From Syncephalis plumigaleata (lineage: Eukaryota; Zoopagomycota; Zoopagomycetes; Zoopagales; Piptocephalidaceae), in contig JAIXMF010000016.1 of the NCBI GenBank assembly GCA_025201365.1, positions 248,001-312,000 on the forward strand: a DNA stretch of 64,000 bases, written 5' to 3'. Below the pieces are notes generated by a model. That model searched no databases. It had not been told where the DNA came from and saw only the letters and a list, made by a program, of their open reading frames with translations. Below, in pieces: positions 1 through 64,000 of this stretch (its first letter is position 1; every line of letters starts with the position of its first letter). Made by a program: the position numbers and the translations under genes.

Positions 1-675
1 CACACTACTATGACCAGTTCTTGTTTCTCGTATAGCTTTGTTTTCTCTTGGTAATATAGTTTTGGTCTTGTTATCACACTGCGCTACATCAATTTTTACG
101 CTATATATTAAATTTGTTGCTCCACGTCACATTTACATATCCTTTCATTCGCGCTCGCTCCTCTCTCCTAGTCTTGTTGTCCTTCTTTATTATTATTATA
201 TTACGTACACTTTTCGAGTAGAACCAGTTAGTATTCATTATTTATTAGTATTTTCGCCAAGGATATCATAGTAATTTTGTCGTGTACGGTATTGTATTAC
301 GACGACGTATTATTGAGCGAAATAACAACAACAACATTACGAAATATTAGTAGCGCACTCTCGACCTAAACGACAGATACAAACGTCAACATTGTTTTTT
401 ACTACTTACTTGGTGGTCTCGCAGCTGTTTAGAAATTATCGCTACTAAGCGTTATACACTGTGTCCATTTATCCGTATAGACAACAACACCAATAATTAT
501 TATTACTACTACTACTACAAAAGTCATCTCACCATTGTTCGACATAAACAACGAGCAAGTGAAATATCCGATCTGTGCTCATTCTACTCTCGTACGGTAA
601 CGTTTCATGTCAAACAACTTGATCATTAGTTAGAATTATTATATACGTATCGCCACTATCATCATCATCATCATC
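1..675. other. Upstream region of the 7TM-RGS gene, no gene seen
   Basis: No convincing coding sequence is visible here. The only long frame, near the left edge, has the composition of low-complexity DNA and no recognisable domain. The stretch has scattered ACA and TTA/ATT trinucleotide runs and a short CAT run directly before the ATG at 676. It presumably holds the promoter and 5' leader of the following gene, but I see no clear TATA box or intron. Confidence 0.5.
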
Positions 676-3236
676 ATGATTCGACATACCACCTATACGG
701 AAAGTATCATCTACTTGGTGCTAGCCTGTGTGTTGGCAGCCATCTATATCGTCACCACTATGGGTTATTATTATTTCGCACCTGACACGCCAGAACTTCG
801 TAAACGTTCCGTGTCGTTGACCATTGTCGGTGCTATCGCATCAGCGGGTATAAGTACGGTCTTTATGGTTCAGGCTGCCTCGCCAAAGACGAATCCGTCA
901 TTCCTACCGCTTTGGGGTGCTTATATCGGGTTTGCCGCCTGGTCCGTATCATTACTAGGGCGAGTTTGGCGTGCACGTTTCTTGGCGGATATTCGACGTG
1001 CCAAAGCGAATAACATGGCGCCATGACAGGTACGAATAATAATCATCAGCATCAGCAGCAATACGCCAACTCGAATGAGATGCACGCGCAATTACGTCGA
1101 GAGCAGAACTGGCTTCGACGTCGACGTGCACCCATGGGCGATATCACCTTAACGGGTATAATGGCGGCCATCGGTGCCAGTACCCTCATCTGTTTAATAC
1201 TCGTGCAGTGCATGTCTACGCGGTATCGTTTGGTGCCACTCGATCTTGGTAGTCATAACTGGGGCAACTGGGAGTATATTCCATTCTACGTGATGTCCGG
1301 CTTCTTCATGGTTATTCTATGTCCGGTCATCCTATGGTTACTCCTGGGAATGCACGACGCGTATAACATCGCGAGTGACCTACAACTAACCGTGTCGTTT
1401 ACCTTGATGATTGCGCCAATCTATTTCATATGGACAAGTATACCCGCGTTGGAGAGGACAGTCGACGCCATTCTATGGTTGGTGGTACTTTTATTCGCGG
1501 CTCATGTATTCTCGGTGATTCGCCCGTTGAAACGTGCGCTACGTCTCCGCTTAGAAAGACGCCTACTATCGCGTAATCAATTCTATCGTGCCCTAGACGA
1601 CCCGGTAGCTTTTCGTCGTCTCGAACGATTGGCAGAAGCCGATTTCTCGGTGGAGAATTGTCGGTTCATCGAGGGATATCGCAAGTTACAGGAACGCACC
1701 AAAACAGTGAAGCGACAACAGGAGAAGAAAGAAGAGGAGCGACGATTAAAGGCGGAGCAAGCAGCCGCGGAGAATTGGAACACACTTCAGGCCGCGCAAG
1801 TTGCCATGCAAACGGCACTTGCCATGCGAGCATTAGGTCTTCCCGGTACCGTGGAGTTCTCGCCTACCTCCCCGCAACACTATCATATGGCCGATACGGC
1901 TTCGCACGCCGAGGAGAAAAACTCGAGCAAGGTGGCGCTCGACTGGAATCCACCACGAATCTCATGCATTGAAATACCCAGTGCCGTACCGTTAAAGACG
2001 ACAAAATCCGCGCCACAACCTATTAAAATACCATTGAACACGGCTCCATCTGGTATGCGAGCCCGTCCAATGTCGAGCCATTCCATGGCATCGAGCTGCT
2101 ATTCCAATAGTACGCGTAAAAGTGAAATGATCGAGGTAGCGCAGCATGTTACGCTGAAGACTTATCATAGCAACGCATCGGTGCTGCCTAGTCCCGTGAC
2201 GCCACGATCATTCCTAACGAAACGTACATCGTCGTTGGCGTCATTCCATGATTTCAACTCACAAAGTGCGCGCGCCACTCGTCTTGCTGATGCACAACCA
2301 ATGCCTGCACTACCACCATCCGTGTATGGTATGTCATCCTCGGCACATAACTCATTTGCACCGTCATCATCAGTATCGCGTAATAATCGTCATGCATCCA
2401 CCACCATTGGCGCACCATCTACGCGTACCTCGACTATTCCACCCGTACCTACAATATCCGTGTCCCTTATTGCACCACCTGAAATCGCCCATGCTAATCG
2501 TATTACTCACTCGTCGTACGTCATGAATGACCATACCGTTGACGCACCCACTATTACTAGCTTACCTACTGTTGCATCGTCCGGTTTGAATGGTAGTGCG
2601 GCATGTTCGGTATTTACAGAGAATAGCGAGCAAATGGCCGATTTCGTCAATAACGGATCATTGCCCGACTGGTTGGCCGGGGATTATCGTCGATTCTACT
2701 ATGTCTACTTGGCGGAGGGCGCACTCCTCGAGGTGAATGTCGATCATGGTGTACGCTCTCGCGTTCGTAATGCCATTACACTGGGCCAGATTGAACCCAC
2801 GATATTCGATGAAGCCTATCACGCCGTACTTGATCTATTGTATCGCAATACATTTCCACGTTACGTTAGCTCATTGCTTAATACTGGAGAGATGGAGGAT
2901 CTCGATGACGATCTCGATGATACCGATGAGATTCCCCTATCTGACCATCCCGAGGCACAGCTTGTTGGTGGTCCATCCTATGATGTGACATCGGATAATC
3001 GCAAAGGATACCTGTCTCGATTGACGGGTAGTAATGGTTATGGTAGCGATCAACGACAAAGGATGATGACCATGACATCGACCATGACAACATCGAAGAA
3101 TGCCTACGGTCGTGGTCGTGGACGTAAACGAGCCAACACACTGACAGTTCGTCTACGTCGTTGGTGGCGACGTCAACGAGACGAATTGACGGCATGGCGT
3201 GATGATCGTAACAGTCAAATCCACTATATTGGCTAG
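676..3236 (+). CDS. 7TM receptor with RGS domain, seen as two overlapping frames
   Basis: Two frames, 676-1026 (116 aa) and 1023-3236 (737 aa), overlap at ATGA. The first holds three membrane helices (about residues 10-33, 47-69 and 77-98). The second holds four more (about residues 40-62, 88-115, 122-145 and 148-168). Three plus four gives the seven of a GPCR-like RGS protein, so I read them as one gene. The RGS half-motif with FSVENCRFIEGY is near residue 208 of the second frame, and the other half (NGSLPDWLA ... IFDEAYHAVLDLLYRNTFPRYV-type end) is at about 538-613. A Ser/Thr-rich insert of roughly 300 residues splits the domain. The family role is to accelerate GTP hydrolysis by G-alpha at the plasma membrane. 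The frame change at 1023 could be an assembly indel, a hidden intron or a programmed shift. The C-terminus is Arg-rich. Confidence 0.75.
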
Positions 3237-6200
3237 TTTATCCATTTATTATATATATATACAATCTCTCTCCCCTTCCTATATTAAAGAAATATGTTTT
3301 TTAACGAATAAATAGGTTTAATATAAGTTACTAAATGAGTAGGATGCATGATATGATAAACACTAGATCAATGCGTATCATTGTATACCATTCTATATAC
3401 TGATTTGTTTGTATGTATGAATGTTATTTGCAACCTAGTACATTTACTTACAACGTGATATGGCTACTATTCAATAAATGAACTATGCTTGATACGCCAT
3501 CTTTGACTAAACGAGATGCAAGAGAATGAGCATCAATGATGAATCTAGTCACATTTGGAATGGAACAAATCACGAACGAGGAAGGGTGAGAGCAAGTGAC
3601 TTTGTCGAACTGAACAGACTACACCATTATAATGACATCATTGTTGATGCCTATGGATTGATTGCTATGATAAGCTATCGTTAGCATGCTGCCGTATAAG
3701 GGCAGCGTCAAGGGAAGTCACGCGTCGCCTTTGAATTCGAATGTGTAAAGCATGGAATGATGATTGCATTAATTCATGGGACTACTAGCCTCGGCCCATA
3801 CTACGGCAAAACCTATACTCCTTGTGCCTACCTATTCTGCATCATTTGTGTTCATTGTGACCTGTATACTATGCTTGTAACGATATGAACAGGTGGTACA
3901 GCCCCATTATCGTTATCGTAATTGGTAGGCACTTGTGAATATATATGTACCTCGGAGTAATATCCTCCGAGTTGATGATAAGGATGATGTCATTATGGAA
4001 GAGAAAGAACAAATACGAATAGAACAAATAGAACGAATGGATGAATGGACGCATGTGTGTATGTATGTATGCATACATGTATGTACGATAAGCTGCAGTA
4101 TTGTTTTCAATATAGCCGAGCACCACTTGCATTGATCAATTCATGGCCATAATAGCAGTACTACTATTAGTACTAATGATAGTAATAAGCGTGCAATCCG
4201 ATAAGCAATAGCATGGTGGAACCCCACATTCTAACTACAATGCACACGTACGATAAGCAAATGAACTAGCGAAAGAAGATATCAAGGATTGTACCACACA
4301 CACATACACACACACACACGACATACACGTACATGCGTTTGCTATGCCATAGAGAAAGAAAAAGAGAAAGAGCATTGCAACTGATAGTACGAGTGTTTGT
4401 GTAATGGATAGACATCGAATGCAACGGTTTACCCGTCCATCTCGTCCATCTCGTCCATGCTTCATGCGTGTATCTTTGTAGGCATACTAGGGCCAGAATC
4501 GTAGGATGGACATGATTGGTGCACGGTGCAGCTACATAGATGGAGCGCACGTGCCGCACACTACATTGATGTAAGTCTAGATCCAGTAGGATAGTGGTAA
4601 ACACACCAACGAACACACATGTGAACACACTGGTAGTAGTAGTAGTAGTGGTAGAGGAGCACAATTAGCGAGAATTTGAACACATGCTCCGTCTTTGCTC
4701 GCTTTGTCTCCAACCGTTTCGCAAACATGGTCGAGACCGTACACAAACCCATGCGCACACACACACAGAGAAAGAAAGAAAGAGAGAGACGCACAGGCGT
4801 CTATGTAGCAATATGCATTATTCTAAATTTAACCCAAAGCCAAGACAACCGCCACACCAATTGTACCACTCTACTCGATACACGATAAGGATAACGCGCG
4901 TATGCGTACATGTAGAAAGCCGAACCACTAGAATGAATGTACGTTTCCTACTTTTCCTTATGACGACAATAATCATGATGCATTAGTAAATAATGAAACA
5001 GGTAAAAGTACGCGCGTACTTGTGCTTGTACTATGTCGCGGTATACAACTAGCTACGTGTATGGATAGATCACTACGGACCGATGAACGTATGCACACGC
5101 ACACGCACACGCACTTGTCTAGTGTATTCAAGTATGGTGGTCTATTTTCAATTCTAGTTGCCTTCGCTAAGAAGCTTGGCAGCTAGACATGGTACAGCTT
5201 GTGTATGTACGTGCGCTCCTTGCTAATACTGACCAATGATTGCGATTACCGAAGGACTTGGTCGCTCATGCATTATAAATTGGCACGGCATGCTACACAC
5301 TAATTAGAATGTTCTTTTTTCTAATTAATATAGATGTTACACATATATTCATTACAATGTCATTGGAATACGAAGTGTTACAATTATGATTATTGATAAT
5401 AATCCTAGGAATAACGATTAGTATTAGTATTTTGCATAGAGATGCCATACTATTACCAAGTGGCTTTTGATGGCTGGCATCATTTATTCATGCTAATGTG
5501 TGTGTGTGTGTTGATTGGTCTGATAGCCAACGATTATCATATACGGTAGTCTAATCGTATTTGCTCATTTGAAACAGCCAAATCAATAAACTTCGACCGT
5601 ATTTGCTCTTGCCTTGTAGATAGATGTCGCAATGTCTAGTATGGAAGGTTCGATCATTGCCAGTTAGAGTAGGCTACTCATTGACTTGTTACTCGCTATG
5701 TTGCTAAAGCATCAATGTAAAAAAAAACAAAAAACAAAAAAACAAAAAAAAACAAAAACAGGAAGCATACATTATTGTCCATTAGAAACATTGTATCAAG
5801 TATGGCAAGGTTGTATGTCGTTGATGTTCACGATCATCCGCCTATCCTTTTCTCGGTTTTTCTACACAGGTGGTATGGTTTCTGATCATTGTTGCACTTT
5901 CCATGAAGGGTAACTGTCCTCAAGGCGAATGGAAACAACTGCCGGAGTAGGTGATACTCGTATCTCTGTTTTGTTTCTGCGTATATCTTCGTACAGTTTC
6001 AAAAGATCATTTCAAGCAGCAAGAACGAGACGTGATGGGACGAGAGATGACTTGACTTGAACCGGTATCATACCAAAACCGGAACTATTGCTAACGCTTG
6101 AGCTATAGTGGTATTGAAGGAACATCATCACCATCACTATCTACTACTACTACTACTACTAATCCGTCAAAGCTCAATAGCCCACGCCATCATCTATAAC

Positions 6201-6710
6201 GCGTAATTTACCATTCTGTTTGATGGTGCTATTAATTCTCCGTCATCTATTAGAAGCGTGAATAGAGGAAAGAGAAGAAACACCCGCACCAGTCCACCAT
6301 ACTAATGTCACTCCTTTCAAGGACACGTGTGCATAATGACTGTGTTGTAGAGATACTCGTTCGTAGATGGCAATGGTGATTATTGCTTCTTTCTTTTAGG
6401 GAAATGTATCGCCATCATGAACAAGTAACGAAATAAAAGGTAGGGCTGCTATTACTCGATAAAAGAAGTGCCATGCATCACTTGCGATAAACAGCAAGCG
6501 TAGCATGTTCGCGTTTTTTATTATTGCCACGTGTCGATGTATATCGATATCATGTAGAGATGACTGGGCCTAGAAGAAGCTGTACTCGCCATTCATCCAT
6601 CATCTATCTATGCCCCTATCTGATTGGTGTCGCGCGCGTCTTTCCACATTATTCAGGAGACATTGCCAATGCAGAAAGCGTGGCATCTCTCAATAGAAAT
6701 CCGGATAGAT

Positions 6711-6733
6711 GCAGCAGCAGCAGCAGCAGCAGC
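6711..6733. repeat. GCA/CAG trinucleotide microsatellite
   Basis: A perfect run of GCAGCA units, in DNA with no supported gene. One short frame through it gives a polyalanine or polyserine stretch, which I do not regard as protein coding. Confidence 0.9.
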
Positions 6734-7625
6734 ACACTGTGACAACGAAATGATGTTCGCGTTTAATAACTTGTTCACCATTGCAGCTATCGTTTTTAGC
6801 TATCAACTCTATCCTTTTTTGGGCATAACTTGTTGATAGCTTCATGTCGACCAACTATGGATACTGTGATACGGGTAATGACATGAAAAGAGCTCTCGCA
6901 TTCGTTCTTGCAAGAATCTATGGATATGGAACGCGGCTTGAATAAAGGAGTTCATTCATTTCATTCATTCATATGCTATGGATGCCAATGGCAACTCCTA
7001 TTTGTATTACGCTCAGTTTGATTCGCACTCATGGAGCACTTGCTTACAAGGTGAGTTATACTATTAATGGCAATGGTTGGGACTAGTGGTTGTGAACGGG
7101 AACCGTAGCTTAGAGAATAACATTCACACTGAGGGTTGCACCGCTGAATAATCCTTTCCAGTTTCTAACATTGTGACTGAGTCAAATGAATCCGCGCGGA
7201 AACTAGCGTATCCCGAGCGGGTAAACTCATCCTATGCGTGATTGTGTGATTGTACAATTACACACACACAATCACAATCACAATCACAATCACATCACAT
7301 CACACACACACACAGAGGCAATTATGCCAAGAAGCCAAGAATAAGAATAGAGACACTTCAAAGGCCCAACGCCTAACAACGGCAACAGCATGAGGATAGA
7401 AAGTGTACGGTCCGGTTGACAATGAGGGGTGGTATCTCGTTTATCATGCTGGTATCCATTAATAGAATGGTTAACGCCCTTTACCGTTACGTCCACTCCA
7501 TCGCAAAGTATGATTGTTCCAATGGACTAGTGCGCTTCAGTAGAACGGAAATAATAATAGTAATCACGTACTAACCATACTTTACTATCGAGAGTGGGTG
7601 CGGGATTTGATATTTACGCTCGCAC

Positions 7626-7626
<1 letters not shown>

Positions 7627-7658
<32 letters not shown>
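7627..7658. repeat. CATA tetranucleotide microsatellite
   Basis: A run of about eight CATA units in non-coding DNA. Confidence 0.9.
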
Positions 7659-7662
<4 letters not shown>

Positions 7663-9320
7663 CATCCATAGCAATGTAAAGCAATACTATTAAAAGGGGT
7701 CTATCATCGGTTATCTACGCGTGTGCACACACACACAGATATACACATACACACATACATATGTATACACACGCGCACGCGTTGGAAATTCTCAATGAAA
7801 CGTGTAGTTTAGTAAATGCAGAATTGCTTATTAGAATGCAATGCCGATAAGCAACGCTATCCATCATTGGATTGCCACTTGTCTCTTTGTTAATGAAGGG
7901 TCATTAGGAAATGAACAGACATCTATCAACTGTTTATGTATGTGCGTGTGAGTGTAAGCATTAATAACGGTTATCCTCCGTTTCCCCGATGTTGCTCAGT
8001 CATTATCTCGGCTTCCGATATTTGTATAGGACGGAGAACGACAAGAGGCAACCAGCCAACGGTAGTAAGGCCGTTGTTTATTTCTAATAGCGTATACTAT
8101 AATATTAGTCATGTATATTAATATATACTAATATAAATATATAAATATCTACCGCCATTGGGGTCTAGAAACTAAGGGGAAGGACAGATGGATAAACATA
8201 CAGACAAACAGACAGACAGACAGATGCCACATTGAGTCATGATCACCCAAAATCCTTTCCTTCATGCTCCCACTTTTTCAACACGAAAACGTCGGCGTGT
8301 CACCACTTCCTTCCATACTTCAATTTTTCCACTTCCATTCCTCTAACCCACTCTACTATGGGTGAATGAGTGCCCATTCTTATATAAGCACTGGATATCC
8401 ATCTCCCCGCCCTCCTAGTCGTTATTTTCAATAGGATTACTTTCACACTCTCACTCATATCCGCACACCATTGCTCGTTGATTATTCTTTTTTTACATAT
8501 ACGCTAACCACCACCACCACTATCCTCCACCCTCACTCACTCGCTCATTTACTTACTTACTACCACCTACTTACTTTAGTTCCCTTCCCTTCCTTTCTCT
8601 ACACTTTAGCAATCTCTATTGTTGTCCACTACCCTATCCTTATCCTCCTATTTCCTCCCCTCTACTACTACCACCATCACCACCACTACTAGTTGCTGGC
8701 CGTGCTTCTTGTATTCACATTCACGGTCAAGTTTGCTTCATTTGTTATTTACGACCGGCCGGCACGTTCTTCTCTTTCTCTTATCCTTAGCTTTTTTGCT
8801 ATCGCACGCGTACACACACTTGCTCTGTGTTCGCCCATTATCCCCACGCGCCCACGTCTATCATTCTCCCTAACTGTCTTACCAGCCTGCATATAATCAC
8901 GGTAACTTCACGTTGATTCGTGCTGGTTTGGCCTAAACTCGCAGCATAAATACTCGTTATTATTGTCTGCTTCGCTCGTCTACTCGACGTAAACTCCAGA
9001 CTCTATCACTTTTATTATTGTTGTTCCTGTCGTTGTTGTTGTAGTACTGCTTCGTCGCTCATAGCAATCCGTTTAATCATATTTTAGACGCGCGCATTCG
9101 ACTTTTACTCGCTCCGCGCTCCAATGACGTCGGTGGTAGCGCTTAACTTTTCTTATTTGGCGACTTTCCCCGTGGATATGACTGCAGAGTCTTATTTGAC
9201 CTCTCACACTACTACTACTAGTAGTACTACTGCTGCTGCTACTTCAACTACTACCAACACCAACGCCATCTCCTCCTCCTCTTCTTCTTCTACTACTGCC
9301 ACGTCCACTGCCAACCATTC

Positions 9321-9785
9321 ATGTCGTCTGATCTCTCATCTATGTCGGGACTCCGTTCGGAGCGTAATATGCACCCGCTACTTGACGACGATACAGTGGC
9401 CCGAGTTGTCGATGAATTCTTCCGACGTATGCTGGCCAGTCAAAAGGCAGCGGCTGCATGCAACAGCGTTAATAGCGCGTCGGACGACGAAGATGGCAAT
9501 GAAAGTGACGGTCCTGGATGTGCAGATGAGGCCCATTTGCACCAATTATTGACGTACTTTGCTGCTGTCGCTTTGGGAGAAGACGCTAACCATGCGCAGT
9601 CCATGAAACGCGCCTACTACGACGCCGACCATCAACCGATCACGCAACGTTTCTTCGACTGCGCTTTGCGTCACTTGGATGCCGCGCTCCAGTCGAACGT
9701 GCCCATTGAAGTGTCGCGACGTATCGTGGGAGCGGTGAAAGCACTCCGGCCCGATGTAGTTACCGAGCCCCTGCTTAACAAATAA
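9321..9785 (+). CDS. Divergent truncated-haemoglobin-like protein
   Basis: A single-exon frame of 154 residues. The start region (DDDTVARVVDEFFRRML) resembles helix A/B of group 1 truncated globins. The C-terminal half (LHQLLTYFAAVALG near residues 72-85, then ITQRFFDCALRHLDAAL and PIEVSRRI) resembles their E, G and H helices. An acidic insert (about residues 47-68, SASDDEDGNESDG) replaces the CD region. The histidine expected before the G helix is not where the family has it: the sequence reads KRAYYDADHQPIT. Haem binding is therefore doubtful. Composition is more GC-rich than the flanks, as expected of coding DNA. An overlapping frame from 9124 is a low-complexity shadow. The family assignment is by pattern only; a globin-fold regulator without haem is an alternative. 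Confidence 0.5.
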   Translation: MSSDLSSMSGLRSERNMHPLLDDDTVARVVDEFFRRMLASQKAAAACNSVNSASDDEDGNESDGPGCADEAHLHQLLTYFAAVALGEDANHAQSMKRAYYDADHQPITQRFFDCALRHLDAALQSNVPIEVSRRIVGAVKALRPDVVTEPLLNK

Positions 9786-12700
9786 GTCACATCCGCCACT
9801 TGAACATTCGTGTTTACCCGTATCTATCTGGGAGGATCAACACAGCAATAACGACAATAGTAACAGCAACAACAGCATTCCTCATTCATACACGTACGCA
9901 TTCGGGATCATCTTTGGCTACGTACACCTCTCCTTCTGCTCTAGAGCCCCTACTAGTCTCATTCATTCATTCATTCATTCAAGGAATGATGGCTAGTAGG
10001 GCACTTCTACTTGAGAGGTAGCCTTTATGAACTCCTATGTAGTGATGAATAGAAATGTGCATGCTATTATTTCGGCTATCATCATTACTCCTAGGCTAGA
10101 TTACCGTGTATACCGACCAGCAACTATTATACCACACCTTCATCGCTATATCATGTCTGATAATGCCTGCACGACTTTTTAACTTGACCTGACTGACCTG
10201 ACCCGACCCGACCGATCGACTGATTTTGACCCGACCTCAGATGATGTCCTCTTTGTTATTCCCCTCGCTTTTGCATATTCCCCTCGTTCGCCTTCTCGAT
10301 TTGTACGGTAGCGCCACCCTACTCATCGAGGCTTTCTTTATCCATTTGCGTTTCTTATTCATCTATGGTTTGTTATCCGCATTGCACGGGTGATTCGCAG
10401 GTGCTTTTCCTGTGATATCTACATTGCCCTTGCTTCTCTCTCTCTCTCTCTCTGTCTCTCGCTTCCTCCCTCTTGTTTCGTTTGTCGCGCCTAGCCATCT
10501 ATCATTCGCACAGTTGTTCTTGGTATTCATCATGGTAATCAGTTGGTGACATGCACGCACGCACGCACGCACACACGCACTTGCGCGCGTCACTGCCCGC
10601 ACTATCCATCCATTAGAAAACCATAGGACGCGATACACACATACGCATATGTCCTTTAGGTTCTTTGGTTAGTAGCGGATCAATTGTCGACCACACGCAC
10701 ACGCACACGCAACGGATCATTCGTGAAACACTACATCACGACATTATTGTAAGCTTGCATGATATACAATCTATCATCCAGTGTTGCGTGTTTGTCTTTT
10801 TTGCTATTACGCTAAAAAGACAAGCGATGGATATAAGGAATGATATCGACATCTTTCTTTATCCCTTGCATACGCACACACGGGACAAAACGTCATCATC
10901 GACGAGCTTACACTTGATCTGTTTAATTATCACGATTACTTCAACACTCATATAGACTATATATGTACTCTCTGTTCGACCTGCTTCTCCTCTGATGTAC
11001 ATTAGGAATGTCAACCACAAAACTATACAGCATCTCAGCATATAACCATACAGGAATTGTTTTACACGCATTAGGGAATGTTTATATTTATTAAGATGTG
11101 CGAACACATCCACGCCATACTAGTTGACGGGCATAGTTAGCTTTTCTCCTTTCCTTTCTTTAATTCGATAGTTAACTATGGTTGCCACCGTTGACCTTGT
11201 GCCAACACGATATTCGCTCGTACTTGTTCGCACTCTTTGGTAAACACATACGCATATATATATGGACATTCTCATTGCTGCTTCAATGATTCCCACTATT
11301 CACATATTAGGATTACCCTTGCTATTTGCCGTGTCTATTATATTATTGTTATTCCTTTTTTCTTACTGTATTAGCCAATTACTTTGATGTTATTAAGGTA
11401 GATAGGCGTTTCTCTCTCTCTGTCTCTGTCTCTTTCAGTTTCCTCTCCTTTCTTTCTTTCTTTCTTTCTCGTTCTCTCGTTCTCTGCATACATCTCCATC
11501 ATTCTATTATCAATTATCTTTCTTTCTCTCTCTTTCTCTCTCTTCTCCCTTTACCGCCTTCATTATTGTTTTAGTGCGCTATCAGTTGCCAATATCGCGC
11601 TTTTATTTATATTTTCTGTTGAGATATTATCCACGTACGTATGTATGTGATGATAAAACTTTCCTCTCTTCTCTCTTCTCCCTCTTTCGTTATTAGTCTA
11701 CTTTATAATTATTACTATTTATTATCGGTCACGCGATAATACGATATCCTGTCCACTTTTGGCTAGTTAAAATCATTCGATGTTTACCTTATACTTATTA
11801 TTATTGTCATTATCATTGATGGCTGCTTCTATTATGGCAGACATTGATGGTAATAATAATAGTATTAGTATAGGTCAGCATCATTAGTAGTATACATGGC
11901 CATAAAATACGCGCCTTTAGACGCTATCTTTTGCCGCCTTTCATTCATTGTAATTGTTCACGCCTTTTGCATACCATTAAATTAAAATATTGATTGGTTA
12001 AATCTACATCAACCATATTACGTGCCCATAATATTTCTATAATGTGCTCAATTCTAATGTATATGAGTGTAGATACACATCTATAATGCCAAATGGATCA
12101 TAGTCGTTTATTCGCTGTTCTATTCTTCGTCAAACTGCTTCTCTATCCATTTCTACAAGCTAATCACAGGTCATTACACGCGATACAGAGCAAGTATGCG
12201 TGTATGTATGTATGTATGTATGTATGTATGTATGTGTGCATACCTTCGAATAATCAGTTTCGGTCAATTGCCTTCATTGTTGATACCCCTAGTAGCTAGA
12301 ATGGAACAACCGGTTGGTTGAATGTGTGCACCCTGAGTTTCGGTTATTTGTCTGCGTGTTCATTCATCCTTCACGTTTTTCTTCGCGTTGCATGCTACTT
12401 GTCAATAATGTTGGCATGTATCGTGCAAGTGGCTTGTGCTCGCTTCTCTCTTTCTACCGCTGGATTAATGCTTCGCGGGGAAATGCGGAACCTTTCTACG
12501 CATGTCATGCCATACCATACCATCCTGCTCATGTCAGTAACCAACCATTAGACGCGCTAATGCAATTCGCCTTAGTTATTAATGGTTGTATCGCACACGG
12601 CATACTTGTCGCAGATGACACGCGAATAGATGCAGCAGCCGATGCTTGCGACCATCTCCCTTCCCTTTCCCTTCCTTTGTTGCCATTCTTCATTGGTCAT

Positions 12701-13407
12701 GGCCCTGTTGTAACTAGATTATTAGTCAGCCTTGCGGCTGCAATGGAAAACTTGACGGTACACTCGTCAACGCCCCCCTTAGTATTCGTAAAAATGTATT
12801 ACAATAGCATCTTGTTACATTGACCTAATAGTACACGTACGTGTGTATGTGTGTAGCATCAAAGTATGGAAAAATAACAGCTTCCCCTTGATAAGGAAGC
12901 GAACTCATGGAATGAACGAGCAAACTCGCGAACCAATGTGCTACAAGGAAGAAGAGAGGAATGTCGTCGAGTGGGATGATATGTTGTCATTCTGCAGCTA
13001 CAACGCACGACTGCATCCATCGAGTTCTAGCCCGTTGTTCGGTTGGTCTAACAGCGTACGACAGTAGTAAAAATAGCCAAAAGAAAGTATCATTCCTTTG
13101 GCATTGACATTGACATTGCAACATTGCGAATAGAACAAATGAATGGTTACAGTAAGGGCTGGGCATGCTTTCTTTTGCATTGAAGGGTCCTGCATAAGCA
13201 AAACGGGTTCATGAATGGGACATGCCCATTATTGAACTACAACAAGCATTGAATTTAACGATAGACTAGCCACTACCAAGTAGCAATGTCAGTAGTGGAA
13301 TAGCTTGGTATTCACATATGTATATTCTATAAGCACTATATTACACTGAAAGTAAAGGTAATTAATAGATGCTGGGGATTACAGCATGATGTTAGTAATA
13401 TCACATA
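9786..13407. other. Non-coding stretch with microsatellites
   Basis: No supported gene. It contains an ATTC run (about 9961-9980), a TC run (about 10434-10452), CACG units (about 10553-10571), CT-rich tracts (11410-11560) and a TATG run at 12201-12234. A frame at 12314-12823 (169 aa) has no domain, no signal and biased composition, so I do not call it. Confidence 0.5.
12201..12234. repeat. TATG tetranucleotide microsatellite
   Basis: About eight TATG units in intergenic DNA. Confidence 0.9.
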
Positions 13408-15143
13408 GCGTCATTTATTCACCGCATATATGCGCGCACGCATATTGATTGATAAATAACGATAGCGCATACGATGAAATGGCGAATCGAAAAAGTAAAT
13501 GTATGTTTGATACATATACTAATTGAAGCAACGAGGATGATGGTAGTGATACATGGGTGACGGTGTACGCTGGTAGACGAATGTCGTGCGTAGCAATTGA
13601 ATATGACAAGTAGCAAGATGTCAGGTTCAACAGGAATCTCGTGCTTATTACAAAGATGTCGGTTAGTAAGGTAGTACACCAGTCCTAGCATCAATAATGG
13701 TCATGGTGTGCAAGTCGTGTTAGCCTACGAGACAAGTCTAGTAAGTCCAGTATTGCCATGTAGAATATTACTCCTCAAATAACAAGCGTTGCATAGGCTG
13801 ACTACAAGATTGACAGGAATAGGGAAAGCACATATCTATTGAGAAATGGTGAGTTCACTGGAAACTAAAGCGTGAATATACTCTATTTTGGTGAATGGAC
13901 ATACGCATACACTCTCGTCCATTACTTTCTATCGCTTTATTCGTCCTCTGATCACACATACACTACCACAACTCATGCTTTCCTCTTACTCCACCTTCGT
14001 TTACAGTCATATACAGGCTGCGCTTAGTTGCAAGCGTATACTACTTGTCGTTGTGTTGTTCGCGGTCGGGCGTCTTATTCCCGTCTAGTCTGCCGCTTTG
14101 CCAATGACTACTTGTCGATTATGTTGATTGTATGTCGCGTACTCGTATTTTGTATCGTTACTCGTCGGCAGCCTCACTCCATCTGTATACTCTGCCGTAA
14201 GCACACTTTGCTCTTCACGCTGCGTAGTAATTGGTTCTTTATTCGTTGTCGATCAACGTGGCATATACTCCCACTGGGTCTTTCATACTGGTCTATCCTC
14301 TATTCAGTTCTCTCTTTCTCGCTCCCTTGTCTACTTGCTTGCGACACTCCCTTGCCCTCACTCGTGTATTTCTATTATTTCATGCCATGTCCTTTATTCA
14401 CGTCATTTGGTTGCTGTGTTGTACCACTTTATTCGTGTTGACTTGCTGATCTTTGCTTGTAGTATGTGGGACACGTACGCATACGTAACACTCGCGCTAT
14501 GCATTAGGCACCACACTTGTTTGCCAGCATACAACGTCTCCACTCGCTGCTTTGCACTACTTACTCGTGCTTTATACATATATGCAAGTACGCGGTACTC
14601 GTGTTAATTACTAGCCAGTGCTGTTTGTTCATCCAATTGCGACATGTATACGTAACAAACACTACACCTTCTACTCGTGTGTTGTGAAAATACGCGTACA
14701 TACATAATGTCCGCGCTAACTACTACCCATTACGTCGCTTAGCACTTTGTATTTGTAGTGGTACTGTCTGACACTGTATTGCATATTGTATATGTGCCAG
14801 GAAATCCTATATGATGGCTATATCTTTATTTGCATAGTATATATCAATAGCTAACATGGCACTAATAGAGGATAATAACGGCATTAGTACATCCATTCAT
14901 TGATCATTAGCATGGTATTACAGATTTGTTTATTTGTTTATTTGTTTGTATTCTATAAGCATATGTGCTCATTCGCTCTATTCACTCCTACTGCTATCCA
15001 TACTACTTGTCTCTCTGTTTCTATTCTCATTCAGCCAATAAACACCACATCAACTTCACACATATCGCTGTATTCTCTACACTCTATTGAACATACTTTG
15101 CTTTCAATCAATACAACTAGCTACTACTACTACTACCACTGCT
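13408..15143 (+). repeat. Left arm of a 1.74 kb near-identical inverted repeat
   Basis: This block reads as the reverse complement of 27051-28794. Identity starts at GCGTCATTTATT and ends at CTACCACTGCT; sequence outside both edges differs. Differences I noticed are single-base substitutions and one-base indels (for example an extra C in the right arm opposite 14172). Frames inside it (such as 14128-14607 and 13419-13694) are broken or shifted between the arms and have no recognisable domain, so I treat the arms as non-coding. The arms enclose about 12 kb holding microexon gene A. Confidence 0.9.
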
Positions 15144-16050
15144 ACTGCTATTGCATGTTCACCATTTTTACCAATCTATCATAGACTAATCACATGCGTC
15201 ATCCATTTCTCTCTCTCTTTCTCTCTGTATTGACTACAATCTATTGCTTTCCTTTCTACTCCTGTATGTATATCACTATGCACTGGACACTCTTACGCTG
15301 CTTGCTATTACCTGTTCCTTGTCTTACTTGCATGTCGTTTGCTTGTTGTCCACACGTACCTTGTTATGTGTAGTGTTTGTTGTTAACAAGCTCGTTTCCC
15401 TCCTTACTCTACCGTGCTTGCTGTCGTTTGTCCACTTTACTCTATGTGCCATACTCCCTTCTATCCGATATCGTCCTATTGTCTATCACAGCTTGTCAAC
15501 TATCTTTGTATGTCCTGAATACCGCTGTTTGTTCTGTCATCTTGACCGTGTCTCGCTAGCAGCTATACTACCGTCGGTTGTGTTTACTCTTCTGCTTCCC
15601 TCTTTATCATCGTATTCATTCTATTGCCGTAACTGCTTCTTGCTCTGTCTCTCCTATTAGTATGAATATATTATGCTTTATGCTTACTCTACTGTATGAC
15701 TATGCTGCTATACCTAGTCAATAATAGCAATAATGAATAATAATAGGCCAGAGTAGTATGGCTGTATTCAACAGTAGTTCTTTATTCATATGCTTGCTTG
15801 TTAACCAGTGTTTATTCAGTATCAATGATCAAGTATTATGCTCATAATAATAATCACTTCATAGCACGTTACCGGTAGTTGTAGCAGCATGCTATTATTG
15901 TCTATCGCTTACCATTCTTCAATGGTCATTAACACATGCACACACATTGATTATCTACATGACAGTAAACGCACTAATCCATTTCATAATACTAGCACTC
16001 GATGCGTCAATCTATATTCATATGCATGATGCTCAATACAATGACAATAG
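15144..16050. other. Stretch without a supported gene, left of microexon gene A
   Basis: Pyrimidine-rich on the plus strand up to about 15660, then AT-rich. The frame at 15244-15660 reads as Leu/Ser/Cys-rich low complexity and is not called. From about 16040 the sequence begins to match the upstream flank of gene B in inverted orientation. Confidence 0.5.
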
Positions 16051-16661
16051 CAAGTGTACGCGTCATTATTGATGGAGTATTCTGAAATGATGATGATGTG
16101 TAGATTCATACAATTGACAGATCATGCGGTTACACGACATGACAGACATTCAGCATTCATTCATCTGATTGGTACTAATCTGCTCTGTATACTATATACA
16201 AGCAATGGATTGACAACTCGGTTATACCAATATTCACTCCTAATTGGCACGATGCAGTTGGAATAGTATTGCCCTATCATTCAGATAGCAAATCTACTGG
16301 TCAATATCCACATGGATGACATGGTAAACGTGCAGTCTGATGGATGTTCCATCATTCCGAGTACAATCCATGTACAGAGGAGAGTATCGTATGGAGATAG
16401 TCTGACTGTGGTCTATGGTCATCGTATTATGTTCACTAGGAATATCCGTCATCATCATCATCATCTCGGCTATAAATCGAGCACTTTTTGACATACTCGA
16501 CTTGTCATCTTCATACTCGCTCTTCTACTCTATTCTAGCTGCTACTACTGCTACTCGTATATACCACTGCCTTATATTATCGTTCTACTCTACTCTCATT
16601 ACTCTCTATTCTCGTTCTAGTCAACTTATCTATCTATCAATTCCACTAGGCCAACATCAAC
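16040..16661 (+). repeat. Duplicated 5' flank of microexon gene A (pairs with the flank of B)
   Basis: This upstream segment is homologous, as its reverse complement, to 44076-45060 upstream of gene B. The shared parts include the stretch around the ATTATTGATGGAGTATTC block, the CATATGGATG-like blocks, the TATA box and the leader. B carries roughly 250 extra bases (about 44640-44900). Genes A and B were therefore duplicated with their promoters and now lie in opposite orientation. Confidence 0.8.
16471..16478 (+). promoter_or_regulatory. TATA box of microexon gene A with shared downstream motif
   Basis: TATAAATC lies 191 bases before the start codon. It is followed by a block ending in ACTTGTCATCTTC (about 16499-16511). 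The same arrangement occurs upstream of genes B and C at similar distance, which supports a common promoter type. Confidence 0.65.
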
Positions 16662-18404
16662 ATGAAGTTCTCTACCGTTCTCGCTATTGCCGTCGCCGTT
16701 GTCGCTCTCACCAGTCTGGTCGCCGTTGAAGCTAGTCCCGTCCTGGAACGTCGTGGTATGTCTGACTGTGACCCTATCAATTGATGTACTAATCGTAGTC
16801 TATTGTTTCATTGTCCACCGATGATTACCGATAGCTCGTAAGTTCGTGTAAACTAAATGGTTGTTTGCCACGTTAATCACATTGCTATGTTTATTCTACA
16901 TATTAATTTATTAGCTTAAGGCCGTAAGCTATCCTATTAACCATAGCAAGTACTATGCTAACCACATTATAATGTTTATTTTACCTATTAATTTGTTAGC
17001 AAATCCTGGTAAGCTATTCTATTGACCATAGCAAGTACTATGCTAATCGTAACATAAATCAATATCATATGTGATACCATTTCAAGAGGAAGTAAGTCAA
17101 TATTACTGATTGCAATGAATGATGCACTGACTACATTATGGCACATAACCTACGTATGTTCCTGTATGATAGGAGGTAAGTTACCATTCTGATTGTAATC
17201 CATGCGATACTAACTACGATATGACACATGATCCTTGCATGTTCCTGTCTGACAGTTTGTAAGTTGATGTTTTTGATCGTAATGAATGAATGAGTACTAA
17301 TCACAGCATGGCATACGATCCACGTATGTTCTTGTGTTATAGAACGTAAGTTGGTGTTCTGACCGTAATACACGATGTACTAACAATGAAACGACATACA
17401 ATTAACATATGTTTTTGTATGATAGAAAGTAAGTTAACATTACTATTGTAATGTATGTATGGGCTAATTATAATATATATCTTCGTGTACAATAGTCTGT
17501 AAGTTATTGTTCTGATCGTAATGAATGGATGTACTAATTACACTATGGCACACGATTAACATATGTTCTCGTATTATAGCGCGTAAGTTATTACTCTAGT
17601 TGTAACCTATGTCATACTAATCCCACTATGGTACATAATTTATATATTTTTGCATACGATAGCACGTAAGTCATCATTCCAATGGTAATGTGTGGATGTA
17701 CTAATCACAATACGGCATGCAATTCATGTCTGCTTGTCTATAACAGGATGTAAGTGATCATTTTGACTGCAACGTATAAGATACTGACTACCATATGACA
17801 CTCAATTTATACGCTTCTACATAATAGCCTGTAAGTAATCATTTTGACTGCAACGTATAAGATACTGACTACGATATGACACTCAATTTATACGCTTCTA
17901 CATAATAGCCTGTAAGTGATCATTTTGACGGCAATGAATGAGTACTAAATACAATGTGACATGTGATTACACATGTTTCTGTATGATAGATTGTAAGTTA
18001 TTATTCTAATTGTAATGGATGAGGTACTGACTACGATATGACACACGATTTACATATGTTTTTGTATGATAGAACGTAAGTAATCATTCTAACTACAATG
18101 AATCAATGTCCTAACCGTAGTATGGCACATGATCCACATACATTCTTGTATGGTAGACCGTAAGTTACCATTTTGCTTGTAATATATGCTTGTTTTAATC
18201 ACGCTATGACGTATGATCCACGTATGTTGTTGTATGATAGCATGTAAGTTACCATCCTGACCACAATGAATGAGGTACTAACTACGATATGACACACGAT
18301 CTACGCATGTTCTTGTATGCTAGACTGTAAGTAATTATTCCAGTCGTCCTCTACGATATATTAATCACAATACAATACACGTTATTGAATGATAGGAAGA
18401 TTAA
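16662..18404 (+). CDS. Microexon gene A: secreted peptide built from one-codon exons
   Basis: Exon 1 (16662-16755) encodes a signal peptide ending ASPVLERR, with a dibasic site, and leaves one base over. Then come CTC (16835-16837), GCC (16921-16923, or nine bases from 16915), a 9-nt exon (17000-17008) and a 5-nt exon (17087-17091) that brings the frame to phase 0. Fifteen 3-nt exons follow, from GAG at 17173 to ACT at 18324. A 12-nt exon (18396-18407) carries the TAA stop. Each triplet sits between a ...TAG-type acceptor and GTAAGT, with a TACTAAC-like branch point in the ~80-nt intron. The joined frame is open: 55 residues, the tail after ERR being ARPNPEEEFNKSRHDP then PINTHTED. With GCC as the exon the frame is open; the 9-nt version would bring in TAA. 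Function unknown; probably secreted. It is the smallest member of the family and lacks cysteine. Confidence 0.75.
17092..18395 (+). repeat. Tandem array of ~82 bp intron-plus-microexon units (gene A)
   Basis: Successive GTAAGT donors are about 82 bp apart. Units are recognisably homologous, with a consensus running GTAAGTTA..TTCTGA.TGTAAT, then TACTAA.., then ..ATATGACACA.GATC, then CATGTT.TTGTATGATAG, then three variable bases. Two neighbouring units ending at 17830 and 17911 are nearly identical and carry the same triplet CCT, which looks like a recent single-unit duplication. Confidence 0.9.
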
Positions 18405-18459
18405 GCAGTAAGTAATAATCCATAATAATTATACCCATACTAATCCATTATGATTACAG

Positions 18460-18613
18460 GACAAGACAAGGACATCATCAAGTAGATATTATAGGTATTC
18501 AAGTCAAGAATGTATTGGTGCAAGACCCTTTAGTATCCATGCCATTCAAGTCATTATTCCTTGGTACAACAACAAGTATATCTACAAGATCATTCAATCA
18601 TTTATTGAATAAA
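18460..18613 (+). other. Conserved terminal exon of microexon gene A (mostly 3' UTR)
   Basis: It follows a TACTAATCC branch point and GATTACAG acceptor and lies after the TAA stop. It is nearly identical to the terminal exons of B (40877-41033) and, apart from the first bases, C (45152-45300). It ends in AATAAA at 18608-18613. A frame of about 60 residues through it is open in A and B but shifted in C, so I read it as untranslated. Confidence 0.7.
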
Positions 18614-18691
18614 TATGTCGTATTCATCATTACACTAGTGATACAAATGTAGTTGATTATTCATGTAGATGAAACTACCTGCTACTAACAG

Positions 18692-18847
18692 CTGCCATTC
18701 TACACGATAGTTGGAGCAGTGGCTGGTAAAAAGGATGCACGAGAGATCATGGTACAGGGTGATCATGTAAACAAAGCCAAACAGATACTGGCAAGCTATG
18801 GCATTCCTGAGCGTTATGTCGAGGTGGATAACAAGAGCAAGAAATAA
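18692..18847 (+). pseudogene. Orphan terminal exon of an eIF2D/TMA64-like SUI1 domain
   Basis: After a good acceptor (CTACTAACAG) an open stretch of 51 codons runs to TAA. It reads LPFYTIVGAVAGKKDA, then REIMVQGDHVNKAKQIL, then YGIPERYVEV, and ends in a lysine-rich tail. This pattern (VQGDH, then YGIP+.+IEV) is the C-terminal SUI1 fold of eIF2D/TMA64-type initiation factors. No upstream exons of such a gene are visible; microexon gene A ends about 80 bases before it. It may be a fragment captured by duplication, or the last exon of a gene whose remainder was displaced. The reading frame itself is intact. Confidence 0.55.
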
Positions 18848-20249
18848 TACAAGTAGTACACGTTTGCATCTCGATAATCAATCATGACCATGATGTTTTA
18901 TTTCGTCCTAGTATACGCTTGTGAACACACTCGTTTGTTTACGCGTTTATTTGCTCAATTGTTCATTCGTCTATTCACTTGTTATTCGCGTAACTATTAC
19001 CGTAACATTTATAGTAGGCTGATTTGCTTGCTAACGTGAACACACTTGCTTTATCTACTCTTTTCTTAATAACCGCGTAACTCGTTACATATCGTCTTCG
19101 GCTACATAGTAATATGGAACGTACATTGATCGGTTACTGCTACGTGATTCTACGCAAGGTGTACTAAAGGTTTATTGTTATTAACGAGTGAGTCTAGAAC
19201 AAACCTCGAGGGTGTCCTATGAGGCTTGACGCTTTCACTTTATCATGACTAACTCCTGTTCTAGAAGGCAGTTTAGTTTCACGATCTAGTATGCATATAT
19301 AATACTCGGTCAAATGGACATTCAGTCGTGTGCCGCTCTGTCTACTATTACCTGATCTACGCCGTTTAACGCCACTCTCTACATATCAACAGGCTATGAA
19401 ACAACGCGTACCATTCTCGACTACGTGCCTATATGCTCCATATATTGACCGGTACATCCTACGTGAACCTATACCGCGTAACTAACTCGCATGGTTACAT
19501 GTACCTGGCGGTTAATAGTTCCTAATCATTCTTGGTTATTGGTGAATACCACCTGCTTTACACGCTCACTCCTCTCTCTCTATTGTTTACTACTCTTTCC
19601 TTTCTCTCTTTCTTCGTCGTTCACTACTCGTATTCGTAATGCTCGCTGTACCTGTTCTTTGTTTCTCTTTTTCCTATTCCTACTCCTTGTATACACTTAC
19701 CTTTGCTTAGCACACTCGCGTACTTGTACTTTCTCCTCTCTCGCTTGTTTATGTTTTACTCGCGTTCGCTGTTCACAGTTCCTTGTTGTTGTTGGTGTCG
19801 TTGATCTAACGGTAGATTGCGTCATCATCTACGCGTTCTATTCATCCTACCTGTTGCCCTTACTTCTTTGTAGTTTGCGCTGCTTCTCTACGCGCGCTCA
19901 CCACGATCACGCGTTCATACTCACTTTATTCTGCTGCAATCACCTTCCCCTTCAGCCTGTAGCACTTGTGCACGACAAGACTACCGTGTTGTTCCTGCGA
20001 GTGCGTTACAGCTGTCATTGCGTCATGATCCACTCGCGCGTTTATTCCTTTGTACGTTAACAATGCTCATCTGCTACTCTTTGTATTGCAAGGTAAGCTG
20101 CCGTTTGTTTATTAGATTTCTATTGTGTACTAGTTACGGGTATTGTTTGCGCGTCTAACGCTATTCTGTATGCTATTTTGCATACAGTGTAGGCTTCAAG
20201 TAAGTTCCGTTTGTTTACTTTTCTATGCTCATTACACTCGTATAAGCCG

Positions 20250-20720
20250 TTTATTAATAAAAAGCAATAAAGCTATTAGTACACCTACTAATTGGTCATT
20301 AGTATGGTATTAATAAAGTGTTAATAAATTATTAATAGAGCCCTTAGTAAAATTAACAAGGGTTAGCAGCTTAAACTAGCAAAACAATACTAATGAACCC
20401 ATTAATAAATGTTAACAAATTTGTTAACAAATTCATTAGTAAAAATTAGCAGTTTAATCCTAACAAAATAGCTGGCAAAAACTAGTAAAATATTACTAAT
20501 GAAGGCATTAGTAAAAGTTAACAAAAAGTTAACAAATTTATTAACATTTATCCCCCATTATTAACAACCATTTCCCCTATATTGTCACCTATTTATAGCT
20601 ATATATAGAGCGGCTATATATGCTATATATAGAACTATATATAGATATTACGTCATATTTCTATATATAGTACTATTTATAGCTGTTCTATATATAGCTA
20701 TTAATAGAAACGCAGTCACG
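20250..20720. repeat. AT-rich degenerate repeat with TATATATAG palindromes
   Basis: The left part repeats variants of TTAACAAA, CATTAGTAAAA and TTAGCA. The right part (about 20590-20710) repeats CTATATATAG and close variants, which are self-complementary. The TTAGTAAAA-type words occur in reverse complement (TTTTATTAGTAA) at 21440-21850. Confidence 0.7.
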
Positions 20721-21429
20721 GATATTATTTGTATGGCGTTTTACTTTCCACCCATTAACTATCGTTGTTTTGGTCCAATCTCGCTGTTTGTGCACTCATT
20801 CGACGTATCTCGCTTTTCCGGACCAGAATATGTGCTTGCTGCCTAAATAAATGACAAATAGGACGGGTAAAATGTCGATAGTTGTCGTGATTCTTGATTT
20901 GGCTGTGCTTTCCAGTATCCATGTTTTCCTCCCCAATATCCATCAGATCGGCATGTGGGTGCTACCATTCTACTGGGCAACACAGTGTGCACAAGTCTAC
21001 TTATTCGCTGAACCCAGCATAGCTTAGTAGTATGGCGAGTAAAGCCGCGGAAATCGCCGTGATTCTTGAATTTGTATGGTAGTTTCCCTATAATACCGTG
21101 TTATCCAATGCTATTGCCATAACGCACTTGAAAACATGCACAAATAGTGCATTTCGCATGTCCAGACGGCAATAGCGAGTTGATTGATATGCGAGTCGGC
21201 TACAATCGATGCATTTTCAGGCAATAAATCGCAAATAGTCTATTTCTCCCATACAAATCGCGTAATTTGGTCGTCCGGTCCTTTTCATTTTGCTCAAATG
21301 GCGTTATTTCTCAATGGTAGTGGCATATTCTGGTCCGGACGGGCCTTCTGACTTCAATAGACGCAATAACACCTCCAGAAGACCAGAATTGAGCGAGAAA
21401 AATGGATAAACCAGAAAAATGACCTGATT

Positions 21430-21850
21430 CTCCAAGGGCCCCAATGGGCCATTAACTTTTATTAATAAGTTTGTTAACTTTTATTAGTAATTCTATTAAC
21501 TTTTTATTAGCAATTTACTAGCATTTATTAGCCAGACAAGGGTCCGGTACCCTCAAGAGCCGCAGAAGAGCCGCAGAAGAGCCCAAATAGCTATTAACTT
21601 TTATTAATAAATCCATTAACTTTTTATTAGTAATTTTGTTAACTTTTATTAACCAGAAAAATGACCTGATCCTCCATGAGTCGCAATGGTCCCCCATTGG
21701 CGCCCCATTGGCCTATTAATTTTTATTAGCATGTAGTCATGGCTATACTATTAGCAAGAGACAACAAAGCAATCTGATGGGTATTAGTAAGCTAGCTGAC
21801 TTTTATTAACATTTATTAATAACAATGGCTCACATTAATGGGTCTATAGC
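21430..21850. repeat. AT-rich degenerate repeat, reverse-complement kin of 20250-20560
   Basis: Repeats of TTAACTTTTATTA and TTATTAGTAATT. Together with the AT block on the left it brackets about 0.7 kb, as inverted ends of a small non-autonomous element might, but I see no sharp ends or target-site duplication. Confidence 0.5.
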
Positions 21851-22204
21851 TATAGCCATGGTGATCATGACAACATTCATTATTGTTTCAATACTGAGAC
21901 ATATGCATGCCGATGACCATACACTCTAGCCTTCATGACTATACCTCCTTCTATATCCCTTCAATAATGATACAACACATACCAGCATGTTCCTCATTTC
22001 AATATGATTGAATGAATGCACTTGTAGTGTTCTCGCTTCATTACCCATGTCATGAAAAATCGGCGAGTATAGTTGACATGTTCACTATACACATGGCTCC
22101 CATGTCGCTACCTCCTCTAGTATGCTTCCTATATTGTTTTAATAAATACCACCATGTTCTCCATTACAATGCTGTAGCTTTGTTACTCGATTTATTATAC
22201 ATTA

Positions 22205-23280
22205 TTGCATTCATTCAATGTTGTTATACTCATTTCTTTACTAATCCCGCCCCTTCCTCGCACGTTATATTCATTACACTCATTCTCTCACTCGCTTGCT
22301 CTACTCATTCCTTGCATAATCTTGTCACTATTCTCTCGCGTTCTATTCTTTCATCGTGCGTTCTACTCACTTCTCTCACTCGATCTTGTTCTTTATACTT
22401 ACTATACTCACTCATCTCTCTTCATCTCGTCACTACACTCACTCATCTCGCTCCATCTCGTCACTATATCCACTCCTCTTGCTCGATCTACTCGTTCGCG
22501 GCGTGCTTTACTCCTTCTTACTCGTTCTATTCATTACTCGTGTGTTCTACTCAATACACTCACTCCTCTCGCTCGGATCTACTCACTATACTCATTACGC
22601 TCATGCATTCGTCTTACACTCCTCGCTTATTCTACTTGTTTCTCGCTCGATCTTGTCACTATACTCACTCCTCGCGCGTTCTACTCATTCCACTCACTTC
22701 CTCATACGTTCTACTAATTACTCTTACGTTCGTCGCGCGTTCTACTCACTTCTCTTGCACTTCTATTCATTCGTCGTGTGCTATACTCCTTACATTCAAT
22801 ACGCTTTCTATTGCATACAAACTAATTAACGTTCAGCATATATTCTTTTATTATACGTGTATACACTCGTTACTATTAACTAACCACACTACTACAGCAA
22901 CTATTCTTCTCGCTTGATCTCGTTTCTCTTGCACGATCTACTCATTACTCGCCCGTTCTTGTCATATTACTCACTCCTTCCGCTTGCTCCCGTTCCTTTG
23001 CTCGATCTACACGTTTCCCGCTCAACCTACTCGCTCGTTGCGCGCTTTACTCTCCTTACTCTCGTGTTCTACTCGCTTCCCTTATACGATCTACTCACTA
23101 TGCTCGTTTCTCGTGCGCTTCACTCATTCCTCTCGCTCGATCTTCTCATTTCACTCACTTCTTTCGCTTAAGCTCACTCCTCTTGCACGATCTAGTTCGT
23201 TGCGCGCTTTATTTATTCCTCTTATTCACTATACTTGTTTCCTGCTTGATCTGCTCGCTCACTCGTCAACCGCGTAGTTA
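22205..23280 (+). repeat. Pyrimidine-rich imperfect tandem repeat (CTC/CTCG/TCTACT words)
   Basis: The plus strand is overwhelmingly C and T for about a kilobase, with repeated words such as CTCGATCT, TCTACTCA, CACTCCTC and CGTTCTACTC. All three plus frames stay open for long distances simply because the word set lacks TAA/TAG/TGA, so the long frames at 22012-22917 and 22205-22717 are not evidence of genes. Confidence 0.8.
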
Positions 23281-24315
23281 TCACCGTGACACTCATAGGA
23301 GGTGGATATGCTCACTAGTGCACTTGTGAACGCACTCGCTTTGTTTACGCGTTACTTCTTTATTCCTCTCACTATTTGATCTGCCATTCATCACTCCTGC
23401 TTCCCTTGATTCTTTTGCTTACTCTTCCATCTCTACCCGTCTTTCCCTGTTAGCCACTCTCCATCTGCTCTTCGCTACGCTAACACTACACGTCTCTTAC
23501 CTGAATACGCTCCCATACCTGTACTCCTCTTCTCATTGCTCGTTTGTTGTTCTCGGTCACCTTCACTATTCGTATATTCCTATTCCTATTATTGCTGCTG
23601 CTGCTCTAGCAATAAGTCAACGCCACGTCATACGTTTACGCGTTCTATTCGTTTTCTCTATTGCCTTTACTTCTTTGCAGCTTGTAGTGCTTCTCTACGG
23701 ACAGCCACTGCAATTACACGTTATACGCACTTTATTCCGCTGTGTTTGTCCTCCACTCTATAACACTCGTACACGATAAGTCTACACTGCTTATTTGTAC
23801 TCTATTCTGGTGCTTGTACCTGTGCACGATACTCCTGCTACTTGTTGACCCTCTCCCTTATTTATCAAACTACGATACTGCACTCTCGTCAGATCCGTAC
23901 CATTTACCCGTATTCTATCACTGTATGCTCCTATGGAATACTCACACTATTTGCTTACCAGTCTGTATGCGTATCGTCCTTAGTCTGTATTGACTACTAG
24001 GAGTAGCTTTATATGCGTACATGCAGGTTAGTCGACCAGGAATGTACTGCTATAGCTTCTCCCGGCAGTATGCCACTTGCTAAAGCGTATTGTTTGGTTA
24101 ATACCACTCACAGCAAACACTGCTTCTCAATAGTTCATTGACAGCACTGCTTGTTGCTTGTACTGATAGCTCGTTCGCTTACTCGTCTACTACTCTATTC
24201 ATACACTCGTATTTCTATTGTTTCTTTGTATTCTACTCGGTAAGTGGTGTATATGCGATATTCACTTTATTCACTAGCTGCTGCTACTGCTCCTCTTTCT
24301 TGTTCTGTCAACTCT
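23281..24315. other. Stretch without a supported gene
   Basis: Similar pyrimidine-biased DNA, less repetitive than the block to its left. No domains, signal peptide or exon chain recognised. Confidence 0.45.
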
Positions 24316-24514
24316 GTTTATTTGTTTATTTGTTTGTTTATTTGTATTCTATAAGCATATGTGCTCATTCGTTATATTCACTCCTACTGTTATCCATACT
24401 ACTTGTCTCTCTGCTTCTATTCTCATTCAGCCAATAAACACCATGTCAACTTCATACATATCGCTGTATTTTCCACACTCTATTGAACATACTTTGCTTT
24501 CAACCAATATAGCT
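24316..24514 (+). repeat. Third, partial copy of the inner end of the inverted-repeat arm
   Basis: This segment matches about 14927-15122 in direct orientation (TTTATTTGTTTATTTG, then TATTCTATAAGCATATGTGC, ending near AATATAGCTA). It is therefore inverted relative to 27071-27270. It is more diverged than the two arms are from each other. A short unassigned stretch (24515-24890) follows before the kinase-like gene. Confidence 0.8.
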
Positions 24515-24890
24515 ATGTCAGTAAGCAAGTATTCACCGTTCATAATTGTCAGTTAGCATCAGTCATTCTGTATAGTCATTGTATATCTAGTTGTATACAC
24601 GTAGCCAAGTCCATTGCTGGCTATACTCCTAATGACGAGCACATCATATTGCAGCAGTACATTTAAAAGCTATAATAATATTGTATCGAAATAGTGAGTA
24701 TGTTTTATTGATGATGAAATCATTAGATCATACAGCGATATCAGTAGTTGTATGGTCATGCTATGCGAGTGTCATCACATTCTCATTGTCTATATGATTG
24801 CTAATCGAAGCAACGACATATTAGCATTTTAGTAGAATGAAGCAGCTACTGCTTGATACTTACCGTATACTAATAATGTATCAATTGTAA

Positions 24891-26164
24891 CTAGAGAGTG
24901 CGTGGCGGTAGTCCTCTTAATGCACGCATAGGAGAGGAGCAGGTATACCGGTCATATTCTATTGTATAATACGCTCGTGTAAGGCGAAACACCGCAGGAA
25001 TGACCGCTTTTGCATCGCCTAGTTCTAACTTGGCATAACGTGGACGTTGATTAAACGTTTTTAGATATTCTAATGCGACTTCTCTGGTTATTCCATAGTT
25101 AAAGGTATAAGGATTATGCATTTGATGGATAGAATAAAAAACAAACGGTTCCAAAAAAGCCTTCATCGCATCTTTAAGCCCATGACAACTCTCGTAGTTT
25201 TGACGTGGATTCGCTGACGAGTACTCTTCATTATTCGGATTTATCGGTCTCCAGAGAAACTGCTTTCTAAATACGTCTGCTGCATCTAAACCAATGATTT
25301 TTACACCAACTATTCTGCCAGTGGGATCTTGCTGTAGCATGATATCTACACTTTGTTGTTAGCGTATTTCATAGTTATCAATGTTTACTTACTTCTCGGA
25401 TGCAGATCATAATGAATAATGCCGGCATTGTAAAGATAAATCAGACCTACAAAGCAATCAGTAATCACGTTATATAAATGGCCATAATGCTTACCTCTTA
25501 TGATATCAGGCAGTATTTTAGAAGTAATAATAAATGCCTGGGAAATGGTGTGTCTTCTGAAGTATTCTTCTAGAGGTTCACCATTGATGTAGCTGTAAAG
25601 ATGGCAAAAGTATTTATTGCCATTGTCTTTTTTATCAAAGCCAAATTGATGCAACGGATCCATGACATTTTGTCGACCTATTGCGTAGTTGCCTTCCAGC
25701 TCCTTATTCGCTTTCACCAATGCCTGTTTTATGCCATATGGTGAGTAAGATTATTTAAATAATAGACCGAGGTACTTACTCTGAATGCATATACTTCTGC
25801 TATAGCTTCTTCAAATATGTCTACATCGAATCCTTCCGGTTTGCTAGATACTATGTCACATTTCATAAAGGCATCCTGCTTGCTCCAAACTACTCGAGCA
25901 AGTCTAAGGTCTTCTTTATTTCCGCCGCCCCAGCGAATATTCGATAGTCCAAGCTTTTCCTTGTTTGCCTCAACGTATTCCTGAGCAAAGGTGTTTATAG
26001 GATGGTCACCTATAAACAAGTTAGCAGACATCAGGTAAATAACATATGGGTAGCTTGCCTTCTTTGAAAACGCCACCCTCATATGAAAGAACACTCGGTA
26101 GCTGGAATAACAGTGCTAAAGCACAAGTACTAATAGCCAATGTAGAGTGTGGAGTTATTCGCAT
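24891..26164 (-). CDS. Secreted protein-kinase-like protein (copy 1)
   Basis: Five exons (26059-26164, 25780-26009, 25495-25723, 25393-25446, 24891-25345) join to 357 residues in one frame. Exon 1 gives a signal peptide (MRITPHSTLAISTCALALLF). Its intron has a GC donor (GCAAGC) and a TGCTAAC branch point. Kinase features: a candidate lysine in DAFMKCDI, an alpha-C-like glutamate in FEEAIAEVYAF, and a clear catalytic loop GIIHYDLHPRNIML (HxDxxxxN), formed across two introns. The DFG position reads KIIGLD, so the metal-binding aspartate is displaced or missing. Activity is uncertain. A secretory-pathway or extracellular kinase or pseudokinase is the best reading; the family is not identified. 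It lies between the pyrimidine-rich region and the right repeat arm. Confidence 0.7.
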
Positions 26165-27050
26165 ATTGTTCGTTACGGCCTAAGAGCAAAGAAGTGGATG
26201 TGCTTGTATTGTGCGTGTAAATGAGAAGAAAATCGTGAGCTATCGAATTGTTTACGGCAAATGGCTGCTCATTTATAGGTGAGTAGTCGATGGCCACAGT
26301 ATTGAAATGTCGTTCAAGCAGAGTATAAAATAAACAGAATACGGTATCTCGCCATGTGTAATTACCAATTATAGATATTGAATGCCATTTACGATAGTCA
26401 TTACCGTTTCGATTCTGTTACAGCTACCATGTGTGAAATCCATAATAGTATGCTGGAACGTTTTCAAACGAGATATCAAGGAAACAAAACATAGTATCGT
26501 TTGCCATGTGCAATTACGAATTATAAATATTGAATGCCATTTACAATAATCATTTTTAGATCTGATTCTGTTACAACTAACGTGAACGAAATCCATAATA
26601 GTGTATTGAATTCAGCTGCGATTGAAACGTGCATGATTGATATTGAAATGGAATTCGAGATAGTTCCAATAATAGCTCGATCTACATAATGCATTCGTAT
26701 GAAACTAGCTAACATTAGAGCATTCGAGATAGTAGACAAGTCATTGAATACACTCCAACTATGACGGCAATGACCATTAAACCATTGTTTCTACTTGTAA
26801 GCTATGCTGTCATTCAGTTATAGTTCGTGATTCAAGTATTAGGTAGTAGTAGTGTATTCATGTCAATGCACGCACGATCACGTCAGATGGTCAGTATCTA
26901 TTGTGTTGTTCGATGATTTGTTATACAACTCATTACAATGACTACAGGTAAATATACATCCATTGATATTAATGCATAATCAGTGAGTGGATGAGTGATA
27001 TATTCTAGTTGACTGCATACTGCTGATAACTGAATATGAATGATAGGAAT
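26165..27050. other. Upstream of kinase-like gene 1, with a degenerate duplication
   Basis: No gene supported. Three diverged repeats of about 150 bases (around 26350-26460, 26490-26600 and 26605-26650) share words such as AATATTGAATGCCATTTAC and GAAATCCATAATAGT. The small frames on the minus strand reflect this duplication. Confidence 0.5.
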
Positions 27051-28794
27051 AGCAGTGGTAGTAGTAGTAGTAGCTAGTTGTATTGATTGAAAGCAAAGTA
27101 TGTTCAATAGAGTGTAGAGAATACAGCGATATGTGTGAAGTTGATGTGGTGTTTATTGGCTGAATGAGAATAGAAACAGAGAGACAAGTAGTATGGATAG
27201 CAGTAGGAGTGAATAGAGCGAATGAGCACATATGCTTATAGAATACAAACAAATAAACAAATAAACAAATCTGTAATACCATGCTAATGATCAATGAATG
27301 GATGTACTAATGCCGTTATTATCCTCTATTAGTGCCATGTTAGCTATTGATATATACTATGCAAATAAAGATATAGCCATCATATAGGATTTCCTTGGCA
27401 CATATACAATATGCAATACAGTGTCAGACAGTACCACTACAAATACAAAGTGCTAAGCGACGTAATGGGTAGTAGTTAGCGCGGACATTATGTATGTACG
27501 CGTATTTTCACAACACACGAGTAGAAGGTGTAGTGTTTGTTACGTATACATGTCGCAATTGGATGAACAAACAGCACTGGCTAGTAATTAACACGAGTAC
27601 CGCGTACTTGCATATATGTATAAAGCACGAGTAAGTAGTGCAAAGCAGCGAGTGGAGACGTTGTATGCTGGCAAACAAGTGTGGTGCCTAATGCATAGCG
27701 CGAGTGTTACGTATGCGTACGTGTCCCCACATACTACAAGCAAAGATCAGCAAGTCAACACGAATAAAGTGGTACAACACAGCAACCAAATGACGTGAAT
27801 AAAGGACATGGCATGAAATAATAGAAATACACGAGTGAGGGCAAGGGAGTGTCGCAAGCAAGTAGACAAGGGAGCGAGAAAGAGAGAACTGAATAGAGGA
27901 TAGACCAGTATGAAAGACCCAGTGGGAGTATATGCCACGTTGATCGACAACGAATAAAGAACCAATTACTACGCAGCGTGAAGAGCAAAGTGTGCTTACG
28001 GCAGAGTATACAGATGGGAGTGAGGCTGCCGACGAGTAACGATACAAAATACGAGTACGCGACATACAATCAACATAATCGACAAGTAGTCATTGGCAAA
28101 GCGGCAGACTAGACGGGAATAAGACGCCCGACCGCGAACAACACAACGACAAGTAGTATACGCTTGCAACTAAGCGCAGCCTGTATATGACTGTAAACGA
28201 AGGTGGAGTAAGAGGGAAAGCATGAGTTGTGGTAGTGTATGTGTGATCAGAGGACGAATAAAGCGATAGAAAGTAATGGACGAGAGTGTATGCGTATGTC
28301 CATTCACCAAAATAGAGTATATTCACGCTTTAGTTTCCAGTGAACTCACCATTTCTCAATAGATATGTGCTTTCCCTATTCCTGTCAATCTTGTAGTCAG
28401 CCTATGCAACCGCTTGTTATTTGAGGAGTAATATTCTACATGGCAATACTGGACTTACTAGACTTGTCTCGTAGGCTAACACGACTTGCACACCATGACC
28501 ATTATTGATGCTAGGACTGGTGTACTACCTTACTAACCGACATCTTTGTAATAAGCACGAGATTCCTGTTGAACCTGACATCTTGCTACTTGTCATATTC
28601 AATTGCTACGCACGACATTCGTCTACCAGCGTACACCGTCACCCATGTATCACTACCATCATCCTCGTTGCTTCAATTAGTATATCGTATCAAACATACA
28701 TTTACTTTTTCGATTCGCCATTTCATCGTATGCGCTATCGTTATTTATCAATCAATATGCGTGCGTGCATATATGCGGTAAATAAATGACGCAA
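27051..28794 (-). repeat. Right arm of the 1.74 kb inverted repeat
   Basis: Reverse complement of 13408-15143, almost identical, about 1744 bases. The outer flank beyond 28794 (AAATTAATGTAAAG) is unrelated to the flank left of 13408, so the repeat ends sharply. I saw no flanking target-site duplication and no transposase, integrase or tyrosine recombinase frame in the 12 kb between the arms. Confidence 0.9.
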
Positions 28795-28992
28795 ATTAAT
28801 GTAAAGTGCACATTCTATTAGGGCAGTTAATTCATTTGCTATGCTTGTTGACTAGATGCAGAGTTTTATCTTATACATTTGGATAATTCATGTGTGTTGC
28901 TATCGTCATCATTATCGTTGGACAACTTGCTAATAAGGCCTCAATCAAGTATAGCTTATCATTTACTTTATTAGAAACGCTAGAAAGATGCA

Positions 28993-30281
28993 TTAATTGG
29001 TAGGCGGTATTTGACCATTTAGATATTCTTCAGGCGTTGGTCTATTAGAGAAATCATGCGCCACCAGAGTATTGATCATACGCACTAGTGGTTGTAGCGA
29101 TTGCTCGCATACACCAAAACTTGGTTTAAATGGCGTTATCTTAATGACATCATAGTAAAAGTTATCCATCGGTCCATGGTTAGAATTGTAGTACTCTGGT
29201 AATGTGCTATTGGATACGGTTTTATAAATAGCCTTGCCTATTGAAAACGAATCTTGCTTTTTGAGTTCAGCTTTCAGGTAAGGATTATCCATTGTATTAT
29301 TCACTATACATATACGTTATTTATACACTGATGCATTCGAGTAATATATATATATCATTACTTACTGTTATCAATGACGCTGAGTAAGACGGAATTGGTA
29401 AATGTGCGCAGATGAATTCGTGGCTTGCTCAGAATCCCGGAGGTAACACATATGTCTGGTGATGGCGAAGATACAGCATAGATTACATTTTCTCTTAGCT
29501 TAATAATGCAAAAGAATTAGCAGGTTTAACTTACCCTCAGGATTAAAATAGGACATGAGTAGTTGAGCGCGATGCATGAATGCAATGGCTAATTAAGAAC
29601 AATTAGGATCTACTCAATGCAATACTGATTATAACGAGTATGGATTACCTCGTAATAGTTGTATGAAAAGCTTGTACAACGCTTTAGCGCGATCTTGTAT
29701 CAACTCGCTCAGCATAAAATTGGTCAGAGATTTAGGACATCTAGTTGGCATGACATAGCAGTATCGTTGATCGTGTTCGAATGCAAGCAATGGCAAGTCA
29801 ATAAATTCACTTCCGTCTAATGCTGTGCCACGGAGTTCACTAGTTGCTTTCACTAATTGCTAAGATATACGGGTAAGTTCGTCATTAGGCAATGACTGAT
29901 GATAGCTACGTACATCAATGGCTCTGTACTGGTTGTAGCGCCTCTCCACGCTGTTCGGACATGCAATTGAAACAGGCGTTAGTCTTAATAGTCCATAAGC
30001 AATTGGCACATTGTTCTCCTGTTGTGGTACATAAGCGATAAAAAGCTTTGGGTACCCAAAAGCGCCGTATTTCCTTAATCTCTGATTTAAAAATGTCCGG
30101 CCATGTCTTTCGTCTATCCGCGCATTTACTTATTAGTTATTCGATTGATGCTAGTTATCAACTTACTTGGACCCAATGCATTGCCACTACCACCATTACT
30201 AGTATCGATACTAGTTCTTATGGCCTTTGTTCCTTGGTAGAAACATAAGATAAGACAAAGTGCAATGATAAGGTAGCGCAT
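28993..30281 (-). CDS. Secreted kinase-like protein (copy 2), probable pseudokinase
   Basis: Exons inferred at 30167-30281, 29914-30113, 29649-29859, 29535-29588, 29366-29498 and 28993-29303. Exon 1 encodes a signal peptide (MRYLIIALCLILCFYQGTKA). Later parts look kinase-like: the AIAFMHRAQLLMSYFNPE stretch sits where AIxxMHxxGIIHxDLxPxN is expected, so the catalytic His and Asp appear lost. SFSIGKAIYKTV resembles the alpha-F segment, and FSNRPTPEEYL is the typical 'RPT' C-lobe end. The join between exons 4 and 5 does not keep frame with any GT-AG pair I can find, so the gene may be decaying, mis-assembled by one base, or have an unseen tiny exon. It is a relative of the gene at 24891-26164, on the same strand, on the other side of the repeat arm. 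Confidence 0.55.
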
Positions 30282-30789
30282 AATAGAAGAAGTATAGCAG
30301 ACCTAGAAGAAATGAATACGGAGAAAAGCAATAACAAGTGTGTCATCGTAGGTCGTTTATATGAGCATGGCATGGAGAGGACCCTTCCACGAAATAAGAA
30401 GAAAAACACGCTCTGACCGATAGCTGCTAGTTAGAATCAGATAGGATACAAATGGATGTTCTAAAAAGAATGTTGCATTAATGTTAGACTGTATTTAGGA
30501 TAGACTACAACATGTTTACTATAATCGTTACGTAGACTGTTCTATGAAATAGGTTCTTTTTATTTAACCGTGAAAATCTGATAACGACCCCATTAAGGAA
30601 ATATACTTTCTAGGCCACACGTGGACGTATAAAATGGTCACCACTAGATTGATTCTATTCGTAAAGTGAAAAAGAAAAAAGTGTACAAGCATTTGTATAA
30701 CCAGGTGGGCTATTAGATATTTATTATGAATGATATACAGTAACGTAACAAAGACAAATATAACCAAGCAATGGAGCAGCTTGCTTCTA
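30282..30789. other. Intergenic, no gene seen
   Basis: AT-rich region between two minus-strand genes. No domain or exon chain recognised. It should contain the promoter of kinase-like gene 2 and the 3' end of the next gene. Confidence 0.5.
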
Positions 30790-33664
30790 TCAATGCTGTG
30801 CCGATGGTAGAGGCGAGTCTGACACGGGCTCTGAGGTTAACGCGTTAACGGCATCCGCATACGATTTGACAATGGTGGCATCGACTGATGCATCGAATGT
30901 ATCGGATGATGGATCGGACGGAAGAGCAATCGAGGCTAATGTATACAAATCCGAAGTGGGAGCGGGAATTTTACGCAATGGCTTATTTGTCGTCGTGATA
31001 TACGAGTTGCTACTACTCGGACATGGTGTAACTGTATTGGCAGGCGTGACATTACTACTGGTCGATGGTACATCCATCGTTGTTGTTGTTGCTGTAGTTT
31101 TTTGTGCCGAGTAATTTAGCGAAAGTAATTCTGGTTCTGGTTCGGTATCAGTGCTATCTGGATCTCGAGGACGATTCGCAGATCGTCGACTATAATGTGA
31201 ATGCTGCCGTGAATACTGGGACGATGCTATGGTTCACTAGGATTATGCTCATCTATAAACCTAGGATTAGCAAATCCATTTGAAGCTACCGAGTGATTAG
31301 TAAAAGACGATGCCACTTCACGAGTATCGGCATTTGTTTGATTATGCCAATATCCATGGTGTGCATACGTAGAGGTTGTAACAGTTGAAGCTGTTGCTGT
31401 TGTAGTGGTGGTGGTTGTAGCAATACTGACGATGATGATGACGATGTTTGCACCTCCAAGTTAGTCAATCGATTATTTGCAGGCAAGTCAGAGGATAGTG
31501 CTGGTTGTCCTATGGCTATAGTGTCTAAGCGTCGAAGTATATCCTCGGATGGTAATGATAACCATTGCCATAAGTAAACAAGTCCCATGTATTCCTGATG
31601 TGATTCGGCGTATGTGTCGATTTTTCCACCAAGTTTACTATTCGATTGATTCGTTAGCTAGTTAATTATTAAAACGACAATAACTTCTTATTCCTACCGT
31701 ATTATACCCTCTAGTGCATGTTGTTTCCGTTCAAGTCGTTCAAGACGATCGGATGTCGATCCTTCCAGGAGGATATCGACGGATTCAGCAAGGTCGCGCT
31801 CGTCCTCGTTGGTGCAATTGATCAAGCTTGAATAGTAGAACGCAACAAGAAAGATTAACAAATATGAACTGTGACACGCTTTCTAGAATACTATACCTTG
31901 CTCCTCCTAAAGCCTTGTGTAAATACGAGGTCTCCTGTCCTTTTTCTATGGTGAACTTTTCGTTTAATCTCGGTTTGATTAATCGAGGCTAGATTCATGC
32001 AAAGTAAGAAGAAACATCGACAACTTGTAGAATATCATCACTTACTAGTTTAAGTGAGCCGGTGCCAGTTGCACACATTGCTGTCTTCCTTTTGTTTAGC
32101 CTACTTAGTAGTTGTCTATTTTTACGAAACGCTGTTATTGAACTATTAGTGGAAATGAAGACGCTATACATATTATTATCATCATTACCGCTATAATATG
32201 TGGAGTGAGTTGGATCGTTTGATTCCATGTCTAATGGCGTATGCTGTCTAGATGAGCCTGCAGCCTCGTCGGACATGGTTGCATCACCAGCTTCAGTTTC
32301 AGCTTCTTCATTGTCATCGTCATCATCCTCTTCGTCTCCACCCATTCCATTTCACTATCACCGCCTTCATCGTCGCTTTCCAATCCTTCCTCCATTTCCT
32401 CGTCACCATCATTTGCCTCATTGTTTGCCAGATCTCCTTCATCGTATCCATTAGATGTACCTCCGCGCTCCATTGTAGTCGACGTCTCCTTATCTTCTAC
32501 CGGTGATTTCCTCGCTCTCCCTTTACGTGTAAATCGATTGTGTACCACACCATTATTGTTGTTGATAGTTCCATACTCGCCGATTAGTCCATCAAACGTA
32601 GTGTTATTGAGTTCGTTCAAAGGTATCGATTTGCCATTAGGAAGTCTAGTCGTATCGTAAGTTGATTTACATTGTATTGTAGCCAGCACGTCATTCGCCG
32701 TTATAGAGGCATTGACAAAAAAGCGCAGTCGAGTGCAAAAGTTTTCGTAATTCTGCTCATTAGATGTGACGATGATGATGCGACGACGACGACATCGATA
32801 CTGATGAAGATGATGACGACGATAAGGAGGCGGTGTCGTATTTGCCGTAAATCGATCGCCAACTAAACGACAAGATCCCGAAACCATGCTGCACATTCTT
32901 TGGCAACCTTTTGATTAAAATAACCATCATCTAGCAATAATAGTAATAGTAATAGTAATAATGGATATTGTAGGAGCAAGTTAGTCGCTGAGTGTACAAG
33001 TAAGCGATAGTTGCCATATAATCTACCTGTATGTCCACTGGATCGTGCAGCAGTTACAACCCTTACTAGTGCCGTTTGCAAAGCAAGTAGATAAGAGGAT
33101 GCAATCTCGTGTGTAGTCGATAGTTTGGATGTTTGCTCGTCGGGAACCTTGATTGTTTGCATGGAAAGAGAAAACATCAATGATATGCCATTTATAAGCT
33201 GTATTGTTATGTTATGCGGAAACAGCACTTACCACGGCAATACCCAGTATTGTAACATCGGAACGAGCAACGATAGAAGCAAGTAGGGCTTCAAGTTCCG
33301 AGCCATACGAATAATACGGTATCAAGCCCTATTATCAACAACAATAGTAGCAGCAGTATCAGCATCGTAGTATATTCAACAAACAGCTGTTGTGGTGTAG
33401 TATCGTTACTTTATACACATAGAGAGATACTCACCTTGACACGAGCGACCAATCCTTGTCCAAGACACTCCTCACATACACCGTAAAGTATAGCTTGGAA
33501 TCCTGTTGCATCACTGATAGATGAATACAAACGGACATAAACATCTATTGACAAGAATAGATCATTCAATTGTTTTAGCGGGTTATGCCATAGTGTTTCT
33601 CGCTCTCCTCTCCTCGCTCTCTATTCAGCGCCTTACCTTGTGGTAAACGTAGATGCGGTATCAT
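30790..33664 (-). CDS. Unrecognised multi-exon protein, structured N-terminus and acidic, Ser-rich tail
   Basis: The start MIPHLRLPQ (33637-33664) is followed by exons 33435-33544, 33233-33328 and 33027-33147, which join in frame (for example GFQAILYGVCEECLGQGL and YYSYGSELEALLASIVARSD). The next exons are less certain; two readings are possible near 32780-32960. A conserved-looking region (FCTRLRFFVNASITANDVL) precedes an acidic stretch (about 32280-32345) and basic segments (SRLNKRKTAMCATGTGSLKLV). Another in-frame exon at about 31715-31826 reads SDRLERLERKQHALEG. The end near 30790 is Ser/Thr/Pro-rich. I do not recognise the family; the mix suggests a nuclear or regulatory protein. Frame changes at about 32345 and 31300 remain unresolved. 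Confidence 0.6.
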
Positions 33665-34380
33665 CGTCTTCTTCACATCCACCTAGCTTGCAACACTAAT
33701 ACTCAAAAGGATTGGATACGATCGGGACGGTCGATACAGTTAAGCAACAGGGACAGTCGAGTGTTTTCACCGTAAATCAAAGAATATGGAAATGAAAGCA
33801 AGATCTGTGAAAACAAGTTGGTTACAATCAGTTACCAATAATGAATAGATTGGTTGTTGTCACTTTACAGCAAAACTATGACAATCTTACTTTCTCACTT
33901 CCTCTTCCTCTCTCGCTCTTCCTCCCTTCTTTATTCAAACACTTCTAATGTACACGTTGTTGTCCATTCTGATATATTAAAGTCGAAAGGACATATTCGC
34001 GCGAGTGTGTATGTGTGTGTGTGGCGTGCGTACGCAAGTGTATGTGTTTTGCTATTGGAATTCAATCTAACTTGGTGTTTTTTACAGAGTGTGTTTATCA
34101 CACCAAAAAGAAACCACATTGATATTCTTTTTCTGTAATCTATCATATTACTCTTGGTAATAGCTAACGGCATCTCTCTTTTCGATCATATACACTCTTG
34201 AACGTTGACTCGTTGTTACTCTGGGGTGGAAATACACGTTGTGCCGTTGCTGTATTTAGGTAAATCTATTGGAATCGCTTGATAGCAGTTACGATTATAA
34301 AAATAGGATAAAATAAACGACAATAACTAATCGTAGATTCTCGTTCGACATTCTACTCTAGCGTATTCAGCTAAGCAATT
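33665..34380. other. Divergent intergenic region
   Basis: Lies between the starts of a minus-strand gene and the NELF-A-like plus-strand gene, so it probably carries two promoters. I see no coding sequence. A GT-rich run occurs at about 34003-34024. Confidence 0.5.
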
Positions 34381-37300
34381 ATGGAGGATTATACTACGGA
34401 TTCGAGTTTACAATCGGATACAGTTCAGCAATTGCTACGTAGTGCGGTTTCCGCGCCTACTTGGGTGAGCGCGCTCACTTTGGCTTCGCATCTTACGAGC
34501 GAGTTGGTTGGTCAACTACAAGCGGGTTGGTCGACGTTTGATCCAGCGGCTCGTATTATCGTTTGCTTAGCAATAGCTTGTATTCGTCCAATTCAACTGA
34601 AGGAACTAAGTGATCCATTGGCTAAAGTAAGCTTTTATTAGAATTATGATTTAATATACATATATACATATATATATGTTTACAGGACGTGTATTTTCTT
34701 TATCTAACAAGTATTTGTTTCTCTATTTTTGTACACTTTACTAATTAGCTATTGGATCTAGCGGTAAAAGATCCCGATGATTGGGTGAGCACTTTGGCTC
34801 AACTATTTCGAAAGATACCAAATACTGGACGAATTGACCTAGCGGATGTTGACCAAATATCCATAATTAGTGACCGTATCAAGGTGCTTTCCCTGCAGTG
34901 TAGGTGATTCTACATGGTACACCATTAGATGACAAAGTAGTTGCTAACTTTAGTTTTCACCGCTTTAGTAAAGAAGGGAGTTCAATTTACACGCGATGAG
35001 GAAGCCTATTTGAATCATTCCACGGCGACAGCTACAGCAGTCGTTCATCACTCGGTGTCTACCTCGTCGTCGGCACCATTGGCGACTATTCGATCGAGTG
35101 AAGGTGTGACTACACGATCGGAACGACAGAAACGATTCCAGATGTTGGCGGCTGTACCAGTAAATGTCACGGCGGTCACATCGGGTATTGCTCATGCTGG
35201 TGGTAGCTCTGCTTTAGCGGCATCTTCCGCTCATAACAGCCAAGGCAGTCATGTATCATCAGGCGACGGTAGTAATAGGGCGAGAACTAGCATTCCTGGA
35301 GGTAGTGGAGGTTCAATTGGATCTACTACTGCTACTACCACTACTACTACCAGTACTACTACCGGTGCTGCTTCTGCTACTAGCACTGCTGCTGCTTCAT
35401 CCAATTCTGCCGGATTATTTATACCACGACGTGCTCCACCACCAGCTCGACCGGGTATGCCTAAGCAAACACCATCATTTCTACGTACTGGCGTGCAAAG
35501 ACCACGTCCTATTAACACATCCACTAGAGGTACGTGCATTTAACATTATAGAACACACATATACATTTAACTAGTATTTATTTACATATTATCTACATAG
35601 TGACTACCACAGGTGGTTCTATCACTTCTGCATCAGCTAGTGGTAATGGTGCCAATTCGAGTCAATCATCACCAGCTACAGAAACGGCAACGCCACCACT
35701 AGTATCTCCTATGGTGCCTGTAACACCGGGTGGACGCGAAACACGTATGCAGATGCTTGACATTGCAGAGGGTGCGGCGATTATTCGTTCGGTAGAAGAT
35801 GAGAAGACCCGTAAATTACAAGGTAATATAGATATGGATATTACGCATGCCTATATCAGTTTTTTATATATATATATATATGTATTATGTAGATGAAGCA
35901 CGGGAGAAGGAATTACGTATGCAAAAACGTCGACAAGAAATGGAACAACGCCGTATGCAAGAGGCCGAGGAGAAACGTCGTCGTATACAAGAGCGAAACG
36001 ATAAACGAGAGCGTAAACGACAAAAATCGATTCACAATATACGTGAACGGGAAGCGGAGGAACGAGCATTAGAATGTAAGTATTGATGGAAAGAAACACA
36101 CATATCTCTCCCTTGTACTCATTCGTGATATGTGTAGTACGTTTACAAGAGGAAGAAGCAGAACGTCAGCGTGAACTAGAGCTAGATAGTCAAATGCCAC
36201 CTTCATTACCTGTTGATGGCATGCCTACTTCCTCGACACCTACGGCAGTATCGCCCACCATAACCCAAGCGACAATAGTTGAATCACCACCAGCTACAAT
36301 GAGCATAACAACAACAACAAGCGTAATAGCAAGTAAGTTATATAGTGTAAACGTAATACAGATTACCATTTAACAATATATCAATATATATATATATATA
36401 TAGAAGCATCACCAGTCCCGGCATCAAGGGATAATACTCCACCTCCACCATCATCATCTGTTAAAAGAGCAAAGTATGATTTAACATCTGATGTATCTAC
36501 TACTAGTGTATCGCACTCTCAAGCATCTATGCCAGCCATTGCTACATCGGATGAAACTAAAGAACGAACAGAAGCAGTGTATGGTGGCCATTACTGAACC
36601 ACCATCTTCCACGCCTGATAACCAACTGATCAGTTCTAAGCGTGATTCGACATTCGATGAAACTAATACAGAAGATGACACGACAACAGGAAGGGAGAAA
36701 CAAGCTGGTACACCGGATCATTCGTCAATATCATCAAAAGCTAACGACGAGAAAGCATTTAAATTCGTTATGAGCAATGAGCAATCCAAAAGACGAGCTT
36801 CATTACAAGCAACTGACACGCAATATCAGGATATGGTTAGCAGTTATCGATTGCCATCGGATCATGTCAATTCTTCTGCTTCCCCATATACACCGGATAG
36901 AACATCTGGAGCAGTAGATGCCACTGGCAATCAACCATTAACATCCTACTCGCCTCGTTCCAAGTCACCAGTAGTACAGGCATCGTCATCTGCCACCACT
37001 GCTCCTAGTCCATCCATACCAAGTGCAGAGAATACGCCAGCACCATCATCACGACCACAGGCACAACAGCGTAAGCGTAGAACATCCACCACTACACCAG
37101 TAATGGAGGGACATATGGTCATGTCGCTTCCCACTAGTAAAGATGATTCGAGTCATTTATCAGCAGTACAACCACCACCTAATATGCAATATCATCGTCA
37201 TCCATCAATATCAGGGCCATCAGGTAAGTTAAACGTAACAAGCTAGACCATGATGATTGACTATTATTATTATTACTAGGACATGTAATCAATGGTCCGG

Positions 37301-38133
37301 CTCCATTACCTTCATCTTCCTATGGTATGCACTCACATCCGATGCAGCGTATACCATCGCATCCACATGCGGTTCATCCTGGTTATGAGCAACCACCGCA
37401 TCCACATCCACATCCACACCCGCATCCGCATCATCCCGTGCCACCACATGATTATCTAATGCATTCTAATCCAGGTATGGGACATCCTCCACCACATCAT
37501 GGTGTACATCCAATGAGTGCAAATCATCGACAACCACCACCACATCCCCCCGCCGTCTTATGGACAACATACGATGGCACATCCTACTTCGACGCCTCCT
37601 CCTCCTCCGCCATCTGCTCATTCAATGCATCATGGGCATCATACAATGATGCCGCAGCTCATCCGCACGCTACACCACCCGCTCATAATTATCATTATCC
37701 ACATCCACCGGGATCATCTACAGCACCAGTTCATGGTGGTTATTCACATCCACCGCATCCCACATCCAGCACATCCATCTAATGTTGATTCAGCATCGGC
37801 TCAATCAAAAGAACTGCTCAATTGGATCGAGCAGAATGCAAACTGCGTTCGACCGGATGAACGACTCTACATTGAAGCATTTGTCATGGGTGATCGATCA
37901 GGTAAGAGCGAAAGAAAGAAGTAAAGAAAGAGAGAAAGAGATGATTATTGATACATTCCTGAATAGTGCCATTACCGCGCGATGCTACAGTACCAATTTA
38001 TCAAGTCGTGCTACGTGAAGAGCGACAACAGGATCCGCATACGGGTATGATGTTCCAAGTGCGTGTCGTACTTGAGATGGCCATAGATACAATGCGTTGG
38101 CGTCAATTGCAAATGCGTACACCTTGTCAGTAG
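34381..38133 (+). CDS. NELF-A-like transcription elongation factor subunit
   Basis: Ten exons: 34381-34626, 34749-34899, 34969-35529, 35601-35822, 35893-36075, 36138-36332, 36404-36578, 36634-37223, 37280-37901 and 37967-38133. The N-terminal domain matches metazoan NELF-A in order and pattern: a helical start, then DPDDWVSTLAQLFRKIPNTG (compare DSDPWVLMVADILKSFPDTG, recalled from human NELF-A), then LKKGVQFTRDEEAYLN. A central PGMPKQTPSFLR / RETRMQMLDI region and a C-terminal ELLNWIEQNANCVRPDER / EAFVMGD / VVLEMAIDTMRWRQLQ end also align. NELF-A serves the NELF complex that pauses RNA polymerase II. Between these lie a charged coiled coil (exon 5) and long Ser/Pro/His-rich segments. The His-Pro-rich exon 9 needs a one-base frame change, most simply at the run of six C at 37546-37551; an assembly error is likely. 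Confidence 0.8.
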
Positions 38134-38427
38134 CATTGTTTGTTTGTTTGTCTGTTTGTTTGTCTTCTTTTATATATATACACTCATACACATACCTACC
38201 TACCTACCTATCTACTTATCTACTTATATATAATACGATATAACAAGGCCTATCTCTTCCGATCTAGTGTTGGTTTAATTAAAAAGCAAAATTGAAGTAC
38301 TAATCAGTACGGAAGGGTCATTAGCCATGTATATGAACGTGTGGATGATGATGATGATGATAGTAATTTAAATAGTTTAGCTTTTATTTATATAAAATAT
38401 CAATGATAACGCACGTTAAGATGTGTA

Positions 38428-39444
38428 TTATATGGGTACCGACGTGTTGTTCTCCTCGATTTTCTCGGTTAGATTAATGCTCGATAGTCTGTTTACGTTG
38501 CTGGTAGGAGGGAGGATATCCGGTTGGGATGGCTGCATTTTCTGAATAATATTAGACAGACTGCGCTTGAAGTATACCTGATAAGTTAGCACGGCAAACC
38601 ATAACACGGCGTATGTGCCCACTACAGCAAGATGGGCGTAGTGAGCATCTATAACACGAGTGAATACAAGGCAAAAGGGAGTGCAATGAAAGTAAGTGAG
38701 TGAGCATCATTGTTATCGTAGCATGAACTACATGAATAGAAAAGGTGGCAAGCATCTTACTTACGTATTTTCAACAGACCAAGTAGCACGTTGATCGCGG
38801 CCAATGTCCATAAGGATATACCCAGATGCTTGTGGATAGCGGTGATTAGATGTTTCCTACGAGTGAAAACGCGTTGCACTGTATTGCGTGGACCAAGGGG
38901 TTTAACGACGTGTGCACGAAGCACACCAAGCAACACGAGAATGCATAATAACACGTAGGCAGTAATGCCTATCATACCATGCATCGATTTAGTTGGTCCG
39001 TGGTGTAGACCGAACATGCCGAGAAAGCTTCCAACGCTAACCATGAGGAACAGGATGATCATCGCCCATCGATGAGCGCGTGTATGTCGAACACTACTAT
39101 TGTGATCCTGCGGGAAGAGTTGGCGACGTAACGGTTGCGTTCCTACGAACATGGCCACCGGCGCAATCAATAGCCATGCTAACTAATAGACATACATACA
39201 CACACATGTAGATGTAGATGTAGATGTACGTATATAGAATGATATGGCATTTCCATCAAAGTTGTCGGCAAATAGTACAGATTATATATATAGTATGATT
39301 AAGAAAAATGATCAGCTCCATCAATATGTTTATCGTCACATCTTTTGTTACAAATTACTTACGGAAAGTAAGTAAACGTGGGCGAAGAAAACTGACATTA
39401 TTACCGCTATGGTCAAAATCCAATAAACGCGTTGCTCGCTTAAA
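38428..39444 (-). CDS. Cytochrome b561-type membrane protein
   Basis: Three exons join in frame: 39363-39444 (helix RVYWILTIAVIMSVFFAHVY), 38765-39182 and 38428-38648. The middle exon holds the b561 core: RAHRWAMIILF, HGPTKSMHGMIGITAYV and TAIHKHLGISLWTLAAINVLLG. The last exon adds HYAHLAVVGTYAVLWFAVL and a polar tail. Histidines in these helices match the spacing of paired haem ligands in eukaryotic b561 transmembrane electron-transfer proteins. The acceptor of exon 2 must be CTATTAG|TTA, not the later TTAG, to keep frame. At least one upstream exon is missing from this model: the first exon begins with the last base of a codon. Candidates lie at about 40030-40190, in two competing frames, one with an apparent hydrophobic leader. 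Confidence 0.7.
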
Positions 39445-40860
39445 CTATTAATTTGACGATGATGCCGATGCCGATGATGATGATAATGATCAAGGAACAA
39501 GGAACAAGCTAACGACTATAAACTAGCGAGCGAGTAACTCGGTAGAGAGCGAAAGAGACGGGTAAAATCGATGGATTAAAAATCGATAAGAGAAATTCCT
39601 GTAAACGTTTACAGCGCGTCGTCTTTAATAGATTGGCGACCCGTCTATGTGGATGTGTATCAATGTATATTTATATGAATAGTAGAGGGCGTGAGTGTGT
39701 ATGTGTGCATGCACGTACGTATTAATCTCTAATGATGAACACAAACAGGCAGTATCAGTTGCCAATGGATGAGCGATATAAGATAATTATTACACATGTA
39801 AACGAAATCATATAACCGAGTGTGTAACAACGCGCGTACCTTGACAACATCCACAATCAATTCAATTCGGTAGGAGAGAAATGGGAAATAGATATTATAA
39901 AGAAAAAGAGTAAACGAATTATTATTACGCACACACACACACGTACACACGCATGCACATGCACACACATAGGCGTACATAAAACGAGAGATGATTGGAA
40001 ATAATCAACGGCGTGATTTCATGACGGCCAAGTCGGCAACCAACGAGCTTTCTGTTGCTGAGGTCTGCGTAGTCCACCAGGTAGTACGCGTTGAGTGGCG
40101 CGACATTCACGCCAAATGTTGAAAGCGTACAAGCCTTTACCGCCGATAATAACAACAACAACAACAGTAGTAGTAGTAGCAGTAGTAACGATAGCCTATA
40201 TATCTAGTTCGCTATTTGTCTTCCCGAGTAATAGCAACCGGAAAAATGCTGAAAACTAGCTAGTAGCTTATCTAGTAGCGTTCACTAATTTATGGCGATA
40301 AACACCACCAAAGCTGCTTTCATAAATAGAGTGAATGTTAGGGCGATTATCATGATAATCGTCTACCGCACTGATGTTTGCTATTGCTATGCTATCGAAT
40401 AATGTAAATAGACGGTCGTGTTTTCTATTTCATGCTAGAATCGTAAATAGAGGGGTACATTCTTTCTTCTAACAGTGCTACTATTCCACACGCTATTACT
40501 GATCCCTTTAGCTGTTTATATTTAGTAAACTATTGCTCCCCCCTTTTGTTTTCTTACTCCTAGTGTTGCATACAACAATTGCTTGCTGAAAGCTGTACAA
40601 GGTACACGTGTACTAGACAGAATAGATAGCGCATACCCTCTAAACAATGCATAGTAATGAATGAACGCGTTATTCCGCTTGCTAAGGCATAGTCAACGTT
40701 TATTATGACAATATTACCGTAGTAAATTACCATGTTTACCAGAAATGGTTTGTAAACAATAAATAGGATCATCCTGACAAGGCATTATCAAGCACATGCT
40801 ACAGGTATACTATGTACAAAGTTAATACAATTGCCATTTCTAACATCGATTAGTGTAATG
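39445..40860. other. 5' part of the b561 gene (unresolved) and intergenic DNA
   Basis: About 40020-40200 is more GC-rich than its surroundings and stays open on the minus strand in two frames (one beginning after a poly-leucine stretch, one with GLYAFNIWRECRA), so it may be the first exon of the b561-type gene. The rest includes CA/GT and AAC/AGT microsatellites and no supported gene. Confidence 0.4.
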
Positions 40861-40876
40861 GTCAGAATAGGACATA

Positions 40877-41033
40877 TTTATTCAATAAATGATTGAATGA
40901 TCTTGTAGATATACTTGTTGTTGTTGTACCAAGGAATAATGACTTGAATAGTATGGACACTAAAGGGTCTTGCACCAATACATTCTTGACTTGAATATCT
41001 ATAATATCTACTTGATGATGTCCTTGTCTTGTT
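40877..41033 (-). other. Conserved terminal exon of microexon gene B (mostly 3' UTR)
   Basis: Begins after a TACTAATCC branch point and GATTACAG acceptor, beyond the stop codon. Nearly identical to 18460-18613. Ends in AATAAA (plus-strand TTTATT at 40877-40882). The 60-residue open frame through it is not reached by the predicted protein. Confidence 0.7.
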
Positions 41034-41088
41034 CTGTAATCATAATGGATTAGTATGGCTATAATCATTGTGGATTATTACTTACTGC

Positions 41089-44075
41089 TTATTCTTCCTA
41101 TCATTCAATAACGTGTATTGTATTGTGATTAGCATACTGTGGATGAAGATTGGAATGGTGACTTACGGCCTATCATACACAAGCATACGTAAATCATGTG
41201 TCAGATCGTAGTCAGTACCACATAAGTTACAGCCAGAATGGTAACTTACAGCCTAGTATACACAAGCGTATATGGATCATGTGCCGTATTAATATCAATA
41301 CATCCATACGTTATCATCGGGAATAATAACTTACGCACTGTTATCCATAAATGCATGGAAATCATGAGTTATATTATCATTAGTACATCTATTCATTATA
41401 GCCAGAATGATAACTTACAACCTGTTATACGGAAACATACGTGGATTGTGTGCCGATACTGTGGTTAGTACGCCATACATTACGATTGGAATATCAACTT
41501 ACAGTCTATCATACAGGGCCATAAGGAAATCATGTGCCATACTATCATTAGTACCTCATAGTTTACAATCAAAACGGTAACTTACGCTCTATCATTAGGA
41601 AATCGTGTGCCATACCATAATTAGCGCATTCATTGATTGCAGTCAAAATGGTAACTTACTCTCTATTATACACGGACATATGTTAATCATGTGCCATAGC
41701 GTGATTAGTACTCTATTCATTACGGTCAGAATAATGACTTACGGCCTAACATACAGGAACATACGTGGACCATGTGTCATATCGTGGTTAGTACTCATTC
41801 ATTACAATCTGAACGGCAACTTACGTTCTATCGTACAAAAACATACGTGGGTCATGTACCACATTAGAATTAGTACCCCATTCATTCATTACAGCCAGAA
41901 TGATAACTTACATGCTATCATACAGGAACATACATAGATCATGTGCCATATTATAATCAGTACTTGTTCATTACAATCAGGTGGTAACTTACGCCCTATC
42001 ATACGCAAGTATACGTAGATCATGTGCCATTTTTTAGTCAGTAACACGTCCGTTACAACCAGAATGATCACTTACTTCCTATCATAAGAATATCATGTGT
42101 CATATTGTGATTAGTGCCTCATTCATTACGGTCAGAATGATGACTTACCATCTGTTACACGAAAACAAATATGGATTGTGAGACACATCATGGTCAATAC
42201 TTCATAGAATACAATCAAAATGATAACTTACGATCTATCATACAGGAGCAGATATGGATAATGAGCCACGCTGATATTAGTACATCATTCATTATGATCA
42301 AAATGATTACTTACTTTCTATCATACATAAACATAAGTGGATCATGTGTGATATCATTGTTAGTACATCCATTCATTACGATCGTAATGGTAACCTACAC
42401 ACTGAGATAGGCAGATACACGTATGGATCGTATGTCACATCATCATTAGTACAGCATAGTTTATAAATGGAATGATAACTTACACACTGTTATACCAGGA
42501 TATACGTATGGATCATGTGTCATATCGTAATTATTAGTACATTGTACATTGGCTTAGAATGATGACTTACTTTCTATCATACAGAAACATATAGATCGTG
42601 TGCCATAGCGTGATTAGTACATTCATTCATTACTGTCAGATTAATTACTTACATTCTATCGTTTAGGAATATAGACGAAACAAGTGTCATATCATGATTA
42701 TTATCTCATTCATTACGGTCAGAATGATAACTTACACGCTATCATACACGAGCATAGATGGATCATGTGTCATAGTGTGGTTAGTACGCCATACATTACG
42801 ATTGGAATGATGACTTACAAACTATCATACAAAATACGTGTGATCGTATGCCATATTAGAATTAGTGTACCATAGATTGTAACCGAAATATTAACTTACC
42901 TCCTAGCATACAGAAACATACGTGGATTGTGTGCCATACCGTAGTTAGTACGTCATTTATTGCCATCAGAATGATAACTTACAGGCTGTTTATGCACAAA
43001 TATAAATAAAGCGTGTGCAATATTGCAATTAGTACCTCATATCTTACAATCAGAATGGTAACTTACCATCTATCGTACATGAACATATGTGGATAATGAG
43101 CCACGTTGATATTAGTACAGCAGGTATGATGATCACAATGATTACTTACGCGCTATCATACGAGAACGTAGGTGGATCATGTGCCATAGCATGATTAGTA
43201 CTCCATTCATTGCAGCCAGAATAATGACTTACGACCTATCGTATACAAGCATACATGAACCATGTATCATAACGTTATTAGTACCTCGTTCATTACGGTC
43301 AGAATGATAACCTACAAACTATCGTACAAAACCATACGTGAATCATGCGCCATACTATTGTTAGTACATTTATTCATTACAGCCAAAATAATGACTTACT
43401 CCCTATCACACAGCAGCATACGTGGATCGTGTGACACATTGTGGTTAGTATCTCATTCAGTACGGTCTGGATAATGACTTACGTCCTAGTATACGTAAAT
43501 ATTTGCGAATTATATGACATATCATAATTAATACCTCATACATTACAATCGTAATGGTAACTTACTTCCTATTATACAGGAACAGAGATGGATCATGTGC
43601 CATATCACAGTTAGTATGTCATTTATTGCTGTCAGAATGGTAACCTACGCACTGTGATAGACAAGTATATGGATTGTGTGACAAATTGTGGTTAGTATTC
43701 CATTCATTATGATCGAAATGATAACTTACAGGTACTTGCAAATGACATCACACATGATTTTGATTTATATACAGTTAGCACGATCCTTGCTATGGCCAAT
43801 AGAGTAGCTTACCTTGTACAACTAACAAATTTATAGGAAGAGTTAACATAATAGGGTGATTAACATATTGAAACAATCATTTAATATACATGAACTTACG
43901 AGCTATCGGTAATCATCGGTGGACAATGAAACAATAGACTACGATTAGTACATCAATTGATAGGGTCACGGCCAGACATACCACGACGTTCCAAGGCGGG
44001 ACTAGCTTCGACGGCGACCAGACTGGTGAGAGCGACAACGGCGACGGCAATAGCGATAACAGCAGAGAACTTCAT
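41089..44075 (-). CDS. Microexon gene B: secreted four-cysteine peptide from one-codon exons
   Basis: Exon 1 (43982-44075) encodes a signal peptide like that of gene A, ending ASPALERR. Then CTC (43900-43902), a 9-nt exon (43813-43821), a 5-nt exon (43730-43734) that shifts the frame to phase 0, and 31 three-nt exons from TGC (43649-43651) to GCC (41167-41169). A 12-nt exon (41086-41097) holds GAA GAA TAA. The joined frame has no stop: 70 residues. After ERR it reads ALVQVP, then CEDGFVRMPEFRNKCC, then KIMEGHNARSTVCAAEE. Cysteines 38, 52, 53 and 66 form a C-x13-CC-x12-C pattern typical of small disulphide-bonded secreted peptides. RR before the variable part may be a Kex2-type processing site. 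Introns share one consensus with those of gene A. Function unknown; an effector, toxin-like or signalling peptide is possible. Confidence 0.8.
41098..43729 (-). repeat. Tandem array of ~83 bp intron-plus-microexon units (gene B)
   Basis: On the plus strand each unit shows (A/G)A(C)CTTAC-NNN-CTATCATACA..., the reverse complement of TGTATGATAG-NNN-GTAAGTT. From the first to the last triplet there are 30 steps averaging about 82.7 bp. Branch points read TACTAA(C/T) or close variants (plus-strand ATTAGTA). A few donors read GTAGGTT instead of GTAAGTT. Confidence 0.9.
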
Positions 44076-45060
44076 GTTGATGTTGGTTTAGTGGAATGGA
44101 TAGATAGCTCAGCTGACTAGAACGAGAGTAGAAAGTAGAGAGAGCAGAGTAGAACGATAATATAGGGCAGTGGTGAATACTAATAGTAGCTAGAGTAGAG
44201 AGAGTAGAGTAGAGTAGAAGAACGAGTATGAAGATGACAAGTTGAGTGTGTCAAAAAGTGCTTGATTTATAGCCGAGATGATGATGATGGCGGATATTCC
44301 TAGTGAACATAGCAGGATGGCCATAGACCACAGTCAGACTATCACCATACGATACTCTCCTCTGTACATGGATGTACTCGGAATAATGGAACATCCATTA
44401 GATTGCACGTTTACCATGCCATCCATATGAATATTGACCAGTAGATTTGCTATCTGAATGATAGGGCAATACTTCTCTAACAGCATCATGCAAATCAGTA
44501 GTGAATATTGGTATAATAGCATTGTCGATCCATTGTTTGTAGGTAGTACACCGAGCAGATGAGTACCAATTAGATGGGTGAATACATGGCAACCTGTTTT
44601 TGTCAATTGTCGAATGCAATCCGAATGCATGAAGCAATATCAACATGAGCTGTTTACGTCAACTATCGTATGATTGCATTGTTTTCTTTGTTTACAATAT
44701 ATCATGTGGCATTGTCGTCTTTGTTTACAATGTATCATGCATCATTCCTCTCTCACTACATGAATGTACATCGTATGAGCTATTACTATTGAATTAGACA
44801 TGCATCGGGTGAGTGTCAAGATAGTCACTATCATTTAACCACTTTTAGATGCACACGATGCATATGAATGACGACTAAAGTGAAAATGTAAGGAAAGCTA
44901 TCCATCTGTTTAATCATCATAGCAATTAGTGATGAATGAATGAATGGTGAATGTCTGTCATGTCGTGTAACCGCACAGTCTGTCATTTGTCTGAATCTAC
45001 ACATCATCGTCATTTCAGAATACTCCATCAATAATGACGCGTACACCTGTTACAACCATA
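44076..45060 (-). repeat. Duplicated 5' flank of microexon gene B
   Basis: Reverse complement is homologous to 16040-16661 upstream of gene A, with an extra segment at about 44640-44900 that includes short duplicated blocks (TCATGTGGCATTGTC / CATGCATCATTCC). Ends just before the 3' end of gene C, so B and C are arranged head to tail. Confidence 0.8.
44264..44271 (-). promoter_or_regulatory. TATA box of microexon gene B
   Basis: TATAAATC on the minus strand, 196 bases before the start codon, followed by AAGCACTTTTTGACACACTC and then AACTTGTCATCTTC, almost as in gene A. Confidence 0.65.
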
Positions 45061-45151
45061 ATGGCTGTTTGTATTCTATTACTTCAACATACACTTGCTA
45101 TTACTATTGTATCGAAACCGCAGAGCATTGTAATGATCAGAATATCACATA

Positions 45152-45300
45152 TTTATTCAATAAATGATTGAATGATCTTGTAGATATACTTGTTGTAGTA
45201 CCAAGGATAATGACTTGAATGACATGGACACTAAAGGGTCTTGCACCAATACATTCTTGACTTGAATACCTATAATATCTACTTGATTGCTTGACTTATT
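45152..45300 (-). other. Terminal exon of microexon gene C: stop codon plus conserved 3' UTR
   Basis: After the acceptor CAACCAG the exon begins AATAAGTC. With the carried-over C this reads CAA TAA, so translation ends at 45296-45298. The rest, from AATCAAGTAGATATTATAGG on, matches the terminal exons of A and B and ends in AATAAA (plus TTTATT at 45152-45157). Confidence 0.75.
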
Positions 45301-48300
45301 CTGGTTGTATTACGTTAGCATACGCATAATCCTGATGGTAAACATTTACTTACGGACTGCTCATATTGAGGCATAACAATCAGCATTATTATTGCAATTA
45401 ATACGTTGAATGATAGAATGAGTGTATAGACTTACAGCCTGATAGTATCAAGTTATATAATACATGCATCACTAGTGATTAGTGCACAGCAAGTGGCATT
45501 GGTAGTGATAATCTACCTCCTGGTACTATAACAATAGCCGTATGACATATTAATTTACGATTAATGTGCGAAATAAAACGATAGAACACATCGACTTACT
45601 GCCTATTAACGAAAGGGTGATTCGAGCCAAATTATTAGATGCGATTAGTGCATAGCGTCACTTCATTATGAATGATAAGGCTACCTCCTATTGACGACGT
45701 GTCATACTATTAGTACGTAAATCATTGACTCGATACTTGCTTAGCTTACTTTCTAATAGTAGGAAATCAGATGCATCACATATCATCGAATCATGAGTGC
45801 GTGGACAATGTAATTAGCAAATACGCTTACCCTCTATCAATACGAGGATAAGGAGAGGAAGAGAGAGATTAGCTATAGTATGATAATTGACGTATAAACC
45901 TACTTCCTATTGATTGATACGTGGTCATACGGTTGAGATAACACATCATGCTTAGTGTATACGTTGATGTATTGGTCTTGTTAGCTTACCCTCTATTGTT
46001 GTGCGTTTACACGAATTAAACGATATTTCAGGATTAGTACACGAGGCAACGCATTAGAGCACTAGCTTACCGTCTATTAATATTATTAATGCAAATCGAA
46101 ATAGCAATGTGATTAGTGTGTGTGTGTGACGATAGAATGATTAGACGGGGTATCCTACATTCTATGGTGACATGATTGGGGGCATTAAATGTATGTTTAA
46201 ACGTTAGCTATGGAGATAAACTGATTAAAGCGACAACTTACCTTCTACTCGTGCAAGTCATCCCGTAATTTGCAGGCCAGCATATGATTAGCGTGCAGAA
46301 TGAATGAACAAGCGTATTAACTTACTGACTATTATTGTGAGAAGAGGTATAGTAAATAAACAACGCGATTAGTACGTGTGATAATAGAGCAAGCATATCA
46401 ACTTACTCTCTGCCGTGACAAGATCGTGTAGATTGATTGTAGTACAATAATTAGCGTATAGAATAAACGAGTTCAAAAAACTATCGGCTTACTCCCTTTT
46501 AATACGGAACAACAGGTTAGATATTAAATGATAGGTGGCATGCTCACTTACTCTCTATTAGCATGATGTCACGTCAATTGAAACCGATGGAATGGTCAGT
46601 AGATGAATGGGAGATTGAAATATCCATGCTTACGAACTATTACGTAAGTTATTATTATCATTAGTATACACGATAGCAAAAGTAGAAAGAAAGAAAGAAA
46701 GAAAGAAAGAAGGGGCAACTTACTAGCTATTAGCATAAATCGATACAAGTTAGATTTATATTACAATTAGCGGATCGTATACGCCATAGGTAATTTATGA
46801 ATTTACCTCCTATAATGTCGAGTTTTACGTAGCATCAATCATGTATGTATTGTTAGCGAGTCAAGCAATGCAATTGACAGTTATACTTACTTGCTATTAA
46901 TTGGAATTTATCATGTTAATCAGAGCATTACGGTTAAATATATAAAACGGTATATATAAAAACCTACCAACTATTTAAACGATCATATCAATTTAGTGGT
47001 AGCACGTTATTATCGTTAGCGTATTCAATGGGGTAAATGATACTAGTAAAAGCTTACCGCCTATCGTTATGACGCCATACGGATTGATTGTCGCATTCAT
47101 CGTTAGTTTACACGTATAGTCTTGGTATTAGCATAGCGGCTTACTCCCTAGAAAACATATGGTTATACTACGATTAGCACATGACACGGCGTAATCAAGC
47201 TGGCAACTTACTCACTACCGGTATGGCATTATACAAATTAAGCATTAGATCATCGTTAGTGTATAGAATAATAATACTCGTGTGTTAACTTACTCTCTAC
47301 AAGGACAAAGCCATACGATCGAATTGCCATAATGTACTTGATTAGTATGAGGAATAGTATGAGCAGTGTATTGATTGCTTACTGGCTGTTAGCGTGTGTA
47401 TGGAAACATATAAACATTATATTATTATTATTAGACTACTATGATGATTGATCGTGTAATCCATTTGTTAATTTACCGGCTATTAGTAGATTGTCATACA
47501 GTTCGACAGGATGTATTATTAATCATATGAGTAATAGGAATGCTATGTCAACTTGCCAGCTATTATTACAAATTAATAAACGTATGTAGTAGTGTCAATG
47601 ATGCATCAACTTACTTTCTGTTAATGTCGAGTAAGATTAGTTGCATATCATATTGCAATTAATATGTGATAAGTAGCGTGATTCCCATGTTAACTTACTT
47701 CCTAATAACGTGTGATTATTAAGAGGACGTATACACGATAAGGTGAGTATACTAAAATTGCGCAATCGTTATGCTTTGACTTACCAACTATTATCGATAT
47801 AATGATGATACAAATGAATTACTGTAATCAGCGTACATTGAATCAATAAACGATGTTGTTAACTTACGACCTATTGGTCAATGGATTACATGTAATCGAG
47901 TGCGCATTAGCATTAAAATCAACGGAAATCATAGTAGTTGCTTACCGGCTGTTAACATTAAATAAATACATGGAATAGTATGATACGATTAGTAGGCTAT
48001 ACATCATCATCATACATGCATTGACTTACTATCTAAACACATGAATTCATGTTGATTACACGTGGCAGTATCATAGTCAATACGCTAAGCATCTTTGCAC
48101 AAGTAGTTCACTTACGAACTATTATTAATGTCACACAAAATGTTGCGATTAGCTTGTTAAATGATTGTGATGTCACGTATAGACTTACCATCTATTCTCG
48201 TAGAGCGAGTTGATTGTCCATTACACTGTGATTAGTACAAGAAGAAGAATATGACTGACGTGTGCATTTACCAGCTGCGAGCATGAATGACGTGAAAAGG

Positions 48301-51300
48301 GCACAACATTGTAATTAGTGAATTGACCGATGATGTCGGCAATAGATTAGCTGCTTACACACTATTGTACAATGAAAGACTAGATTAGCTTAATTGTAAT
48401 GTGATCAAATCAATCACTTACTTCCTGGTATTATTTATACGATTATACCAATTGTATACGCCATATGATGGTTAGTACACGAGGTATTGCCATTGGGGCA
48501 TTAACTTACCGGCTATTAATACGAATCATATAAATAGACATTATATCAATATTAACAAATCAATAGATGTAAACAAGTTGCTCACTTACGCTCTATCATC
48601 GTAGGAATACGAGTAATTGGTGTAGGTGTATGTTAGCACGATTAGTTGACTAGTTGCTAACATCGGAATGCAGTCTTACGATCTATATTGGTTGTAGTAT
48701 ACGGGTGTTAAGCATTGCATTACGATTAGAATGATAGATATTGCCATAGGCATGTATACTTACTAACTATCGACATGAAATGATATAGGGAATGCAAGAA
48801 TTATGTCATGATTAATGGATATTGAATGAAATGGTCAGCGTAACTGCTTACTTCCTATTAGCGTAAATTACAATTAGTTAGCGTAATGAATGAGTCACAC
48901 AGTCTATGCCATACCTCCTATTAGCATTGAACGATACACGTAGCGTGTAGTGTTATCGTCAACGTATTATCTATGACAAGTGTAGTGTGTATTTACCTAC
49001 TACAAGCATTACATGTCAGTAGATCATTAGTAAACTATAATGGCAAACTAAGCAGTAGATTAACTTACATTCTATTAGTAAGTGATTGCAACGGACAGGC
49101 GTTGTATTAGTATTAGTATAGTGGATTAGCGTGACACTTGTCCTGATGACTTACGGCCTATTAATATAGAAAAGAAAGAGAGAGAAAATAACGTAGGGAT
49201 TACGTGACGTATTATGATTAGCCAATTGTATAAAGTAATCAGCATACCAACTTACCATCTATCATTATAGAGTGGTTTGTACGATATGAGAAAAGACAAT
49301 GATTAACACACTAGCTATTATTATTATTATTACTATCATATCAACCTACTGACTATTGACAGACATAGAATGGGAGCAAAGACAATACAGTATAGAATGG
49401 TTAGTACGGGAGATAGCGTAGTTACTTTGGCAACTTACTAGCTATAAAGAGCGAGTCGTATTCATCGTAAGGTACACATGCCATGATTAGTCAATGAAAG
49501 TTTAACAGGCTATTTGAACCTACAGTCTATTAATGTAGGATTACACAGGAAATGATTACATAGTGATGAGCGAGTTGTTCAGTAAGATCGGTATACTGGC
49601 TTACCAACTACGAATGCATGTGCACATAGATTGGATGGAGTAGTACGATTAGTATAGAGCACAATGGAATGGGAGTATCTCTTCAACTCACGAGCTATTA
49701 GGGTGTAATAGAGTTATGCGTATAGCGGTTAGCGTGTGTGTACCAATATGTTCAATGTACAAGCTTACTATCTATTGGTATACATCGTAGATCGATCGAC
49801 ACATTTCAATTAGTATGTCAAATGGAAGTAATCGGTATGTGTGCTTTCTTACTCGCTATTCGATTATGTGATACGTGATCCGCATTTATGATTAGCAATT
49901 GACATCGTGTAATCGTCGTGCTTACTCACCGGCTAGTAGAATAAAATCATGCGGATTAAACAGCAGCAACATCTCGTTAGCCGAATATTCGGTAGTTATG
50001 ATTACCACGATGATGATTGCTTACTCTCTATCGGTGTAGATTAAATGAACCGGAATGGAGCATTAGAAGCGGTATACGAGGTCCATGACATGCTTAGTCA
50101 CTTACTCACTGTTATTTAATGGCAATGAAGATGTTAAGGTAAGCTCAGTATGTGTGTGTATGTGCGGATATATCAATTAATATTGTCAACTTACTAACTG
50201 TTTATACAAAAAAAAGGGTAAGCACAGGAAGCACGGCGTATAAAAGTTAATGGACAGCATGATAGAATGATTGCACTCAGCTTACGTCCTGTTCATTATT
50301 ACGTCGTGATTAGCGTATGAAATGATACGGTTAACGTCGTGACCTACTTTCTATTATAGTACAGCCATGTCAAGGGTAATTCAGCGGTACGTTATTGTTA
50401 ATGATGATTCAAGCCGTGTAATAATCCTATTAGCTTACGGTCTATTAAATGAAATGGTACAAATCAGAGAACACAATATCGTTAGTCAACTGGCTATTAT
50501 TATTATAGACAGCGTATTAACCTACATTCTATTGGTTCATGGCCATAAATGATAGGTATTATGTTGTTGTCAATGGTTAGATAAGCCATAGTTCCATATG
50601 CGTATCTACGTATTAACACTTACGTGCTAAGTATGCGACATCAGTGTATTGATGATCGTCCTATTATTAGCATGTACACTAATGCTGCTATAATGACAAC
50701 ACACACACCTCCTAATTAAAGGAGAACCCACACGTCAAGTGATACATTGCAATTAATACGAAAGAAATCGATGCAGTTAGCGTGCTTGCTTACTGACTAT
50801 TAGTGCACGTTTACACAAATGAAATAACATCAAAGATTGTCATTAGTATGCAGTGGGGAAGTCTTATTAACATTGAGCTTACGTTCTATCGGCGTGAAAT
50901 TGTAGAAATGACACGATACGTTGGTATTTAGCGTATGAATTATCGAATAATTGACCAGGTAACTTCTTACCGTCTATTGATGTGGGATTTACGTAAATCG
51001 AGAATGATAGGAAGGGGAATTAACAAAGGGAATAGATGGATTATTGTACAAGTGTAACAACTTACTAACTATCAATGTCAGTCATCATGCAATGTATACA
51101 CGTATACCAATGCCGTGATTAGTAAATGGAATGGAGTAAGACGCGTATCGTTTACTCACGATCTATTCAAATGACAAAATAAAATAAAGTGATGATTAGG
51201 GTAAAATGCATGCAGGATAACGAGACATCTACTTACTGACTATCAGTATAGAATCATTCAATTGATCATTACGGTATGATTAGGACTATGGAAAGAAGGG

Positions 51301-51505
51301 ATACAATCAGCACGCTAACTTGCCTCTTTCTGTTCAGGTAACAATTTATATATGTATTAGAATGTATGTTTGATAACGTTTTTTCTTATTGTAACATACG
51401 ACTACCACCACGACCACGTCCAGTCGCAGTTTCCGCATCAACTAGTGATACACCAGCTACAGCGACGAAAGCAGCGGCAAATACGGTAACGATGGAAACC
51501 TTCAT
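45296..51505 (-). CDS. Microexon gene C: 110-residue secreted protein from 72 three-nt exons
   Basis: Exon 1 (51400-51505) encodes signal peptide and linker (MKVSIVTVFAAAFVAVAGVS start, GRGRGGS end) and leaves one base. A 6-nt exon (51324-51329, GC donor) follows, then 72 exons of exactly three bases, from TCA (51237-51239) to TCC (45354-45356), and the terminal exon with TAA. Every intron is phase 1. Joined, the frame has no stop and encodes 75 residues after the linker. It looks like real protein: residues 39-53 are NLNELRAQYQRLMKT, and residues 82-98 are TAAKMRSVARAIQRKIK, both amphipathic helices, with a Gly/Asn-rich middle and a GRG ending like that of the leader exon. There is no cysteine. 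Total coding length is 333 bases in 6.2 kb with 74 introns. Triplets at 50106-50108, 48997-48999 and 47212-47214 read TGA, TAG and TGA but are split between codons. Function unknown; secreted. Confidence 0.85.
45357..51323 (-). repeat. Array of ~83 bp intron-plus-microexon units (gene C), diverged
   Basis: Seventy-one steps from the first to the last triplet average about 82.9 bp. Each unit keeps AG-NNN-GTAAG borders and usually a CTAAT branch point (plus-strand ATTAG), but the intron bodies share little sequence, unlike those of A and B. Unusual donors: GCAAGT after the 6-nt exon and after CTG (47557-47559), GTGAGT at several units, and GTGTGT after GAG (50709-50711). One intron carries an AAAG microsatellite (46685-46712). 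Confidence 0.9.
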
Positions 51506-51680
51506 GGTGTTATAGACCTGATAAAAACAAGTGAATACGATTAATTCAAATAAGAGTGGGTGCGTGTTTGTGAAGTAACAACGAAAGCTAAAGACACTAG
51601 CGATAAGCTTAATGGCTATGGAGTAGGAACGAGTAAGTAACAGTGATAATGACAAGTTAAGATCGTCGAGTATACGCTTG

Positions 51681-51688
51681 ATTTAAAT
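51681..51688 (-). promoter_or_regulatory. TATA-like box of microexon gene C
   Basis: ATTTAAAT on the minus strand, 183 bases before the start codon, followed by CAAGCGTATACTCGAC and TAACTTGTCATTATC. The AAATCAAGC and ACTTGTCAT words are those of the A and B promoters. Confidence 0.55.
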
Positions 51689-52271
51689 AAGAGACACCTG
51701 CTGCATGTTATTGCATGACAGGCAACGGGATAGTCACGCCTTGACATCATACACCATCCTTGTGTGTGTGTGTGTGGGTGTCGCCTTTTCATTTACCAAA
51801 AAAGGAACCAAGCATGTTCGCGCATCATGACGTATAACCATGGTCTAAATTAGATATTCGCTCTCTTTGATAGATTGTGGTATTTTCTTGATTGAATAGA
51901 TGTATGTATTTGCAGTAGTAAATCAACAGGCTTAACGTGATCATTGGTCAATTGAACGTTGAAATGACGCGATATCAATCAAGGAGCAGCGCATGGCAAA
52001 AGGCCCAACCGTCCTAAGGTTTTTCTTTATCCATATAGTATTGAAATAGGCAAAAAGGGGCTGTACTCGTCGTGTAACCAAATGAGCAATAAATGATTTG
52101 ATCTTCATTCTACCTTTATTCCTTGTGATATTTATAGAGAGAGAAGTCACGGCGTTGAATGGACGTGAACGGTCACAAAGTGTATGTATAGTTCAATTTC
52201 TTTTATTTTCTTTTACTCTTGATTAATAAGCATTAGTATCTATTTGTCTATTTGTCTATTTGTCTATTTGT

Positions 52272-53159
52272 CTATGGGCTAGGTACAACACATTTCTGTA
52301 GCAGTAAGGTGATATATTTCGCAGCACGAACAGCAGCACGCGCTATAAACTTGGGAATCTGCTCCTTATTCGTGCTGTAGTAATTGCCGCTAAAATCGCC
52401 GCTTCGCTTTAACCGTTCATAGGTGGGCCAAAACGAGTCGCAATTGTATTTACTAATTTCATTGACCCACGGGACGACACACGCCTCTGGATTCTGTGGA
52501 TTGGATGCGAAACACATATTCCACTGGTTGACGTAGAAGCGATACTCGCCCTCCTTGATCTGTTTGGCCAGCTGTTTAACGTACATGTTGACATCCTCCT
52601 CAATCACCTCGTTAGGCATAGCGGTATCCCATATGTAGTGGAGGGGCAATGACTTTCCCTTCCATTGGTGCTTTATCTCCGTGCCACCACGATTATTGGC
52701 CGAGACATGAAGTGGCTGGTGAAGGTCGCCCAAGAAATGCATGATAAACCTGATTGCCTGCTTGTTCGCTATGTTTCCTAGGTCGCAAGTGAACCCGCTA
52801 GTGTATTTCTTCAGTCCGGTGACGATACATTTGTCACCTAGGCAATGTTGCTGTTCATCGTATAGTTTACACTTGTTGGGCAAGCTATCCACCGATACGT
52901 AATGGAAACCCTTTGTGTATCCGGGAGGAAATTGGCTAGGCGGTATATTGTCGGCCCAGGCTGCAGCATTTCCATAATCATCCACCGTACCATCTGCAAG
53001 TGCGAGGAGTTTATTCATGTATAGTTTAGTGTTGTCGGGAAGTAATTGCTGGATGAGTCGACCGATAACAACGTGTGCCTTGTCGCCCCATGCATTCGTA
53101 AATGGCGCTGTAGTGGCGACAAACAAAGTTGCGACGGCAGTGTATGTGGAGATTCTCAT
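52272..53159 (-). CDS. Secreted S1/P1-type nuclease
   Basis: A single-exon frame of 295 residues, the usual length of the family. A signal peptide ends at NA before W24, so the mature protein would begin with the zinc-binding tryptophan (WGDKAHVVIG, with H29). Further zinc ligands are visible: AAWADNI, GFHYVS, FIMHFLGDLHQPLHVS and HQWKGKSLPLHYIWD. These are the conserved Trp, His and Asp residues that hold the three zinc ions. The enzyme cleaves single-stranded DNA and RNA and often has 3'-nucleotidase activity; in fungi it is secreted for nutrient scavenging or host interaction. It lies just upstream of microexon gene C on the same strand, with about 0.75 kb between. No intron is needed. Confidence 0.93.
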   Translation of the reverse strand: MRISTYTAVATLFVATTAPFTNAWGDKAHVVIGRLIQQLLPDNTKLYMNKLLALADGTVDDYGNAAAWADNIPPSQFPPGYTKGFHYVSVDSLPNKCKLYDEQQHCLGDKCIVTGLKKYTSGFTCDLGNIANKQAIRFIMHFLGDLHQPLHVSANNRGGTEIKHQWKGKSLPLHYIWDTAMPNEVIEEDVNMYVKQLAKQIKEGEYRFYVNQWNMCFASNPQNPEACVVPWVNEISKYNCDSFWPTYERLKRSGDFSGNYYSTNKEQIPKFIARAAVRAAKYITLLLQKCVVPSP

Positions 53160-54666
53160 GATAACGACGAATGATGTTGATGCTGATGCTAAACGATCGT
53201 CTAAGAAGTGTTGTTTAGGATAATGCTGTCAGGAAAAGTAGTGTCAATGGTGGTGGCGGTGTTGTTGTTCAAGAAATCGATTCACGTAACAACAACCGTA
53301 AAATGGAGGAATGATTCAATGGAGGACTAGCTCGGTATTGGAATAATAGTTAGTATATTGCGGATGGCTGATCCATACGCTTTGGCTTTTATAGTTATGA
53401 GTGAGACATATATCTATACTATTCTCGTAAACATCAAGATTTACTTAGTCAAACTTGATACTTGGTTTGAAATGAGCGTGCGACATTCGAACGTAGTTTG
53501 CTAGTGAAACTATCGAACATGAGCGCATTACGGTTTATTCATCTTTCTAACTTGAGAAGGGATTATTCCTGTTTCTCTCCCCTTTATCGTTGCACGCTTC
53601 CCTTACATTCATTGCATTCACATAGCAATTGCCTATAGATTGATTGCGATCATTGCTCTACCAGTATAGTCATGATACAGCAAGATAGATCAAATATAGA
53701 AATATTGCCACATGGCATGTTTGACTGATGAAACAATCTAGATAAATCCACTCCAAATTACCGGTTAATGATGCAGCCTTTGAGTGCATCTTTACCTGCA
53801 GTATAAGTGAATACTACGCAGTACAAATATCAAATAAAATAGTATGGAATTCATTGCTGCTGCTTGTTTAACAGCTGTCATAACAACAACTACTAGCTAG
53901 CTAGCTAGAGCAAGCCACATGCAAGTAATACAAAAGCACGAAACAAAGAATCGTCTATGAAATCTTCTAGGAGTATAATCTTTGAAGCATCTTACTTTGA
54001 AAGGGAAATATCATGACTACAAGGATCTGTTGGCTAAATGTATATATGCCCCTGTCTTTTCTTTTCTTTGTCAGTGATCTTGACAAGACATTCTTCGAGA
54101 ATACTATAGTTTCATGTCTTCTAACAAATGTTCGACGATACACACGCGAGTTAATGAACAGATGCATGTCATCTATAATATGTATAATGGATCATACTGC
54201 TCTGTATTACCATTAATACGGCGGTAATTATATTATGGTCACCCAGCAACCGTGTTAATAAGCGGATATTGGATGAGGAAACGCATAGCTACAAGTTACC
54301 AACGATGAATGAGTGCAGGGATAGTACGAATAGTATTATCGTACAGTCACAGTCTAGGTTTGTTTGTCACGCTACTCTTGTTCACTTGCCTTTGATAGAT
54401 CCATATCCGTTTTACACGCGTGCAACGCCGCACCTATAGAATACCGTATGTCCTGTTCTATACCACCACCACCATCTGTAGATCCCATTCATACCTATTT
54501 TTAGAAATAATTCTGAACACACCGACACCTCTTCTTGGCAGTTTGATTCGGCTTTAGCATCATAGTACATTGGTATATTAGTCAGTATCACTAGTATCTA
54601 TACACAACTCTAATTCAACCACCTATTATCCCACTCTCCGTAGTCGCACTAGTATTATTTATCGCT
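53160..54666. other. Intergenic, no gene seen
   Basis: Contains the nuclease promoter side and AT-rich DNA with a CTAG run near 53893-53909. No frame has a domain or signal peptide. Confidence 0.5.
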
Positions 54667-54987
54667 TTACAAAGTATTAAGTTCTCTCCTTGTTTTTCTC
54701 TTTTTCTTTCTCTCTATAGTAAGTGGCAATATTAGGTGTAGTAGTAATTGTTTGCTTCGACAATAGCGCATTATCCTGTTTGTGCTGCGTGAACAAAGCT
54801 TCCTCCAACGTTCCACCGCATTTAATACCGCTGTTATCGTCATAGCCATTAAAATTAAAAGGACAAAGACAACGATATCACGATATTGATTGATTGATTG
54901 ATTGATTGATTCGTCCTTCTTTTTAGGTGGTGTCAACATTTCATCTGCCGCTACTATTCCGGTTATTACATCGTGCTCTATTATCAT
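54667..54987 (-). CDS. Possible small single-pass membrane protein
   Basis: From the ATG at 54985-54987 the frame gives 106 residues, with one convincing membrane helix (DIVVFVLLILMAMTITAVL) followed by ERWRKL and an Arg/Lys-rich tail. The frame extends upstream to 55110, but that part is microsatellite translation. No family is recognised. Low-complexity DNA at 54885-54910 (GATT units) lies within it, giving SINQSINQ. It may be spurious. Confidence 0.25.
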   Translation of the reverse strand: MIIEHDVITGIVAADEMLTPPKKKDESINQSINQYRDIVVFVLLILMAMTITAVLNAVERWRKLCSRSTNRIMRYCRSKQLLLHLILPLTIERKKKRKTRRELNTL

Positions 54988-55513
54988 TTCTCGGCTTTCT
55001 GCTTTCTGCTTTCTGCTTTGCTTCGCTTCTCTTTTCTTTTCTTCATTCTTGTCTCTCAAATACATACACAAATACATACATATATGCACTTGTCGAGTAC
55101 GTTCAGTCATTGATACTGACTCTATTACACTAACTGGTACTTGTACGTCATCTTGTTGTCGTTGTCGTCCTCGTCATTGTTGTTGTCCTCGTCGTATTTA
55201 ACGCAGGAGAAGGCACTCCCTGCTGTGCCAGGCCGTACTCCATCACCAGCTGACGTGTCATATCTCCTTCTCACCCTTCTATCAGCTCTACACCATTGTT
55301 ACTCTTATCCAGCGGTCGTTCTGAACCTGCCTCGTCTATCCCTACTGTCCATTATTTAGCTTCAAGTGAATCAAGCGTAAAATTGTCAGTAACCAATATC
55401 CAATAGCAATACCCGCTACTACACATAGTAAGCAAGTAGTTGGCTCGTTTTTAAATAGGACAACCCAGTAGCACTCGAGTACATCCATAGACTTGCTGGT
55501 ATCCACGGATAGT

Positions 55514-57810
55514 ATGAGCAATCCAGGTAGTCAACCTGCGGGTATTGGTCGTTTATCAGATGATATCCTACCGTCCGAGGATCGATATGCATTCGATACA
55601 GGTCCAATATCCATCTACAACGGTCCAATTATTATTAACACGCCCGATAACCAATTTTCGAATAACGATGACAGTTGTCATACAAACAGTGATAGTGATA
55701 GCAACTATGGTGACAGCGATGACAATGCTCCAATAGCGGCCGTTAAATCGCAACAACAACAACAACATCATCATCATCTACAGCCTACCAATTTATCTCC
55801 TTCTAAGCAGCCTTATTTATCATCATCGTCATCATCATTGATTACTAGTGCCACAACAAATAGTGGCAATTCTACATTAGTACGTCGTACAAATACACAA
55901 CGACGTACACTACACGCTCAATTGGCACCGCCGCGTCCTGTTTCAGCGGCAACCAATGGTATCAGCACACCTAGTATGATACCATCACCGGAGAATACAC
56001 CGTCATCCATAGCCAATACCTGTAATCTATCTAGCAGCTACAACGCCAATGCTGGTAATAGTAATAATGGATTATCGCCATTCTATCGTTTAGGCGAGCG
56101 TGCTAGTCGTTCCTCATCGAGTATCGGCAATGTTGTCGGCTCATCATCGCCTGCATTGGTTGCAGCGGCTGCCGGTCTTCCCATGCCCGGTGTACCCTAT
56201 GCCGCGGGAACTGGTCACTACGGCGAGCATCATCGACGTAGAAGCTCGCTTGCATCATTACAATCGGCCAAGCAGAATCCCGGTGCTCGTATGTCTATCA
56301 CTCTATCGCATGGTGGTGATGCGGCACTTAATTTATATCGTGAAACGGCTAAGCGCACCAATGATCCTAATCTTCAATGGGAATTCGCGAAATATCTATT
56401 GGAATGCGCGGAAAAAGAGGAGGAGGAAGAGATGGAGAAAACAACGAGGTCAAGACTCGAATGCGCACTTGTCGCCTAGCAGCTATCTGACTACATTATC
56501 GGGTGGTGCCACCCCACAAGCTGCACTATCCGCCAATGGATCTGTCGTGTCGCTGCCCACCAGTCAGTCCGGTCCCAATAGTCAACGGAATAGTTTTGCA
56601 TCGGATGGACTACCCGCGATTACACCGAGTAATCTTGATCACATCAACATCAGCATAATGGATAAGCATGGCATGCACGCGTCCGAACATCGATGGAGTA
56701 GTCCGCCCAGTCCCACGATGACGCCTAATAGATCCATGTCACCATCGTTGAAACCACCCAGCATCAATAGTGGTGTGCATAGCCCGACACACGATTCAAG
56801 TCAACGCTCTGTACGTGACGAGGCCATCTATTGGATTAGTAAACTGGCACGATCAAGTCATCCCGAGGCTTGTGCGGTGAAGGCTCGTTGGCATCAACTA
56901 GGTAAATATGGCATGGTACAAAGTGAAGATAAGGCCACGGCACTGTACACCACCGCCAGTAAGCAGAATCATCCTCGAGCTGCCTATCGATTAGGCGAGA
57001 TATTCGAGAAGAAGAAAGGCACCAGTAAAGCTGTACAATATTACACGCGAGCATCATCGCAGAATGACGCTTTAGCCAATCTTGTAGGTATACACTTGTG
57101 GATACATTTATATCAATCTAATCCGATTAACTTGTTGTTTTATTATATAGCGTTTGGGTAAGGCTCATCTAATGGGAGAGCTGAAACTAGCATGCGATTA
57201 CAATTTGGCATTACGCTATTTAAGACGTGCATCAGATGCTGCAACACAGACCGATAAAGAGGCACATGAAGCACCCTATCTACTCGCGCAATTAATCGGT
57301 GATCTTCATCCTACCATTAGATTACCGAATGACATGCTCGCTCATGATCCTAGTGGTGCATTAGAACAATTCAAACGTGGTGCCGAGTTGGGACATGCTG
57401 CCGCCATGTATGAGTTAGCATACGCTTACGAATACGCATGTCTCGGTCTCGAGATGGCCGAACCCGATCTATCCATTCAATGGTATCGACAAGCGGCCGA
57501 ATTGGGTCATGCCGATGCCATGGTCGGTCTAAGCGGTTGGTATTTAACAGGTCTCGAGGGTATACTCGCACCCGATGATACACTTGCATTCGATTGGTGT
57601 TATCGTGCGGCAGAGCAGCATCATTTACCGAAAGCGGAATACGCCATCGGCTACTACTACGAAGTGGGTATTGGTGTGGCATCCGACATGAACGAGGCGA
57701 TGCGTTGGTACGAGTTGGCTGCATCACATGGTAGTCGCGATGCTCGTTTCCGTCTAAATAAGACAGAGGGTGCGAAATTACGTAAATCCGAGTATGGTTC
57801 GGTTAACTGA
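55514..57810 (+). CDS. SKT5/Chs4-like Sel1-repeat protein
   Basis: The N-terminal half is Ser/Asn/Gln-rich and disordered. The C-terminal half has about seven Sel1 repeats, for example ALEQFKRGAELGHAAAMYEL, SIQWYRQAAELGHADAMVGL and AMRWYELAASHGSRDARFRL. This layout is that of the fungal SKT5/Chs4 family, which brings chitin synthase to the membrane and activates it. A GT-AG intron at 57084-57150 interrupts the second repeat region. Near 56440 the frame must change by one: either a 31-base intron (about 56448-56478, GTCAAG...GCCTAG), which is very short, or an assembly indel. The final residues show no clear CaaX farnesylation motif. The start codon at 55514 is the first ATG of the frame. Confidence 0.75.
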
Positions 57811-58109
57811 AGAAACACAAAAAAGGACGCGAATGTAATGTGATGTAATCCGATTAGTCAGTCAGTCATCAAATTAGTAACAGCAGTAGAAGATATAAAG
57901 AAATGGGCAATCATTGATATACATTTAGGTATTTTTAGTATTTTTATTTCACTTAAAATATAAAACATCTTAATTAAACGCTATTATACTAATGTGTATA
58001 TGCATATATATATATATATTTATATAGTTGTATGTAAACTATTAACATACTCTATAACATCATCCTATTATAAGTCGCCAATGTATATGAAATTACTATC
58101 ACATAATTG

Positions 58110-61100
58110 TTAAACAAGCAAATAAATAAATATTACGTTTCTTGCTTTACTTACCAAATCACCTAGACGTGCACGTAGTCGTTGATTCTCATCTTGTAGT
58201 CGTTCCACTTCATCTCGTAATTGATCTGCCTCACCATATCGTCTTACTAGTGTTTCAATCTCATTCTACGTGACAGCAAACATTAACATATAAATATCGA
58301 TTAAACGAATAAATTACTTACTCGTTGAATATGAAATTGTCGTAATAGTTCCAAATGTAAATTTTGTAGATCAGCTCTAATTTCTTCACGGAAATCTTGT
58401 AAACAATCTTCAATCACTCCTTCCACCACGCGAAGTTGAAATGCACTCGGTGTACCGGTTGTCGCTTCAAGTGATGTACCCGTAGCTGATACGGCATCAT
58501 GATGATTAGCTTCATTGTTATACGGCCATGTTAATCCAGTGGGTGGTGCAGTCTTCAATCCACTAGCATGAATCTCCTCTTCTATTAATCCACGAGCCAT
58601 AATCGATAATTGCGGTAGACGTGCTCTACCAGTAGTTGCTATGGTTGCACCACTATTACTACTACTACCGTCATTACTCATTGGCATGGAATAGGAGGTG
58701 GTGGAGCGATGTCGTCGATGATACGAGTTTGGTGGAGTGGTATCGCGTAATACACCTCCTATCTCGTATGCTACACTAGATGGACGTGGCTTTATCGATG
58801 TATTCTATGAAAGATATTGTTATTATATCGATATAGTTGCTGTTATTGTTACTTACCTCATTGGTATGATGACTGATTATTTCCACCTCTCCTACTCCTT
58901 TATCAGTACTCGTTCCTACTAGTGATCTATCTTTGTTTCTGCGACAAGTTGAGAACGGGGACGCGCGTATCGAGTCAATGGTGAACTGGCTCGCTCCTCA
59001 TAGACAGCAGAGGAACTTGATCGTGTGGATGGTGCAGGTGCAGTACCTTGATAAGCATTACGTGCTGATGTAGTTGTACTCGTATTAGTCGAGGATTGAT
59101 GACGTGTTACAGATTCACCATGATCAGTAGCACGATCTACATAGCAGTCTGCCCTATTGGATGACCACCAGAATCTTCTCTAGATAAACCTGATTGACTT
59201 GATGTAGTGGTAGTCGAATAAGCATCTGGTACTATATATATACATACTTATTTATTAGCAAATATAGATATTGATCAATAATGTACACTTACATCCTTCT
59301 CGTTCAGATCTTGATCTAGCAGCACGTAGTAGCTCACGTTCCAATCGAGTACCACTACCATCTCGAGTGGGTCGAAGATTTGATGGTGACGTGGCTCGTC
59401 GTGTCATTTTCGATGAACCACCTATGATATTATTATATATATAAATATATATAAATACAAAGCAATATTAATCATATATCCTCTTTTGTTTACTTGCCTA
59501 CTAGTCCTGCATCAACATCATCGATGATATCAGATTGATCAGACTCTTTACCGTTCGAGTCTTTAACCGGTGAGAACATATCCATATACGTGTTATTGTT
59601 GTTATTGGTGTCTTATTAGCAGAGCGTTGTGCATAGAGATGGTGTGTGATCGACGTATAGGTGGTGATATTAGATCATTGCTGTTTCTAGGGAAGTGGCG
59701 GTGAAGGTATACGTCGTATGGCATCACCACTACGAGGATTATTCTACCATAGGATTGGCTTGTTCTGTTCGATGTGATGTCATTTCAATATCAGTTTATC
59801 ATTTGTAGGCACGGCTACTGAAGTACGCTTTGATGTTGATGTTGTTGATGATGATGATGTTGCCGTTCCACTAGATCCTGACTTTTTCCCTACTACTTGA
59901 AGCTAATCATCATTCAATAGTTAAATACTATATTACTATCATTACTAACAGTGCTTACTTGAAATGCAGTTGATTTAACAGAATGTGGTTCATGAGCCCA
60001 TACACTCGCCAATGGTTTCGATGAAGAGCGTAGATCAAATAGTAATAGTTTCCCTATTATCATATAGGTACATATATAAGTATACTATGTAACTATCACC
60101 AATATTCAACTATCTATACCTTGAATAGTGCCCGCTGCAATGGTAACACCGTCATTCTTGAATGATAATGCCGTTAATGGTTGATCAGTGGTGAGTGTCT
60201 TAATAGCTCTATATATGCATATATATATATATACATCACCATACTATTAGTTATATGTGTTCTGTAGCTTCATTATTAAGGATATGAATGTCTTACCCTT
60301 GTTTCTCTGCATCGTAGAGTACAACTCGTTTGTCGAGACCCGCAGAACACATAAGATATCGATTATACGGACTGAATGCCACACCTTTTACAGGTGCATT
60401 ATGTGCATTCTCAAATGTTTTCAATGGTGTCTGACTACGATTGGTATCGACGAGATGAACGGCGCCATCATCACCGCCACACAGTAGTAGCGGTTTACGA
60501 AACTTTGAATAATCCACTGTATTCAATGCCTACCCATTATGATTATTAGTATGAATCTATTCTATGTCATCCTGTGTTATATTACCTGTTCTGTAGGAAT
60601 GATGTAGTGTTGTTGCATATTCTTCTGTAGATTATCCACGAGTAAATGTCCACTAACCGATACACTAGCCAGATGTGTCTGATCAATATCCAATGCAATA
60701 CAGTAATTGCTGCACGATGTCCACTTAGTTGATCGAGCCATCGTCGATCCTGTCTATCCCATCGACGTATAATGCCTTGTGAGCCTGCATCATTACTTGA
60801 CGACCACGCTGTGCCATACACATGGTGGATATTTCGCCTATGCCCTACATATACAAATCTATTGGTATGAATCAATAGAATGGAGGCAACATGTTACCTC
60901 GCGTAATTCATCGGTTGTAATGGTATCCACTCGTGTATTATCTGTATTGTATACTGATATAATGCCATCCGATCCAGTAAATGCTAGATATTTGCCTATA
61001 TATATATAAACATTATATTAATAACAATAACAATAACGTTGTTGTTGTTGTATAGGTACCGTCTTCACTCCAACAGTTGCATTAACGTTGCCACCAGCTT

Positions 61101-61235
61101 CTTCTTTGTCAATAGCATATAATAATCGACAAGGGGATTAGACGTAGATTTGATCTGAGTAGAACTAGGAGATTTATAACTCCATAGCTTGACCCCGTTG
61201 GCAGCCGACGTGACCAGTAATAACTGATTAGACAT
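58110..61235 (-). CDS. NEDD1/GCP-WD-like WD40 protein
   Basis: Many small exons. The start is MSNQLLLVTSAANGVKLWSY at 61235. WD40 blades follow, including AHNAPVKGVAFSPYNRYLMC and AGLDKRVVLYDAEKQG (compare the FSPVNELLFVTIGLDKRIILYD region of human NEDD1, recalled). A long Ser/Thr-rich linker leads to the diagnostic C-terminus: VVEGVIEDCLQDFREEIRAD, NLHLELLRQFHIQR, then EVERLQDENQRLRARLGDL. This helical end in animals binds gamma-tubulin complexes and recruits them to centrosomes and spindles. The last exon ends at 58110 unless another splice follows the GTAAGT after GDL. Exon joins in the middle were not all resolved. It is convergent with the SKT5-like gene. Confidence 0.8.
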
Positions 61236-61675
61236 GTCACGAATAGAGTAGACTTTTGTGGTTATTGATAATAATCACTACAATAAGTGTAGAAGTGATA
61301 GCAGTAGTAGTAGCAATGCGTATATGCGTATGCTCTACTACCTAATTATTGCTTGTTTTTTGTATCTATGGCAGAATAACCTAAATACGCTTGTAAAAGT
61401 ACAGAGGAAATGGTTTGACGAGTAAATAGATAGAAAGATAGAAAGATGGTGAGATCAAATCAAGTGATTATTTCTTTTTGATTATTACAAAGTAAACAAT
61501 GGAATAATACATGGATTAATCATTCTATATCACGCTTCGCTTGCTTTTATTATTTACGCGACATACATAAAGAAACAACATAATGATCAATAAATCAGTG
61601 CCTTAATGTATTGTGCCATAAGAAGTCTCGTTGTATGTCTGTTAATAATAGAGCGATATCATCATTGCACACGTA
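61236..61675. other. Intergenic between NEDD1-like and AsnRS genes
   Basis: AT-rich, with AGTAGT and AGATAG microsatellite words. It holds the 3' end of the AsnRS transcript and the NEDD1-like promoter. No coding sequence seen. Confidence 0.5.
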
Positions 61676-63969
61676 TTATGGTAGACATCTACCGGTGAAT
61701 CGTGGATAGAGGCAGCATTCACGTACGGTGTATCGATTCAACATCCAGGCGAGGAATCGTTCAACACCTAGACCGTAGCCACCATGCTCAGTAGTACCGT
61801 ATTTACGTTGATCCGTGAACCTACACCGTAACCATCATATCAATATATAGCAATATAGATATACATTAACACTTACCAGTAGTATGGGGTTGGGTCAATA
61901 CCTTCCCGTTTGTAACCCGCCATTAACTCGTCGAGATCAGCAATTCTCATACTGCCACCGACAATCTCACCTACACCTGGCATGAGTACATCAACCGATT
62001 CTGTAACACGTGGATCATTCTTGCAACGTTTCATGTAGAAACTCTTGATTTCCGCTGGGAATCGACATAACATGATGGGTTTGCCGATGGCATCGGTCAT
62101 GACACGTTCCGGTGCTTCTGGAATATCATCACCGAATTCAAAGTCTTTGCCATCTTCACGCTTGATACCGTGCTCATTCAAGTAAGCAATAGCATCCTTG
62201 TAGTCCATACGCATGAAGGGACGAGCGGGTTTCTTGAATTCAGGATTCAATTGATAGATCAATTTAGCGGTAGTTTCATTGGCAAGTGCACGATCAATAC
62301 TATCGCAAATCTAATAAGCAACAAATAAGCGTGAGTTGCATGTTAGAAAGAAAAGCGATGCCTTCATCATTATCTACTTACTACATCTCAATAGCATTCA
62401 ATAAACCATCAAAATCGATGAATACGAGTTCTGCCTCCAAATGTGTATATCTTTTGTTTAACGAATACAGTTCAATATAGTGTTATCATCATCATCTATT
62501 ACTTCTATTCGATAACTTACTGTGACAAATGACGACGTGTATGTGATGTCTCGGCACGATACGATTCAGCCATACAGTAGACGTCACCCATAGCGGGTAG
62601 ACAAGTCTCGAGGTAGAGTTGCGATGATTGAGTAAGATAAGCCTATACGTATTCAATTAGTAACGATACTAGCTACTACTACTACTACAGGCAATAGTAG
62701 TATTACTTACCTTCTCGCCATAGTAGTCTAGATTGAATAGCGTACTACCACCTTCTACTTGAGTTTGTACCATGCATGGTGGGGTTACTTCAGTATAGCC
62801 ACGTCCATCGAAATGATCACGGAATGCTTTCATAATATCAGATCGTGCGCGTAATACAGCCGATGCCGTTTCACCACGAATAACCAAATGACGCTGATCG
62901 TATAATACGGATGGGTTGGATTCCTTTAATAATAATAGACTGGTTAGTTAATCATTTCTAAATGTCTCTTACTATTATGATTACCTCATTCAATTTATTA
63001 CCAATGGCTTCATCACCTCCTGGTGCCTTGCCTAATACTTCCCAGTAATCTACTACCATTTCATGGTTATCAGGTGCCTAATTCATTAACTGGTTAGTAT
63101 TACATCATATCATATCATTCATTCACAAGTTACTTACTGTTTTGCCTTCTGGTAATTCGGAAATGATACCGTAGACGCAATAGTTGACTCCATCGTCAAT
63201 GTTAATGCATCATACGTATGGTTCTATATAGGTATACTCATTAATACACGCTGATACAAATGATCATCATTACACTATATTGGCACTTACCAGAACACCG
63301 GTGAGAACACATTGAAGGAAACCAGTACCATCGCGTAGTACGATAAAGCGCATATCTTTGCCCTGAGTACGCATACGATGCACCCAACCGGATATCTTGA
63401 CGCGTTCACCACGATGTGCAACGCCATCACGTAGTTTAATCTACACGCAGACAATTTAGTCACGCTTATCTTGGAGCACTCGCATGAATACATACGGTCT
63501 TTGCAGCGGGTAAGCTTGCATCTTGCGTCAATACAATCAATTTGGCCTCCTCGAGTTTACGCTCCTCCTCGACACGTCGTTGCTCCTCTTTGGCCGCCAA
63601 CTCTTGACGTTGCTGATCTTGCTTCTTTTGCTTGCGCAATAGTTCATCGACACGCTTCTTCGCCTTCTTAAGAGCAGCGCCGGAAATAGGGCTATAGTCA
63701 GCTGGCTCGTTATCCGTTTCCGCTTTATACATCATAACTTGCACGTTCTCCGCTTGCTGCAAAGCATGTACCGCTGTCTTATAGGGAGCGGATTCGCTAC
63801 CATTACCTGCTTCATCGCTGCCGTTCACTTCATTCACATAGAAAGTGACTAGCGATATCATTGAATATGGTGAGGATATATGTTATGGATTGAAGCTTTC
63901 TTTGTTTCTTTCTTTACCTGCATTGACGGATAGATCCGCGGTTTTCTTGATTATTTCCGAGGTTGACAT
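61676..63969 (-). CDS. Cytosolic asparaginyl-tRNA synthetase
   Basis: Class II aminoacyl-tRNA synthetase charging tRNA-Asn. The start exon reads [17 protein letters not shown]. Next comes the eukaryotic N-terminal extension ([14 protein letters not shown]...) with a Lys/Glu/Gln-rich coiled segment, then the anticodon-binding OB-fold. The catalytic core includes [20 protein letters not shown], the [16 protein letters not shown] region and motif 3, [16 protein letters not shown]. The end [10 protein letters not shown], then TAA, is the typical family terminus. Several short introns interrupt it. The full gene fits in the window; the start codon lies 32 bases from the right edge. Confidence 0.93.
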
Positions 63970-64000
63970 AGCCAATAGTTTATTTAATTAGCTAAATCTC

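Follow-up and report, generated by a model that had tools for sequence, protein, structure and literature searches.

Secreted-peptide genes of the fungus Syncephalis plumigaleata that are predicted to be built largely of one-codon exons

Gene C of Syncephalis plumigaleata, a mycoparasitic fungus of the Zoopagales, and its sister genes are very probably real spliceosomal protein-coding genes in which almost every residue behind the signal peptide has its own 3-nt exon, a reading drawn from genomic sequence. The window, i.e., the whole stretch of DNA analyzed, comprises 64,000 nt, and the coordinates given refer to it unless stated otherwise. Gene C extends from 51505 to 45296 on the minus strand. 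Its exon 1 (51400 to 51505, 106 nt) opens with ATG, encodes a hydrophobic, signal-like N-terminus as read from the sequence, ends in phase 1, and is followed by the donor GTATGT. The next 73 exons (45354 to 51329), all in phase 1, form a micro-exon array in which the first has 6 nt and the other 72 have 3 nt. The terminal exon starts at 45300 and carries the stop codon TAA at 45298 to 45296, and the 3' untranslated region (UTR; 45152 to 45295), which is alike to that of the sister genes, contains AATAAA at 45157. A frame-blind splice parse placed 74 introns in this span, with lengths of 53 to 98 nt and a mean of 79.4 nt. The first-pass annotation had described a signal exon, 72 triplets, 74 introns, 110 residues, and a TAA in the terminal exon, all of which were reproduced by our splice parser.

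The splice signals of gene C are far in excess of chance. The interval from exon 1 to the terminal exon contains 53 strict AG-NNN-GTAAG sites, whereas 1,000 first-order Markov shuffles yielded 0.24 such sites on average and never more than 3. A model-free count of AG-N(k)-GT[AG]AG on the minus strand from 45296 to 51505 gave 57 sites for k = 3 and between 0 and 7 for each of the other values of k from 0 to 12. Donors other than GTAAG, such as GTAGGT, GTAAAT, GTGAGT, and GCAAGT, were present in 20 of the 72 micro-exons. The units have diverged too far to be reported as a tandem array, but the parser still assigned a splice pair to all 74 introns. As a sequence feature, the array of one-codon exons at gene C is confirmed.

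The gene C parse employed a prior that strongly favors 3-nt exons and was derived from the sister genes; relaxing the exon-length prior shifted a few exons to wrong positions and broke the frame. The joined frame contains 110 codons and no stop in the phase fixed by exon 1, as opposed to 3 and 4 stops in the other two phases, so that the stop-free frame noted previously across the joined triplets holds. Absence of stops was also reached in 0.96% of base shuffles and in 6.5% of triplet-order shuffles. Taken by itself, the open frame of gene C is only moderately unlikely, and it is through the family evidence that it becomes compelling. Arg-Arg is absent behind the gene C signal. No relative of the gene C or gene B peptide was returned by Pfam (no match above the curated cut-off) or by a PDB sequence search, a viral contig search likewise returned none, and Rfam and tRNA scans of the whole window gave no matches.

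Gene C is not a singleton; it belongs to a large family, at least three members of which lie in the window. Gene B, on the minus strand, has a 94-nt exon 1 (43982 to 44075) that encodes a signal peptide and a short pro-part ending in Arg-Arg and that closes in phase 1. Its micro-exons (41086 to 43902) measure 3, 9, and 5 nt, the last of which shifts phase 1 to phase 0, followed by 31 of 3 nt and a last coding exon of 12 nt (41097 to 41086) that contains TAA. The product has 70 residues and carries a C-CC-C pattern of cysteines. The 3'UTR exon of gene B (40860 to 41033, minus strand) yielded 227 genome-wide candidates, and of the best 40, which were scored, 40 matched. On the plus strand, gene A comprises a 94-nt signal exon (16662 to 16755) and micro-exons of mostly 3 nt (16835 to 18407), with GAAGATTAAGCA as the last coding exon. 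The gene A frame requires a 5-nt exon, at a cost of 8 bits with respect to the frame-blind parse, which prefers another phase.

The family extends across the genome. The pattern GTAAG-N60-86-TAGNNNGTAAG was found 1,923 times genome-wide (1036 + 887), against 160 times (87 + 73) for the same pattern read backwards. The DNA of gene B exon 1 gave 190 genome candidates, and all of the best 40, which were scored, matched. A protein search of the genome produced at least 148 matches at E values up to 0.001 (150 scored), 147 of them to the signal part; these ~147 signal-exon places include intronless members and copies on small contigs and do not represent a count of array genes. One such intronless member, P0029 (G000:C340:439257-439685), has the same signal peptide and consists of one open frame. 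The 3' untranslated module with AATAAA seen in gene C is common to the sister genes, and introns are alike between different genes of the family. In three protein searches, which were limited to relatives sharing short exact words, neither aphids nor any other named organism apart from S. plumigaleata yielded a relative. The related species S. pseudoplumigaleata is treated as an obligate mycoparasite in a passage of PMC6784888, and a title cited there describes Syncephalis as a genus of ubiquitous mycoparasites.

We applied a Viterbi parser to 38 loci, some of which are close copies, with a uniform prior over exon lengths between 1 and 40 nt and with no frame imposed. The parser chose 3 nt for 584 of 674 internal exons. 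The next most common lengths were 9, 5, 6, and 2 nt, and multiples of 3 accounted for 642 of the 674. Since the splice-site weights of the parser were trained on strict AG-NNN-GTAAG sites, this free exon length is partly dependent on them; the model-free count for k = 3 is independent. The introns show the hallmarks of spliceosomal introns, namely, GT(GC)-AG ends, conserved splice sites, and a branch-like CTAAY, the last in 158 of 220 introns.

A single phase for every gene was ruled out: gene C stays in phase 1 throughout, and the sister genes, whose exon 1 usually has 94 nt and ends in phase 1, turn to phase 0 through a 5-nt (sometimes 2-nt) exon. Triplets in phase 0 correspond to whole codons, and the final coding exon, of the form NNN-stop-GCR, precedes the 3'UTR intron. 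The pooled frame-blind parse gave a mixed result, with 23 of 38 loci open, a stop solely in the last exon in 9 of 19 full loci, and 32 stops in the exon-1 phase versus 18 and 49 in the other phases, which is due in part to parse errors near the 5-nt exon. At L012 and L015, exon 1 is broken. The frame was imposed on 27 complete loci in a test that favored exon lengths already encountered, including 5 and 2 nt. The exon-1 phase proved the cheapest at 19 loci; its cost stayed below 1 bit at 19, as did that of the other two phases at 4 and 7. At L022, L043, and L065, the framed parse surpassed the blind one by admitting weaker donors.

Outside gene C, the triplet runs read as codons contained 1 stop in 420, whereas the position-specific base composition of the triplets predicts 10.5. 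Offset 1 was nearly equal (2 in 386), and the worst offset had 45 in 386. We also inspected 25 terminal exons of the form NNN-GCR followed by GTARG beside the 3'UTR motif, which are close copies, and found TAA in 24 and TGA in 1. The 3'UTR had been considered as a coding tail, into which P0009, P0013, and P0014 appear by eye to continue; this was rejected, since all 25 terminal exons of this form retain the stop ahead of the 3'UTR, in part because of shared descent.

Several public gene models were compared with these parses by threading. P0005 (BDF22DRAFT_685685, 92 aa), on contig C362, threads exactly as 42 exons, 39 of them of 3 nt, and 40 of the 45 micro-exons of the blind parse are present in this threading. 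Intron lengths as great as 165 nt, at which some parsed exons are skipped, are required, and a limit of 150 nt makes the threading fail; P0005 threads at no other family start (55 of the 56 tried fail). P0006 (BDF22DRAFT_685769), from another C362 locus, threads exactly as 43 exons, 40 of them of 3 nt, solely with weak donors allowed, and fails under stricter settings. The exon boundaries of both are those of our threading, as distinct from published coordinates. The end of P0005 is apparently a misread terminal exon and, on account of this differing end and of omitted micro-exons, both proteins may be ab initio models. P0014, the public model of gene A, appears by eye to place the last triplets in another phase and then to run on into the 3'UTR. 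Its threading on gene A covers at most 40 of 128 residues with a score of -64, compared with 655 for P0005 and 710 for P0006, which shows that very loose threading can proceed some way by chance. At gene C, the threading of the public model P0008 gives three exons, of 106, 91, and 1 nt, that do not trace the triplets, so that such genes appear to be poorly handled by annotation. Metagenome proteins such as P0023 were considered as possible spliced cDNA and were dropped, because an intronless member occurs in this genome too.

The sister genes encode predicted precursors of a common design. Arg-Arg ends a short pro-part in 20 of 21 precursors, L010 having Arg-His, and is followed by a mature peptide of ~13 to 50 residues. 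A second Arg-Arg occurs only in L018, L022, and L016, near the C-terminus in the last. It is probable that the products undergo cleavage behind Arg-Arg. Of the 21 peptides, five have four cysteines, and all five show the order C-CC-C, with differing loop lengths; none of 20,000 shuffles reached five; the order was noticed before testing and the five peptides may share ancestry, so that the test overstates its strength. It covered 21 of 27 peptides: L012 and L015 (broken exon 1), L038 (a near copy of L014), and L030, L033, and L034 (other phase cheaper or tied) were dropped, and L016 and gene A were kept though another phase was cheaper. In an earlier partial parse, L033 also displayed C..CC. 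The C-CC-C order draws on many separate one-codon exons and emerges only after splicing in silico. Taken together, the sister genes, the threading of P0005 and P0006, the conservation of splice sites, and the cysteine order support the one-codon-per-exon reading that the first-pass annotation had proposed for gene C. As to function, we lean slightly toward products that act on host fungi or as secreted signals.

Paralogues differ in a manner that follows the predicted gene structure. Eleven pairs were taken from 40 genes by closeness, with each gene used once, and L047 pairs were therefore left out. Divergence amounted to 3.0% in 5' splice sites (27/897), 5.3% in 3' splice sites (24/452), 11.0% in intron bodies (1165/10574), and 20.0% in micro-exons (121/605), and to 4.2% in exon 1 (39/940, ten pairs). 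Splice sites and signal are held, and codons change about twice as fast as introns. With sites taken as independent, the conservation of 5' splice sites relative to intron bodies has a P value of 1e-17. Alignment gaps start in introns in 68 of 71 cases. The pairs are heterogeneous: codons are conserved as much as introns or more in L023/L025 and L036/L039 and much less in L031/L035 and L024/L030. The rates suggest diversifying selection behind the fast codon replacement, and hypermutation of the triplets may be an alternative source of this divergence.

Single units were compared at loci other than L019, L021, and those of the window. In 26 pairs of dispersed units with flanks diverged by ~8%, a value somewhat lowered by the choice of pairs by flank likeness, 35 to 46% of codon positions differed. 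Of the 50 pairs of units whose flanks are alike and whose neighbors differ, 10 had the same codon, compared with 1.6 expected and a maximum of 7 in 500 permutations, an excess that copying of whole units would give. Furthermore, the 41 gaps of at least 30 nt in 91 paralogue pairs, which are not independent, included 25 of 77 to 87 nt (one unit), nine of 57 to 58 nt, and one of 248 nt, corresponding to about three units.

These data can be accommodated by a coherent, if partly conjectural, scheme. The one-codon exons would be separated by ~80-nt introns whose donors are strong and GTAAGT-like and whose acceptors are AG. Short and uniform introns would be recognized by intron definition, so that a 3-nt exon need not be bridged, and each AG-NNN-GTAAGT would function in the manner of a recursive splice site, with a single codon retained at each step. 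Since the micro-exons are nearly all multiples of 3, gain or loss of a unit alters one residue and keeps the frame; skipping of a micro-exon, should it occur, would likewise change one residue in an intact frame. The similar introns around the codons would serve as recombination tracts over which units may be copied, duplicated, and deleted. Replacement of codons outpaces the drift of introns, as it would under diversifying selection, and the products would be secreted and play a role against host fungi. One-codon exons may thereby let the fungus add, drop, or swap single amino acids in an unbroken protein. As a tentative extension, somewhat short of an even chance in our estimation, we propose a genome-wide system of codon cassettes, in which about a hundred secreted-peptide genes have the intron-wrapped single codon as the unit of inheritance. 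Recombination between similar introns would copy, insert, delete, and retype these units by one amino acid at each step, possibly supplemented by optional splicing.

The strongest competing explanation, which we regard as rather unlikely, accepts the triplets as real splice units and holds that splicing is combinatorial, each transcript including some of them and each gene giving a mixture of peptides. It agrees with the fact that skipping any 3-nt exon causes no frame shift, with the 20 of 72 gene C micro-exons that have non-GTAAG donors, and with P0005 and P0006, each of which omits 5 parsed micro-exons, 7 of these 10 having non-GTAAG donors. These omissions may, however, be errors of prediction, and two observations favor a defined product over a mixture: codons are conserved in several paralogue pairs, and the C-CC-C order requires the inclusion of particular exons.

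It is improbable that, in place of tandem unit copying, an introner, i.e., an intron-making mobile element, was inserted between the codons of an older intronless gene. The intronless P0029 with the same signal peptide and the likeness of introns between different genes are in line with an introner, whereas the flank copies with different neighbors, their bias toward the same codon (10/50 versus 1.6), and the unit-sized gaps fit the copying of units, and an unsystematic look revealed no intronless counterpart with the same mature sequence. The view that the arrays are a decaying non-coding tandem repeat whose unit carries splice-like motifs by chance is barely credible: the sister arrays of the window are indeed tandem repeats with a unit of 81 to 87 nt, and exon 1 is broken in some copies, but we rejected it on splice-site conservation and stop avoidance, and the kept terminal stop, the exon-1 phase being the cheapest in 19 of 27 loci, the cysteine order shared between peptides, and the splice pairs found for every intron of the diverged gene C also speak against it.

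Genes with very small exons are known from other parasites, and we compared them with gene C and its sisters, which we continue to regard as spliceosomal protein-coding genes. A passage of PMC10526429 gives exons of 3 to 81 bp and long introns of up to 5 kbp for schistosome micro-exon genes (MEGs). The genes described here likewise have exons within this 3- to 81-bp range and resemble MEGs in encoding variable parasite proteins, here predicted to be secreted, from many very small exons. Unlike MEGs, with their long introns and varied exon lengths, gene C has introns of 53 to 98 nt and internal exons that are mostly one codon long; given the distance between a fungus and a flatworm, no sequence relation is expected. 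Aphid bicycle genes, according to the part of PMC9168663 that describes them, have on average ~17 small exons in one phase and encode putative effectors of fast evolution, with more than 100 micro-exons in megacycle. As in bicycle genes, the internal exons of gene C start at codon position 2; the sister genes turn to phase 0. Megacycle, as described in the same part, distributes ~2000 residues over its more than 100 micro-exons, which corresponds to many residues per exon, unlike gene C.

KEX2-processed repeat proteins (KEPs) are described in a section of PMC6339444 as secreted fungal precursors with KEX2 sites, and the dibasic Arg-Arg ahead of the peptide in the sister genes is reminiscent of them. 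Unlike KEPs, the 21 sister precursors showed no repeated cores; L021, which has a long exon 1, contains three identical cores between Arg-Arg. Spliceosomes are reported to handle isolated micro-exons of 1 and 3 nt, as in APC11, CYP621A, and homothorax (PMC4674806, PMC12940212, and PMC7392893); these are single tiny exons in ordinary genes, whereas here there are dozens in succession. In the open-access PMC literature, which was the scope of the search, subscription journals and preprints lying outside it, we found no paper on Syncephalis micro-exons. PMC7466969 mentions Syncephalis and introns, and its relevant passages concern Basidiobolus, not Syncephalis micro-exons. The novelty initially attributed to gene C consequently stands in part: whole gene bodies of 3-nt exons appear to be new, but 3-nt exons as such are known from schistosome MEGs, as the passage of PMC10526429 cited above indicates.

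If true, these genes would carry the micro-exon principle to its extreme, with each codon of a protein placed in an exon of its own. They would test how small and how many successive exons a spliceosome can handle and would serve as a natural experiment for the study of recursive splicing and intron definition. A fungus would also be placed alongside flatworms and aphids as organisms whose parasitism is accompanied by families of micro-exon genes. The arrays suggest a route to hypervariable secreted peptides through whole-codon units and, if the proposal of codon cassettes is true, a parasite could search peptide space in this manner without frameshifts.

The 1.5 kb of DNA lying 5' of exon 1 was compared among 29 family loci (from L023-L052) of the Syncephalis plumigaleata genome, and the 406 pairs gave 337 alignments that ended at the ATG. 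Some pairs were alike over the full 1.5 kb compared, with 86-97% identity, and long stretches of upstream DNA were therefore copied along with the genes. Some loci form divergent pairs about 1 kb apart, as at positions 64767 and 65907 of contig C179. Within the window, the open frames at 14128-14607 (+) and 27688-28089 (-) have near-identical translations over a long stretch and, judged by sequence, are a dispersed or inverted repeat. The gene immediately upstream of gene C (52275-53228, minus strand) encodes an S1/P1 nuclease (Pfam PF02265, E 8e-43).

A second giant array besides gene C was observed on the minus strand of locus L013 (G000:C1:1409500-1419000), where about 70 micro-exons span 6 kb. 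These include exons of 21 and 27 nt, the latter nearly repeated; a search of this locus for exon 1 did not find it. Another relative, L021, has a 253-nt exon 1 (minus strand, from position 663) that precedes the micro-exons and encodes three identical peptides set between Arg-Arg sites, resembling a KEX2-processed repeat precursor.

A single family seems to hold both intronless and one-codon-exon members, since the public protein P0029 (143 amino acids; locus L067, G000:C340:439257-439685) joins the family signal peptide to an unbroken long open frame, and partial relatives lie in long open frames on contigs C178 (L068, G000:C178:6673-6876), C46, and C281. The family probably also extends past S. 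plumigaleata, because a similar signal exon is found in five records that carry no species name, namely, P0021, P0022, P0026, and P0027 (JGI) and P0025 (ENA), all of which continue past it into the apparent first intron (GTSGHGHIN or GMSGHGRIN).
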